From positions 1 to 64,000 of the forward strand of contig MKUE01000124.1 of the NCBI GenBank assembly GCA_001897675.1: a stretch of 64,000 nt of DNA, read 5' to 3'. The stretch comes from Thiobacillus sp. 65-1059. GTDB taxonomy: Bacteria; Pseudomonadota; Gammaproteobacteria; Burkholderiales; Thiobacillaceae. Below are positions 1-64,000 of this stretch, piece by piece. Below the pieces are notes generated by a model. It was not told the DNA's origin, did no database searches, and saw only the letters and a program-made list of their open reading frames with translations. How positions within the stretch are numbered: position 1 is the first letter of the stretch; every line of letters starts with the position of its first letter. The position numbers and the translations under genes were made by a program.

Positions 1-570
1 CAGGCTCATGACGGCATGGCGATCGAGGGTGGCCACGAACAGCAGGCCATCGAGGCTGCGATTGAGCGCGCCGCCCACTACGGCCGCCAGGATGAGCCCG
101 GGCGCGGCCTGCAACAGGATCTGCCCGGGCAACTTGCGCGGCCGATCGAGGGCGGCCAGCGCCAAGCCCGCGCACAGCAGGGAAAACGCGGCGAGGGGGG
201 ACATCTGCCAAGGCCAGGGCAAGCCGCGTCCGTCGACATTGAGCGCAATGCGCCAGAAACCGTCGGTCGGCATCCAGGCAAAAAAATATTGCCCGAGTAC
301 TGCCGCACCGATCGCTGCGATGAGCCCGCCCAGCCCAGGCCGGAGACGCGGCAGGAGCAAGGCCATACCCGCCAGCAGCAGCGCGACGGAAGTATTCAGC
401 CCCATTCCTGCCAGGATCGGTACGTGCGTGCGGACCACATCCGGCGCCGACCAGATGCCGGCAAAAACCGCCGCCATGGCAATGGCGAGCGCCATCCCCG
501 CCATCCGGCGGACGGCGGCGCAGGCGCGGCAAGGAGCGGGTTCGGTCGGGTGGAGGGGGATATCGCTCAA
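1..570 (-). CDS. Partial multi-pass membrane protein, possibly the N-terminal part of a sensor protein (runs off the left edge)
   Basis: An open frame runs without a stop from about base 570 to the window edge (190 codons seen), divergent from mutS. The start is unclear: TTG at 570 gives the longest frame, and ATG at 504 is the first ATG; neither has a clear ribosome binding site. The translation has about five hydrophobic stretches (roughly residues 24-40, 51-73, 80-98, 124-140 and 150-168). The second contains GMGLNTSVALLLAG, a pattern I associate with N-terminal membrane domains of PAS, GGDEF or histidine-kinase proteins. No cytoplasmic output domain is visible because the rest lies outside the window, so the sensor reading is inference. 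Codon use and GC look native. Confidence 0.5.
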   Translation of the reverse strand, partial: MSDIPLHPTEPAPCRACAAVRRMAGMALAIAMAAVFAGIWSAPDVVRTHVPILAGMGLNTSVALLLAGMALLLPRLRPGLGGLIAAIGAAVLGQYFFAWMPTDGFWRIALNVDGRGLPWPWQMSPLAAFSLLCAGLALAALDRPRKLPGQILLQAAPGLILAAVVGGALNRSLDGLLFVATLDRHAVMSL

Positions 571-814
571 GGTACGACTATTCGCATGATTATTTTCACG
601 GTTCGGGCCAAACCTTGCCCGCTTCGAAACTGTAGCGCCGCCGCAATCCTCTTGTCGCGTATCATCCAGCTATTCACTGCGGCCTATCCCATACAAGCTT
701 TTCCAGCCGCATCTTAACTACATTTCGTTCGCATCTGGGTGCAATCACCGGCTGGAGCCTGCGATTCTTGCATGGAAGACTCGGTATAACCGTTTGTTTT
801 AACTGGACAACATC

Positions 815-3382
815 TTGCTGGACAAGGCAATAGACAAGCATACGCCGATGATGCAGCAGTACCTGGGCATCAAGGCGCAGCATCCCGACATGCTGCTGTT
901 CTACCGCATGGGCGATTTTTACGAGCTGTTTTTCGACGACGCCGAAAAAGCCGCGCGACTGTTGAACATCACGCTCACCACACGCGGCGCTTCGGCCGGC
1001 ACGCCGATCAAGATGGCCGGCGTGCCCTACCACAGCGCCGAGCAGTACCTGGCGCGGCTGCTGAAGCTGGGCGAATCGGTGGCGATCGCCGAGCAGGTGG
1101 GCGACCCCGCCGCCAGCAAGGGGCCGGTGGAACGGCAGGTATCGCGCATCGTGACGCCGGGCACCCTGACGGATTCGGGCCTGCTGGACGAGACGCGCGA
1201 CACGCTGATTCTGGCGCTCGCCCCCGGCATGGTTGATACAGCGAGGCTCGGCGTCGCCTGGCTCAACCTTGCCGCCGGGCGCTTCCATGTCAGCGAGATC
1301 AGCCCGGCTGCCCTGTCCGCCCTGCTGGCGCGAGTGCGGCCGGCGGAAATCCTCGCGCCCGACGATTTCATGCTTGAGGGCGCCCCTTGCGCGGTGCGCC
1401 GGCTGGCGCCGTGGCAGTTCGACGCGGCGGCTGCGCAAACCCGGCTGGCGCAGCAGTTCGGCAGCCGCGATCTGGCCGGCTTCGGCGTGGCCGGCCTGCC
1501 CCTGGCCATCGCCGCCGCGGGCGCCCTGCTCGACTACATCCAGACCACCCAGCGCACCGCGTTGCCGCATATCCAGGCGATTCGCGCCGAGCGCGACAGC
1601 GATTACGTACAGCTCGACGCCGCCACCCGGCGCAACCTGGAACTCACCGAAACGCTGCGCGGCGAAGCGGCGCCCACCCTGCTGTCGGTGCTCGACACCA
1701 CCGCCACCGGCATGGGCACGCGGCTGCTGCGGCACTGGCTGCACCACCCGCTGCGCGACCGTGAAATACTGGCTCGGCGGCGCGACGCCATCGGCGTGCT
1801 GGCCGGGCTGCCGGAAGCCGCTGTTTCCCTCACCCGGCTGCTGAAAGGCTGCGCCGACGTCGAACGCATCAGCGGCCGCATCGCGTTGAAGAACGCACGT
1901 CCGCGCGACCTGTCCGGCCTGCGCGACACCCTGGCGCTCTTGCCCGAACTCGCCGCCGCGCTGCCCGGCGACCATGCGCGCCTGTCGGCGCTGCAGGCGG
2001 CGCTCGCCGCGCGTCCCGACCTGCATGTCCTGCTCGCCCGCGCCGTGCAGCCAGAGCCCGCCAGCGTGCTGCGCGAAGGCGGCGTCATCGCCGACGGCTA
2101 CGACGCCGAACTCGACGAGTTGCGCGCGCTGACGCGCGACGCCGGCGCCTTCCTGCTGGAACTGGAAAAACGCGAGCGCGAACGCTCCGGCATCGCCACC
2201 CTCAAGGTCGAATACAACAAGGTGCACGGCTTCTACATCGAAGTCAGCCGCGCGCAGTCGGACAAGGTTCCCGACGACTACCGCCGCCGCCAGACGCTGA
2301 AAAACGCCGAACGCTACATCACGCCGGAACTGAAAGCCTTCGAGGACAAGGCGCTGTCGGCGCAGGACCGCGCGCTGGCGCGCGAAAAGGCGCTGTTCGA
2401 CGCGCTGCTGGAATCGCTGACGCCGTACCTGCCGGACCTGCTTGCGATTGCCGCGGCGCTCGCCGAAGTCGACGTGCTGGCGAGCCAGGCCGAGCGCGCC
2501 GGTGCACTCAGGCTGTGCGCGCCCGACTACAGCGAGGAGCCCGGCATCGTCATCCGCGGCGGCCGCCATCCGGTAGTCGAGGCGCAGGTCGAGCACTTCA
2601 TCCCCAACGACACCGCACTCAACCGCAGCCGCCAGATGCTCTTGATCACCGGCCCCAACATGGGCGGCAAATCGACCTACATGCGGCAGGTGGCACTGGT
2701 GACGCTCTTGGCCTGCTGCGGCCTGTGGGTGCCCGCCAGTTCAGCGAAAATCGGCGACATCGACCAGATCTTCACCCGCATCGGCGCGTCCGACGATCTC
2801 GCCGGCGGCCGTTCGACCTTCATGGTCGAGATGACCGAAACCGCGCACATCCTGCACAACGCCAGCGCCAACAGCCTGGTGCTGCTGGACGAGATCGGCC
2901 GCGGCACCTCCACCTTCGACGGTCTGGCGCTGGCGTGGGCGGTGGCGCGCCATCTGGTCGCCGCCACCCGCGCCTTTACCCTGTTCGCCACCCACTATTT
3001 CGAGCTGACCCAGCTCGCCAACGAGTTCAAGCAGCTCGCCAACGTCCATCTCGACGCCAAGGAGCACGGCGCCGGCCTGGTGTTCCTGCACGCGGTGGAG
3101 GAAGGGCCGGCCTCGCAGAGCTACGGCATCCAGGTGGCACGGCTGGCCGGGGTGCCGAGCCCGGTCATCGTTGCCGCGCGGCGCCATCTGCGCGAACTCG
3201 AGGACGCGCAGCTGCAGCCCGGCCCGCAGGGCGACCTGTTCGCCGCCCACCTGCCCAACGACGAAGCGCCGCCGCATCCCGCGCTCGACCAGCTGCGCGA
3301 GCTCGACCCCGACACCTTGACGCCGAAGGCGGCGCTCGACATGCTCTACGCCCTGAAAGCGCTAACCAGCACCACGCCATGA
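815..3382 (+). CDS. mutS: DNA mismatch repair ATPase MutS
   Basis: MutS binds mismatches and small loops in the cytoplasm and recruits MutL. The protein is 855 residues long, close to E. coli MutS. The mismatch-wedging Phe-x-Glu motif is present (F35, E37 in MGDFYELF). The Walker A loop is GPNMGGKS at residues 613-620 and the Walker B/signature stretch has D692-E693 in [10 protein letters not shown]. The TTG at 815 places the conserved HTPMMQQYL segment at the same distance from the N-terminus as in E. coli; ATG at 848 is an alternative start that would remove 11 residues. The stop overlaps the next gene's start by four bases, so the two are probably co-translated. Confidence 0.97.
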
Positions 3383-3648
3383 AAACGCTGCGCCTGGATA
3401 CCGCCGAACTCGGCCTCGATTTCAACGCATCCCTGAAATTGGCAACGACCATCGCCCAGCGGCAGTTGGGCGACGACGCCATGTTGTTGAGCTGGTACGA
3501 CCGCGAACGCGATCTCGAATCCCCGGCCGGAGTGAGCGAATGCCACGAGGGCTGCGCGACAAAAGGGTCGTGGGACTATGCGAAGAACCGCGGGGCGCGG
3601 CTGGCGGTGGAATTCGATTCCGGGCGCTGCTTCTTCTGTTTTCTTTAG
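3379..3648 (+). CDS. AF1514-like (DUF5619) small protein of unknown function
   Basis: An 89-residue protein whose ATG overlaps the mutS stop in an ATGA junction, which indicates translational coupling. It begins [15 protein letters not shown] and has a central cysteine-containing patch (ECHEGC) and a short hydrophobic C-terminus. It resembles the AF1514/DUF5619 family from memory, which has no established function; I could not confirm this by search. It runs in the frame of a longer open stretch inside mutS, but only the part from 3379 is independent of mutS. It converges with the S4-domain gene and overlaps its stop by a few bases. Confidence 0.6.
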
Positions 3649-3869
3649 GCTGGGGCCGGCAGAACCCTGACCGTCTGTCCGAGGCAGCTCACCGTCTGGC
3701 CCGCCCGGATTTTCGCCGTCTTGCGGCGCTCGGGCTGGCCGTCGACCGCCACCTCGCCATTGGCGATCATCAGCTTGCCCTGCCCCCCGCTGTCGGCGAT
3801 GCCGGCGAGCTTGAGCAGGTCGCACAGCGCGACGTGCTCGCCACGCAGCTGGAATTCCCGAGCGCCCAT
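3645..3869 (-). CDS. S4-domain RNA-binding protein (YbcJ-like)
   Basis: A 74-residue protein made of a single S4-type RNA-binding fold: FQLRGEHVALCDLLKLAGIADSGG followed in the usual place by an ANGEVAVDGQPERRK stretch, the typical S4 pattern of a helix pair and a basic beta loop. Family members bind structured RNA, often rRNA; the specific target is unknown. It follows the DUF2818 gene directly (stop at 3870, start at 3869), so it is likely the last gene transcribed from the nuo operon. Its 3' end meets the convergent AF1514-like gene. Confidence 0.75.
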   Translation of the reverse strand: MGAREFQLRGEHVALCDLLKLAGIADSGGQGKLMIANGEVAVDGQPERRKTAKIRAGQTVSCLGQTVRVLPAPA

Positions 3870-4172
3870 TTACGCCCCGCGCCGCCGCCACAGATAGCGG
3901 TAGACGAATCCCGGATAGGCGAACACCACGAACAGCGCGGCGTTGACCGCATAGAACTCCCAGTTCTGCTTGTGGACGTCGCCGAGCTTGCCTTCCAGCA
4001 GCAGCGCGATGCCGCCGACCACGAAGAACATCACGACCAGTTCCAGCAGTTGCCAGGAAAAGGCCTTGCTGCCCGACTTGGGCCGAACGACGAAAAAGAT
4101 GCGCCTGGCAAGAAACGGCAGGTTGGCCGCGGCAAAGGCCAGGATCAGCAGCAGGGAGGTGGAAAAGTTCAC
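3870..4172 (-). CDS. DUF2818 small membrane protein
   Basis: A 100-residue protein with three hydrophobic helices (about residues 6-27, 45-62 and 72-92) and a very basic C-terminal tail (YRYLWRRRG). DUF2818 proteins are commonly encoded just downstream of nuoN in betaproteobacteria, and this gene sits 56 bases after nuoN on the same strand. The position suggests a role in complex I assembly or stability, but that is inference. The next gene, encoding an S4 protein, starts immediately after its stop. Confidence 0.8.
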   Translation of the reverse strand: MNFSTSLLLILAFAAANLPFLARRIFFVVRPKSGSKAFSWQLLELVVMFFVVGGIALLLEGKLGDVHKQNWEFYAVNAALFVVFAYPGFVYRYLWRRRGA

Positions 4173-4228
4173 GATGGTTCCGGAAACGGGTGATACCGGA
4201 GCACAGACCCGCTCCGGCGTGATTTAGT

Positions 4229-5674
4229 TCAGAAAGACGCGCCGATGGCGGTCACGCATATCGCCATCAGCGGCTGCGGCAGGATGCCGAGCGCCAGCAC
4301 GGCCAGGCCGTTGGCCGACATGATGAGACGGGCATCGGGGCGGGCAAGGATCGGCGCAGTATCGTGCGGCGCATCGAAATACATCAGCTTGACGACGCGC
4401 AGGTAGTAGAACGCGCCGACCAGCGAGAACAGCACGGCCGCCACCGCCAGCCACACATAGCCGATCTCGACCACCGCCTGCAGCACGGCGAGCTTGGCGT
4501 AGAAACCGACGGTGGGCGGAATGCCGGCCATCGAGAACATCAAGAGCAGCATCAGGAAAGCCAGCCACGGGCTGCGCCGGTTGAGTCCCTTGAAATCGTC
4601 GAGCTGGTCGGCCTCGAAGCCGGCGCGCGACAGCAGCAGGATCATGCCGAAGCCGCCCAAGCTCATCAGCGTGTACACCAGCACGTAGAACATCGCGCTG
4701 CCGTAGCCGTTCTGCGAGCCCGCCAGGATGCCCAGCAGCATGAAGCCCATGTGCGAGATGGTCGAATAGGCGAACATGCGCTTGAGGTTGCTCTGCGCGA
4801 TGGCTGCGATGTTGCCCACGGCCATCGACAGCACCGCCAGGATCACCAGCATGTCGCGCCATTCCGCCACCTGCGACTCCAGCCCCTGTCCGAGGATGCG
4901 CACCGCGAAGGCGAACGCGGCGATCTTGGGCGCGCTGCCGATGAACAGCGTCATCGCAGTCGGCGCGCCATGATAAACATCGGGCACCCACATATGGAAC
5001 GGCACCGCGCCGAGCTTGAACGCCACCCCGGCGACGATGAAGACGATGCCGAACACAAGCGGAATGCGCAGGTCGGTGCCGTCGGCCAGATTCTGCGCGA
5101 TATCGCCCAGCGCCAGCGAGCCGGTGACGCCGTAGACCATCGACATGCCGTAGAGCAGCATGCCCGACGCCAGCGCGCCCAGCACGAAATATTTCATTGC
5201 CGCTTCAGTCGCCATGCTGGAATCGCGCCGCAGCGCGACCATTGCGTACAAGGACAGGGAGAGCAGTTCGAGACCGAGATACAGCGTGAGGAAATGGCTG
5301 GCCGACACCATCACCATCATGCCGAGCAGCGCGAACAGCGCCAGCACGAAGAACTCGCCCTTGTAGAGTCCGCGCTCGCGCAAATAGCCGCGCGAATACA
5401 CCAGCACCGCCGCGACGCTCAGGTAGAGAAACAGCTTCAGCACGTCCGCCAGCGGGTCGTCGATGAAGAGGCCGCCGAGCGCCAGCAGCGGCATGGTCGA
5501 GAAATCGCGCACGGTGAGGAAAGCCGCACCGGCCAGCGTGACGAGCGACAGCACATAGGCGATGGCGCGCTTGCCGTCATCGACGGCGGCATCGACCAGC
5601 AGGATCAGCGAGACCATCGCCAGCACGAAGATCTCGGGCAGCACGGGTGCAAATTGAATGAGGGAATCGCGCAT
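4229..5674 (-). CDS. nuoN: NADH-quinone oxidoreductase subunit N
   Basis: Antiporter-like proton-pumping membrane subunit of complex I, 481 residues, full length for the family. The many transmembrane helices carry the conserved antiporter features, including the lysine-bearing helix with [15 protein letters not shown] and the [15 protein letters not shown] segment. It lies nine bases after nuoM and is the last core gene of the nuoA-N operon. Nothing unusual in length or composition. Confidence 0.97.
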
Positions 5675-5683
5675 TTCGGAACC

Positions 5684-7174
5684 TTAAGGCAGTTTGCTTT
5701 GGGCGACATGCGCCAACAGGTCGACCACCGACGCGTGCATCACATCGGTGAAAGGCTTGGGATAGAGGCCCATACCGAGCACGCAGACGGCGAGCACGCC
5801 GAGCAGCAGGATCTCGCGCGCATCGATGTCGCGCATCGCCTCGACCTTCGGGTTGGTGACGCTGCCGAACACCACCCGCTTGTACATCCACAGCGTGTAG
5901 GCCGCGCCGGTGATCAGCGTGGTGGCGGCGACGAGGGCATACCAGAAGTTGACCTGGGTGGCCGCCATGATGACCATGAACTCGCCGACGAAGCCGCTGG
6001 TGGCGGGCAGGCCCGCGTTGGCCATGGCGAACAGCATGAAGAAGGCGGCAAATACCGGCATTCTGCTGGCCAGGCCGCCATAGTCCTTGATCTGGCGCGA
6101 ATGCAGGCGGTCGTACATGACGCCGATGCAGAGGAACAGCGCCGCCGACACGAAGCCGTGCGAGATCATCTGCACCAGCCCGCCCTCCCAGCCGAGCGGA
6201 TTGAACAGGAAGAAGCCCAGGGTGACGAAGCCCATGTGCGCAATCGACGAATAGGCGATGAGCTTTTTCATGTCGGCCTGCACCAGCGCGACCAGACCGA
6301 TGTAGACGACCGCGATCAGCGACAGCATGATGACGAACCAGGCGAGCTCGTGGCTGGCATCCGGCAGGATCGGCAGGATGAAGCGCAGGAAGCCGTAGGC
6401 GCCGACCTTCAGCGTGATCGCCGCCAGCACCACCGAGCCGCCGGTCGGCGCCTCGACGTGGGCGTCGGGCAGCCAGGTATGCACCGGCCACATCGGCACC
6501 TTGACCCCGAACGCCAGCAGGAAGGCGAAGAACATCAGCGTCTGCGCCGTCATGCCGAGCGTGGTGGCATGCCAGGTCTGGATGTCGAAGCTGCCGCCCG
6601 ACTGGAAATACAGATAGATCATCGACACCAGCATCAAGAGCGAGCCGAGCAGGGTGTAGAGGAAGAACTTGATCGCGGCATACACGCGGTTCGGCCCGCC
6701 CCACACGCCGACGATCAGATACAGCGGGATCAGCATGCCCTCGAAGAAAACATAGAACAGGATGCCGTCGAGCGCGGCAAACACACCGTTGATGAGGCCG
6801 GACATAATGAGGAAGGCGGCCATGTACTGCGCCACCTTGTCCTGGATCACCTGCCAGCCGGCGATCACCACCAGCACGGTGACGAAGCTGTTCAGCAGGA
6901 TCAGCGGCATCGAAATGCCGTCGACGCCGAGGTGGTAGTGGACGTTGAACGCCGGTATCCATGTCGTCTTCTCGACGAACTGCATCGCCGAGGTGGCGGT
7001 GTCGAAGCCGGTGACCAGCGGAATCGCCACGATCAGGCCCATCAGCGCGCCGCCCAGCGACAGCCAGCGGGCCAGCGGCGCGTTGCGGTCGGAACCGGTG
7101 GCGAGCACCGCCACCCCGGCCAGAATCGGCACCCAGATGACGAGAGAGAGGATCGATTGTCCGAACATGGGCAT
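5684..7174 (-). CDS. nuoM: NADH-quinone oxidoreductase subunit M
   Basis: Second antiporter-like subunit of the complex I membrane arm, 496 residues. It shows the expected membrane-protein profile plus the conserved VPMWPVHTWLPDAHVEAPT segment that carries functional charged residues of the proton channel. It lies 20 bases downstream of nuoL and nine bases upstream of nuoN. The family match is unambiguous. Confidence 0.97.
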   Translation of the reverse strand: MPMFGQSILSLVIWVPILAGVAVLATGSDRNAPLARWLSLGGALMGLIVAIPLVTGFDTATSAMQFVEKTTWIPAFNVHYHLGVDGISMPLILLNSFVTVLVVIAGWQVIQDKVAQYMAAFLIMSGLINGVFAALDGILFYVFFEGMLIPLYLIVGVWGGPNRVYAAIKFFLYTLLGSLLMLVSMIYLYFQSGGSFDIQTWHATTLGMTAQTLMFFAFLLAFGVKVPMWPVHTWLPDAHVEAPTGGSVVLAAITLKVGAYGFLRFILPILPDASHELAWFVIMLSLIAVVYIGLVALVQADMKKLIAYSSIAHMGFVTLGFFLFNPLGWEGGLVQMISHGFVSAALFLCIGVMYDRLHSRQIKDYGGLASRMPVFAAFFMLFAMANAGLPATSGFVGEFMVIMAATQVNFWYALVAATTLITGAAYTLWMYKRVVFGSVTNPKVEAMRDIDAREILLLGVLAVCVLGMGLYPKPFTDVMHASVVDLLAHVAQSKLP

Positions 7175-7194
7175 GGGATTTCAATTAGGCACGG

Positions 7195-9192
7195 CTAGTT
7201 GAGCCGTGCGAACCAGGTCACCAGGGCGAACACCCCGATCAGCATGGCAAACGCGTAGTGGTAGATGTAGCCGGACTGGAAGGCCTTGACCAGGCGCGAG
7301 AAGCGTTCGACCAGGTGCGCCGAGCCGTTGACGAAGAAACCGTCGATCACGTTCTGGTCGCCGCGCCGCCACAGTCCGCCGCCGAGCATGCGCGCACCCT
7401 TGGCGAACAGCCAGCCGTAGAGTTCGTCGAACCAGTATTTGTTGAGCAGCATCCGATGCAGGAACTTGAAGCGCTGCGCGATGGCTGCCGGGATATCCGG
7501 GCGCTTGAGGTAGAAGAATGCCGACAGCCCCACCCCCGCCGCCGCCAGCCAGAACGGCAGCGTCACCACTGCGTGCAGCCCCATCGCCAGCGCGCCATGG
7601 AAATGCTGGTTGAGCTCGTGCATCACCGGGTGACGGTCGGCGACGTAGATCGCGCCGCCGAAAAAGTCGCCGTACAGCATCGGTTCGATGGTCATGTAGC
7701 CGATCGCCAGCGAGGGCAGCGCCAGTGCGAGCAGGGGCCCGGTGACCACCCACGGGGTTTCGTGCGGCGTCCCGCCATGATGCGCGGCATGATGCGCGTC
7801 GGGTTCGTTGCCGTGGGCGTGCCCCTGATGGAAGCGCTCCTTGCCGTGGAACACCAGGAAATACATGCGGAAGGAATAGAAGGCGGTCACGAACACGCCG
7901 ATCAGCACCGCCCAGTAGGCAAGGCCGGCCAGCGGCAGGTTCGACAGCTTGACCGCCTCGATGATGGTTTCCTTGGAATAGAAGCCCGACAGGAAAGGCG
8001 TGCCGATCAGCGCCAGCGAGCCGATCAGCGAGGTGATCCAGGTGATCGGCATGTACTTCTTCAGGCCGCCCATGTAGCGGATGTCCTGGTTGTGGTGCAT
8101 GGCGATGATGACGCTGCCGGCGGCAAGGAACAGCAGCGCCTTGAAGAAGGCGTGCGTCATCAGGTGGAACACCGCGACCGAGTAGGCGGAGGCGCCCAGC
8201 GCCACCGTCATGTAGCCGAGTTGCGACAGCGTCGAATAGGCGATCACGCGCTTGATGTCGTTCTGCACGATGCCGAGGAGCCCCATGAACAGCGCGGTGA
8301 TGGCGCCGATCACCATGATGAAGGAGAGCGCCACGTCCGACAGTTCATACAGCGGCGACATGCGCGCCACCATGAAGATGCCGGCGGTCACCATGGTCGC
8401 GGCATGGATCAGCGCGGAAATCGGCGTCGGGCCTTCCATCGAATCGGGCAGCCAGACGTGCAGCGGGAACTGCGCCGACTTGCCCATCGCGCCGATGAAC
8501 AGGAGGATGCCGATGACGGTCATCAGCATCCACGATTCGCCGGGCCACAGGGTGACGGTCTCGCTGGCGAGCGACGGCGCCCTGGCGAACACCGTGGCGT
8601 AGTCGAGCGAACCGAAATGCGCCAGCACCAGGCCGATGCCGAGGATGAAGCCGAAGTCGCCGACACGGTTGACCAGAAAGGCCTTGAGGTTGGCGTAGAT
8701 CGCCGTCTCCTTGGTGTACCAGAAGCCGATCAGCAGATAGGACACCAGGCCCACGGCTTCCCAGCCGAAGAACAGCTGCAGGAAGTTGTTGCTCATCACC
8801 AGCATCAGCATCGAGAAGGTGAACAGCGAAATGTAGCTGAAGAAGCGCTGGTAGCCCGGGTCGTCGTGCATGTAGCCGATGGTGTAGATGTGCACCATCA
8901 GCGAGACGAAGGTGACGACCAGCATCATCATCGCGGTGAGCGGATCGATCAGGAAGCCGACCTCGAAGCGCAGGTCGCCCAGCACCATCCAGGTGTAGAC
9001 CGTACCGTTGAAAGTGTGCCCGGCAAGCACGTCCTGGAACACCAGCACCGAGGCGATCAGCGACACCGCCACCCCGGCGATGGTGGCCAGATGCGCGCCG
9101 GTGCGGCCGACCCATTTGCCGAACAGGCCGGCGATGATGGCTCCAACGAGGGGCGCCAGCGGCACGATCAGGTAGAGCGTCTGCATGTTCAT
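7195..9192 (-). CDS. nuoL: NADH-quinone oxidoreductase subunit L
   Basis: Largest antiporter-like subunit of complex I, 665 residues, normal for the family. The conserved core includes GKSAQFPLHVWLPDSMEGPTP and HAATMVTAGIF. The C-terminal part carries the long lateral helix that braces the membrane arm. A histidine-rich cytoplasmic loop (HAHGNEPDAHHAAHHGG, about residues 463-480) is a local elaboration that varies among relatives. nuoK ends five bases upstream of this start. Confidence 0.97.
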   Translation of the reverse strand: MNMQTLYLIVPLAPLVGAIIAGLFGKWVGRTGAHLATIAGVAVSLIASVLVFQDVLAGHTFNGTVYTWMVLGDLRFEVGFLIDPLTAMMMLVVTFVSLMVHIYTIGYMHDDPGYQRFFSYISLFTFSMLMLVMSNNFLQLFFGWEAVGLVSYLLIGFWYTKETAIYANLKAFLVNRVGDFGFILGIGLVLAHFGSLDYATVFARAPSLASETVTLWPGESWMLMTVIGILLFIGAMGKSAQFPLHVWLPDSMEGPTPISALIHAATMVTAGIFMVARMSPLYELSDVALSFIMVIGAITALFMGLLGIVQNDIKRVIAYSTLSQLGYMTVALGASAYSVAVFHLMTHAFFKALLFLAAGSVIIAMHHNQDIRYMGGLKKYMPITWITSLIGSLALIGTPFLSGFYSKETIIEAVKLSNLPLAGLAYWAVLIGVFVTAFYSFRMYFLVFHGKERFHQGHAHGNEPDAHHAAHHGGTPHETPWVVTGPLLALALPSLAIGYMTIEPMLYGDFFGGAIYVADRHPVMHELNQHFHGALAMGLHAVVTLPFWLAAAGVGLSAFFYLKRPDIPAAIAQRFKFLHRMLLNKYWFDELYGWLFAKGARMLGGGLWRRGDQNVIDGFFVNGSAHLVERFSRLVKAFQSGYIYHYAFAMLIGVFALVTWFARLN

Positions 9193-9196
9193 CGCA

Positions 9197-9502
9197 TCAG
9201 CCTTTCAGGCGGTCGAGGTCGTCGACGTTGATCGTGTGCAGATTGCGGAACAGCAACACCAGGATCGCCAGGCCGATGGCCGCTTCCGCTGCGGCGACGG
9301 TGAGGATGAAGAAGACGAAGATCTGGCCGTGGATGTCGCCCAGGTAATGCGAGAACGCGATGAAGTTCATGTTCACCGCCAGCAGCATCAACTCGATCGC
9401 CATCAGCAGAATGATGACGTTCTTGCGGTTGAGGAAGATGCCCAGCACGCTGATGGCGAACAGCATGCCGCCGAGCACCAGGTAATGCGACAAGGAAATC
9501 AC
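9197..9502 (-). CDS. nuoK: NADH-quinone oxidoreductase subunit K
   Basis: A 101-residue, three-helix subunit of complex I, reading [11 protein letters not shown] at the start and carrying the two conserved glutamates in IELMLLAVN and [10 protein letters not shown]. The start is GTG at 9502, which overlaps the nuoJ stop in a GTGA junction; an upstream in-frame extension exists but lies entirely inside nuoJ and would not match the family length. The overlap implies tight translational coupling with nuoJ. Confidence 0.95.
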
Positions 9503-10140
9503 GCGCCCTCCTCCCCTGACCCCTGGCCCCTGGCCCCTGGCCCCTTTTCTGCCTGCATTTTCACGATGCGCAGCCGGTCGTTGCGCTTGACCCTCGACTG
9601 CGCGGCGGGATCGATGTACTTGCTGTCCTTGCGGCGGCGCAGCGTCAGCGCAATCGCGGCGACGATCGCCACCAGCAGGATCACCGCGGCAAGCTCGAAT
9701 GCATAGACATAGTCGGTATACAGCAGCCGCCCGAGTTCCTTGGTGTTGCTGTAATCGGCGGGATGCGGCGCCGGCGTGCCCATCACCTCCAGGCCGAAAT
9801 GGCGGCTGCCCAGTATCAGTGCCATTTCGATCACCAGCAGCACCGAGACGAAACCGGCGAGCGGCAGGTAATCCCAGAAGCCCTCGCGCAACTTGTCGAG
9901 CTTGATGTCGAGCATCATCACCACGAACAGGAACAGCACCATCACCGCACCGACATAGACCAGCACCAGGGTGATCGCGAGGAACTCGGCTTCCAGCAGT
10001 ATCCACAGCCCGGCTGCGGTAAAAAACGCCAGAACCAGAAACAGTGCTGCATGCACCGGATTGCGCGCGGTCACGACGCGCATTCCGGCAAACACCAGGA
10101 TGGCGGCGAAGAAATAGAAGATCGCGGTCGTGTAAGTCAT
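9499..10140 (-). CDS. nuoJ: NADH-quinone oxidoreductase subunit J
   Basis: Five-helix membrane subunit of complex I, 213 residues. The N-terminal part is typical ([16 protein letters not shown], then [16 protein letters not shown] and the conserved [23 protein letters not shown]). After the last helix there is a basic tail of about 40 residues ending in [16 protein letters not shown]. That final low-complexity stretch comes from an imperfect GGCCAGGGG-type repeat in the DNA (9516-9545) and looks like a recent local expansion at the 3' end. Confidence 0.95.
9516..9545. repeat. Short direct repeat (about 8-9 bp units) at the 3' end of nuoJ
   Basis: The plus strand reads as successive CCCCTGG/CCCCTGA-like units between nuoJ and nuoK. 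It encodes the glycine- and glutamate-rich last residues of NuoJ. Copy number could vary between strains without affecting the membrane part of the protein. Confidence 0.6.
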
Positions 10141-10149
10141 ATCGATTGG

Positions 10150-10638
10150 TCAGCGGAATTTCGCATCGGCCGCGCGGTCCTTCGCGATCTGCGCTTCATG
10201 CTGGTCGCCGATGGCGAGCAGCATGGACTTGGTATAAACGAGGTCGCCGCGCTGCTCGCCATGGTATTCGAGGATGCGGGTCTCGACGATCGAATCGACC
10301 GGGCAGGATTCCTCGCAGAAGCCGCAGAAGATGCACTTGGTGAGGTCGATGTCGTAGCGCGTGGTGCGGCGAGTGCCGTCGGCGCGCTGTTCCGACTCGA
10401 TGGTGATGGCAAGCGCCGGGCAAACCGCCTCGCACAGCTTGCAGGCGATGCAGCGCTCCTCGCCGTTGGGGTAGCGGCGCAGCGCGTGCAGGCCGCGAAA
10501 ACGCGGCGACTGCGGGGTTTTCTCTTCGGGGAACTGCACCGTGATCTTGCGCGCGAACAGGTGCCGCCCGGTGAGCATCATGCCGCGCAGCAGTTCGATC
10601 AGGAGCAGGCTGCCGAAGAATTGGGTGATCCGTTTCAT
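10150..10638 (-). CDS. nuoI: NADH-quinone oxidoreductase subunit I
   Basis: A 162-residue ferredoxin-like subunit of the peripheral arm holding two 4Fe-4S clusters (N6a, N6b). Two CxxCxxCxxxCP motifs are present: C63, C66, C69, C73 and C102, C105, C108, C112. The start [10 protein letters not shown] gives the usual family length; an in-frame ATG nine codons further upstream would overlap nuoH and is less likely. The N-terminal amphipathic helix anchors it near NuoH. The gene lies nine bases before nuoJ. Confidence 0.96.
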
Positions 10639-10645
10639 GGCGCGC

Positions 10646-11677
10646 TCAGTGGAAGAGATGACCATACGGCGTCTGCATCATGGCGCCGACGACGACGATC
10701 CAGATGAGGGTGATGGGGATGAACACCTTCCAGCCGAGGCGCATGATCTGGTCGTAGCGATAGCGCGGGAAGGTGGCGCGGAACCACAGGAACAGGAACA
10801 GCACGAAACCGGTCTTCGCCAGCCACCAGACGATGCCGTCGGGCAGGAAAGTCACCGGCGACAGCCAGCCGCCGAGAAACATCAGGGTGGTGAGCGCCGA
10901 GACCAGGATCATGTTGGCGTATTCGGCGAGGAAGAACACCGCGAACGCCATGCCGGAATATTCGACGTGAAAGCCGGCGACGATCTCGGATTCGCCTTCG
11001 GCGACGTCGAACGGCGCGCGGTTGGTCTCGGCGACACCGGCAATCAGGTAGACGACGAACAAGGGAAACAGCGGCCAGATATACCACTGATGCAGCCCGC
11101 CTGTCTGGCCCTGCACGATATCGACCAGGTTGAGCGATTGCGATGCCATCAATACGCCGACCAGGGCAAAACCCATGGCGATTTCGTACGACACGATCTG
11201 CGCCGCCGAACGCATGGCGCCAAGGAAAGCGTATTTGGAGTTGGACGCCCAGCCCGCGATGATGACGCCGTAGACCCCCATCGAGGTGACTGCCAACACA
11301 TACAGCAGACCGGCGTCGATGTTGGCCAGCACCAGCGTATCGGTGAACGGAATCACCGCCCATGCCGCCAGCGCCGGCGCGATGGCGAGGATGGGGCCGA
11401 GGATGAACAGCCCGCGGCTGGCGCCGGCGGGAATGATGATTTCCTTCATCAGCAGTTTCACCGCATCGGCGATCGGCTGCAGCAGCCCCTGGAAGCCGAC
11501 GCGGTTGGGGCCGATGCGCACCTGCATCCAGCCGATGACTTTCCTTTCCGCGTAGGTGAGATAGGCCACGCCCAGCATCAGCGGCACCACCAGCGCCAGA
11601 ATCTTGATCAGCGTCCAGGCGACGGTTTGAATGGCAGCCCAGTCCATGCCCACGCTCTCCATGAGTCCTGCCTCCAT
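10646..11677 (-). CDS. nuoH: NADH-quinone oxidoreductase subunit H
   Basis: Membrane subunit that forms part of the quinone chamber of complex I, 343 residues. Conserved segments include [20 protein letters not shown] in the first cytoplasmic loop and [15 protein letters not shown], the acidic loop at the quinone channel. The ATG at 11677 overlaps the nuoG stop by one base (TGATG); a second ATG five codons in would give MESVG. The gene is followed by nuoI after eight bases. Confidence 0.96.
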
Positions 11678-14052
11678 CAGACCGGCTCCGCCGTGATCGG
11701 GCCGAACATCGGCCCGAGGCCGGCCGTCAGCGGATGACCGCTGGGAATACGCACGCAGGTATCGGGCAACAGATCGTCGCGCTGCACTTTCAGGGTCAGC
11801 GCGCTTGCGGTCTGGCGCACCGAGACGCGGCCGTTTTCCTGCAGCCCCAGCCTGGCGATCAGGCGGCTGTGCATGCGCGCCACCGGCAGGGCCGCATCCA
11901 GCGTCATCTGCAGCGATGGCGAGCGGCGCACCACGGCGTCGGTTTGATAAATCGGCACCTCGGCGACGCGCTCCAGCCCGCCGCCAAGCGGCGGCGGCGC
12001 CACCGCCACACCGCTGACTTCATTGTTGAGGAAAGCCTGCACCGAGCCGGTGGGCGTCTCGCCCAGCGCGTCGCGCAGCACCTCTTTCGAATCATTGTGG
12101 TCGAACCCGGCCAGCCCCAGCAGGTTGCCCAGCACACGCAGCGCCTTCCAGGCCGGACGCGTTTCGCCGAGCGGCTTCACCACGGCACTGAAGCTCTGAA
12201 CCCTTCCTTCGGTGTTGACGAAGGTTCCCGAGGTTTCGGTCCACGGTGCGACCGGCAGCAGCACATCGGCGTAATCGAGCGATTTGCCTTTGTAGGGAGA
12301 CATCACCACGACAAACTCCGCTGCATCGATGCTGGTCATCGCGGATACCGGGTCGTGGGTATCGAGCTCGGCTTCCACGCCCAGCAGCAGATAGGCGCGC
12401 AACGGCCGGGCCAGCATCTGCTGCGCATTCAATCCCTTGATGGCGGGCTGTCCGAGCGGGCCGCAGCCGGGAATCGCACCCACCGCCACCGCGCCAACGC
12501 TGTTGGCCGCTTCGCCCAGCACGCCGAAGCTGGCACCCGCGAGCTTCGCCACTTCCTGCGCCAGAGCGTGAATCTGCGAATAGCCGGGGTGATGCTGCGC
12601 CATGTTGCCGAGAAAGACCGCGCGCGCCTCTCCACCTGAAGAGCCCGGGCCGCCGCCCGACAGGCTCTCGGCCATCTTGCGGGCGACGTCATCCACCGCG
12701 CCGTGCGCGGCGATATCGGGCACCGGCAGGTTTTTCAGTTCGGCCAAGGCGCGGCATACGCCTGCCAGCGCCGCAGCAAGCTGCGACGGCGCGACGATGC
12801 GCTTGGCGTGCACCTTGCCGAGGAATTCGTCTTCCGCCGCATTGATGAGGTTGAGCTGGCCGTACCAGCGCACCGACTCGCGGATGCGGTGCGCCATCAA
12901 CGGATGATCCTTGCGCAGGTTGGAGCCCACCACCAGCATGCGGTTGAGGCGCGACATGTAGGTCACCGGCATGCCCAGCCAGAAGCCGCCGCGCGCCTTG
13001 TCGTCGAGCGAGAAATCCGACTGCCGCAGACGATGGTCGACGTTGCCGCTGCCGAGGCCGCGCATCAGCTTCTGCAGCAGGAAAAGCTCTTCCGCCGGAC
13101 GATACGGCGTCGACAGCGCGCCGATCTGCCCGGCCGGGATCGATTTCAATTTGTCCGCCACATGTTCCAGCGCGGCCTGCCAGGTGGTTTCCACCCATTG
13201 CCCGTCCTGCTTGACCATAGGCTGGGTCAGGCGCTCGGGCGTGTTGAGACCTTCATAGGAAAAGCGGTCGCGGTCGGCCAGCCAGCATTCGTTGACGTCT
13301 TCGTTCTCGCGCGGCAGCACCCGCATCACCTTGTTGTCCTTGACGTGGACTTCGAGGTTGGAACCCAGGCTGTCGTGCGGGCTGATCGAGGCGCGGCGCG
13401 ACAGTTCCCAGGTGCGGGCGGTGTAGCGGAAGGGTTTGCTGGTCAGCGCGCCGACCGGGCACAGGTCGATGACGTTGCCCGACAGTTCGGACGCCACCTG
13501 GTTTTCCAGGAACGGCATCACTTCGGTGTGTTCGCCCCGCCCGGCCATGCCGAGTTCCATCACGCCGGCGATTTCCTGGCCGAAACGCACGCAGCGGCTG
13601 CAGTGAATGCAGCGCGTCATGTCGGTGGCGATGAGGGGGCCGAGATTCTTCTCGCGCACCACGCGCTTGACTTCCTGGTAACGCGACGACGACCCGCCGT
13701 AGCCCACCGCCAGATCCTGCAGGGTGCATTCGCCGCCCTGGTCGCAGATCGGGCAGTCGAGCGGATGGTTGATCAGCAGGAACTCCATCACGCTTTTTTG
13801 CGCATCGATCGCGTATTCCGAGCGCGTGTGCACTTTCATGCCGTCGGTCACCGGCGTGGCGCAGGCCGGCAGCGGTTTCGGCGCCTTCTCCACCTGAACC
13901 AGGCACATGCGGCAGTTGGCGGCGATCGACAGCTTCTTGTGATAACAGAAATGCGGAATCGTGATGCCGGCCTGATTCGCCGCATCCATGATGGTGTCGC
14001 CGCTTTCGACCTGCAGCGCGCGTCCGTCAATTTCGATATTAAGCGTAGCCAT
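11677..14052 (-). CDS. nuoG: NADH-quinone oxidoreductase subunit G
   Basis: Large peripheral-arm subunit of complex I, 791 residues from the ATG at 14052 ([11 protein letters not shown]). The N-terminal 2Fe-2S domain has C-x-x-C spacing in ANCRMC, followed by [11 protein letters not shown] and the [11 protein letters not shown] ligands of the N4/N5 clusters, then a molybdopterin-oxidoreductase-like domain. A long in-frame extension into the nuoF 3' end is not part of the gene. The C-terminal third is less conserved, as usual. The nuoH start overlaps its stop by one base. Confidence 0.96.
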
Positions 14053-14066
14053 CGTTACTATTCCGT

Positions 14067-15343
<1,277 letters not shown>

Positions 15344-15347
<4 letters not shown>

Positions 15348-15844
15348 TTCAGCTTGTCCAGCAGCTCGTCGATCTTCCCGGGGGTCAGGTGCGTGTGCAT
15401 CGCATGATTATTGTGCAGACACATCGGCGCATCGCCGCACGCTCCCATGCATTCGCCCTCCTTCAGGGTGAAGCGGCCGTCCTCGGTGGTTTCGCCAAAG
15501 CCGATGCCGAGCTTCCGCCTGAGATGCTCGGCAATCTCGTTCGCCCCCATCAGCGCGCACGGCAGATTGGTGCACACGGTGATCTTGTGGCGCCCCACCG
15601 GCTGGGTGTCGTACATGTTGTAAAACGTGGCGACCTCGTATGCGGCGATCGACGGCATCTCGAGGTAGTCCGCGACATACTCGATCAATTCCGGCTTGAG
15701 CCAGCCGCATTCGGTTTGCGCGATGCGCAACGCAGCCATTACCGCCGACTGCTTCTGCTCCGGCGGGTATTTGGCGATTTCGGCATCGATCAGTGCAAGG
15801 GATTCGGCACTCAGCCGCAGGCTGTTCAAGTCAGGATTGGCCAT
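15344..15844 (-). CDS. nuoE: NADH-quinone oxidoreductase subunit E
   Basis: Thioredoxin-like 2Fe-2S (N1a) subunit, 166 residues. The four cysteine ligands lie in CTNLPC and in [11 protein letters not shown]. It partners NuoF and NuoG in the NADH dehydrogenase module. The gene overlaps both neighbours: its ATG shares a base with the nuoD stop at 15844, and its stop overlaps nuoF by four bases, so the three are strongly coupled. Confidence 0.97.
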
Positions 15845-17097
15845 CAGCGGTCGATCTCTCCGAAAACGATATCCTGCGTGCCGATGATGGCAACGACGTC
15901 GGCGATCATGTGCCCACGGCTCATTTCATCGAGCGCGGCCAGATGCGCGTAGCCCGGCGCACGGATTTTCAGGCGGTAGGGTTTGTTGGCGCCGTCCGAC
16001 ACCAGATAGATGCCGAACTCGCCCTTGGGGTGCTCCACCGCGGCATAAGCTTCGCCCTCCGGCACGTGCATCCCCTCGGTAAAGAGCTTGAAGTGATGGA
16101 TCAGCTCTTCCATGTTCTGCTTCATGTCGATCCGCGCCGGCGGTGCAACCTTGTGATTGTCGACGATGACCGGGCCGGGATTTTTGCGCAGCCAGTCGAC
16201 ACACTGTCGGATGATGCGATTGGACTGGCGCATTTCCTCGATGCGCACCAGATAGCGGTCGTAGCAGTCGCCGTTGGTGCCGACCGGGATGTCGAAATCC
16301 ATGCGGTCGTAGACCTCGTAGGGCTGTTTCTTGCGCAGATCCCATTCGACGCCGGAACCGCGCAGCATGGGGCCGGTAAAACCCAGCGCCAGCGCGCGCT
16401 CGGGCGACACCACCCCGATGCCTACGGTGCGCTGCTTCCAGATGCGGTTGTCGGTCAGCAGGGTTTCGTATTCGTCGACATAGGTCGGGAAGCGGCGGGT
16501 GAAGTCCTCGATGAAGTCGAGCAGCGACCCCTGACGATTGGCGTTCATCGACTTCAGCGTCGCCTCGTTGCGGGTGTGCTGCGCCTGGTATTGCGGCATG
16601 CTGTCGGGCAGGTCGCGGTAGACCCCGCCGGGGCGGTAGTAGGCCGCATGCAGGCGCGCGCCGGAAACCGCCTCGTAGCAGTCCATCAGGTCTTCGCGTT
16701 CACGGAAGGCATACAGGAACACCGTCATCGCACCGACGTCGAGCGCATGCGCGCCCAGCCACAGCAGGTGGTTCAGTACGCGGGTGATCTCGTCGAACAT
16801 CACCCGGATGTATTGCGCGCGCTCGGGGACGTCGATCTGCAGCAGCTTCTCGATCGCCATCACGTAGGCGTGCTCGTTGACCATCATCGACACGTAGTCG
16901 AGACGGTCCATGTAGGGCACCGACTGCAGGAAGGTCTTGTGTTCGGCCAGCTTCTCGGTGGCGCGGTGCAGCAGGCCGATGTGCGGATCGGCGCGCTGGA
17001 TCACCTCGCCGTCCAGCTCCAGCACCAGGCGCAGCACGCCGTGCGCGGCCGGATGCTGCGGGCCGAAGTTCATGGTGTAGTTGCGGATTTCAGCCAT
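15844..17097 (-). CDS. nuoD: NADH-quinone oxidoreductase subunit D
   Basis: The 49-kDa-type quinone-chamber subunit of complex I, 417 residues, related to the large subunit of NiFe hydrogenases. The N-terminus carries the typical [22 protein letters not shown] stretch with the quinone-binding His, and the [24 protein letters not shown] segment is conserved. NuoC and NuoD are separate genes here, not the fused NuoCD of enterobacteria. The start shares a base with the nuoC stop. Confidence 0.97.
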
Positions 17098-17696
17098 TAG
17101 CGCCCTGCCCCGTAGCTTTCGTCGCGCACGATGCGCGGCACGATTTCGCGCGGCTCGATCGACACCGGCTGGTAAATCACCCGCTGCTGGGTCGGGTCGT
17201 AGCGCATCTCGACGTTGCCCGACAAGGGGAAGTCCTTGCGGAACGGGTGGCCGATGAAGCCGTAGTCGGTGAGAATGCGGCGCAGGTCGGGATGGCCTTC
17301 GAACACGATGCCGTACAGGTCGAAGGCTTCGCGCTCGAACCAGTTGGCGGCCGGCCAGGTGTCGACCATCGACGCCACCACCGGCAGATCATCGTCGGGG
17401 CAGAACACGCGTACCCGCACGCGCCGGTTGTTGGCCACCGACAGCAGATGCGCCACCACGGCAAAGCGCGAACCGTCCCATGCGCCGTCGCCGTAATCCG
17501 AATAATCCATGCCGCACAGATCGATCAACTGCTCGAAGCGGCAGTCGGGATGATCGCGCAGTGCGAGCATGGCGGACGCATACGCCTGCGGCTTGACGAC
17601 GAGCGTCAGCTCCCCTAGCCGTTCGGTGACCTGGGCGAGCGCATCGCCAAGAACGTTATGCAGGCAAAGAGAATAGGACTCCAGCGTCGTGGCCAT
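17097..17696 (-). CDS. nuoC: NADH-quinone oxidoreductase subunit C
   Basis: The 30-kDa-type peripheral-arm subunit of complex I, 199 residues. The signature [22 protein letters not shown] and the following [12 protein letters not shown] are intact. It structurally clamps NuoD. The gene starts nine bases after the nuoB stop and shares its last base with nuoD. Confidence 0.97.
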
Positions 17697-17705
17697 AAGT
17701 GACGT

Positions 17706-18182
17706 TTAACGGGCGATGGTGTTGGTGCGGCGGATCTTGTTCTGCAGCTGGATGATGCCGAACAACAATGCCTCCGCTGTGGGCGGGCAACCGGGAACGT
17801 AGATGTCCACCGGCACGATGCGATCGCAGCCACGTACCACCGAATAGGAGTAATGATAATAGCCCCCGCCGTTGGCGCACGAGCCCATGGAAATCACCCA
17901 GCGGGGTTCGGCCATCTGGTCGTAGACCTTGCGCAGCGCGGGCGCCATCTTGTTGCAGAGCGTCCCTGCCACGATCATCACGTCGGACTGCCGCGGGCTG
18001 GGGCGGAACACGATGCCGAAGCGATCGAGATCGTAGCGTGCGGCACCGGCGTGCATCATCTCCACCGCGCAACACGCCAGCCCAAAGGTCATCGGCCACA
18101 TCGAGCCGGTGCGCATATAGTTGATCAGCTGGTCGGCTTTGGTGGTGACGAACCCCTGCTCGAGGACGCCTTCGATGCTCAT
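17706..18182 (-). CDS. nuoB: NADH-quinone oxidoreductase subunit B
   Basis: Subunit carrying the terminal 4Fe-4S cluster N2, which reduces quinone; 158 residues. The four ligands are C37, C38, C102 and C132, in [16 protein letters not shown] and PGCPPTAE. The adjacent cysteine pair is the hallmark of the N2 site. The gap to nuoA (100 bases) is the longest inside the operon, but no promoter or terminator stands out in it. Confidence 0.97.
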
Positions 18183-18282
18183 GCCGCCCGCTCCGCACGC
18201 ATCGCGCCAGAATTCGCGCCGCGGACATCGGGGCCGGCCCCGATGCCGCGCACGGGACCACTCGCCCGGCGATTCAAAGACC

Positions 18283-18639
18283 CTATTCCCATTCCAGCGC
18301 CCCCTTCATCCATTCGTAGATGAAGCCAACGACCAGAATCCCGAGGAATACCATCATGGCAACGAAGCCCGCCAGGCCAATTTCCTCCAGCACGATGGCC
18401 CAAGGGAAAAGAAAGGCAATTTCCAGGTCGAACAGGATGAAAAGAATGGCGACCAGATAGTAGCGCACGTCGAATTTCATGCGCGCGTCCTCGAACGCCT
18501 CGAAGCCGCATTCGTAGGGAGAGAGTTTTTCGCTGTCAGGGCGATGCGGCGCCAGCAGGCCACCTGCAATGATGGGGCCGACACCGAAAGCCAGCCCGAC
18601 CAAAATGAACAGCAGAATGGGGAGATAGTTCTCCAGCAC
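18283..18639 (-). CDS. nuoA: NADH-quinone oxidoreductase subunit A
   Basis: First gene of the complex I operon, 118 residues with three transmembrane helices. The conserved [36 protein letters not shown] region, seen across residues 40-75 and rich in the functional acidic residues, is intact. A sigma-70-like promoter lies about 50-80 bases upstream, and tRNA-Leu and secG precede it on the same strand. Confidence 0.97.
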
Positions 18640-18690
18640 CGTGGTCCTCCGACTATGCCCGAGTGCGAGCTGTTGAGTGATTATGACCGC

Positions 18691-18720
18691 AGTGTATTAG
18701 CGCCACGCGCACACTGTCAA
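18691..18720 (-). promoter_or_regulatory. Sigma-70-type promoter of the nuo operon
   Basis: On the minus strand a perfect TTGACA (-35) is followed 18 bases later by TACACT (-10; a TAATAC overlaps it with a shorter spacer). The predicted start of transcription is near 18683, about 44 bases before the nuoA start codon at 18639. No other good promoter was seen between tRNA-Leu and nuoA. Confidence 0.6.
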
Positions 18721-18800
18721 GCTGAAAAACTACCGATTTCCCCTGATTAATCAAAAGCTTATCAAATAGCAACAGCTGATGAATCAATCAGGAAATTTGA

Positions 18801-18885
18801 TGGTGCCGACGGCGAGACTCGAACTCGCACGACCAAGGTCACTACCCCCTCAAGATAGCGTGTCTACCAATTCCACCACGTCGGC
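18801..18885 (-). tRNA. tRNA-Leu (anticodon GAG), CCA encoded
   Basis: The 85-base minus-strand sequence begins GCCGACGTGGTGGAATTGG and ends with an encoded CCA. It has the acceptor stem GCCGACG/CGTCGGC, the class II long variable arm and the TTCGAGTCT loop region. The anticodon loop TTGAGGG, flanked by CTATC and GGTAG, gives anticodon GAG, reading CUC and CUU. The closest remembered homologue is E. coli tRNA-Leu(GAG). It lies 33 bases after secG and upstream of the nuo promoter. Confidence 0.96.
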
Positions 18886-18918
18886 CAAAGGGCATGCGCC
18901 CAGATTTGTACTGCTGAT

Positions 18919-19263
18919 TTACTGCGGGATGGCCCCCGCTTTCGAGCCGGCATTCTGGTCCGCAGCCGGAGTAGCCGGCTGCGTCGCCGGTGCCGGCACC
19001 GCCGTCCGATCCAGCACGCTGGACGGCTTATGCTGCTGCAGCCCGAAATAGGCCAGGCCCAGGCTGGTCAGAAAGAACAGGGTCGCCACAACGGCCGTGC
19101 TGCGGCTCAGGAAATTGGCCGAACCGCTGGCGCCGAACAGGCTCCCGGCAGACCCGCTACCGAATGCGGCGCCCATGTCCGCGCCCTTGCCGTGCTGCAG
19201 CAACACCAGCGCAATGACGGCAAGCGCTACGATGACATGAACGATCCAGACCAGTGTTTCCAT
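18919..19263 (-). CDS. secG: Protein translocase subunit SecG
   Basis: Small accessory subunit of the SecYEG translocon in the inner membrane, 114 residues. Two transmembrane helices (about residues 2-20 and 55-74) flank the conserved loop [32 protein letters not shown]. The last 40 residues are a proline- and alanine-rich tail, as in other proteobacteria. It sits 12 bases after tpiA and before tRNA-Leu, a common arrangement in this class. Confidence 0.95.
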
Positions 19264-19275
19264 AAATTTTGATTC

Positions 19276-20022
19276 TTACTTGGCGGCTGCTTGGCAAATC
19301 GCGATGAACTCGTCGGCAACCAGAGAAGCACCGCCAATCAGGCCGCCGTCGATATCCGGCTGAGCCATCAATTCTGCCGCATTCGCGGCTTTTACGCTAC
19401 CCCCGTACTGGATCACCAGACCATCCGCCACGCCGGCATCGAGGGCGGCAATCTTGCCGCGGATGAATGCGTGCACGGCCTGGGCCTGCTCCGGCGTGGC
19501 GGTTTTTCCGGTGCCGATCGCCCACACGGGTTCGTAGGCAACTACCGCCCCGGCCAAGGACGCCACGCCGGCAGCCTTGATCACGGCATCGAGCTGGCGT
19601 GCGACGACCGCTTCGGTCACGCCCGACTCGCGCTCGGCCAGCGATTCGCCCACGCACAGGATGGGCGTCAGGCCGGCCGCCTGTGCGGCCATGTATTTTC
19701 CGGCCACCAGCTCGTCGGTCTCACCATACAGGCTGCGCCGCTCGGAATGGCCGACGATCACATAGCTGCAACCGAAATCGAGCAGCATGGCGGCGGACAC
19801 TTCACCGGTAAACGCGCCCTTGGCCTGCTCGGATACGTTTTGCGCGCCCCAGGCAATGGATGACTCGGCAAGTGCGGCCTGCGCTTGTGCCAGATACGGG
19901 AAGGGGACGCAAACGACTGCCTCGATGCCGGCCAGTGCCGGCTTGAGTGCAGACAGCAACGCGGCATTCTCGGCCAGGTTGCCGTGCATTTTCCAGTTAC
20001 CGGCTACGAGCTTCTTGCGCAT
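19276..20022 (-). CDS. tpiA: Triosephosphate isomerase
   Basis: Interconverts glyceraldehyde 3-phosphate and dihydroxyacetone phosphate in glycolysis and the Calvin cycle. The protein is 248 residues from the ATG at 20022 ([14 protein letters not shown]), which supplies the active-site N9 and K11. The catalytic His lies in VIVGHSERR and the catalytic Glu in [12 protein letters not shown], with the phosphate-gripping loop after it. A longer in-frame ATG start at 20061 would precede the family N-terminus and overlap the promoter, so it was not chosen. Confidence 0.96.
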
Positions 20023-20048
20023 GGGAATCCGCCAAACAAAAGTGCGCG

Positions 20049-20077
20049 ATGGTAAGCGCAACGCGCCCGCAGGTCAA
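20049..20077 (-). promoter_or_regulatory. Probable sigma-70 promoter of tpiA
   Basis: The minus strand has TTGACC (-35, five of six matches) and TACCAT (-10, four of six) separated by exactly 17 bases. The predicted start is about 20 bases upstream of the tpiA ATG. It would separate tpiA-secG-tRNA-Leu from pstB transcription. Confidence 0.5.
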
Positions 20078-20107
20078 CCGCCGGGCGCGCTGCCATGGGA
20101 AAGGCAA

Positions 20108-20890
20108 TCAGCCGAACCGGCCGGTAATGTAGTCTTCGGTCTGCTTTTTGCCCGGCCGCATGAAGATGGTGCCGGTCTCGTTGAACTCGACGAGTTCGCC
20201 CAGGTACATGAAGGCGGTGTAGTCGGAAATCCGCGCGGCCTGCTGCATGTTGTGGGTGACGATGGCGATGGTGTAATCGTTTTTCAACTCGTTGATGAGT
20301 TCCTCGATTTTCGCTGTGGAAATCGGATCCAGCGCCGAGGTCGGCTCGTCCAGCAGCACGATTTCCGGCTTCACCGCGACCGCACGCGCAATGCACAGGC
20401 GCTGCTGCTGGCCGCCCGAAAGCGACAGACCGCTTTTCTGCAGCTTGTCTTTCACCTCGCCCCATAGGGCGGCCTTGTTCAGCGCCCATTCGACACGATC
20501 GTCCATTGCGCTTTTGGACATGCGCTCATACAGACGTACGCCGAACGCGATGTTTTCATAGATCGTCATGGGAAAAGGCGTCGGCTTCTGGAACACCATG
20601 CCGATCTTGGCGCGCACCAGATTCACGTCCTGGCTCTTGTCGAGCAGATTTTTGCCATGCACCAGGATCTGGCCTTCCGCGCGCTGCCCCGGATACAAGT
20701 CATACATGCGATTGAAGGTGCGCAGCAGGGTCGATTTGCCGCAGCCCGACGGCCCGATGAAAGCCGTCACCTTCTTGTTGACGATATCCAGATTGATGTT
20801 GTTGAGGCCTTTGAAATCGCCATAGAAGAAATCCAGGTTGCGCACCTGCATGGCAGCATTTTCGCCGGTTGGCATGGCTAGATCGGGCAT
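20108..20890 (-). CDS. pstB: Phosphate import ATP-binding protein PstB
   Basis: ATPase of the high-affinity phosphate ABC importer, on the cytoplasmic face of the inner membrane; 260 residues. Walker A is GPSGCGKST (residues 46-54), the ABC signature is LSGGQQQR, and Walker B is [13 protein letters not shown]. The C-terminal [21 protein letters not shown] region is typical of PstB. It is the last gene of pstSCAB and lies 18 bases after pstA. No phoU follows it; tpiA does. Confidence 0.97.
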
Positions 20891-20908
20891 CGGAAAGCTC
20901 CGGGGAAA

Positions 20909-21769
20909 TTAACGTTTGTCTTTGTTGCGGAAAACGACGCGCACACCGATGTTGACCACCAGCACCAGCAAGGCGATCAGCAGCGCCCCGCCCCAGGCCA
21001 GGCCCACCCAATTGTCATACGGGCTCAGTGCGAACTGATAGATCACCACCGGCAGGTTGCCCATGGGTTCCGCCATATTGGTGCTGAAGAACTGGTTGTT
21101 CAGCGCAGTGAACAGCAGCGGCGCGGTCTCGCCGGTGATACGCGCCATCGCCAGCAATACGCCTGTCACCACGCCCGACTTGACCGCAGGCAGCGTCACC
21201 CTGAGCGAGACCTGCCAGCGCGGCGCGCCCACTGCAAATGCCGCTTCACGCAGGCTGGTCGGCACCAGCTTCAACATGTTTTCGGTGGTCCGCACGACCA
21301 CCGGGATGGCGATCAGCGCCAGCGCCAGCGACCCGGCCCAGCCGGAAAAACCGCCGGTGGTCGCCACAAAAAGCGCGTAGACGAACAGGCCGATGACGAT
21401 GGAGGGCGCCGACAGCATGATGTCGGTCATGAAGCGGGTCAGCGAGGCGAACCGCGAAATGCGTCCGAATTCGGCCAGATAGATTCCCGCCAGAATGCCG
21501 ATCGGCGTCGAGATCAGCATGGAAAACAGCAGGATGAGGCCGCTGCCGACAATGGCATTGCGCAAGCCGCCGCCTTCGGAGCCTGGCGCAGGCGTATCCT
21601 GGGTAAACAGATCCCAGCTCAGCGCGGCAAAGCCCTTGGAAAACAAGGTCCACAAAATCCACAGCAGCGCGATCAGCCCCAGGCTCATCGCCACCATGGA
21701 CAGGGTGATGCCGATGCGGTTGATCCAGATACGGCGGGTGTACAGGCTCATCATGGCGGTTTTCCTCAC
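20909..21769 (-). CDS. pstA: Phosphate ABC transporter permease PstA
   Basis: Inner-membrane permease of the Pst phosphate importer, 286 residues with six predicted helices. The EAA loop, which docks to PstB, is recognisable in [22 protein letters not shown]. An ATG six codons downstream (MSLYTRR, 21751) is an equally possible start. It overlaps the end of pstC by four bases, consistent with paired expression of the two permeases. Confidence 0.95.
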
Positions 21770-22743
21770 AGACCTTCCGAGCCCATGCTGCGGCTGATGA
21801 GCCAGCGCGAAATCGCCAGCACGACAAAGGTGATGACGAACAGCACCAGGCCCAGCGCAAACAGGGAGGCGATATGCAGGCCTGGGTCCGCCTCGCCGAA
21901 TTCGTTGGCCAGGGTGGAAGCAATCGAGGTGCCGGGCGCGAACAAGCTGCCGTTGATGCGGTTGGCGTTACCGATCACGAAGGTGACGGCCATGGTCTCG
22001 CCCAGTGCGCGCCCCAAGCCCAGCATGATGCCGCCGATGACGCCGACGCGCGTGTAGGGCAGCACGACGTTGCGCACCACCTCCCAGGTAGTGCAGCCGA
22101 TGCCGTAGGCCGATTCCTTCAGCACATGCGGCACGGTCTCGAACACATCGCGCATCACCGAGGCGATAAAAGGGATGACCATCAGCGCCAGCACAATGCT
22201 GGCGGCGAGAATGCCGACTCCGATGGGTGGCCCGGAGAACCAGCCGCCGATGACCGGAACATCGCCCAGCAGTGCCTGCAACGGCGGCTGGACGTATTCG
22301 GCGAACAGGGGGGCGAACACGAACAGCCCCCAGATGCCGTACACGATGGAAGGAATGCCCGCCAGCAATTCGATCGCGGTGCCCAGAGGACGGCGCAGCC
22401 AGACCGGGCAGGTTTCGGTCAGGAACAAGGCGATACCGAAACTGATCGGCACGGCAATCAGCAGCGCCAGCACGGACGTCACCACCGTGCCGTAAATGGC
22501 CGCCAGCGCGCCGTACTGATCGTCAGGCACGCTCCAGATGTTGGTCCAGAGGAAAGCCGGGCCGAATGTCTTGAGGGTGGGCCAGGCCTCGAGGGTAAGC
22601 GACACCAGAATACCCACCAGCGCCGCCAGAACGACAAAGGCGAAAAACTGGGTGGAATAATGGAAAATTCTGTCCTGCAACCGAAATCGTCTGACCTGCT
22701 GGGCATGCAGGTCGATTCCGGCGGATGCGCTGGGCTCGCTCAC
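21766..22743 (-). CDS. pstC: Phosphate ABC transporter permease PstC
   Basis: Second permease of the Pst importer, about 325 residues from the GTG at 22743 ([11 protein letters not shown]). A longer frame opens at 22794, but its first codons lie inside a perfect intergenic hairpin, so the GTG start is preferred. Helices begin near residue 32 of this version. The EAA-type loop is in [23 protein letters not shown]. Its stop overlaps the pstA start. Confidence 0.92.
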
Positions 22744-22774
22744 GGTGGGGTGCCTATCGGTTCGATTTTTTATC

Positions 22775-22840
22775 TGCCAAAGCAGCCGCCGCAAGGCAGC
22801 TGCTTTGGCAGAGCGCCGGGGGCGGCACGCCGCCCCCGGC
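22775..22840 (-). promoter_or_regulatory. Tandem hairpins between pstS and pstC
   Basis: Two perfect inverted repeats lie side by side: TGCCAAAGCAGC (22775-22786) with GCTGCTTTGGCA (22799-22810), and GCCGGGGGCGG (22815-22825) with CCGCCCCCGGC (22830-22840). Neither is followed by a T-run in the minus-strand transcript, so they are not classic terminators. In many pst operons such structures stabilise the upstream pstS mRNA and reduce read-through, which fits a binding protein needed in excess. Confidence 0.75.
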
Positions 22841-22869
22841 CAATCATCTAATCAGTCAATCCAGATGCC

Positions 22870-23889
22870 TTACTTGATGTTCTTCATTTCTGCTTCGACC
22901 ATCTTCACGACATTGGGCGGCAGCGCCACAAAGCCGAGGTCGGCGGCCATTTTCTGGCCATTGTTCAAGGACCAGGTGAAGAAGTCGACCACGCCTTTCT
23001 GCTTGACGGCATCGGTGCCTTTTTCATACGCCAGGATATACGTGGCCGTGGTGATGGGCCAGGCATTCTTGTGCGACTGATCCAGCAGATCGGGCGCCAT
23101 GCCGCGGACCTTGAAATCGGCACCCGCTGCCGCGTCGGCCACTGCCGCCTGATCCGGCACGATGTAGTTGCCGGAACGGTTCTTCAGCGCAACGAAATCC
23201 ATCTTGTTTTTCATCGCATCGGCGATGTCCACATAGCCGATCGCCCCCTTGATCTTCTGCACGTTGGCAGCAACCCCGGGATTGCCCTTGCCGCCCACTC
23301 CATTGGCTGGCCAGTTCACCGTGTTGCCCGCGCCGACTTCGCGCATGAAGGCCATCGACTGCTTGGCCAGATAATGGGTAAAGGCATAGGTGGTGCCCGA
23401 GCCGTCGGAACGATGCGACACGGTGATGGCCAGATTCGGCAGCGTCACGCCGGGGTTCAGCTTGGCGATGGCAGGGTCGTTCCACTTGGTGATGGCGCCG
23501 CGGAAGATGTTGGCGGCGGTGACGCCGTCCAGCTTCAGCTTGCCGGAATCAATACCCGGAACGTTCATGACGATGGTGACCCCCCCCATCACGGTCGGAA
23601 CCTGCACCAGCTTGGCGGCATCCAGGTCGGCTTCCTTGACCGGCGCGTCGGTGCCGCCGAAATCGACAGTCTTGGCCTTGATCTGCTTGACGCCACCCGA
23701 CGAGCCGATGCCCTGATAGTTGACCTTGTTGCCGGTGGCGGCCTGATAGGCTTCAGCCCATTTGGTGTAAACGGCGTAAGGGAAGGTTGCACCCGCGCCG
23801 GTGATGTCGGCAGCCAGCGCGCTGGCCGAGAAAGCCAGGCCCATGGCCGCGGCCAGAGCGCCTTGAGCCAGTTTGTTGAGTGTACGCAT
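22870..23889 (-). CDS. pstS: Phosphate-binding periplasmic protein PstS
   Basis: Periplasmic phosphate receptor of the Pst importer, 339 residues from the ATG at 23889, which follows a clear GGAG ribosome binding site. A Sec signal peptide (RTLNKLAQGALAAAMGLAFS, cleaved after ASALA) precedes the mature start ADITGAGATFPY. Phosphate-binding features include GIGSSGGVKQI and RSDGSGTTYAFT. An upstream in-frame start would place residues before the signal peptide and is unlikely. It is the first pst gene, with hairpins before pstC. Confidence 0.96.
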   Translation of the reverse strand: MRTLNKLAQGALAAAMGLAFSASALAADITGAGATFPYAVYTKWAEAYQAATGNKVNYQGIGSSGGVKQIKAKTVDFGGTDAPVKEADLDAAKLVQVPTVMGGVTIVMNVPGIDSGKLKLDGVTAANIFRGAITKWNDPAIAKLNPGVTLPNLAITVSHRSDGSGTTYAFTHYLAKQSMAFMREVGAGNTVNWPANGVGGKGNPGVAANVQKIKGAIGYVDIADAMKNKMDFVALKNRSGNYIVPDQAAVADAAAGADFKVRGMAPDLLDQSHKNAWPITTATYILAYEKGTDAVKQKGVVDFFTWSLNNGQKMAADLGFVALPPNVVKMVEAEMKNIK

Positions 23890-23978
23890 GTATATCTCCG
23901 GTAGTAGTTGACGTTGCCGCATGGGCGACGCCGCCATACTAACGGGCGAATATTACAGATATATTTCAAGGCAGGAAA

Positions 23979-25343
23979 TCACCCGGCCGCTGCAGCATCC
24001 CTCACGGCAGCGGCAATGGTTTCGGCCGTATGCCTGACCAGATCGGCATCCCGCCCTTCCACCATCACGCGGATCAGCGGCTCGGTACCGGACGCGCGCA
24101 GGACGACCCGGCCGCTGCCGGCCAGGGCAGCCTCCGCCTCCGCGACCGACGCACCGATCGCAGGCGCGGCATCCAGCTTGAAACCTTTGGCAACCGGCAC
24201 GTTGATCATCGCCTGGGGATACGTCTCCAGGTCCGTGGTGAATGCATCCAGCGTCTCGCCCGTCTCGCGCAGTGCGCGCAGCACCTGCAGCGCGGAAACG
24301 ATGCCGTCGCCCGTGGTGTGTTTATCCAGACAGAGGATATGCCCCGAGGTCTCGCCGCCCAGCGTCCAACCGTTGGCATGCAGGCGTTCCAGCACATAGC
24401 GGTCCCCCACCCTGGCGCGTTCGAACGGAATCCGGATGCGGGCCAGGGCATGTTCGGTGCCGAGATTGGTCATCAACGTGCCCACCACGCCGCCCTTCAT
24501 GTAGCCGGTCTGGATGCGGTGGCGCGCGATGACGTAAACCAGCTGGTCGCCATCGTATATCCGCCCCTTCGCGTCGGCCATCATCAGACGGTCGCCGTCG
24601 CCGTCGAGCGCAATGCCGAGATCCGCGCCTTGCGCACGCACCGCGTCCGCCAGCGCCGCAGTGTGCGTGGCACCGCACTTTTCGTTAATGTTGTAGCCGT
24701 TCGGCTCGTTGCCGATGGCAATCACTTCGGCACCCAGTTCGTGCAGCACATGCGGAGCAATGTGATAGGTCGCACCGTGCGCGCAGTCGACCACGATACG
24801 CATCCCGCGCAGATCGAGGTGATTGGGAAAGGTGCTCTTGCAAAACTCGATGTAGCGCGCCGCGGCGTCCTCGATCCGGCGGGCACGCCCCAACTGGCGC
24901 GCCTCGACCGTGTCGATGGGGAAATCCAGGCGCGCCTCAATCGCTTCCTCCACGCTATCCGGCAGTTTCTGCCCGCTGGCGGAAAAGAACTTGATGCCGT
25001 TGTCCTCGAACGGATTGTGCGATGCCGAGATCACCACCCCGGCCTGCAGGCGCAGCGCGCGCGTCAGGTAGGCCACAGCAGGCGTCGGCATCGGTCCGGT
25101 CATCAGCACGTTCACGCCGGCAGCGGTCAGGCCGGCTTCCAGCGCGGCTTCCAGCATGTAGCCGGAAATGCGGGTGTCCTTGCCGATCAGCACGGTCGGG
25201 TGCTGATTCGGCGGCAGGCTGCCGCGGTCGGCCACCAGCACCTGTCCGGCAGCGTAGCCCAGATGCATGACAAACTCCGGCGTAATCGGCGCCTCGCCCA
25301 CCTTGCCGCGCACGCCGTCGGTGCCGAAATATTTACGTCCCAT
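23979..25343 (-). CDS. glmM: Phosphoglucosamine mutase
   Basis: Converts glucosamine 6-phosphate to glucosamine 1-phosphate for cell-wall precursor synthesis; 454 residues from the ATG at 25343 ([13 protein letters not shown]). The active-site phosphoserine is S108 in ISASHNP, and the Mg-binding loop is DGDGDR. The C-terminal phosphate-binding domain has [15 protein letters not shown]. The start overlaps the end of folP by 11 bases, keeping the rlmE-ftsH-folP-glmM order known from other proteobacteria. Confidence 0.97.
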
Positions 25344-26172
25344 CCTGTTGTTCCTCCACTGCATTCCATACCGCCAGCGCATCCCGCATGGCTGCCACAT
25401 TGTGTACCCGGAGCAAGCGCGCGCCGCGTGCCACGGCGGCCAGATGCGCCGCCACCCCGGCGAATTCGCGCCCATCAACGGCACGCCCGGTCAATGCGCC
25501 CAGCATGGATTTGCGCGACATCCCGGCCAGCACAGGCACGCCGGTTTCCGCCAGGCAGCGCAGCTGCTTGAGCAGGGCCAAATTGTGCTCCAGCGTTTTG
25601 CCAAACCCGAAGCCCGGATCGATCACCAGTCTCTCGCGGCTGATGCCCGCGGCTTCGCAAACCTGCACCCTGTCCTGCAAAAACCGCTTCACGTCTTCGA
25701 CCACATCGGCATAACGGGGCGCATGCTGCATGCTCTGCGGCTCGCCCTGCATATGCATCAGGCACACCGCCGCATCGGACGCCACCACCGCCTCCAGTGC
25801 GCCAGGCGCACGCAAGGCCATCACATCGTTCACCATGGCCGCGCCTGCGTCGAGCGCAGCGCGCATCACTTCAGGCTTCGTGGTATCGACCGACACCACA
25901 CAGCCGCACCCGGCAAGCGCCTCGATCACTGGCCGCACCCGGCGGATTTCCTCATCGGCAGGCACAGCTGCCGCACCCGGACGGGTGGACTCCCCACCGA
26001 CGTCGAGGATATCGGCGCCTTCTTCCCGCAGCTTGAGGGCATGCTCGATCGCTGCCTGTGCGTTGTTCAGCCGCCCGCCGTCCGAAAATGAATCCGGCGT
26101 GACATTGACGATACCCATGACAAGGGGACGGGCCAGGGAGAGGCGGTGCGAACCGGCGCGGAGTATGGACAT
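25333..26172 (-). CDS. folP: Dihydropteroate synthase
   Basis: Joins para-aminobenzoate to 6-hydroxymethyl-dihydropterin diphosphate in folate synthesis; 279 residues. The signatures [15 protein letters not shown] and [11 protein letters not shown], and the pterin-site DPGFGFGKT, are intact. The ATG at 26172 gives the same N-terminal length as E. coli FolP, but it directly follows the T-run of a strong terminator hairpin, so no separate ribosome binding site is free of that structure. It is followed by glmM with an 11-base overlap. Confidence 0.96.
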
Positions 26173-26201
26173 AAAAATAGAGGGGCCAAGGCCCCTCTAT
26201 T
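26173..26201 (-). terminator. Rho-independent terminator or attenuator between ftsH and folP
   Basis: Perfect 12-bp arms AATAGAGGGGCC and GGCCCCTCTATT (26176-26187 and 26190-26201) have a two-base loop and are followed in the minus-strand transcript by TTTTT. The T-run is immediately followed by the folP ATG. The purine-rich GAGGGG in the hairpin is the only Shine-Dalgarno-like sequence upstream of folP. The structure could end ftsH transcripts while also masking folP translation. Confidence 0.85.
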
Positions 26202-26226
26202 GTAGTGCGCGATACCGAATCTACGC

Positions 26227-28119
<1,893 letters not shown>

Positions 28120-28148
28120 GTTTACTCCTCGGTGCCGAATGCAGCACG

Positions 28149-28165
28149 TTTAGACTCATTCTAAA
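28149..28165. promoter_or_regulatory. Palindrome TTTAGACTCATTCTAAA between rlmE and ftsH
   Basis: An imperfect inverted repeat with a 7-1-7 core (TTAGACT-C-ATTCTAA) lies in the short rlmE-ftsH gap. Thirteen of its 15 core bases match the perfect palindrome upstream of the rubrerythrin gene (57934-57948). It may be an operator for the same regulator; this is inference. Confidence 0.35.
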
Positions 28166-28167
28166 CC

Positions 28168-28845
28168 CTATTTGGCAAGCATGCCACGGCAGCCTTGCAA
28201 CTCGCCATCCCGTGCTGCAACCGGGCGGCGTCCCAGCAGATAAACCTCGGTGCTGCGATCGCGCGAGGCATCGGGTTTGCGGATCAGCACCTGCTCGAAT
28301 GCCTGCCGCATCCGGGCCCGGAAATCCTCAAAACCGACACCTTGGAAAACTTTGACGAGGAAACAGCCATCTGGTTTCAGCCAGCTTGCCGCAAATTCGA
28401 GCGCCAGTTCGCATAGTTCGTAATGCCGCGCCTGGTCTGCCAGCATCACTCCGCTGATGTTGGGCGCCATATCGCTTAATACAAGGTCAAGTTGCCCGGA
28501 TTGCAACTTTTCTTCCAGCCAGGCCAACGCTGCCGGCTCGGTGAAATCGCCCTCCAGGCTGTCGACGCCGGGCATCGGTGCCACCGGCAGCAGGTCGATC
28601 GCCAGCACCCTGCCCTGCCGCTTCATTTTCTGCACCGCCACCTGGCACCAGCTGCCGGGCGCGGCGCCCAGGTCCACCACTGTCATGCCGGGACGCAACA
28701 GATGATCGCGCTGGTCGATTTCCAGCAATTTATAGGCGGCACGCGAGCGATAGCCGTCCTGCTGCGCCTTTTTGACGTAAGGATCCGTCACGTGCTCGTG
28801 CATCCAGGCACTGCCCGATTTGGTCCGCTTGGGTTTCTGTGCCAT
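28168..28845 (-). CDS. rlmE: 23S rRNA 2'-O-methyltransferase RlmE (RrmJ/FtsJ)
   Basis: Methylates the 2'-O of U2552 in the 23S rRNA A-loop during late 50S assembly; 225 residues. The N-terminal SRAAYKLLEID segment supplies the first catalytic Lys; the SAM motif is VVDLGAAPGSW, followed by DLLPVAPMPGVDSLEGDF and a catalytic Asp in LVLSDMAPNISG. The third and fourth catalytic residues are in FLVKVFQG and SRDRSTEVYLLG. About 15 residues beyond the usual C-terminus carry an unusual basic/glycine tail. It heads the rlmE-ftsH-folP-glmM set. Confidence 0.95.
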   Translation of the reverse strand: MAQKPKRTKSGSAWMHEHVTDPYVKKAQQDGYRSRAAYKLLEIDQRDHLLRPGMTVVDLGAAPGSWCQVAVQKMKRQGRVLAIDLLPVAPMPGVDSLEGDFTEPAALAWLEEKLQSGQLDLVLSDMAPNISGVMLADQARHYELCELALEFAASWLKPDGCFLVKVFQGVGFEDFRARMRQAFEQVLIRKPDASRDRSTEVYLLGRRPVAARDGELQGCRGMLAK

Positions 28846-28846
28846 G

Positions 28847-28870
28847 TCTATCGGCTCTATCGGCTACAAT
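28847..28870 (+). promoter_or_regulatory. Tandem CTATCGGCT repeat and TACAAT element upstream of yhbY
   Basis: Two adjacent copies of CTATCGGCT run into TACAAT, a good -10 hexamer, in the 48-base gap between the divergent rlmE and yhbY genes. No matching -35 was found at the correct distance, so an activator or a weak promoter is possible. Confidence 0.35.
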
Positions 28871-28893
28871 CCGCGCTCATTTAAGGAACAAGC

Positions 28894-29190
28894 ATGAAAG
28901 CACTCACGCCCGCACAACGGCAGTTTCTGAAGGGGCTGGCACACACGCGCCAACCGGTGGTCATGATCGGCAACCAGGGTTTGACGGCTGCCGTATTGAA
29001 GGAAATCGATCACGCGCTGGCTGCGCACGAACTGGTCAAGATCAAGGCAGCCAGCAACGAACCGGACCTGCGCCGCAGCTGGCTGGAGGAAATCTGCACC
29101 GCCACCGGCGCTGCGCCGGTACAGCAAATCGGCAAGGTGCTGGTGATTTATCGCGCCGCAGCCAAACCCGTCATCGTCCTGCCGGGCTGA
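28894..29190 (+). CDS. yhbY: YhbY-type CRM-domain RNA-binding protein
   Basis: A 98-residue single CRM-domain protein that associates with pre-50S ribosomal subunits. Conserved features are MKALTPAQRQFLKGLAH, the GNQGLTAAVLKEI segment with the GxxG-like RNA-binding loop, and HELVKIK. It is divergent from rlmE, a pairing found widely and consistent with shared ribosome-assembly roles. A TACAAT element lies at 28865-28870, about 24 bases before the start, next to a tandem repeat of CTATCGGCT. Confidence 0.93.
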   Translation: MKALTPAQRQFLKGLAHTRQPVVMIGNQGLTAAVLKEIDHALAAHELVKIKAASNEPDLRRSWLEEICTATGAAPVQQIGKVLVIYRAAAKPVIVLPG

Positions 29191-29207
29191 TTGCTGCCCA
29201 ACGGGGC

Positions 29208-29666
29208 TTATCGCGCCAGCCCGGAACGCCAGACCAGCAACAGTCCCAGCGCGCTCTGGATCAAATACAGAATGCTGGACACCCCGTGCCAGCGCGCAAA
29301 ACGGTCGGCAAACACACTTTGCATCACGGCATGCGGCATGGCCTGATCCTTCAGGCTCTGCATGATGGGCTGAATGCCGAAATGGCCCGCCAGCGTCAAC
29401 GCCAGCATGACCACCACCGCCCAGAAGAACAGCGTTTTCAGCGCGGCGCCGCCGTCGCGGGCGATGCGGTAAATCAGCAGATAGATCCCGGCAGCGATGC
29501 CGATCCAGGCCATCCATTCGAACAGATTTCCGGCCAGCACCCCGGCCAGCTGCTTGTCGCCGAGGCTGGCAAACAGCACCGGCGCCGCGACATAGCCGAT
29601 CGCCCAGATGCCGCCGATCCACAGCACCAGCATCGTCCCGGCGAGGCCGTCCCAGAAACGCCGCAT
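29208..29666 (-). CDS. DUF4149 membrane protein
   Basis: A 152-residue protein with four predicted helices (about residues 8-30, 48-67, 80-99 and 128-147). The repeated pattern of FAxxxGDKQLAGVLAGNLFEWM and DRFARWHGVSSILYLI is typical of DUF4149, a family of integral membrane proteins of unknown role. Its start overlaps the stop of greA by one base, so it is the last gene of the carA-carB-greA operon. Confidence 0.75.
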   Translation of the reverse strand: MRRFWDGLAGTMLVLWIGGIWAIGYVAAPVLFASLGDKQLAGVLAGNLFEWMAWIGIAAGIYLLIYRIARDGGAALKTLFFWAVVVMLALTLAGHFGIQPIMQSLKDQAMPHAVMQSVFADRFARWHGVSSILYLIQSALGLLLVWRSGLAR

Positions 29667-30142
29667 TATATGTATTGCACGTCCAGCACTTCGTACTGGC
29701 GGAGACCGCCCGGCGCCTGCACGTCCACGCTGTCGCCCGCATACTTGCCGATCAGTGCGCGCGCGATGGGCGACGACACGGAAATTTTGCGCTGCTTGAT
29801 ATCGGCCTCGTCATCGCCGACGATCTGGTAAACCACGCTGTCGCCGGACTCGGCGTCTTCCAGTTCAACCGTCGCGCCGAAGACGATGCGGCCGTCCGCA
29901 TCGAGGGTGGTGGGATCGATGATCTGCGCATTCGCCAGCTTGCCTTCGAGGTCGGCAATACGGCCTTCGATGAAGCCCTGCTTTTCCTTGGCGGCGTCGT
30001 ACTCGGCGTTTTCAGACAGATCGCCCTGCGCGCGTGCCTCGGCGATCGCCTGGATGACAGCGGGGCGCTCCACGCTTTTCAGATGTTGCAACTCGGCGCG
30101 CAGCTTTTCGGCGCCGACCACGGTGAGGGGGAATTTGTTCAC
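29666..30142 (-). CDS. greA: Transcription elongation factor GreA
   Basis: Rescues backtracked RNA polymerase by stimulating cleavage of the nascent transcript; 158 residues, family length. The N-terminal coiled coil carries the two acidic tip residues in [14 protein letters not shown], which reach the active site. The C-terminal FKBP-like domain ends in [18 protein letters not shown]. It lies 16 bases after carB, the common betaproteobacterial order. Confidence 0.97.
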
Positions 30143-30158
30143 AGCCTTGCCTTATCGG

Positions 30159-33348
<3,190 letters not shown>

Positions 33349-33365
<17 letters not shown>

Positions 33366-34488
33366 GGTCGGCCATCAGCTGGATAAATCGGTCGAACAAA
33401 TAACCCACGTCGTGCGGGCCGGGACTGGCTTCGGGATGCCCCTGGAAGCCGAACGCGGGAGCATCGGTGCGGGCGATGCCCTGCAGCGAGCCGTCGAACA
33501 GCGAGACATGGGTGCTGCGGATATTGGAGGGGAGCGTCGCCGCATCCACCGCGAAGCCGTGGTTCTGGCTGGTGATGGCGACCCGCCCGCTGTCGAGATC
33601 CTTGACCGGATGGTTCGCACCGTGGTGGCCGAACTTCATCTTGACGGTCCTGGCGCCCGAGGCCAGCGCCAGCAACTGGTGGCCGAGGCAGATTCCGAAG
33701 GTCGGGATCTGCGCCGCCACCAGATCGCCGATCGCCCGGATCGCGTAATCGCACGGCTCCGGATCACCCGGGCCGTTGGAGAGGAAAATACCGTCCGGCT
33801 TCAGCGCCAGAGCCTGCTCCGCGGTGGCGGTCGCGGGCAGCACGGTCAGGCGGCAGCCGCGCTCGGCGAGCATCCGCAGGATATTGCGCTTGACGCCGTA
33901 ATCGAAGGCCACGACATGGAAACGCGGCGCGTCCAGTTGGGCGTAGCCACGCCCCAGCTTCCATTCGGTTTGATTCCATTCGTACGCCGCCGGCGCGCTC
34001 ACCACCTTGGCCAGGTCCATGCCAGCCAGGCCGGGGAACGCGCGCGCGGCGTCGAGCGCCTTCGCCTCATCCACCGCGCCCGCCATGACGCAGCCGCCCT
34101 GTGCGCCCTTTTCGCGCAGGATGCGCGTCAGCCGGCGGGTGTCGATGTCGGCAATGGCGACGATGTTCTGGCTCTTGAGATAATCGGGCAGCGACTGGCC
34201 GGCGCGGAAATTCGAATGCAGCCGCGGCACATCGCGCACCACCAGTCCCGCCGCATGGATGCGGTCCGCCTCGACATCCTCGGCATTGACGCCGGTATTG
34301 CCGACATGGGGATAGGTCAGGGTGACAATTTGCCGCGAATACGAAGGATCGGTAAGGATTTCCTGATAACCGGTCAGCGCGGTATTGAATACCACCTCGC
34401 CGGTCGTGATGCCGTCGGCACCGATCGACAGGCCGCGAAACACCGAGCCGTCAGCTAAAACCAGGATGGCAGGTTGGGCACGAGACAA
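33349..34488 (-). CDS. carA: Carbamoyl-phosphate synthase small (glutaminase) subunit
   Basis: Glutamine amidotransferase subunit that feeds ammonia to CarB; about 379 residues. The nucleophile is the Cys in [12 protein letters not shown], with the partner His and Glu in GHPEASPG near the C-terminus. The frame is open from a GTG at 34500, but a GGAG site places the more likely start at the TTG at 34488 (LSRAQPA). A sigma-70 promoter lies about 80 bases upstream. The stop overlaps carB by 17 bases. Confidence 0.95.
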
Positions 34489-34578
34489 GAAAAACTCCAC
34501 AAGACTATTGAGCGTGGCGCAGGTGACAAAATTCAGGCGAGCCGCTTGCGCGCACCCGCCTGAACTTAGAATTGCGCA

Positions 34579-34607
34579 ATTGTAGCCGATCTGAAGCCTG
34601 GCTTCAA
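34579..34607 (-). promoter_or_regulatory. Sigma-70 promoter of carAB
   Basis: The minus strand carries TTGAAG (-35) and TACAAT (-10) spaced by exactly 17 bases. The predicted start is near 34572. A short palindrome, GAAGCC-A-GGCTTC, overlaps the -35 and the spacer, a position suitable for a repressor such as a pyrimidine- or arginine-responsive one; its role is inference. Confidence 0.65.
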
Positions 34608-34645
34608 TGCGGGGCGATGCCTCCCGGGCCGCCCCCTGCTTCGGA

Positions 34646-34900
34646 TCAGGGCTGGAGATGATCCAGGCCGCCGTCCATGTCGAGCTCGGTCAGTTCGCTA
34701 AAGCCGCCGATGCAGGTGCCATCGACCACGATCTGCGGAACGGTGCGCGCGCCGTTGGTGACGACGGAGAATTCCTTCATCGCCTCGCGGTCGAGGTCGA
34801 TGCGGACTTCGTCATAGCCGATGCCGCGCTTGTCGAGAAAAGCCTTGGCCTTGACGCAGATGGGACAGGTGCCGGTACTGTAGACCTTGACGGTATTCAT
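34646..34900 (-). CDS. grxC: Glutaredoxin 3
   Basis: Small cytoplasmic dithiol oxidoreductase using glutathione; 84 residues from the ATG at 34900, which follows an AGGAA site. The redox motif is C12-P-I-C15. The GSH-binding TVPQIVVDG and the [10 protein letters not shown] segments complete the thioredoxin fold. A longer in-frame start at 34918 is possible but weaker. It faces the carA promoter on the same strand. Confidence 0.92.
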
Positions 34901-34936
34901 GGTGGGTTCCTGTTGCATACGGTTATCCAGTTTCGG

Positions 34937-36933
<1,997 letters not shown>

Positions 36934-37013
36934 AGCCGAGAAGCCGGAAGGGTTTGGGCGGGTTGGAAAAGAACGTATCATAACGTATTCGCGTTCCCGT
37001 TCTGGAGCCTCTT

Positions 37014-37463
37014 TTGAGCAATCCGTACGACCTCAAGAGCATTGGCCTGAAAGCCACTTTGCCGCGCCTGAAAATCCTCGACTTGTTCGAGCAGGGCAAC
37101 AAGCGTCACATGACCGCAGAGGAAGTCTATCGGTTGCTGTCCGACGAAGGCCATGATATCGGCCTCGCCACCGTCTACCGCGTGCTCACCCAGTTCGAGC
37201 AGGCCGGTTTGCTGATGCGCCACCACTTCGACAGCGACAAGGCGGTGTTCGAGCTCAACCAGGGCGATCACCACGACCATCTGGTCTGCCTGCAATGCGG
37301 CAAGGTCGAGGAGTTTTACGACAGCGAAATCGAAAAGCGCCAGACCCGCATCGCCAAGGAACGCGGTTTTGCCATCAACGATCACTCGCTGCAGATCTAC
37401 GCCGACTGCATCAAGGAAAACTGCCCCAACCGCAAGCCAGGCGACAACCGTCACCGGGCGTAA
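37014..37463 (+). CDS. fur: Ferric uptake regulator Fur
   Basis: Iron-responsive repressor; 149 residues. The start is TTG at 37014 (SNPYDLKSIG), preceded by a GGAG site. The winged-helix part has KATLPRLKILDLFE and the DNA-recognition helix in TAEEVYRLLSDEGHDIGLATVYRVLTQFE. Metal sites include HHFDSDKAVFELNQGDHHDHLVC and the CLQCG pair, with CIKENC at the end. It is divergent from bamE, the usual betaproteobacterial arrangement. Confidence 0.96.
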   Translation: MSNPYDLKSIGLKATLPRLKILDLFEQGNKRHMTAEEVYRLLSDEGHDIGLATVYRVLTQFEQAGLLMRHHFDSDKAVFELNQGDHHDHLVCLQCGKVEEFYDSEIEKRQTRIAKERGFAINDHSLQIYADCIKENCPNRKPGDNRHRA

Positions 37464-37466
37464 CGC

Positions 37467-38336
37467 CTATTGCGACAGGCGCCAGGGCGCCACCGCCGCG
37501 CACAGAGCGGCCACGCCCTCGATCAGGCGCGGCGCGGGGCGATGCAGGCGATCCGCATCCAGCCGCACAAACGCCTGGTTTTTCACCGCCGGCAGGCCGG
37601 CAAAACGCTGCCACTGGCGACGCACATCGGGCGCATCGCTGCCACTCACAATCAGCGCCGGCGCGCGCCGCAGCACCGCCTCGCGCGACACCACCGGGGA
37701 GATTGCGCGCAGATCGGCAAACACATTGCGCGCGCCGCACAGCGCCAATGCATCGCTGATCCAGTGCTGCCCGCCCACCGTCATCAGTGGCCGGTCCCAG
37801 ACCTGATAGAACACGCCGAGCGGCGGGCGCCGGGTGGCCCGAACCTGCAGCGCGGCCAACCTGGCCGAAAAATCCCGCGCGGCCGCCTCGCCTTCCCCGG
37901 CGTGGCCGCTCGCCTGCCCGATCAGGCGCAGCAGGCGCGCCACGTCGGCGAGCCGGGTGGCCTGTGTGTGCAGCACCGGCAAACCCAGTTTTTCCAGGCC
38001 GTGAATGTCGGCCGCGCGGTTGCCGCCGAGCCAGACGACGACCAGATCCGGTTTCAGCGCCAGGATGCGCTCGAAGTTGATGCGGCTGTAGTCGCCGACG
38101 CGCGGCAGCATTTTCGCCGCTTCGGGATAATCGCTCGCGCTGTCCACCCCGACCACCTGTGCACCCGCGCCGGCGGCGAACAACAGCTCGGTGAGATGCG
38201 GCGTCAGCGACACGATGCGCTGAGGCGGCCGCTCGAACTCGAGCGCCCGCCCGGCGTCATCGACCATGCGGATGGCGGCGGCCTGCGCCGGCGCGGCCAG
38301 CAGCAGGCATGTCCAGAGCACAATGCGGCGGATCAC
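37467..38336 (-). CDS. Periplasmic binding protein of the BtuF/FecB type (cobalamin or metal-chelate uptake)
   Basis: A 289-residue binding protein of ABC importers for vitamin B12 or iron chelates. The GTG at 38336 overlaps the preceding stop in a GTGA junction. A Sec signal peptide (IVLWTCLLLAAPAQA) is followed by MVDDAGRALEF and the helical-backbone fold QRIVSLTPHLTELLFAAGAG typical of TroA/BtuF proteins. It is last in the CNP1-proB-phosphatase operon. Pairing with a CobC-like phosphatase favours cobalamin, but no permease or ATPase is nearby. Confidence 0.8.
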   Translation of the reverse strand: MIRRIVLWTCLLLAAPAQAAAIRMVDDAGRALEFERPPQRIVSLTPHLTELLFAAGAGAQVVGVDSASDYPEAAKMLPRVGDYSRINFERILALKPDLVVVWLGGNRAADIHGLEKLGLPVLHTQATRLADVARLLRLIGQASGHAGEGEAAARDFSARLAALQVRATRRPPLGVFYQVWDRPLMTVGGQHWISDALALCGARNVFADLRAISPVVSREAVLRRAPALIVSGSDAPDVRRQWQRFAGLPAVKNQAFVRLDADRLHRPAPRLIEGVAALCAAVAPWRLSQ

Positions 38337-38929
38337 CGGGCGATGCGCGGACTGCCGTGGAAAATCAGGCTCGCGTGTTCGCCGTCGAAGCGCAGCCGGG
38401 TCAGCCCGGCATTCGCCACCTCGATGCGGTAGGCGTGTTCCAGCGGAATGTGCAGCGCCCACGCCAGCGCCATGCGGATCACTCCGGCGTGCCCTACCAG
38501 CAGCACGTGCTGGCCGGCGTGCTGCGCGAGCAGGTCGCCGAGCGCGGCGGCCACCCGCGCATGAAAATCGGCCAGCGGCTCGGCGCCGGCCGGGCGCGCA
38601 TTGACCGGATCGGCCTTGAAGCGCGCCAGCGTGCCGGGCGCTTCCTGCTCGATCTCGGCCGCCGACCTGCCCTCCCATGCGCCGAACCCGACTTCCTTCA
38701 GCCGCTCGTCCAATGCCAGCGGCAAGCCGTGGCGACCGGCCAGCGTTTCGGCAAACGCACGGCAGCGCAGCAGGGGCGACGCCACAATGCGCGTCCACGG
38801 TGCGGCATCGCCGACCGCCGCATGCATCTGCGCCCAGCCTTTTTCCGACAGCGGATCGTCGACCTGGCCGCGATAGCGGCGCCCGCCGACGGGCTCGCCG
38901 TGGCGCATCAGGTCCAGCGTGGTGGTCAC
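38333..38929 (-). CDS. Histidine phosphatase, CobC-like (possible alpha-ribazole phosphatase)
   Basis: A 198-residue phosphoglycerate-mutase-fold phosphatase. The catalytic LMRHGEP motif (His at residue 10) and the second catalytic His in [11 protein letters not shown] are present. The sequence [16 protein letters not shown] resembles CobC. Its start overlaps the proB stop by four bases and its stop overlaps the BtuF-like start. The neighbouring BtuF-like gene supports a corrinoid role, but the family has many substrates. Confidence 0.75.
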
Positions 38930-40050
38930 GCCAGCACCACCAGATTGTCGCGGTGGATCAATTCCGGTTCATCCATGTAGCCGAGTTCGGCCTCGATCGC
39001 GCTGCTCGGCTTGCCGGCGATGCGGCGTGCCTCGCTGGCGCTGTAGTTGGCCAGGCCGCGCGCGACTTCGCGGCCGTCGGCATCGACCACCGCCACCGCT
39101 TCGCCGCGTTCGAATTCGCCGGTCACGCCCTTCACTCCGACCGGCAGCAGGCTCTTGCCTTCCTCGCGCAAGGCGCGCACCGCGCCGGCGTCGAGCACCA
39201 CGCCGCCGCGCAATTGCAGATGATCCGCCAGCCACTGCCGCCGCGCGGCGAGCGGCGCCTGGCGGGCGATCAGCTGGCTGCCGATGGCTTCGCCCGCCGC
39301 CAGCCGCAGCAGCACCTGTTCTTCGCGGCCGCAGCAAATCACGGTGTGCGCGCCGCTTCTTGCCGCGCGCCTGGCGGCGAGTATCTTGGTCAGCATGCCG
39401 CCGGTGCCGACACTGCTGCCCGCCCCGCCTGCCATGCGTTCGAGCTCGGGATCGCCCGCGTGCGCCTCCATCACCAACGTCGCCTGCGGATCCCGGCGCG
39501 GGTCGGCGGTATACAGGCCCGTCTGATCGGTAAGGATGACGAGACAGTCGGCTTCGATCAGATTGGTCACCAGCGCGCCCAATGTGTCGTTGTCGCCAAG
39601 GCGGATTTCGTCGGTGGCAACCGTATCGTTCTCGTTGATGATCGGCACCACGCGCAAGGCCAGCAGCGTGCGCAGGGTCGAGCGCGCATTCAGGTAGCGG
39701 GTGCGGTCGGCAAGGTCCTCGTGGGTGAGCAGCACCTGCGCGGCATGGAGATTGTAGGTACGGAATATCGATTCGTACGCCTGCACCAGCCCCATCTGCC
39801 CCACCGCCGCAGCCGCCTGCAATTCGTTGACCGCCTTCGGGCGCTTCTTCCAGCCCAGCCGCGCGATACCCTCGGCAATCGCGCCGGACGACACCAGCAC
39901 CACCTCTTTGCCCTGCGCGGTCAGCGCGGCAATCTGCCCGGCCCAGCGCGACAGCGCGGCGTGGTCGAGCCCGCGCCCCTCGGCGGTGACCAGGCTGGAG
40001 CCGACCTTGACGACGATGCGCCGCGCGTGTTTGACGACCGAGGCGCTCAT
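38926..40050 (-). CDS. proB: Glutamate 5-kinase
   Basis: Phosphorylates glutamate, the first step of proline synthesis; 374 residues. The amino-acid kinase part has [13 protein letters not shown] and [21 protein letters not shown]. The C-terminal 90 residues form a PUA domain ([18 protein letters not shown]). Length is normal for the long ProB form. It is coupled by four-base overlaps to the CNP1-like gene and to the histidine phosphatase. Confidence 0.97.
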
Positions 40051-40544
40051 CGTGCCGCCCGCCGCAGATTCTGCACCGCCTCTGCGGCGTTGCGGACACG
40101 CAGGCCGTTGGGGCAGAAGTGATCCTCGAACAGGGCTTTCTGGTACGACAGCAGCGAGCGGAACTTGATGCTTTCCCAGCCGGCGTTGCGCGCCTTCGAC
40201 CAGGTGCCGTCCGGATGGCCGTAGGCGTATAGCCGGCGCTCGCCCGATTCGCAGCGCAGGCCCTCGAACGACACGTTTTTCGCTCCGCCCGCGGCCTCGA
40301 CCACCACGACGTAGCGCACTACGTTGTCGGCGCCGACGCTGATCGATTCGGCGTCGACGAAGAACTTGTTGCGCGTCGCCGACGACACCTTGAACGGAAC
40401 CAGGTTCTCGGCCTTGGGGTAAGGCGGCAGCTGCGACGCCACCTCGGCCCAGGGCTTGTCCTGTTCGAATTCGCCTTCGAAATCAATCCATGCGGCATGG
40501 GCGGCAAGGGGCAGGCACAACAGCAGGGCGGGCAGGATTTTCAT
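40047..40544 (-). CDS. CNP1-like secreted protein
   Basis: A 165-residue protein beginning with a Sec signal peptide ([17 protein letters not shown]). The mature part contains [20 protein letters not shown] and ends near [11 protein letters not shown], the pattern of the CNP1-like family, found next to proB in betaproteobacteria. Function is unknown. Its stop overlaps the proB start by four bases. An upstream in-frame start would add residues before the signal peptide. Confidence 0.8.
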
Positions 40545-40636
40545 GCCCGGCATTTTATTGATTCGGCCGCAGGATGTCTGCAAGAAAGATCGACGCGGCA
40601 GGAAATGCCGGGGGCATGCGGCCGGGATAAAATCCA

Positions 40637-41605
40637 ATGCACGCAATGAAACAGGGCATGGAAATCCGGACTGGATCGTTCCCGCTGAAAACCGACATGC
40701 TGACCGCCTCCCTCAAACGCTACGCCTGGCTCTCCATCGCTGCGGCCCTTGCCACCATCCTGCTCAAGGGCTGGGCCTGGTGGCTCACCGGCTCGGTCGG
40801 CATGCTGTCCGACGCGCTCGAGTCCTTCGTCAATCTGGCAGGGGCGATGATGGCACTGGCCATGCTGTCGCTGGCGGCCATGCCTGCGGACGACAATCAC
40901 GCGCACGGCCACGGCAAGGCGGAGTACTTCTCCAGCGCATTCGAAGGCTTCCTCATCCTCATTGCTGCCGCCAGCATCGCGTATGCCGCCATCGAGCGCC
41001 TGCTGAGCCCGCAGCCGCTCGAAGCGGTGGGGATCGGCCTGGCGGTGTCGGTGGCCGCCTCGGTGATCAACCTGCTCACGTCGCGCATCCTCATGGGGGT
41101 GGGCCGCAAGTACAAATCCATCACCCTGGAAGCCGACGCCCACCACCTGCTCACCGACGTCTGGACGTCCGCGGGGGTCATTGCGGGAGTCGGGCTGGTA
41201 TGGGCGACCGGCTGGCTCTGGCTCGATCCGGCGATCGCCTTGCTGGTGGCCCTGAATATCGTGTGGACCGGGTGGCGGCTGCTGCAGCGCTCCGCCGCCG
41301 GCCTGATGGACGTTTCCCTCCCCGAGGAAGACATCAGGGCCATCGAAGCGATACTCGACGGCTACCGCCAGCAGGGGCTGGAATTCCATGCCCTGCGCAC
41401 GCGCCAGGCCGGCGCCCGGGCCTTCATTACCCTGCATGTCATGATGCCTGGCGCCTGGACTATCCAGCGGGGGCACGACTGCTCGGAGCGTCTCGAAGCC
41501 GACATCCGCCAGGCTGTGCCGCACGTCCACATCACCACACACCTGGAACCGCTGGAAGACCCCGTCTCCCTGGCCGATCAGGAACTGGATCGGCGGACGG
41601 ACTGA
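40637..41605 (+). CDS. Cation diffusion facilitator family metal exporter
   Basis: A 322-residue inner-membrane divalent-metal/proton antiporter. Six helices are predicted, with metal-site residues in [15 protein letters not shown] (helix 2) and [10 protein letters not shown] (helix 5). The cytoplasmic loop has the histidine-rich [13 protein letters not shown]. The C-terminal domain is the usual ferredoxin-like fold with [16 protein letters not shown] and [10 protein letters not shown]. Substrate (Zn, Fe, Mn or Cd) is not evident. It is divergent from the CNP1 operon and overlaps the DUF2784 gene's end by 28 bases. Confidence 0.9.
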
Positions 41606-41988
41606 ACCTGCCGGGCCCGGACCGTGCGGCGCCAGGCCCGGCAAGCCAGCGCATACGCCGCCAAATTCACCGCCACGACCACGCCGCCCAGCACCTGCTG
41701 GAGCGGCAGGGTCAGATGCCCCGGATACAAGATCGGCAGCAGGGTGTGCTCGATGAAATCGCCGCCGTAGGCGCTGCCCCCGCCGACGACGCGCAGGTGA
41801 TTTTCCAGCGGCGTGAGCGGACAGATCCCGCCGCTGAACTCGATGAATGCGCCCCAGGCGGCGGCAGGCAGATGCAGCCAGGCCAGCCTTGGCCAGCGCG
41901 CCAGCAGAAACCCGCCCGCCACCACGAAGGCGACGAAAAGCAGGTGCACGACCACCACTGCGTCGGCAAGGATGGCGGCCATTCTCAT
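41578..41988 (-). CDS. DUF2784 membrane protein
   Basis: A 136-residue protein with four predicted helices (about residues 5-28, 37-52, 68-85 and 96-116). It shows the DUF2784 features: [21 protein letters not shown], the [11 protein letters not shown] segment and [17 protein letters not shown]. Function unknown. Its start overlaps the end of the P-type ATPase fragment by four bases, and its 3' end overlaps the convergent CDF gene by 28 bases. Confidence 0.8.
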
Positions 41989-42434
41989 CGCCAGGAAACC
42001 GGGGCTGCCAGGCGTTCCCCCTTCGTCCGTTCGAACGGCACGATCCCTGCTGTGCCCGCGACGAGCGCCGGCAGCGCATCGCTCGCGTGCAGGCAGATGA
42101 AGCCGAACACCTCGCGCAGGGCCTGCAGCGCGCGCTCGGTCTTGTGGGACGGATAGAGGGCAATGCCCATCGCCACCCCGGCGAAGAGCAGCAGCAAGGC
42201 TTCGTGCAGGTCGCCCAGCACAAGGCAGATGCCGGCCGCAGCGATGGGCAGCAGAAACATCGGCTCGCGGATCACTTCGAGCACCGCCGCTGCCGTGCCG
42301 GGCGGCCCGCTTTCGGGCGACGCGTTCGGCCTCTTTCCCGCCGGGCGTTCGCGCGCAAGGACCGTCGCCACCCCCTGGAAGACAGGCGGCTCACCGGAGG
42401 CAGGATCATCCATCGCGGGTTTTTGTTTCGTCAC
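41985..42434 (-). pseudogene. Truncated N-terminal fragment of a P-type cation ATPase
   Basis: A 149-residue protein. Residues about 50-110 (EVIREPMFLLPIAAAGICLVLGD ... GIALYPSHKTERALQALRE) match the first membrane-helix pair of Ca/H-type P-type ATPases. The actuator, phosphorylation (DKTG) and nucleotide domains are all absent; instead, about 40 unrelated residues follow to the stop. The gene is therefore probably a remnant with a new C-terminus. It lies downstream of soxZ on the same strand, with a 287-base gap holding a perfect hairpin, and is coupled to the DUF2784 gene. A small new protein cannot be excluded. Confidence 0.6.
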
Positions 42435-42669
42435 CCGGGCATCCTACGCCGCGCCCATCTTCTTGGGTATCGCAGGCCGATTAATTAATAATCAAGCAGC
42501 CGCGCCAGGCATGCTCAAGGAAGCGATCATCCTGGGGGCAATGGAAGGCAGACCCTCGCCTCCCCGGCGAACAGACAAAACGGGCGGCTCATGGGCCGAG
42601 CCATTGCGCTCATTCGCATGAACCCGGTTGGGCCGATAGCAGAGCGGATACACGTCGCAGACGTGACTG

Positions 42670-42702
42670 CGGCGTCGATGGAAGGCTTCCATCGACGCCG
42701 CG
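42670..42702 (-). terminator. Strong hairpin after soxZ
   Basis: Perfect 15-bp arms, GCGGCGTCGATGGAA (42670-42684) and its complement (42688-42702), with a three-base loop. It begins 20 bases downstream of the soxZ stop. There is no T-run after it in the minus-strand transcript, so it is either a non-canonical terminator or an mRNA 3'-end stabiliser for soxYZ. The rest of the 42435-42721 gap holds nothing recognisable. Confidence 0.6.
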
Positions 42703-42721
42703 GCCAATGTGCGCAAAAGCA

Positions 42722-43036
42722 TCAACCGATGACGGCTTCGGCGGAGTTCTTGTCGCCTTTGTTGTCGACCCAGTTGACGACGACCTTGTCGCCTTTCTTG
42801 GGCCCCTTGACCTTGAAACCCAGGTAGGGGTTCTTGGAGATGCCGGTGCCGAAGTCGGCGTTCAGCACCGCGGCGCCGTTGATGGTGGCCGTCACGTCCT
42901 GAATGAAGTGGGCGGGCACCAGCTGGCCGGTTTTGGCGTCTTTGCGCAGGCCGGTTTCCATCGGGTGGTTTCTCAACACTTTGACGTCGGCGACGTCGCC
43001 TGCCATGGTGGCGCGGATACGCATGGGTTCAGCCAT
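42722..43036 (-). CDS. soxZ: Sulfur carrier complex subunit SoxZ
   Basis: A 104-residue periplasmic protein forming the SoxYZ sulfur-carrier with SoxY. The immunoglobulin-like fold signatures are present: PMRIRATMAGDVADVKVLRNHPMETG, HFIQDVT and KKGDKVVVNW. No signal peptide is seen; SoxZ is exported with the Tat substrate SoxY. It lies 58 bases after soxY and before a strong hairpin. Confidence 0.96.
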   Translation of the reverse strand: MAEPMRIRATMAGDVADVKVLRNHPMETGLRKDAKTGQLVPAHFIQDVTATINGAAVLNADFGTGISKNPYLGFKVKGPKKGDKVVVNWVDNKGDKNSAEAVIG

Positions 43037-43094
43037 TTGGCTTTCCTTTCTAAAAAGAATTCAGTTCAACGAATGATGTCCGGCCAGGCCGGGA

Positions 43095-43562
43095 TCAGCC
43101 GCCGCAGCCGCCGACGGTGACCTTGACTTCCTTGGCCGCGGTGTAGGACTTGCCGCCGGCGTTGACCACCGCACGGATAAACGAAGTCTGAGCCACCTTG
43201 ATGCGGGTGGCGATGTAGCCCTGGGCGCCGCCCGACAGGGTGTAGGAGCCGACCAGGGGGGTGCCGTTCTTTTCGGCAAAAATGGCGATGCCGGTCGTGC
43301 CGGCGATGCTGCTGGTGACTTCCACCGGCACAACCGAACCGTTCTCGGCGATGTCCGGCATCTTGATGGCGATCTCCTTGCTGTCGGCTGGGCCGGCAAC
43401 GCCGAGCCCCTTCATCGCGTCGCCGACGTTCTTGGCCTCGAAGGCGGCCTTGTTCCAGGCGGCCATCGCCTGGGTGGGCTTCAGCAGGCCGGCGGCCACG
43501 GCGATGGCCACGGTGCCTGCGCCTGCGGCGCCTTTCAGTACGTTTCTACGAAGTGCATTCAT
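43095..43562 (-). CDS. soxY: Sulfur carrier subunit SoxY
   Basis: Periplasmic carrier to which SoxXA attaches thiosulfate; 155 residues. The N-terminus has a Tat-type pattern (RRNVLKGAAGAGTVAIAV). The C-terminus is the flexible swinging arm GGCGG with the sulfur-bearing C153, the hallmark of SoxY. A sigma-54 promoter and a palindrome lie upstream. It is separated from the soxAX-porin unit by a terminator. Confidence 0.97.
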   Translation of the reverse strand: MNALRRNVLKGAAGAGTVAIAVAAGLLKPTQAMAAWNKAAFEAKNVGDAMKGLGVAGPADSKEIAIKMPDIAENGSVVPVEVTSSIAGTTGIAIFAEKNGTPLVGSYTLSGGAQGYIATRIKVAQTSFIRAVVNAGGKSYTAAKEVKVTVGGCGG

Positions 43563-43698
43563 TTGCCTATCTCCTTTTAAATAGCAAAATCATCAATATT
43601 CCCGGAGTTACCGTTTTCCATATTCAAGCTATTGAAATAACCTGTTTTTTGAATGGGAGATTGAGCAATTCACAATTTCCCCAACCGACCCATGATTA

Positions 43699-43713
43699 GC
43701 AAACACCATGCCA
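43699..43713 (-). promoter_or_regulatory. Sigma-54 promoter of soxYZ
   Basis: The minus-strand sequence TGGCATGGTGTTTGC, followed by T, matches the RpoN consensus TGGCACG-N4-TTGCW with one mismatch, and it has the exact GG-N10-GC spacing. The expected start is near 43687, about 125 bases before the soxY ATG. It shares the GGTGT spacer with the soxA promoter. Confidence 0.8.
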
Positions 43714-43788
43714 AGCAACGAATCAAAACCAAGGCATTGATAACAATCAAAAATATTTTTCACGCCTCGAACCGTAAAAATCCAGCCA

Positions 43789-43801
43789 TGGCGTAACGCC
43801 A
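43789..43801. promoter_or_regulatory. Candidate activator site (TGGCGTAACGCCA) upstream of soxYZ
   Basis: A 13-bp palindrome (six-base arms around a central A) begins 76 bases upstream of the -24 element of the soxY sigma-54 promoter. A nearly identical element occupies the matching place upstream of soxA. Position and symmetry are those expected of a bacterial enhancer-binding protein, most likely the adjacent NtrC-type regulator. Confidence 0.6.
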
Positions 43802-43950
43802 GTCCCTTTGGCCTTGCATCTGGAGAAATGGGACACTGCAGGCACCGTGTTCTTTCAGGGCACCCTTTGCAGCGCAGCGCTTGAATTACCCTGCGCTCCC
43901 CACATAGTCCTCGCATCGCAAAATCCGGGTACCCCGATACCGGCGGGAAG

Positions 43951-43976
43951 CAAAAAAAACCGCCCCGAAGGGCGGC
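43951..43976 (-). terminator. Rho-independent terminator of the porin (soxAX) transcript
   Basis: Arms CCGCCC and GGGCGG with a CGAA loop; in the minus-strand direction the stem is followed by a run of eight T residues. It lies about 70 bases after the porin stop, and separates the soxAX-porin unit from the soxYZ promoter. Confidence 0.9.
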
Positions 43977-44043
43977 AGAAGGCATAACACATCAGAAACA
44001 TCGATTTTCCCGATGCGTTATGGAGGAGGCTGTTGATAGAGCG

Positions 44044-45207
44044 TTACATGATTTTCTTGGCAAAAGGCACCGTGACACGGACGGTGAAAATATTGTCTTC
44101 AATCGTATTGTTGTCGTTCCGGATACGGTCTGCCTGGTATTGCAGGCGAATTCCGCGGTCAAGACGCTGAGTCAGGCCCAGCGAGGTTTCCTGGAATGTA
44201 TTGCTGCTCAGGGAAGTATTCGGGTCATATTCGGAATAGCGCGCCACCGCCTCCCATTTCGGAGTCAATTTATAACCGAGCGAAAGCTCATAGCCCTTGG
44301 CCTTCAGATCGGCAGCACCGCCTAGGGCTTCATCCTTGCCGGTCATGACTTCGCCCCAGGCCCACCACTTGTCCTTGGCAAAGTCGTTGTAGCGCAGCAC
44401 GAAGGCATGGCGTTCGCGGTCGAGTTCCGGCCCCCCGTTGATCTGCGCGCTGCCGAGCCGCAAGCCGTAATGCGCCCAGATCGATCCCTTGTGAAACTCC
44501 AGGCTGCCGTTGAAGTCTTTTTGGTCGCCTTCATCCTGCTGCTTGACGCCCGTGCTGTTGTAGACGCCGGCGGTATAGGTCAGGCTGCTGTCGCTGCCCA
44601 GGTTGACCTGATTGAAAGCCATGATGCCGGTCTTGAAGATGTTGGTCACGACTTCACCGCCATCCGCCGTGCAGCCGATCGAGCCGCAACCATAGAGTTG
44701 CGAAGTCATGCGGGTGTAGTTGACCCATGGCGCAATTCCGGCCGGAACGTAAAAGGCATGGCCGAACGGGACGATCACGGACCCCACCTGAATATTGGTC
44801 ACGTCGAGGACATCGCGGAAGGTGGCGCTGGCGCGAAAGACGCGCGCACTGCCGTTGGCGGCAGAAGTGACCCCGTTGCGCGCCCATTCGGTGACGACCA
44901 GATAATCCACGTCTTTGGTGATGCTGCCTTTCATGTACCAGCGCAGGCGCTGGAATGAAAACTCGCTCTTGTCGGACGCCGCATTCTTGCTGTCGGTCAG
45001 CGTGAAAGTGGGCTGCATCTCGACGCCCATGGTCATGGTGACGTCGTCTGAAGGCGCGGACTCGCGTCCGTACAGCATGGGCCAGGCCTTGTAGGAATCG
45101 ACCTTGGCTTCCGCCTCGGCCTGGGCTGCCTGGTGGAACAAGGACATCCCCGTAAGGCACAGCGCCGACAAGGTGTATTGGGTAAGCTTTTTCGAAGAAT
45201 CAGTCAT
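44044..45207 (-). CDS. Outer-membrane porin-like protein in the sox cluster
   Basis: A 387-residue protein from the ATG at 45207, which follows an AAGGAAA site. The signal peptide ends near HQAAQA. The rest is a run of amphipathic strands with aromatic residues (VDYLVVTEWARNGV, GHAFYVPAGIAPW, LSLGYKLTPKWEAVARYSEYD), typical of OprP- or OprO-like trimeric porins. No close family name is sure. It follows soxX after 59 bases, with a hairpin (CCGCGC/GCGCGG at 45221-45236) just before its ribosome binding site. It may admit thiosulfate or other sulfur anions; that is inference. Confidence 0.65.
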   Translation of the reverse strand: MTDSSKKLTQYTLSALCLTGMSLFHQAAQAEAEAKVDSYKAWPMLYGRESAPSDDVTMTMGVEMQPTFTLTDSKNAASDKSEFSFQRLRWYMKGSITKDVDYLVVTEWARNGVTSAANGSARVFRASATFRDVLDVTNIQVGSVIVPFGHAFYVPAGIAPWVNYTRMTSQLYGCGSIGCTADGGEVVTNIFKTGIMAFNQVNLGSDSSLTYTAGVYNSTGVKQQDEGDQKDFNGSLEFHKGSIWAHYGLRLGSAQINGGPELDRERHAFVLRYNDFAKDKWWAWGEVMTGKDEALGGAADLKAKGYELSLGYKLTPKWEAVARYSEYDPNTSLSSNTFQETSLGLTQRLDRGIRLQYQADRIRNDNNTIEDNIFTVRVTVPFAKKIM

Positions 45208-45266
45208 TTTGATTTCCTTTCCGCGCGTTGGCGCGGGATTGCGATCGTTGTCCGGGAAACGCGTAT

Positions 45267-45764
45267 TCACTTGGTGTACAGGAATGCCATGACATCCTGG
45301 ATATCCTGGTCGGTCAGCACCTTGTTCGGGCCATAAACGGGCATGAAGGCATTCGGGTTGTAGAAGCGGACATCCCAGAGACGCTGATAGGTGTAGTCCA
45401 GCGGCATTTCCCGATGCGCATACCCCTTCAAGCTGGGGCCGATGCTGCCGCCTTCATGCTTGGGCAGCGCATGACAGGCAATGCAGTTCCCCCAACGCAG
45501 GTTGGTTGCGATTTTCTCGCCCCGTTCCGCGTCCCCTTTGAGCGGGCCCTTGAACTCGACACGCTCCACCGGCGGCGAGGTCATTTTTCCGCAGGGCAGG
45601 TCGTAGTCGTGGCAAGGAAAGTTCTTGAGCAGTTCGCGCGGATACTGTTCGCCGGGAACCCACTTCGGCGCCTCCTCGGCCGAGCTGGGAGCGATTGCGC
45701 CAACGGTCAGAGAACCCGCCAGCACAAGCAGTGGCAGATAACGCTGTTTGAAGCCAAATTTCAT
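45267..45764 (-). CDS. soxX: Sulfur oxidation c-type cytochrome SoxX
   Basis: Monoheme subunit of the SoxXA complex, which couples thiosulfate to the SoxY cysteine; 165 residues. A signal peptide ends near SSAEE. The heme site is CIACH (residues 94-98), and the likely axial Met is M141 in AFMPVYG. An extra N-terminal pair, C51 and C58, may form a disulfide. It lies 43 bases after soxA, so the two are in one unit. Confidence 0.95.
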   Translation of the reverse strand: MKFGFKQRYLPLLVLAGSLTVGAIAPSSAEEAPKWVPGEQYPRELLKNFPCHDYDLPCGKMTSPPVERVEFKGPLKGDAERGEKIATNLRWGNCIACHALPKHEGGSIGPSLKGYAHREMPLDYTYQRLWDVRFYNPNAFMPVYGPNKVLTDQDIQDVMAFLYTK

Positions 45765-45807
45765 GTCAGTTTTCCTTTTTAATCAGTTGCGGCAGCGAAG
45801 ATTCGCT

Positions 45808-46755
45808 TCAATCCAGATAGCTGGTATCCATGTTGTATTCCGCGACCGGGACACTCATCTTGTAGCCATTCGCCGATGCCTTGAGGAACACCTCGATATC
45901 CGTCATGGCGGGGCTGCCCTCCTCCCCCGGATAGATGCGCGACAGAATCTGGCAGGACTTGATCTGGTGCTGAAGGGTGAAGACGTACTCGAAGTCGTCG
46001 CCCGGCAACGAGTAGGGGAAGTGATAGATGGGGTACTGGGCGGCGTCGCCGAAGAAAGTAGTCGGACGCTGGCCGCGCAGATACTTGCCTGCGGCCGGCG
46101 GGGTATGGCAGCTCGCGCAGGCAAAGTTGAAGTGCCCGCCGCGCTTGAAGAACAGATCGCGGCCCCGTTCATAGGACGCCTTGATCGGGCCCGGAGAGGT
46201 GGCATCGATCTTCACGACCTTGCCATCCGACAGGGAGCCGACGAAGAAGTCGATCAGCGTGTTCTGACGCGTGTTCTCCTTCCAGTCGAAACCGAGCCGC
46301 TCGGTCGCGCAGGCTTTGATCTGCGTGGGGACGGTCACGACACGCTTCAGGCGCTTGTTGTAGGCGGGGTAGTTTGCGTATATCCCCTTGAGCTTTTTCC
46401 CCTCTGCGCCGTGGCAGGAAGCGCAGGATTGCCCCTTGGCATTCTTCTCGTTGTAATACCCCCTGCCGATGTCGATCGCGCCTTCCGCGTCGAAGCTTTT
46501 GACTGCCCAGCGGAAATCCTTGTAGTTCATCTCATGGGACATCTTTCCGCTTTTCTTGGCGTCTTCAAGCGCCTTCTCATCCTTCCAGTATTGATAGGTA
46601 TTCGAGAACTTCGCGTCCCCCGAAACGTGGGGGATCGCCAGCTCCTTGCCTGGCATGTAATCGAATTTCGGGTACTCCTCGGCGCTTGCCGGAAGCGCGG
46701 CGGCAGCAAGGCAAGCGCCAAATGCCAGCAATTTGAGTTTTCTTGGAATGTTCAT
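45808..46755 (-). CDS. soxA: Sulfur oxidation diheme cytochrome SoxA
   Basis: Catalytic subunit of SoxXA, in the periplasm; 315 residues from the ATG at 46755. A signal peptide ends at PASAEE. Two CASCH heme motifs are visible (residues 111-115 and 213-217), so this is a diheme SoxA. The single Cys in KSCQILSRIY (C268) is the expected thiolate ligand of the active-site heme and site of the persulfide. C149 is a further free Cys that may ligate the other heme. It is the first gene of the soxA-soxX-porin unit, under a sigma-54 promoter. Confidence 0.96.
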   Translation of the reverse strand: MNIPRKLKLLAFGACLAAAALPASAEEYPKFDYMPGKELAIPHVSGDAKFSNTYQYWKDEKALEDAKKSGKMSHEMNYKDFRWAVKSFDAEGAIDIGRGYYNEKNAKGQSCASCHGAEGKKLKGIYANYPAYNKRLKRVVTVPTQIKACATERLGFDWKENTRQNTLIDFFVGSLSDGKVVKIDATSPGPIKASYERGRDLFFKRGGHFNFACASCHTPPAAGKYLRGQRPTTFFGDAAQYPIYHFPYSLPGDDFEYVFTLQHQIKSCQILSRIYPGEEGSPAMTDIEVFLKASANGYKMSVPVAEYNMDTSYLD

Positions 46756-46837
46756 AGCCTCTCCATTAATTGAAACAAACGAGTCGGGCGGAAGATCGCT
46801 GTTGCCGCCCGAGTCGCGTCCACCCGACAGGCTTAAA

Positions 46838-46852
46838 GCAGACACCGTGCCA
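46838..46852 (-). promoter_or_regulatory. Sigma-54 promoter of soxAX
   Basis: The minus-strand sequence TGGCACGGTGTCTGC, followed by T, matches the RpoN consensus with one mismatch (CTGC for TTGC) and correct GG-N10-GC spacing. The start is expected near 46826, about 70 bases before the soxA ATG. It is nearly identical to the soxY promoter. Confidence 0.82.
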
Positions 46853-46928
46853 CCAGCGAAGCAAGGCAATAATCAATTGAAAACAAAGGGAAAATTAAAA
46901 AAGCGCCCGGCCATCCAGGCGCCGCCAC

Positions 46929-46941
46929 TGGCGTATCGCCC
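46929..46941. promoter_or_regulatory. Candidate activator site (TGGCGTATCGCCC) upstream of soxA
   Basis: This element shares TGGCGTA-W-CGCC with the palindrome upstream of soxY and begins 77 bases above the -24 element, one base different from the soxY spacing. It is the best candidate enhancer site for the NtrC-type regulator encoded alongside. Confidence 0.6.
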
Positions 46942-47054
46942 ATCGCCCAGGCCAGGGCATGGGAGAAACGCCATAGCGCGCGCGTGTGCCGTTTTTTCCG
47001 GATGCCCGGCCGATAGCCCGCGAGCTTGACGCTGGCCGCAGGATGAGACTAAGG

Positions 47055-47069
47055 TGGTCCGCAGATTGC
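47055..47069 (+). promoter_or_regulatory. Possible sigma-54 promoter of the regulator operon
   Basis: The plus strand has TGGTCCGCAGATTGC, with correct GG-N10-GC spacing and an intact TTGC but two mismatches in the -24 part. The start would be near 47081, 19 bases before the regulator ATG. GG-N10-GC is frequent in GC-rich DNA, so this is tentative. If real, the regulator could activate its own gene through the shared upstream site. Confidence 0.35.
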
Positions 47070-47099
47070 GTTTTAATGACTTGGCTTCTTCCCGGTTCC

Positions 47100-48476
47100 A
47101 TGTGCCCTCCTGATCCAAAAGACATATCCCAGCCTCCCGAACCGATCGGTGCGTACAAGGTTTTGATCATTGATGACGAACCGGAAATCGCACGCATACT
47201 CGGGCGCGTGATACAGACCTGCGGCGACTTTCAGGTCGCCGTCCGGGTCGGCAAGTTCGATCTGGAGCACGAACTCGCCGCGCTTGAGCCGACCCTGATA
47301 TTCCTCGATCTGGTGATGCCGGATTTCGATGGATTCGAGGTATTGAGCCGGATTCAAGGCATCCTGCCGGACACCCCGGTTGTGGTCGTTAGCGCATATT
47401 CCACCATCGAAAATGCCGTACGCGCAGTGAAACTGGGGGCATTCGACTTCCTGCCGAAACCCTTCGATCCCGAGTCCGTGCAGCTGATCGTCGCCAAGCT
47501 CGAACAGGACCTGGTGCTGCGCGCGCGTTGCGAAGCCCTCAAACGCTCCCTGCTGGGCCAGGACGGATACCTGCGCAGCATCAACGGCCAGAGCGCAGCC
47601 ATCGAGCGCCTGCATAGCTGGATTCTGCGCGTGCGCCATACGCGCGCGAGCGTGCTGATCGAAGGCGAAAGCGGCACCGGCAAGGAATTGGTCGCGCGCG
47701 CGATACACGCCGACCAAGGGCCTTTCGTGGCGGTCAACATGGCAGCCATTCCCGATGAGCTGGCCGATTCCGAACTGTTCGGCCATCGGCGCGGCGCCTT
47801 TACCGGCGCCACCCAGGACCGCAAGGGCCTATTGTGCGAGGCGCATGGCGGGACCTTGTTCCTGGACGAAGTGAACTCCATGTCGCCCCTGATTCAAGCC
47901 AAGCTGTTGCGCGTCATCCAGGAAAGACGGGTGCGGCCCGTCGGGGGCGACAAGGAGCAGGAAGTCGACTTCCGCATCATTTCCGCCACCAACGAGAAAC
48001 TGGAGAAAATGGTGCAGGACGGCGGGTTCCGCCGCGACCTTTATCATCGCCTGCGCGTGCTGGGAACCACGCTGCCGCCGCTGCGTGAGCGCATCGAAGA
48101 CATACCGCTGCTTGCCCAGCAATTCATGCAGCACTACAGCCGCGCCCACGGCAAACGGGTGCGCCAGATCCGCTCCGATGCGCTGTACTACCTGCAGCAG
48201 ATGGCATGGCCGGGCAACGTGCGTGAACTCGAAAACCTGATCGAGGCGGCGGTGATTCTGTGCGAAGACTCGGCCCAGGAAATCACGCTGCCCATGCTGA
48301 ACCACATTGCGCGGGGAGAAGTCGTGGCGGAGGAAACCGGGCAGGACACGATCTTGACGCTGGCCGAAGCGGAGCGGATCCATGTCCGGCGCATCCTCGA
48401 AATGACGTCGGGCAACAAGACCCATGCCGCCCGGCTGTTAGGCATCGATTACAAGACGCTATTGCGCAGGCTGTAG
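47100..48476 (+). CDS. Sigma-54-dependent NtrC-family response regulator (candidate sox activator)
   Basis: A 458-residue cytoplasmic activator with the full NtrC layout. The receiver domain (about residues 19-130) has the acidic pocket D25-D26, phospho-acceptor D70 in LIFLDLVMP and K120. The AAA+ domain has Walker A GESGTGKE (189-196), the sigma-54 contacting loop GAFTGA (232-237) and Walker B FLDEV. A Fis-type helix-turn-helix ends the protein (NKTHAARLLGIDYKTLLRR). The ATG at 47100 is used; ATG at 47076 is also open. It is divergent from soxA and co-transcribed with the Tat-exported binding-like protein. Confidence 0.93.
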   Translation: MCPPDPKDISQPPEPIGAYKVLIIDDEPEIARILGRVIQTCGDFQVAVRVGKFDLEHELAALEPTLIFLDLVMPDFDGFEVLSRIQGILPDTPVVVVSAYSTIENAVRAVKLGAFDFLPKPFDPESVQLIVAKLEQDLVLRARCEALKRSLLGQDGYLRSINGQSAAIERLHSWILRVRHTRASVLIEGESGTGKELVARAIHADQGPFVAVNMAAIPDELADSELFGHRRGAFTGATQDRKGLLCEAHGGTLFLDEVNSMSPLIQAKLLRVIQERRVRPVGGDKEQEVDFRIISATNEKLEKMVQDGGFRRDLYHRLRVLGTTLPPLRERIEDIPLLAQQFMQHYSRAHGKRVRQIRSDALYYLQQMAWPGNVRELENLIEAAVILCEDSAQEITLPMLNHIARGEVVAEETGQDTILTLAEAERIHVRRILEMTSGNKTHAARLLGIDYKTLLRRL

Positions 48477-48495
48477 CTGGCGAGAGGAAAAAAAC

Positions 48496-49512
48496 ATGGC
48501 GAAAATGCGGGATTTTGCGCGCGGAAGAAGAAGGTTTCTCACCGCATTGGGCGGATTGGGAATGAGCGGCCTCGCGCTGAGCCTCGGCGCTGCGACCCGG
48601 CGCGAAACAGCACTGGACCGATTCGAGGGCGTCGTCGACAGAAACCTGTGCATCTCGCCCTCGTCCATGCCGGCATTGCGCATCGATCCTGCCGCCCTGC
48701 CGAAAGACCTGACTTTCGTTGGCACCCGATTGCTGAAACTGGGCTTTCTGGACGAGATCGCCCAACTTTACGGGAAGCGCACCGGAAACCGGGTCAGGGT
48801 GATCGGCGATGGATGCGATGGCGGCCTACTCGCAACGCGGTCGGGCAAGGCCCACTTCGGCGAATTATGCTGCCCGGTTCCGGATTCACCCGCCGCCGGC
48901 ATGCGCTGGCTGCCCGTGGCGCAAGACATGAAAGTGGTACTGACCTCGCCCGACAACCCGGTGCACGACATCAGTCTTGCCAACCTGCGCAAGGCGGCGA
49001 CCGGCGAAGTCCGGAACTGGCGCGAATTGGGGGGGGCCGACCGGCCGATCGCGTTCATCGTGCACAACCACTGCCCGCCTTATCTTGAACCTGTACGTAC
49101 CGTCCTGCTCGATGGCGGAAAAACCTGGTCGAAGCACGCCATGCGGTCCAACACCGACACCGACCACTTGCGCCATCTGGCGCGCTTTCGACCGTCCCTG
49201 GGGGTCGACAGCTGGGTGCTCGCCGCTCCCTACGTCAAGCGGGGCCAGCTCAAGGTCCTCAGCGTCGACGGCGTCATGCCAAGCGTTCACAGCGTTTCGC
49301 GCGGGGATTATCCGCTGAGCGGTCCGCTCAACCTTATCTTCGCGCTGTGGATGGATGACTTGATGCGGCCATTCCTGGATTTCATCTACAGCGAGGAGGG
49401 GCAACGGATCATCGCCAGAAACGCGGTCCCCGTGAGCGGCATACAGGCCGCCAAACTGGGCGATGCGCCGGAATACATCCGGGGATCGAAAAGCGGTACG
49501 CTCAAGGGCTAG
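48496..49512 (+). CDS. Tat-exported PBP-like (phosphate-binding-like) protein, probable periplasmic sensor partner
   Basis: A 338-residue protein beginning with a Tat signal: R12-R13 followed by F14-L15 in RRRFLTALGG. The rest has the fold pattern of PstS-like binding proteins (FVGTRLLKLGFLDEIAQLY, DISLANLRKAATGEVRNWRELGG, FLDFIYSEEGQRII). Five cysteines (C52, C107, C125, C126, C193), including an adjacent pair, are unusual for such a protein and suggest binding of a sulfur species or a folded metal site; that is inference. It lies 19 bases after the regulator and overlaps the end of the convergent kinase gene by 11 bases. No permease or ATPase is nearby, so transport seems unlikely. Confidence 0.8.
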   Translation: MAKMRDFARGRRRFLTALGGLGMSGLALSLGAATRRETALDRFEGVVDRNLCISPSSMPALRIDPAALPKDLTFVGTRLLKLGFLDEIAQLYGKRTGNRVRVIGDGCDGGLLATRSGKAHFGELCCPVPDSPAAGMRWLPVAQDMKVVLTSPDNPVHDISLANLRKAATGEVRNWRELGGADRPIAFIVHNHCPPYLEPVRTVLLDGGKTWSKHAMRSNTDTDHLRHLARFRPSLGVDSWVLAAPYVKRGQLKVLSVDGVMPSVHSVSRGDYPLSGPLNLIFALWMDDLMRPFLDFIYSEEGQRIIARNAVPVSGIQAAKLGDAPEYIRGSKSGTLKG

Positions 49513-51196
49513 GTTTGAGCCATACCGTGATGCCGCCGTTTGCGGCATCGGTGACCCGGATGTCGCCGCCATGCGCTTGCGCAATGGCACCGGCATTTGA
49601 AAGTCCCAGGCCCGTGCCGGTCGGTTTGGTCGTGAAGAACAGTTCGAAAGCCCTCTTCGCTTCGTCATCCGTGAAGCCCTTGCCGTAGTCGGTAAAGCGA
49701 ATGAAGTAGCGGCCATCCGGATCGGCGCCGATGACCACCTCGACAATCTGGTTTCCATTGGCCTCGAAGGCATTGTCCAGAATGTTGTCCACCATCTGCT
49801 CGAGCTGATAGCGGTCGCCCCTGGTGAAGTAGGGTCCGCCCGGCTGCAAGATCAAGTTGATCTTCGTCTCGTAATTCAGGTGCTGCCGCCTTTCCTGGTA
49901 GGCAAGCATGCAAGCGCCGAGTTCGATGGTTTCTATCTTCAGCTTGGCAGGCTTGCCAAAACGCAGCAGGTTGTCGATGGTCGAAGAGCAGCGGGTGCAG
50001 TAGTGCAGGATCAGATCGATCTCGGCGAGCAACTCGGGCTGGTTGGCGAAGCCCGGCTTCAACAGGTGGGCCGTGTTTTTGATCACCGTCATTGGATTGT
50101 TCAGATCGTGCGCCACCCGCATCGCCACCCTGCCCACGGCGGACAGTTTCTCCTGAGCGTGCATCTCGGCTTCCAACTGCCGCAGGCGCGACAGATGCCG
50201 AATCATGTCGTTGAAGGCGTTGACCAGTTGCCGAACTTCGCCGTGGCCACCGATTTTCAGGAGATTGAGCTGATCCGTCTTGATCTGTTCCGGCAGGTGG
50301 CCGACCGCCGCCGTCAATTGCCTGACCGGCGTCAACACGCGATGCAGGTAAATCGCGATGGCAATGGCAAGCAGCACGGCGCTAGCCAGGAGGGTCAATG
50401 CAATCAGACGCTTGGTGTGCGCCAGCACCTCGCGTGCCGGATCGGCGACGACGATATCGAGTGCCTGTATGTCATTTCCCGGAGACCAGACCGGAATGCG
50501 TATCGACGATGGCGGCTGCGGCCTGCCGGCCTGGACCGGATGCAGGGTCAGGCGCTCGTCGGACAGGATGGTCGCGTTCCCCCGCGTGCTGGTCTGGCGG
50601 CCCAGTTGAACCCAGCCGGTGATATCGTCGCCGACGATGATCGGCGTGGAGGAAATCACCCAGAGCTTTTCGTCGATCCAGGCCAGGGAAGCCCAGGTCT
50701 TGAGGGCAGTCCGTTTATCCTTCGGCATGCGGGCCAGCGCTTCGTTGCCCGCCGCAACGAGCCTGCCCGACGTGTCCCAGACTGCAAGCCACTCCAGGCG
50801 AAACGCTTTGGCTATGCGATTGAGGTCCGCCCGCAAGGGCACGGCCTCCCCATCCAGGTAAAAATGATATTGCGCGCTTTGCCGTAAATCGGAGTCGGCC
50901 ACCACAAGCTGGGCTAGCGCCTCATAGGTGGTGAGTTCATCCTGAATCAACTGGTGGATCTGGCTGTTCTGAATGGCCACACGCTCATTGTGCAGCCGGC
51001 TGAACTGCTGGCTGACGAAGCCGTCGATCCCGTAAAACATGACTGCCGAGATCATGGCCAGTATGGCCAGAAGGCCGGCCACGGCGCGGAACATAAGACT
51101 GTCCGGCAGAATGCCGGCGCCTCGCCTGATCAAGCCGGGAATGCTCGCCATACCCCTGGACCCAGGGAGGCTGCCGTGCTGGAGGGTTTCGTGCAT
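49502..51196 (-). CDS. Membrane sensor histidine kinase (candidate partner of the sox activator)
   Basis: A 564-residue inner-membrane kinase. Helix 1 (about residues 35-56) and helix 2 (263-286) flank a periplasmic sensor of about 200 residues containing a Cache/PAS-like [17 protein letters not shown] stretch. A HAMP linker follows (RVLTPVRQLTAAVGHLPEQI). The phospho-acceptor is H363 in VAHDLNNPM. The ATPase boxes are N471 and N475 (NILDNAFEAN), DYGKGF and GTGLGLS. ATG at 51151 is an alternative start. It is convergent with the regulator-binding protein operon and overlaps its end, a compact arrangement that supports one system. Confidence 0.9.
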   Translation of the reverse strand: MHETLQHGSLPGSRGMASIPGLIRRGAGILPDSLMFRAVAGLLAILAMISAVMFYGIDGFVSQQFSRLHNERVAIQNSQIHQLIQDELTTYEALAQLVVADSDLRQSAQYHFYLDGEAVPLRADLNRIAKAFRLEWLAVWDTSGRLVAAGNEALARMPKDKRTALKTWASLAWIDEKLWVISSTPIIVGDDITGWVQLGRQTSTRGNATILSDERLTLHPVQAGRPQPPSSIRIPVWSPGNDIQALDIVVADPAREVLAHTKRLIALTLLASAVLLAIAIAIYLHRVLTPVRQLTAAVGHLPEQIKTDQLNLLKIGGHGEVRQLVNAFNDMIRHLSRLRQLEAEMHAQEKLSAVGRVAMRVAHDLNNPMTVIKNTAHLLKPGFANQPELLAEIDLILHYCTRCSSTIDNLLRFGKPAKLKIETIELGACMLAYQERRQHLNYETKINLILQPGGPYFTRGDRYQLEQMVDNILDNAFEANGNQIVEVVIGADPDGRYFIRFTDYGKGFTDDEAKRAFELFFTTKPTGTGLGLSNAGAIAQAHGGDIRVTDAANGGITVWLKPSP

Positions 51197-51456
51197 GATG
51201 GCACTATGCTACTGCAATAACCTGGTGTGGCCATGTGGGCGGCATTCGGTTGTTGAATCCTTGGGGCACGCCGGCAGCCCGGACGGGCCAACAAAGCCAC
51301 CCAATTCGGCAAGCATCCACTGCGGCACGCAGCAACGCTTGCCGGCTCCGATGCGCCGTCGTCCGGCGACGACTGTCCGCTGCGTATTGCGCCCGGCCAG
51401 AAAACGCCCCGGGGTTATTGCCGTTGCGGCTGCCTCGGGCCTTGCGTGCGCGCCAT

Positions 51457-52314
51457 TCAATGTCCGGTCATCGCCGCCCGTGCCCGCACCAGCCGGTCAT
51501 CGCGATAATCCGCGAAAGCCTGCTCGATCTCCTCGCGGGTGTTCATGACGAAGGGGCCGTACTGCACCACCGGTTCGCCGATCGGCCGGCCCGCCACCAG
51601 GATGAAGCGGGCGCCCTCCTCGCCTGCCACGATGTCCACCGTATCGCCGGTCCCCAGCACGGCCAGGTTGTGCGTCTGCAATTCCTGCCCTGCCAGGCGC
51701 GCGGCGCCTTCGAAAACATAGACGAAGGCATTGCGCGTTCCGCTCAGCGGAAGACTGAAACGCGCCGCGGCGGCGAGGGTGACGTCGAGATAGAGAACAT
51801 CGGTGGCGGAGTCCTCGATGACGCCGCGCACGCCGCCGAACTCGCCCGCCAGCACCCGCACCCGGCCCGCGTCCAGCGCCACCTCGGGAATCGCCGCCGA
51901 GGAGAACTCCTGATAGGCCGGATCGGACATCTTGTCGCGGGCCGGCAGGTTGATCCACAACTGAAAGCCGCGCATCAGGCCATCGGTCTGCTGCGGCATC
52001 TCCGAGTGGATGACGCCGCTGGCCGCCTTCATCCATTGCACGCCGCCGGCCTTGAGGTCGCCGCGGTTGCCCATGCTGTCGCGGTGCTCCATGTGGCCGT
52101 CGAGCATGTAGGTGAAGGTGATGAAGCCGCGATGCGGGTGCTCCGGAAAGCCGGCGATGTATTCGTCCGGATTGTCGCTGCCGAAGTGGTCGAGCATCAG
52201 GAAGGGATCCAGGTTCTTCAGCGCCGGCGTGCCTATGCTGCGGTGAACGGTGACCCCGGCACCTTCGGTCACTTCAAAGGCGGGGACAAGCTGGCGAATG
52301 TGGCGTGTGTTCAT
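51457..52314 (-). CDS. Pirin family protein
   Basis: A 285-residue double-cupin protein. The N-terminal cupin has the iron-site residues in HPHRGFITFTYMLDG (His) and the GGVQWMKAASGVIHSE segment. The C-terminal half is the weaker second cupin. Bacterial pirins such as YhhW act as quercetinases or redox sensors. The ATG at 52314 (MNTRHIRQ) is preferred over an upstream in-frame ATG. It lies 50 bases after the azoreductase gene and probably shares its transcript. The region 51197-51456, between it and the kinase gene, holds no recognisable gene. Confidence 0.9.
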   Translation of the reverse strand: MNTRHIRQLVPAFEVTEGAGVTVHRSIGTPALKNLDPFLMLDHFGSDNPDEYIAGFPEHPHRGFITFTYMLDGHMEHRDSMGNRGDLKAGGVQWMKAASGVIHSEMPQQTDGLMRGFQLWINLPARDKMSDPAYQEFSSAAIPEVALDAGRVRVLAGEFGGVRGVIEDSATDVLYLDVTLAAAARFSLPLSGTRNAFVYVFEGAARLAGQELQTHNLAVLGTGDTVDIVAGEEGARFILVAGRPIGEPVVQYGPFVMNTREEIEQAFADYRDDRLVRARAAMTGH

Positions 52315-52364
52315 GGAAACCTCCTTGGTCCGACTATGCATGATGGTCCGGCTCGACCCCGAGT

Positions 52365-53018
52365 TCAAACCGCCTCGGCGAGCGCCGGCCAGTCACGCTC
52401 CAGCACCTGGGCGATGCGTTCGGCCGCCTGCTGGCGCGCAACGTCGCCGCGCGCCATGCCGCGGTCGGCGGCGATCACCTCGACGTCGGCGATGCCGAGG
52501 AAGCCCAGCACGAATTTCAGCCAGGGCGTGGCGAAGTCGATGGCGCTGCCTACTTCGGTGCCGCCGCTGGCAGCGAGGACATAGACCTTCTTGCCGCTCA
52601 GCAGGCCTTCCGGGCCGTATTCAGTGTAGCGGAAGGTCAGCCGGGCACGCGCGACCTGGTCGATCCAGGCCTTGAGGCTGGCCGGCACGCCGAAGTTGTA
52701 GATGGGTGTGGCGATCACCAGCACGTCGGCCGCCATCAGTTCGCCCACCAGTTCGTCCGATCTCGCCAGGGCCTGGCGCTGGGCTGCGGTGCGCGCCTCG
52801 GGCTCGGTCAGGTTGGCATCGACCCAGGCGGCGTCGACCAGAGGCAGACCCGGCGCCACGTCGCGCCGGACCAGCTCCAGGCCGGGCATGCGCTCGGCCA
52901 ATTCATCGAGCATCAGGTCGGCGAGCCGGCGGCTGACGGAGTCCTCGGCGCGGGCGCTGGCATCGACGCGCAGCACGCGCAATTTGGTGGTGGGGGAAGG
53001 GGTTGGGTTTGCTTGCAT
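52365..53018 (-). CDS. azoR: FMN-dependent NADH-azoreductase
   Basis: A 217-residue flavodoxin-fold quinone/azo reductase that detoxifies quinones and electrophiles. Conserved features are the TPIYNFGVPASLKAWIDQVAR flavin-binding segment and the FRYTEYGPEGLLSGKK stretch. The ATG at 53018 (MQANPTPS) fits the family length. It is divergent from a LysR regulator, with an AT-rich gap between them, and precedes the pirin gene. Confidence 0.9.
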   Translation of the reverse strand: MQANPTPSPTTKLRVLRVDASARAEDSVSRRLADLMLDELAERMPGLELVRRDVAPGLPLVDAAWVDANLTEPEARTAAQRQALARSDELVGELMAADVLVIATPIYNFGVPASLKAWIDQVARARLTFRYTEYGPEGLLSGKKVYVLAASGGTEVGSAIDFATPWLKFVLGFLGIADVEVIAADRGMARGDVARQQAAERIAQVLERDWPALAEAV

Positions 53019-53076
53019 GACAATGATCTCCTGTGCGGCGCGGCACCCGTTTGGCACCATGGAAACATTGTCTGAT

Positions 53077-53132
53077 TTGCAAATAAAAGAATAAAGATTA
53101 AAAATTAGAAATCATTGTTCTTTATTTTGCAA
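53077..53132. promoter_or_regulatory. AT-rich inverted repeat between azoR and lysR
   Basis: TTGCAAATAAA (53077-53087) and TTTATTTTGCAA (53121-53132) form inverted arms across the 118-base divergent gap, which is far more AT-rich than its surroundings. It is a good place for the LysR regulator to control both azoR and its own gene. Confidence 0.45.
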
Positions 53133-53136
53133 CAAA

Positions 53137-54054
53137 ATGGACCGATTCGCCGACATGCACATGTTCGTGAGCGTGGTGGAAACCGGCAGCATCAGCGCCG
53201 CGGCCGAGCGCCTGGGCGTGGCCAAATCGGCCGTCAGCCGCCGCCTGGCGGAACTCGAATCGCGCCTCGGCGCCTCCCTCATCCATCGCACCACGCGCCG
53301 ACTCAACCTGACCGACAGCGGCCGCGCCTATTACGATCGCTGCGTCGTCATCCTGGCCGACCTGGACGAGGCGGAAGCCGCCGTATCCCAGGCCCATCAG
53401 GCGCTCAAGGGACGGCTCAAGGTGGCGCTGCCGCATTCATTCGGCCTGCTGCACCTGGCCCCGCTGATCCAGGAATTCATGACGCAGCATCCCCAGGTGC
53501 GCTTCGAACTCGATTTCAACGACCGCCAGATCGACCTGATGCAGGAAGGCTTCGACCTCGCCATTCGCATCGCCACGCTGGCCGATTCCAGCCTGATCGC
53601 CCGTCGCCTGGCGCCGATCCGCCACGCGATATCGGCCAGCCCGGACTATCTGGCGCGCCACGGCATCCCCGGGACCGCGGCCGAACTGGCGCATCACGTC
53701 TGCCTGGCCTACAGCAATCTGGAGCATCCCGGTCTGTGGTCGTACCGCGGCCCGGACGGCCTGCCCGGCAGCGTGCGGGTGCCGGTCCGCCTGGCGTCCA
53801 GCAGCGGCGATTTCCTGATGCGCGCCGCCATCGCCGGCGAAGGGCTGATCATGCACCCCACCTTCTACCTTCACGCGGCCCTGCGCAGCGGCCAACTGGT
53901 GCAGGTGCTGGCCGACCACAGCTGGCCGGAACTCTCGGCCTACGCGGTGTATCCGCCGACGCGCCATCTTTCCAGCCGGGTGCGGGCCTTCATCGACTTC
54001 GTGGCGGAGCGTCTGGCGGGCGAACCCTATTGGGACCGCGCCGGCCCGGCCTGA
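53137..54054 (+). CDS. LysR-family transcriptional regulator
   Basis: A 305-residue LysR-type regulator. The N-terminal helix-turn-helix is in FVSVVETGSISAAAERLGVAKSAVSRRLAELESRLGA; the effector-binding domain follows from about residue 90 (LKVALPHSFGLLHLAPLIQEF). It is divergent from azoR-pirin, the classic arrangement for an activator of a stress-response pair. It ends 38 bases before the convergent cfa gene. Confidence 0.93.
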   Translation: MDRFADMHMFVSVVETGSISAAAERLGVAKSAVSRRLAELESRLGASLIHRTTRRLNLTDSGRAYYDRCVVILADLDEAEAAVSQAHQALKGRLKVALPHSFGLLHLAPLIQEFMTQHPQVRFELDFNDRQIDLMQEGFDLAIRIATLADSSLIARRLAPIRHAISASPDYLARHGIPGTAAELAHHVCLAYSNLEHPGLWSYRGPDGLPGSVRVPVRLASSSGDFLMRAAIAGEGLIMHPTFYLHAALRSGQLVQVLADHSWPELSAYAVYPPTRHLSSRVRAFIDFVAERLAGEPYWDRAGPA

Positions 54055-54092
54055 AAACACGCCCGGCCCGCCCGCCGCGCATGGCCGGCGAC

Positions 54093-55304
54093 TCACTCGC
54101 CGCGATAGATGAAATCCCGCCTGAACGGATAATTGGGCTGGCTGCCGTCGACGCCCTTGCCCGCCAGCACCTGCCACAACTCCAGCCAGCCACGGTCGAA
54201 GGCATGGGCCGAACCCGCCATGTAGATGCGCCAGATACGGTATTTCTGCTCGCCGATCAGGCGGCGGGCTTCGTCGGCATGCTGCTCCAGCCGGGCGACC
54301 CAGTGCCACAGGGTCTTGCCGTAATGGGGGCGCAGGTTTTCGGCGTCGAGGCATTCGAGGCCGCTGCTGGCAGCGGCGCGCAGCACGTCGGAGGCGTGCA
54401 CCAGCTCGCCGCCGGGGAAAACATAATCGTCGATGAATTCGGATATCCCGCTGCCAAGGCCGCCGGATCCGGTTGCGGCGGCGGTGATGCCGTGATTGAG
54501 CACCAGCCCGCCGGGTTTGAGCAAGGCCATGATCTTGTCGAAGTACACGGCGAGATTCGCACGCCCGACATGCTCGAACATGCCGACGCTGGCGATCTTG
54601 TCGTAGCCGCCCAGTTCGGGCACGTCGCGGTAGTCCATCTTGCGCACCTCGACCCGGTCGCCCAGGCCGCGCGCGGCAATCTGCCGGCGGACGTAGGCAA
54701 GCTGATCGTCCGACAGGGTGATGCCCGCCGCACGCACGCCGTAGCGCTCCGCCGCATGCAGGATCAAGCCGCCCCAGCCGCAGCCGATATCGAGAAGGCG
54801 CTCGCCGGGATGCAGGTCGAGCTTGCGGCAGATATGTTCGAGCTTGGCTTCCTGCGCCGCATCGAGGCTCATGTCGACCGACTTGAAATAGGCGCACGAA
54901 TACACCCGCCGCGCATCCAGCCACAGGCCGTAGAAATCGTTGGAAACGTCGTAGTGATACTGGATGTTGCGGCGGTCCCTGGCCCGCGTGTGGCGCCACC
55001 ACTTCCACCCCTCCGAGCCGATTTTCGGCGCGCAGTCGCCGGCGTTGCAGAGGCGGTCGCCGAGCGCCAGGATGTCGCGGACGTCGCCGACGAGATCGAG
55101 CCCTCCTTCGACATAGGCCCGCGCCAGCGCGCCCAGGCTGGGGTCGGCCATCGCCTTGAGGCTGGATGGCCGCTGCAGCCGCACCCGCACCACGGCATCG
55201 GCGGCAGTGCCCACCCGCTCGCCGTTCCACAATTCGACGACGAACGGCAGGCCCGAGGCTTCCACCCGCCGCCGCAGCTGATGAACCAGCAATTGATTCA
55301 GCAT
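54093..55304 (-). CDS. cfa: Cyclopropane-fatty-acyl-phospholipid synthase
   Basis: Adds a methylene from SAM across double bonds of membrane phospholipid acyl chains; about 403 residues. The SAM site is LLDIGCGWGGLILHAAE, and the substrate helix includes YYHYDVSNDFYGLWL-type residues (here in YHYDVSNDFYGLW). The catalytic Cys and nearby residues lie in DYVFPGGELVHASD context. The ATG at 55304 (MLNQLLVHQ) follows a GGAGGAG site; a TTG just upstream is less likely. It lies 61 bases after the DUF3501 gene on the same strand. Confidence 0.93.
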   Translation of the reverse strand: MLNQLLVHQLRRRVEASGLPFVVELWNGERVGTAADAVVRVRLQRPSSLKAMADPSLGALARAYVEGGLDLVGDVRDILALGDRLCNAGDCAPKIGSEGWKWWRHTRARDRRNIQYHYDVSNDFYGLWLDARRVYSCAYFKSVDMSLDAAQEAKLEHICRKLDLHPGERLLDIGCGWGGLILHAAERYGVRAAGITLSDDQLAYVRRQIAARGLGDRVEVRKMDYRDVPELGGYDKIASVGMFEHVGRANLAVYFDKIMALLKPGGLVLNHGITAAATGSGGLGSGISEFIDDYVFPGGELVHASDVLRAAASSGLECLDAENLRPHYGKTLWHWVARLEQHADEARRLIGEQKYRIWRIYMAGSAHAFDRGWLELWQVLAGKGVDGSQPNYPFRRDFIYRGE

Positions 55305-55365
55305 CGCGCCCTCCTCCAAAGCAGGCGGCGCGTTGGTGTCGTGGTTTTACCGCCTGACTATGACT

Positions 55366-55950
55366 TTAGGCCAAATCCATCGCCAGCGCTGCGCGGGCGC
55401 TGTCCGCCAGCGCCGTCGCTTCCACCGTGTAGGCGGCGAGATCGATGCCCATGCGAACCGGGCTGCCGGCCTTGGCGGCCGCGATCGAAGCGGGGTCGAG
55501 CTCGAAGCGCAGGAAGTGCACCGACGAGGTTTTCTCCTCGTTCTCGCGCTCCAGATCCTCGTCGGCGATGGCGAATACCTTCGGCTGCTCGGCCACCTGC
55601 ACCCACACGCGGTCTTCGATGCCCTTCAGGCGGGCCAGCGCGAGCTTGCGCTCGTCCGGGTCGGAATACTGGATCATCATCGTCGCCTTCCAGTTGGTGC
55701 CGTCCGGAACCAGCGGGTTGTAGGCGTCGAGCTCGTCCTGGATGCCGGCGTCCTCGAAGGTGCGCTCGGCGCGCAGCATTTCCTGGATCTGGTAGCGCAT
55801 GGTTTTCTCGTCTTCGAAAATCAGCGTCACGTGGCCGCCCAGCTCGACCATGCGGTTCTTCTTGTGCGCCATCACTTCGGCGCGCATTGCGGGACGCACC
55901 TTGGCGTAGCCTTCCAGGGTCAGCAGGCTGTCACGGGTTATCTGCGGCAT
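55366..55950 (-). CDS. DUF3501 family protein
   Basis: A 194-residue protein of unknown function from the ATG at 55950 (MPQITRDSLLTLEGYAKVR). Characteristic segments are AHKKNRMVELGGHVTLIFEDEKTM and the C-terminal acidic helices. DUF3501 genes are repeatedly found behind a rubrerythrin and an Fe-S/CCG protein, as here, which suggests a shared redox task, perhaps in peroxide defence. The frame is part of a longer open stretch into the upstream gene, but only the 194 residues belong to it. Confidence 0.85.
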   Translation of the reverse strand: MPQITRDSLLTLEGYAKVRPAMRAEVMAHKKNRMVELGGHVTLIFEDEKTMRYQIQEMLRAERTFEDAGIQDELDAYNPLVPDGTNWKATMMIQYSDPDERKLALARLKGIEDRVWVQVAEQPKVFAIADEDLERENEEKTSSVHFLRFELDPASIAAAKAGSPVRMGIDLAAYTVEATALADSARAALAMDLA

Positions 55951-55973
55951 GTCATTCTCCTTGCTAGCGATGT

Positions 55974-57302
55974 TTATTCCAGGCCATAGGCGATGCGCAG
56001 CAGCGTGATCGGATGCTGTTTCTGCGCGGTGGAATCGCCCATGCCCTGCAGGATGTGGCGCGCCGCGATCGCGCAGTCGGAGCTCACGTAATCCGGTTGC
56101 GGCGCGGCCATCTGGCGGAATACCGGCTTGCCGATCTTCATCGACTTGTCGAAATATTCGGTCTTCACGCCCCAGGTGCCGTCGTGGCCGGAGCAGCGCT
56201 CGACCAGCGTCACCTCGGCGCCGGCCAGCTGCAGCGCGTCGCGCGTCTTGTTGCCGATGTTCTGCACGCGCTGATGGCAGGGCACGTGGTAGGCCACCTT
56301 GCCGAGCGACGCCGTGAAATCGGTCTTCAGCAGACCATCGACGTTGCGCGCCATCAGGTATTCGAACGGATCCCACATCGCCTCCTTCACCGCCTGCACG
56401 TCGGCGTCGTGGGGGAACATCAGCGGCAGTTCCTGCTTGTACATCAGCGTGCACGAAGGCACCGCGGTAAGGATCGCGTAGCCTTCGCGCGCCAGCTTCG
56501 CCAGATGCGGGATGTTGGTTTCCTTCAGCCGCGCCACGGCGTCGAGGTCGCCCAGTTCCAGCTTGGGCATGCCGCAGCAGGCCTCCTTCTCCACCAGCAC
56601 GGCGGGGATTTCGTTGTGCGCCAGGAGCTTCAGCAGATCGTGGCCGATGCCGGGCTCGTTGTAGTTGACGTAGCAGGTGGCGTAAATCGCCACCTTGCCG
56701 GGGGTTTTCTCGCCGGCCTTCACCGCGAAGTCGCTGCGCGGCCGGGCGGTGGAACGGAACTTGGCGCTGTCGTATTCGGGCAGCTTGCGGTCGGGGTGGA
56801 TCTTCAGCACGCCGTCGACCAGCTTGCGGATCGGCTTGCTCTTCAGGCTGGCGTTCACCGCCTGCACCACCACCGGGATCGAGGCGAGCTTGCCCATCGC
56901 GTCGGTCGACGACAGCAGCTTGTCGCGGAAACGGGTGCCGCCCTTGCGGAACTTGACCGCCTTGGCGCGCAGCATGGTGTGCGGAAAATCCAGGTTCCAC
57001 GGATGCGGCGGCACGTAGGGACACTTGGTCATGTAGCAGAGATCGCACAGATAGCACTCGTCGACCACCTTCCAGTAATCGGCCTTGGCGACGCCGTCCA
57101 CTTCCATCGTCGGGGATTCATCGACCAGGTCGAACAGGGTCGGAAACGCGGTGCACAGCGACACGCAGCGGCGGCAGCCGTGGCAGATGTCGAAGATGCG
57201 CTCCAGCTCGTGGTTGAGCTTGTCCTCGTTGTAGAAATCCGGGTTTTTCCAGTCGAGCGGATGACGGGTGGGGGCTTCGAGGCTGCCTTCACGAGTGCTC
57301 AT
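55974..57302 (-). CDS. Fe-S protein with two CCG (heterodisulfide-reductase-like) domains
   Basis: A 442-residue cytoplasmic or membrane-associated oxidoreductase subunit. Two 4Fe-4S motifs are present: C40, C43, C46, C50 and C83, C86, C89, C94. Two CCG-type regions follow ([11 protein letters not shown] ... EACCGMPK, and [11 protein letters not shown] ... CSGHDG); in the second the CCG is replaced by CSG. It resembles GlpC and HdrB-type proteins. It lies between the rubrerythrin and DUF3501 genes, 98 bases after the former, with an internal terminator. Confidence 0.88.
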
Positions 57303-57355
57303 GCGAACTCCAGTAATCTTGGTATTGAGAAATCCGTATGCCCCAAGGGCACAAG

Positions 57356-57388
57356 TAAAAAAAGCGGGCCGAGCCCGACCCGCTTTTT
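57356..57388 (-). terminator. Rho-independent terminator after rubrerythrin
   Basis: Stem AGCGGG ... CCCGCT with further inner pairing is followed in the minus-strand direction by TTTTTTT. It lies 13 bases after the rubrerythrin stop and upstream of the Fe-S gene, so partial read-through is likely and rubrerythrin should be the more abundant product. Confidence 0.85.
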
Positions 57389-57400
57389 GCTTGGGCGGAA

Positions 57401-57820
57401 TTACGCGCCCAGGCTGTCCAGGGTCTTCTGGAACTTGTTGGCGTGCGAGCGCTCGGCCTTGGCCAGCGTCTCGAACCAGTCGGCGATTTCGTCGAAACCT
57501 TCGCTACGCGCATCCTTGGCCATACCCGGGTACATGTCGGTGTACTCGTGGGTTTCGCCGGCGATTGCGGTTTTCAGGTTGTCGGCGGTGGGGCCGAAAG
57601 CCATGCCGGTAGCGGGATCGCCACAGGTTTCCAGGTATTCCAGATGGCCGTGGGCATGGCCGGTTTCGCCTTCGGCGGTCGAGCGGAACACGGCTGCGAC
57701 ATCGTTGTAGCCTTCCACGTCGGCTTTGGCTGCGAAATAGAGGTAGCGGCGGTTGGCCTGCGATTCGCCCGCGAAGGCGGCCTTCAGATGTTCTTCGGTT
57801 TTCGAACCTTTGAGTTGCAT
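57401..57820 (-). CDS. Rubrerythrin family protein (no rubredoxin domain)
   Basis: A 139-residue ferritin-like diiron protein, peroxide scavenging in related proteins. Both Glu-rich half-sites with His are present: the [13 protein letters not shown]-type helix (here in [13 protein letters not shown]) and [13 protein letters not shown], plus [14 protein letters not shown] and [11 protein letters not shown]. The C-terminal rubredoxin iron site is missing, as in sulerythrin-like forms. The ATG at 57820 is the family start; an upstream in-frame ATG lies inside the control region. Confidence 0.92.
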
Positions 57821-58186
57821 AACCTGATCTCCTTGGTTTACATAGACATGCTTTGCAGCACTGACATTCCATCCCGTCCAACTCGTCAAGCTATCCATTT
57901 ATAGCAGACCTGTTCGTGGATGAAATCCGGTTTTTAGACTAAGTCTAATAACTGAACGAAGATTAAACCGGCGGCGATGGCGCTGTCAACCTCGCCCGCG
58001 CCGGCCCGCCTCGGCCTGCGCTTCATCCACCCTGTCTTGCGGGACTTCTGGGCGCGGCGGATCGGCGTCCGGTATAGGATTCCACGCACTTGCTCGCGAA
58101 GCGGCACGAAGGCCTTACTCACAGTGCGGGCTGGCACCAACGGCTGGCCCCTAGCGGGTACACTTCCGGCTGAACGGAGAACTGCC
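57821..58186. other. Control region between rubrerythrin and msrB
   Basis: This 366-base gap has no gene. On the minus strand it holds the rubrerythrin leader, a TATAAA -10 element (57898-57903) and the perfect palindrome at 57934-57948. On the plus strand it leads into msrB with no strong promoter that I could identify. Confidence 0.65.
57934..57948. promoter_or_regulatory. Perfect 7-1-7 palindrome upstream of rubrerythrin
   Basis: TTAGACT-A-AGTCTAA is centred about 50 bases upstream of the expected transcription start. The 7-1-7 layout is like Fur/PerR-family boxes but the sequence is different. A 13-of-15 match lies upstream of ftsH. It is likely an operator; the regulator is unknown. Confidence 0.5.
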
Positions 58187-58588
58187 ATGAGTTTCGACCA
58201 AACCAAAACCGACGCCGAATGGCGCGCCGAACTGCCGCCCGAGCAATACCGCATCCTGCGTGAGCGCGGCACCGAACGGGCGTTCACCGGGCAATACTGG
58301 GACCACCACGAAACCGGCGAATACCGCTGCGCCGCCTGCGGCGAAGCGCTGTTTTCTTCGGCCGCCAAGTACGACTCAGGCAGCGGCTGGCCGAGCTTTT
58401 ACCAGCCGCTGAACGCCGACGCGGTGGCGGAAAAAGCCGACACCAGCCACGGCATGGTGCGCGTCGAAGCGCTGTGCCGCCGCTGCGGCTCGCATCTGGG
58501 ACACGTCTTCCCGGACGGCCCCGCTCCCACCGGCATGCGCTACTGCATCAATTCGGCCTCGCTGAACTTCCAGAAAAAACAGGACTGA
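58187..58588 (+). CDS. msrB: Peptide-methionine (R)-S-oxide reductase MsrB
   Basis: Repairs methionine-R-sulfoxide in proteins; 133 residues from the ATG at 58187, which follows a GGAGA site. Zinc-binding CxxC pairs are present in CAACG and CRRCG. The catalytic Cys is in [10 protein letters not shown], preceded by the [10 protein letters not shown] segment. A longer in-frame upstream start lies in non-coding sequence. A flavin reductase gene starts four bases after its stop. Confidence 0.95.
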
Positions 58589-58591
58589 CCC

Positions 58592-59296
58592 TTGCATATC
58601 TTCGATGCGCAGATCACGGCGATCGCGTCCGCCACGCCCAGCATCCGCGTGCTGCGCCTCGCCATCCCCGACGCCGGCTTTCGTTTTTTGCCGGGCCAAT
58701 GGGTGGACCTCAGCATCGAGGCCGACGGAACGACGCACACCGCGGGCTATTCCATCATCACCTCGCCCCTCCACCGGGGCGGGATCGAATTGGCGATCAA
58801 GGCCAGCGCGCGGCATCCGGTGGCGCGCTGGGTGCACGAGCATGCGCGGACAGGCGACACCGTTCGCGTATCGCAGGGCCAGGGGCCGTTTGTCTATCTT
58901 CCCGAGATGAGCGACAACGTGGTGCTGATCGGCGGCGGCGTGGGCGTCACACCGCTGCTGTCCATCTTCCGCCATGTGCGCGATGCCCGCCTTTCGACCC
59001 GGGCACACCTGGTCTACAGCGTATCGGACAGCCGCGAAATCCTGTTCCGCGAGGAACTCGACGCCGCGACCCGGATCCATTCCAACCTGCATGTGAGCAT
59101 CACCGTCACCCAGCCCGATGTCCGCTGGCACGGCCTCACCGGCCGCATCGATCCGGTCAAGCTGCATGCGCTCGACGTGCCGGACGACACGCTGTATTAC
59201 CTGTGCGGCCCCAAGGGCATGGTCGAGGACATGAGCGCCCTGCTGCACGATCTGGGCGTGCCGATGAACCGCATCATTTTCGAGAAGTGGTGGTAG
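58592..59296 (+). CDS. FAD-binding ferredoxin/flavin reductase-like oxidoreductase
   Basis: A 234-residue ferredoxin-NADP reductase-family protein. The FAD site is AGYSIITSP, the NAD(P) site has GGGVGVTPLLSIFR, and the C-terminal FEKWW is typical of such reductases. It lacks a ferredoxin domain. The start is TTG at 58592, right after the msrB stop, so it is co-translated with msrB and may supply electrons to it or a related repair pathway; that is inference. Confidence 0.85.
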   Translation: MHIFDAQITAIASATPSIRVLRLAIPDAGFRFLPGQWVDLSIEADGTTHTAGYSIITSPLHRGGIELAIKASARHPVARWVHEHARTGDTVRVSQGQGPFVYLPEMSDNVVLIGGGVGVTPLLSIFRHVRDARLSTRAHLVYSVSDSREILFREELDAATRIHSNLHVSITVTQPDVRWHGLTGRIDPVKLHALDVPDDTLYYLCGPKGMVEDMSALLHDLGVPMNRIIFEKWW

Positions 59297-59379
59297 CCAC
59301 CGGAGATGGCCCGATTCGACTATTAAAGAAATCGCCCGGCCTGTGTATGTTCAATCCCTCAACCCAACGGAGACACCTC

Positions 59380-60318
59380 ATGCGCATCATCCCCCTGCTC
59401 GCCGCCCTGGCTTTCTGCACCCCGGTGCTGGCGGGCCCCAAGGACGTCGTCCGCACCTATCCGGCGCAGAAGGTCGGCGCCAGCACGTATGTCATCCACG
59501 GCCCGCAAGGCCTGCCGTCGAAGGCCAACCAGGGCTTCATGAACAACCCGGCCTGGATCGTCACCGCCGATGGCGTCGTGGTGATCGATCCCGGTTCCAG
59601 CGTGCAGGCTGGCCGCATGATGGTTGCCCAGCTGCGCAAGACAACCAAAAAACCGGTCACCCACGTGTTCAACACCCACGTCCACGGCGACCACTGGCTG
59701 GGCAACCAGGCGGTTCTGGAGGCATGGCCGCAAGCCACGATCATCGCCCACCCCGACATGATCAGGCAGGCCAAGGACGGCGCCGCCGAGTTCTGGCTCA
59801 AGCTGATGTCGGACATGAGCGGCGGCTACACCGACGGCACCCGCGCGGAAATCCCCACGGTCGAGGCGGCCGACGGCCAGGAATTCAGGATCGGCGGCAA
59901 GACCTTCCGCATCCATTCCTCGACCGACGCCCACAGCAAGACCGACCTGATGATCGAGATCGTGGAAGACCGCACCCTGTTCACCGGCGACAACGTGCTG
60001 AACCGCCAGGTGATGAACATGCGCGACGGCACCTTCAAGGGCGTGATGAAAGCGACCGACCAGGCGCTTGCGCTCAACGCCGCGCTCTACGTTCCCGGCC
60101 ACGGCAAGACCGGGGACCGCAAGTTCGTCGCGGAACAAAAGGCCTATTTCGACATCCTGATGGCGGAAGTGCGGCGCATGTACGACGAAGGCAAGAGCGA
60201 TTTCGAGATGAAGCCGGTCATCGCCGGCAAGCTCAAGGCCTACAGGAACTGGGCGGAATGGGATACCAACCTGGGCCAGCAGATCAGCCTGGCGATCCTC
60301 GAAATCGAACAGGAATAA
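59380..60318 (+). CDS. Periplasmic metallo-beta-lactamase-fold hydrolase
   Basis: A 312-residue exported protein: signal peptide ending near PVLAG, then the metal site HVHGDH at residues 100-105, a further His in SSTDAHSKTDLM and the GHGK motif. Members are found in sulfur oxidisers (SoxH-like) and in quinoprotein-related roles, but the substrate is unknown. The gene is probably expressed on its own; it follows the flavin reductase after about 83 bases and precedes a hairpin. Confidence 0.85.
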   Translation: MRIIPLLAALAFCTPVLAGPKDVVRTYPAQKVGASTYVIHGPQGLPSKANQGFMNNPAWIVTADGVVVIDPGSSVQAGRMMVAQLRKTTKKPVTHVFNTHVHGDHWLGNQAVLEAWPQATIIAHPDMIRQAKDGAAEFWLKLMSDMSGGYTDGTRAEIPTVEAADGQEFRIGGKTFRIHSSTDAHSKTDLMIEIVEDRTLFTGDNVLNRQVMNMRDGTFKGVMKATDQALALNAALYVPGHGKTGDRKFVAEQKAYFDILMAEVRRMYDEGKSDFEMKPVIAGKLKAYRNWAEWDTNLGQQISLAILEIEQE

Positions 60319-60330
60319 AGCTGGAAGCAA

Positions 60331-60352
60331 ACCGCAGCCCCCGGGCTGCGGT
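60331..60352. terminator. Hairpin between the convergent hydrolase and DUF3301 genes
   Basis: Arms ACCGCAGCCC and GGGCTGCGGT are perfect over ten base pairs with a two-base loop, centred between two convergent stops. The T-run is weak in both directions (TTTGCTT on the minus strand), so termination may be bidirectional but imperfect. Confidence 0.6.
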
Positions 60353-60364
60353 GCCGGCGAGGAA

Positions 60365-60702
60365 TCAGTGCAGGCGGCTCACGCTGGCGGCACGGCCGGG
60401 CTGCCATTCCCCGTCGAGGCTCACCCATTCGACCCGCTCGCCCAGCATGCGGATCACGCCCGGACGGCGGTTGTCGCCGGTATCGGAAAACTCGAACCGA
60501 TAATCGCGCTGGAACTGCAGCTGGCCGCTGCCGTTGCGGGCGAAGCGGATCCTGCTCAAGGCCACGCTCTCGTCCAGGAACTGCAGCCCGGCGTCGGCGC
60601 AGGCGCGCCGTCCGACGGCAACAGCCTGTTCGCGCGTCCGCATGCCGGCATACCAGTACCAGCCGACCGCGCCGAACACGCCCAGCAGGACGATTTCCCA
60701 GC

Positions 60703-60706
<4 letters not shown>
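60365..60706 (-). CDS. DUF3301 membrane protein
   Basis: A 113-residue protein with one N-terminal helix (IVLLGVFGAVGWYWYAGM) and a soluble C-terminal part with LSRIRFARNGSGQLQFQRDYRFEFSDTGD, the DUF3301 pattern. Function unknown. The start is GTG at 60706, which overlaps the rhlE stop in GTGA, so it depends on rhlE translation. A long in-frame extension runs through rhlE but is not coding. Confidence 0.8.
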
Positions 60707-62130
<1,424 letters not shown>

Positions 62131-62162
62131 GCGCCTGGCTGGCCGGGGCGTGTCAGCACGCC

Positions 62163-62924
62163 CTAGACCTGGATCCAGTCGAAGCCTGTCGTCTGGCAGG
62201 CCACGCGCACGTCTTCGTCCGCACAGTCCAGCACCTGGGCCAGCGCGCGCTGCGCCAGGGCGGGCGTATTGTTCTTTTTGGATACGTGCGCGGCCATCAC
62301 GCAGCGCAATCTTTCATGTTTCAGCTTGTCCAGCAAGGCCGCCGACTGGCCGTTTTCCAGGTGTCCGAAGCGCCCGCCCACCCGGCGCCTGAGGCTCGCC
62401 GGATAGGGGCCGTTTTCCAGCATCTCCGCATCGTGGTTGCACTCCAGCACCAACGCGTCGACGCCGCAAAGCATGGCCTCGATATGCGGCGTGCTGCACC
62501 CCGCATCGGTCAGCACGCCCAGCCGGCGGTCGCCGTCGCCGAACACATACTGCACCGGCTCGCGCGCGTCGTGCGGCACCGGAAACGGCTGGATTTCCAG
62601 GCCGTCCACCGCGAACGCCGCGTGGCTGTCGATCACCTGCACCGCCACGCCGTCGAGATCCTGCGCCATCGCCAGGGTGCCGGCGGTCAACCACACCGGC
62701 AGCCCGTGCTTGCGGGCCAGCCGCCCCACCCCGCCGATATGGTCGCTGTGCTCGTGCGTGACGACGATACCGGCGAGGTCGGACGCCTGCAGCTGGAGCC
62801 GCGCCAGCCGCGCAATGCTGTCGGCCAGGCCGAAGCCGCAGTCCAGCAGTACGCGGGTGGAGCCGGCCTCGACCACCAGGCCGTTGCCCTCGCTGCCGCT
62901 GCCGAGGCAGGCAAACCGCATCAC
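62163..62924 (-). CDS. Metallo-beta-lactamase-fold hydrolase (YycJ/WalJ-like)
   Basis: A 253-residue cytoplasmic enzyme of the metallo-beta-lactamase fold. The start MRFACLGSGSEGNGLVV and the metal site THEHSDHIGG match YycJ/WalJ-type proteins, which are thought to act on DNA. Further metal ligands are in LTDAGCSTPH and AAHVSKKNN. No signal peptide. It lies 13 bases after bamC and before rhlE. Confidence 0.88.
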   Translation of the reverse strand: MMRFACLGSGSEGNGLVVEAGSTRVLLDCGFGLADSIARLARLQLQASDLAGIVVTHEHSDHIGGVGRLARKHGLPVWLTAGTLAMAQDLDGVAVQVIDSHAAFAVDGLEIQPFPVPHDAREPVQYVFGDGDRRLGVLTDAGCSTPHIEAMLCGVDALVLECNHDAEMLENGPYPASLRRRVGGRFGHLENGQSAALLDKLKHERLRCVMAAHVSKKNNTPALAQRALAQVLDCADEDVRVACQTTGFDWIQV

Positions 62925-62937
62925 GCGCCTTCCCGCG

Positions 62938-64000
62938 TCACTTCAATTCTTTATGCAGCAGATTGATGATGCGGTTCTGCGTATTGGCATCGACCGGTTT
63001 GCCGTCGACGCCGCTGACGTTGACCCGGCTCTTGTCGCCCGCCTCGTTCACCACGATCTGCAACTGCGGCGAGGCCTGCTGCTTTTTGCTGCGCCAGAAC
63101 GCGAATTTGGCCAGTATGCCGTCGTCGCGCTTGCTGGCGTTGTCGACATCGGGATCGATGTAGCGGACGAAATACACGCCCTTGGAACGGTCGCGGTCTT
63201 CCACTGCAAAGCCGACGCGATCCAGCGCCAGGCCGACGCGGCGCCAGGCGCGGTCGAAATTCTCGTCCATTTCCAGCACCTGGGCTCCGGCCTCCCTGGC
63301 AATGCGCGCCTGTTCCGGCGTCTGCTGCCTGGCCAGCAGGGTCTGGGCACGATTCTCCTCCACCCCGAAACGCAGCATCAGGCGGCGCAGCATCTCGGCC
63401 TCGAGTTCGGGGTCGGCCGGGCGCGGCTGCCACACGGTCTTGTCCTTGCCCTCGGTGGCATAGACTTCCATCATGCCGCGGTGGCTGATGTAGATCTCGG
63501 TGCCGTCCTTGCCGGCTTCGATGCGGGTGCGGAACTTGTCGCGCTCGGGGGTGGAATACAGGCCGTCGAGCACCTTGCCCAGCGTGCGGCGAATCGTGTC
63601 CTGCGGAATGTTGGCGCGGTTTTCCGCCCAGTCGGTTTCGATCACGCCGGTTTCCGGCGATTCCAGGTTGACGATGAAACCGGTTTCCTGCCAGAAATCC
63701 TTGATCACCGGCCACACCTGCTGCGGCGTCGCCTGCACCACCAGCCAGCGCTGGCTGCCGGCGCGCTCGATGCGTGTCTTGTCCTGCGCGGGCAGCAGGG
63801 TTTGCGTGCCGCTCGGGGTGGCCTTGCGCTCCTGGCTGTAGGTCGACAGGGTAGCCGTGCCGCTGCCCTGGGTATCGGGAATCGCGTAGCGGTTGTCCCC
63901 CGTCGGCGCGGTAAGGTCGGGCGGCACTTCCAGCGTCGGCAGCTTGTTGGCCGACTTGTAATCGATCTTTTTGGATTCCACGATGCCGCAACCCGAAGCC
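62938..64000 (-). CDS. bamC: Outer-membrane assembly lipoprotein BamC (5' end beyond the right edge)
   Basis: BamC is a lipoprotein of the outer-membrane beta-barrel assembly complex. The frame continues to the edge of the window; the last visible bases read A-S-G-C, a lipobox, so only part of the signal peptide is missing. The mature protein has ESKKIDYKSANKLPTLEVPPDLT and two helix-grip domains (QRWLVVQATPQQVWPVIKDFW, and YFVRYIDPD). About 350 residues are seen, the usual length. A GTG at 63981 within the frame is not the true start. Confidence 0.93.
   Translation of the reverse strand, partial: ASGCGIVESKKIDYKSANKLPTLEVPPDLTAPTGDNRYAIPDTQGSGTATLSTYSQERKATPSGTQTLLPAQDKTRIERAGSQRWLVVQATPQQVWPVIKDFWQETGFIVNLESPETGVIETDWAENRANIPQDTIRRTLGKVLDGLYSTPERDKFRTRIEAGKDGTEIYISHRGMMEVYATEGKDKTVWQPRPADPELEAEMLRRLMLRFGVEENRAQTLLARQQTPEQARIAREAGAQVLEMDENFDRAWRRVGLALDRVGFAVEDRDRSKGVYFVRYIDPDVDNASKRDDGILAKFAFWRSKKQQASPQLQIVVNEAGDKSRVNVSGVDGKPVDANTQNRIINLLHKELK

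What the first reader, a model, noticed from the sequence alone, without database searches (positions are those of the whole stretch)
43699..46941. Two sox units share a near-identical sigma-54 promoter and upstream palindrome
soxA and soxY each have a minus-strand RpoN-type promoter (TGGCACGGTGTCTGCT and TGGCATGGTGTTTGCT, 14 of 16 bases the same). Each also has TGGCGTA-W-CGCC starting 77 and 76 bases above the -24 element. The promoters and sites lie in unrelated surrounding sequence, so this looks like functional conservation. I know of no described RpoN control of sox genes, which are usually reported under SoxR-type repressors; that is from memory. A GGCGTAACGCC also occurs at the fur 3' end, which weakens the palindrome taken alone.
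Basis: partly seen in the sequence, partly recalled or inferred. Interest (0 to 1): 0.92.

Follow-up and report, generated by a model that had tools for sequence, protein, structure and literature searches.

The report
Paired enhancers switch sulfur-oxidation genes together
Two separate groups of sulfur-oxidation genes in this bacterium carry the same switch, a special (sigma-54) promoter with a pair of binding sites above it, which probably answers to the regulator protein encoded next door; it resembles, but is not shown to be the same lineage as, a sigma-54 sulfur switch already described in acid-loving bacteria.

Summary
In detail: two minus-strand sigma-54 promoters, 14/16 identical, the genome's only such sites (up to one mismatch), each with TGGCGTAWCGCC 76-77 bp above. 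Each palindrome is the lower half of a pair: a second, weaker site lies exactly 32 bp further up. The same module (two TGGC-N5-GCCA-type repeats 31-34 bp apart above a -24/-12 promoter) is the best-scoring place, upstream of a sox gene, in 18 of 23 loci scanned around orthologs of the NtrC-type regulator divergent from soxA. Both units keep it in Thiobacillus 65-1402 and strain SCN2. Best reading: this regulator, its kinase and a cysteine-rich PstS-like protein activate soxA-soxX-porin and soxYZ through RpoN. But this regulator is not an evident TspR ortholog: about 41% identical, outside a fully supported clade of 21, with another helix-turn-helix end and enhancer; an AU test does not exclude that they are sisters. 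New variant of a known kind. Binding, RpoN dependence and signal are inferred.

The parts
46837..46852 (-). sigma-54 type -24/-12 promoter of soxA-soxX-porin, TGGCACGGTGTCTGCT
   Evidence: 15 of 16 bases the same in G055
   Evidence: matrix score 10.2, rank 4 of 63,984; pair
46959..46975 (.). distal enhancer site of soxA, 32 bp above the proximal site
   Evidence: matrix score 10.0, rank 6 of 63,984; identical in G055
43698..43713 (-). sigma-54 type -24/-12 promoter of soxYZ, TGGCATGGTGTTTGCT
   Evidence: 15 of 16 bases the same in G055 and in SCN2
   Evidence: matrix score 12.6, rank 1 of 63,984; 16 of 17 bases identical in G055
43819..43835 (.). distal enhancer site of soxY, degenerate, 32 bp above the proximal site; shares AAATGGGACA with the published A. 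caldus TspR site
   Evidence: score 5.5, rank 44 of 63,984; 32 bp spacing
47100..48476 (+). NtrC-type response regulator (REC, sigma-54 AAA+ with GAFTGA, Fis-type HTH), divergent from soxA; proposed activator
   Evidence: Pfam; GAFTGA read in the translation; clade of 21 orthologs
48496..49512 (+). PstS-like periplasmic binding protein with four conserved cysteines; proposed sensor partner
49502..51196 (-). histidine kinase (HAMP, HisKA, HATPase) with an unassigned N-terminal sensor region; proposed cognate kinase
45808..46755 (-). soxA (divergent type)
   Evidence: TIGR04484 over cut-off
45267..45764 (-). soxX
   Evidence: TIGR04485 over cut-off
44044..45207 (-). outer-membrane porin-like gene (Porin_O_P match)
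43095..43562 (-). soxY, part of a near-copy of the genome's other soxYZ
42722..43036 (-). soxZ

Best explanation
The two sox units form one sigma-54 regulon. The response regulator encoded divergently from soxA (47100-48476), when phosphorylated by the kinase encoded next to it, binds as an oligomer to two inverted repeats (TGGC-N5-GCCA type) 32 bp apart, that is about three helical turns. Through its GAFTGA AAA+ domain and DNA looping it opens RNA polymerase-RpoN at the -24/-12 promoter about 88 bp below, giving the soxA-soxX-porin and soxYZ transcripts together. The PstS-like protein, whose conserved cysteines align with loop residues of PstS, probably delivers the signal (thiosulfate or another sulfane-sulfur species) to the kinase. 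Shown here: the motifs, spacing, conservation, gene neighbourhood and regulator clade. Inferred: binding, phosphorylation, RpoN dependence, operon extent, ligand.
For: Promoters unique in the genome. A matrix trained only on 12 promoters of other species ranks the four window sites 1, 4, 6 and 44 of 63,984 positions. Pair plus sigma-54 composite 37.6 and 37.0 against 9.8 for the next separate place in the window, 33.9 for 1.0 Mb of background and 27.7 for 40 Markov windows. In 18 of 23 scanned loci (own, near-own and twin loci counted) the best composite lies upstream of a sox gene. Both promoters recur in G055 and in SCN2, where RR and SoxA are 75% and 78% identical. Perfect N5-spaced repeats change on both arms together between lineages: TATGGC/GCCATA, TAGGTC/GACCTA, TGGGTC/GACCCA, TGGGGC/GCCCCA. 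HTH end YKTLLRKL or YKTLLRRL in all 21 orthologs and in none of the 10 other regulators with letters there (an eleventh ends before it). The 16 other perfect sigma-54 sites of the genome lie in stretches whose best composite is 19.0, and 5 other palindromes lack a partner. Genomic rpoN.
Against: No experiment. The soxY distal site is degenerate (rank 44). A sequence-only profile of the pair (R1) did not recover the window sites in the genome (only 150 of 1379 candidates were scored there) and put the soxA pair only third in the window at E 1.7, with the soxY pair matched by half at E 6.5. L079 and L082 have the regulator but no sox gene in the stretch held; L081 (only a soxZ fragment in the contig) and L090 (sox genes present) show no module. 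SCN2 soxY (33.6), L087 (31.2), L089 (30.2) and L086 (19.7) score below the highest background place (33.9). A single strong site (12.7) without pair or promoter lies about 400 bp above soxX of the genome's C129 sox cluster. The training sites were chosen by eye from the palindrome and the spacing.
Confidence: 0.82

Rival explanations
1. The regulator is an ortholog of A. caldus TspR and the pair is the TspR upstream activator sequence; nothing new beyond another TspS/TspR-sox cluster.
For: Same logic: sigma-54 two-component system beside sox (PMC6335251). The soxY distal site shares AAATGGGACA with the published site. The AU test does not reject TspR and the 21 orthologs as one clade (p 0.203).
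Against: The only 2 of 369 class genomes with the exact published site, both of one family, have it between the regulator and soxX of a tandem HK-RR-soxXYZA cluster. One of these regulators (G271), compared by BLASTP, is 38-43% identical to the 21 orthologs and scores higher against each of the 12 other regulators in that set (two long rows had been dropped). Different HTH end, no PstS-like hit in the two 18 kb stretches, and the published site is not among the five best matrix hits of the about 500 bp around it. That these are TspR is inferred from the site and gene order, not from a named record.
Confidence: 0.1
2. The sigma-54 promoters are real but the repeats bind another protein, or are terminators or DNA-structure features.
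For: In several relatives the repeats lie just below the regulator's stop codon, where terminators sit. No binding data.
Against: In the window the soxA pair lies between two divergent genes and the soxY pair about 200 bp below the porin's stop codon. The 31-34 bp spacing and a sigma-54 promoter below persist across species. No pair with promoter stands out in the genome's other sox clusters, C120 and C129 (best composites 11.9 and 8.5).
Confidence: 0.1
3. Chance likeness of GC-rich sequence.
For: The palindrome alone is common (7 in the genome) and sigma-54 matches with up to one mismatch number 158. Background places of 33.9 and 33.1 exist in 1.0 Mb.
Against: Two composites above all background in one 64 kb window, both before sox genes, both conserved; the soxY upstream region is 80% identical to G055 overall while its proximal site keeps 16 of 17 and its promoter 15 of 16 bases.
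Confidence: 0.02

Closest known systems
TspS/TspR sigma-54 two-component system of Acidithiobacillus caldus (sox-II cluster)
   Same: sigma-54-dependent NtrC-type regulator with kinase beside sox genes, upstream activator palindrome, -24/-12 promoter (PMC6335251, PMC12194929, passages)
   Different: regulator of another branch in the free tree (38-43% identity); enhancer TGGC-N5-GCCA in pairs instead of TGTCCCAAATGGGACA; kinase and regulator on opposite strands in the window instead of in tandem; PstS-like cysteine protein present; two promoters, one for a separate soxYZ
SoxR (ArsR-type) repressor of sox genes
   Same: controls sulfur-oxidation genes in response to sulfane sulfur (PMC10451225, search listing and start of abstract only)
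   Different: repressor, not a sigma-54 activator; not searched for in this genome
NtrC-type enhancer control (NtrC, ZraR, AtoC)
   Same: domain order; paired palindromic enhancers above a sigma-54 promoter (the enhancers from general knowledge)
   Different: target genes and binding site; none of the 25 NCBIfam models listed (of 106) reaches its cut-off
sigma-54 regulator beside the thiocyanate dehydrogenase cluster of Thioalkalivibrio thiocyanoxidans
   Same: kinase plus sigma-54 regulator beside sulfur-compound oxidation genes (PMC5744179, passages)
   Different: thiocyanate, not sox, genes; sequence not compared here

Membership tests
sigma-54 enhancer-binding response regulator | REC, sigma-54 AAA+ with GAFTGA, Fis-type HTH | tested here: met
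   GAFTGA read in the translation
sigma-54 promoter | TGGCAYG-N4-YTGCW | tested here: met
   (consensus recalled)
sigma-54 promoter | transcription start about 12 bp below GC, RpoN dependence | not testable with these tools
   needs start mapping and an rpoN mutant
TspS/TspR of A. caldus | regulator in the TspR branch | tested here: inconclusive
   outside the 100/100 clade of 21 in the free tree, BLASTP scores higher to the 12 other regulators; AU test p 0.203 does not exclude sisterhood
TspS/TspR of A. caldus | UAS TGTCCCAAATGGGACA | tested here: not met
   no exact match in G000; only a 10-base half in the soxY distal site
TspS/TspR of A. caldus | tandem kinase-regulator-soxXYZA order | tested here: not met
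TspS/TspR of A. caldus | kinase with sCache_3_2 sensor domain | tested here: inconclusive
   not listed for the window kinase; weak in SCN2 (E 0.07, below cut-off); feature from PMC12194929 section 17
TspS/TspR of A. caldus | response to thiosulfate | not testable with these tools
   needs expression data
SoxA / SoxX | NCBIfam equivalog over cut-off | tested here: met
   TIGR04484 148.5 against 110, TIGR04485 81.7 against 61
PstS phosphate-binding protein | PstS family score over cut-off | tested here: not met
   TIGR02136 49.2 against 206.6; cysteines at aligned loop positions

The most novel reading that the evidence does not exclude
A second sigma-54 sox switch, separate from TspS/TspR and spread through beta- and gammaproteobacterial sulfur oxidisers, in which a PstS-derived periplasmic protein has exchanged phosphate-binding residues for cysteines and senses thiosulfate or sulfane sulfur directly, passing the signal through the kinase to a regulator that fires paired enhancers. 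In this lineage a copy of the housekeeping soxYZ has been placed behind its own version of the same switch.
Probability: 0.35. Interest if true: 0.75.

Novelty: new variant of a known kind. Interest (0 to 1): 0.58.

Why it matters
How sulfur oxidisers sense thiosulfate is poorly known (so says the start of the abstract of PMC10451225). The conserved kinase, regulator and cysteine-rich binding protein, with a defined paired enhancer, give a testable candidate sensor and a motif with which to find its targets in Thiobacillus, Thioalkalivibrio and others. It also suggests, without proving it, that sigma-54 control was attached to sox genes more than once.

Tried and rejected
Palindrome alone as evidence: rejected, 7 genomic copies. 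Loose gapped pattern over 60 relatives: matches in 54 of 60 genomes, no use. Sequence-only covariance model R1 of the pair: failed to find the window sites genome-wide and gave only E 1.7 for the soxA pair in the window. First assumption that the regulator is TspR: dropped. Search for regulator orthologs with the L086 protein in the hope of reaching Acidithiobacillus: only the same genomes. Of 158 sigma-54 matches with up to one mismatch, the 18 exact and 12 of the 140 one-mismatch ones were examined; best composite outside the two sox promoters 19.0. Not examined: supplements, and the full text of Li et al. 2017 (not held; content known from reviews and recall, so I cannot exclude that its 'some chemolithotrophic bacteria' include members of this clade). 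Paper searches made; none of the listed titles or abstract starts tells of this regulator clade or this enhancer. The sigma-54 weight matrix was typed from recalled base preferences, not from a call.
Full report
Observation. The two promoters and the two palindromes are at the stated places. The promoters are the only two places in the 2.9 Mb genome that match TGGCAYGGTGTYTGCT with up to one mismatch. The palindrome alone is not special: seven exact copies in the genome.

Genes. On the minus strand lie soxA (46755-45808), soxX, a porin-like gene and, behind its own promoter, soxY and soxZ; on the plus strand, divergent from soxA, a response regulator with receiver, sigma-54 AAA+ and Fis-type HTH domains, then a PstS-like protein; then on the minus strand a histidine kinase. 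The genome has one match to the RpoN DNA-binding domain and one soxB, on another contig (C120). The other sox clusters, on C129 and C120, show no enhancer pair with sigma-54 promoter (best composites 8.5 and 11.9); a single site of score 12.7 lies about 400 bp above soxX of C129.

Relatives. The best matches to the regulator (E at most 1e-140) came from 6 of 100 relatives, own genome included, and 4 of 369 class genomes, own included. The named-genome scan kept 80 loci; identity falls from 51-98% (15 loci) to 42% or less (65 loci). The kinase was found in 20 of the 21 loci and the PstS-like protein in 17 of 21 (L089 starts too near its contig end to tell; L086, L087, L090 have no PstS-like hit).

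Enhancer. An inverted-repeat scan with a 5-base spacer found perfect 6-base arms at the expected place in L157 (two), L158, L061, L062, L063, L064, L080 and L088, among 14 promoters scanned; L157 also gave two unrelated perfect repeats and L087 one. The arms change together between lineages. Sites come in pairs 31-34 bp apart. A matrix from 21 sites in 12 promoters of other species (own and G055 excluded; sites chosen by eye) ranks the window's proximal soxY site 1, the proximal and distal soxA sites 4 and 6, and the distal soxY site 44 of 63,984 positions. Combined with a sigma-54 matrix (weights recalled), soxA scores 37.6 and soxY 37.0; the next separate place in the window 9.8. Controls: 112 other loci, 1,003,614 bases, best 33.9 and 33.1; 40 first-order Markov windows, best 27.7. 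Many of these background loci are neighbourhoods of other sigma-54 regulators, a hard control.

Tally over the 23 loci, with own-locus and near kin left out of the matrix: the best place lies upstream of a sox gene in 18 (window, L065, L066, L077, L078, L156, L157, L061, L062, L063, L064, L080, L083, L085, L088, L084, L086, L089; in L086 a porin-like gene stands between promoter and soxX, and its score is only 19.7). In L087 it lies before a porin-like gene of the kind that precedes soxX in L086. It fails in L079, L081, L082 and L090. L065 and L066 hold the same G055 soxA promoter, and L083 and L085 are near twins, so the number of independent cases is smaller.

Both promoters of the window recur in G055 (Thiobacillus sp. 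65-1402 by its contig) with spacing 89 and 87 and in Betaproteobacteria bacterium SCN2 with spacing 89 and 88; its soxY promoter TGGCATGGTGTTTGCA was never in the training set. In G055 the soxY upstream region is only 80% identical overall while the proximal site keeps 16 of 17 bases and the promoter 15 of 16; the distal site keeps 13 of 17.

Comparison with what is known. Reviews describe TspS/TspR, a sigma-54 two-component system on the sox-II cluster of A. caldus with UAS TGTCCCAAATGGGACA (PMC6335251, passages; also PMC12194929, passages and section 17; PMC10531304 and PMC5093147, passages). The original paper was not held. The exact site occurs in 2 of 369 class genomes, both of one family, between the regulator and soxX of a tandem kinase-regulator-soxXYZA cluster. 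I take these as TspR by site and gene order. One of the two regulators, compared by BLASTP, is 38-43% identical to the 21 orthologs and scores higher with each of the 12 other regulators in the set (parG088 and L097 were dropped as long branches and three own-genome paralogs added). The free tree keeps both outside the clade, but holding them together with it is not rejected (p 0.203). So: it works like TspS/TspR, and it is not shown to be TspS/TspR.

The sensor. The PstS-like protein matches solved phosphate-binding proteins by profile (best E 1.7e-22). Four cysteines are conserved in 16 sequences: one in 15 of 15 with letters there, three in 16 of 16. In the alignment to 4h1x one of them stands in the NGSSAG stretch and two at a Ser-Arg pair; that these are phosphate contacts in PstS is recalled. 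That the protein binds a sulfur compound is a guess from gene context.

soxYZ. The window soxYZ is 95.5% identical over 853 bp to the soxYZ of C120, with the likeness starting about 14 bases above the soxY start codon, and no likeness of the region above to C120. A copy of the housekeeping carrier genes, or gene conversion between the two, has thus put SoxYZ behind a sigma-54 promoter.

Noticed in passing
42726-43576: soxYZ is 95.5% identical to the genome's other soxYZ (C120:7127-7979); likeness covers the genes and about 14 bases above soxY only, so a recent copy or gene conversion.
   Followed up: partly
48496-49512: PstS-like protein with conserved cysteines (window: GDGCDGG, LCCP, HC; relatives mostly GGGCDDG) in 16 sequences; possible sulfur-compound sensor.
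   Followed up: partly
47055-47070: Weak plus-strand sigma-54-like site TGGTCCGCAGATTGCG between the enhancer pair and the regulator (score 8.0); possible autoregulation.
   Followed up: no
L088:3570-3619 and L082:3658-3707: A further strong enhancer pair before a YncE/cytochrome-D1-like beta-propeller gene near the kinase in Thioalkalivibrio, without a good sigma-54 match in the scanned range.
   Followed up: partly
L086:9835-10911 and L087:9585-10727: A Phenol_MetA_deg outer-membrane protein follows the promoter; in L086 it precedes soxXYZA and a probable soxB; the window has another kind of porin after soxX.
   Followed up: partly
L135:7565 and L120:5278: Similar pair plus sigma-54 composites (33.9, 33.1) near other sigma-54 regulators in unrelated bacteria.
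   Followed up: no
L067:5153-5169 (G000:C129): A single enhancer-like site (12.7) about 400 bp above soxX of the genome's C129 sox cluster, without partner or sigma-54 promoter.
   Followed up: partly
G000:C129:44091-44972, G000:C120:8253-8885: Two further sox clusters in the same genome, with one soxB in all.
   Followed up: partly
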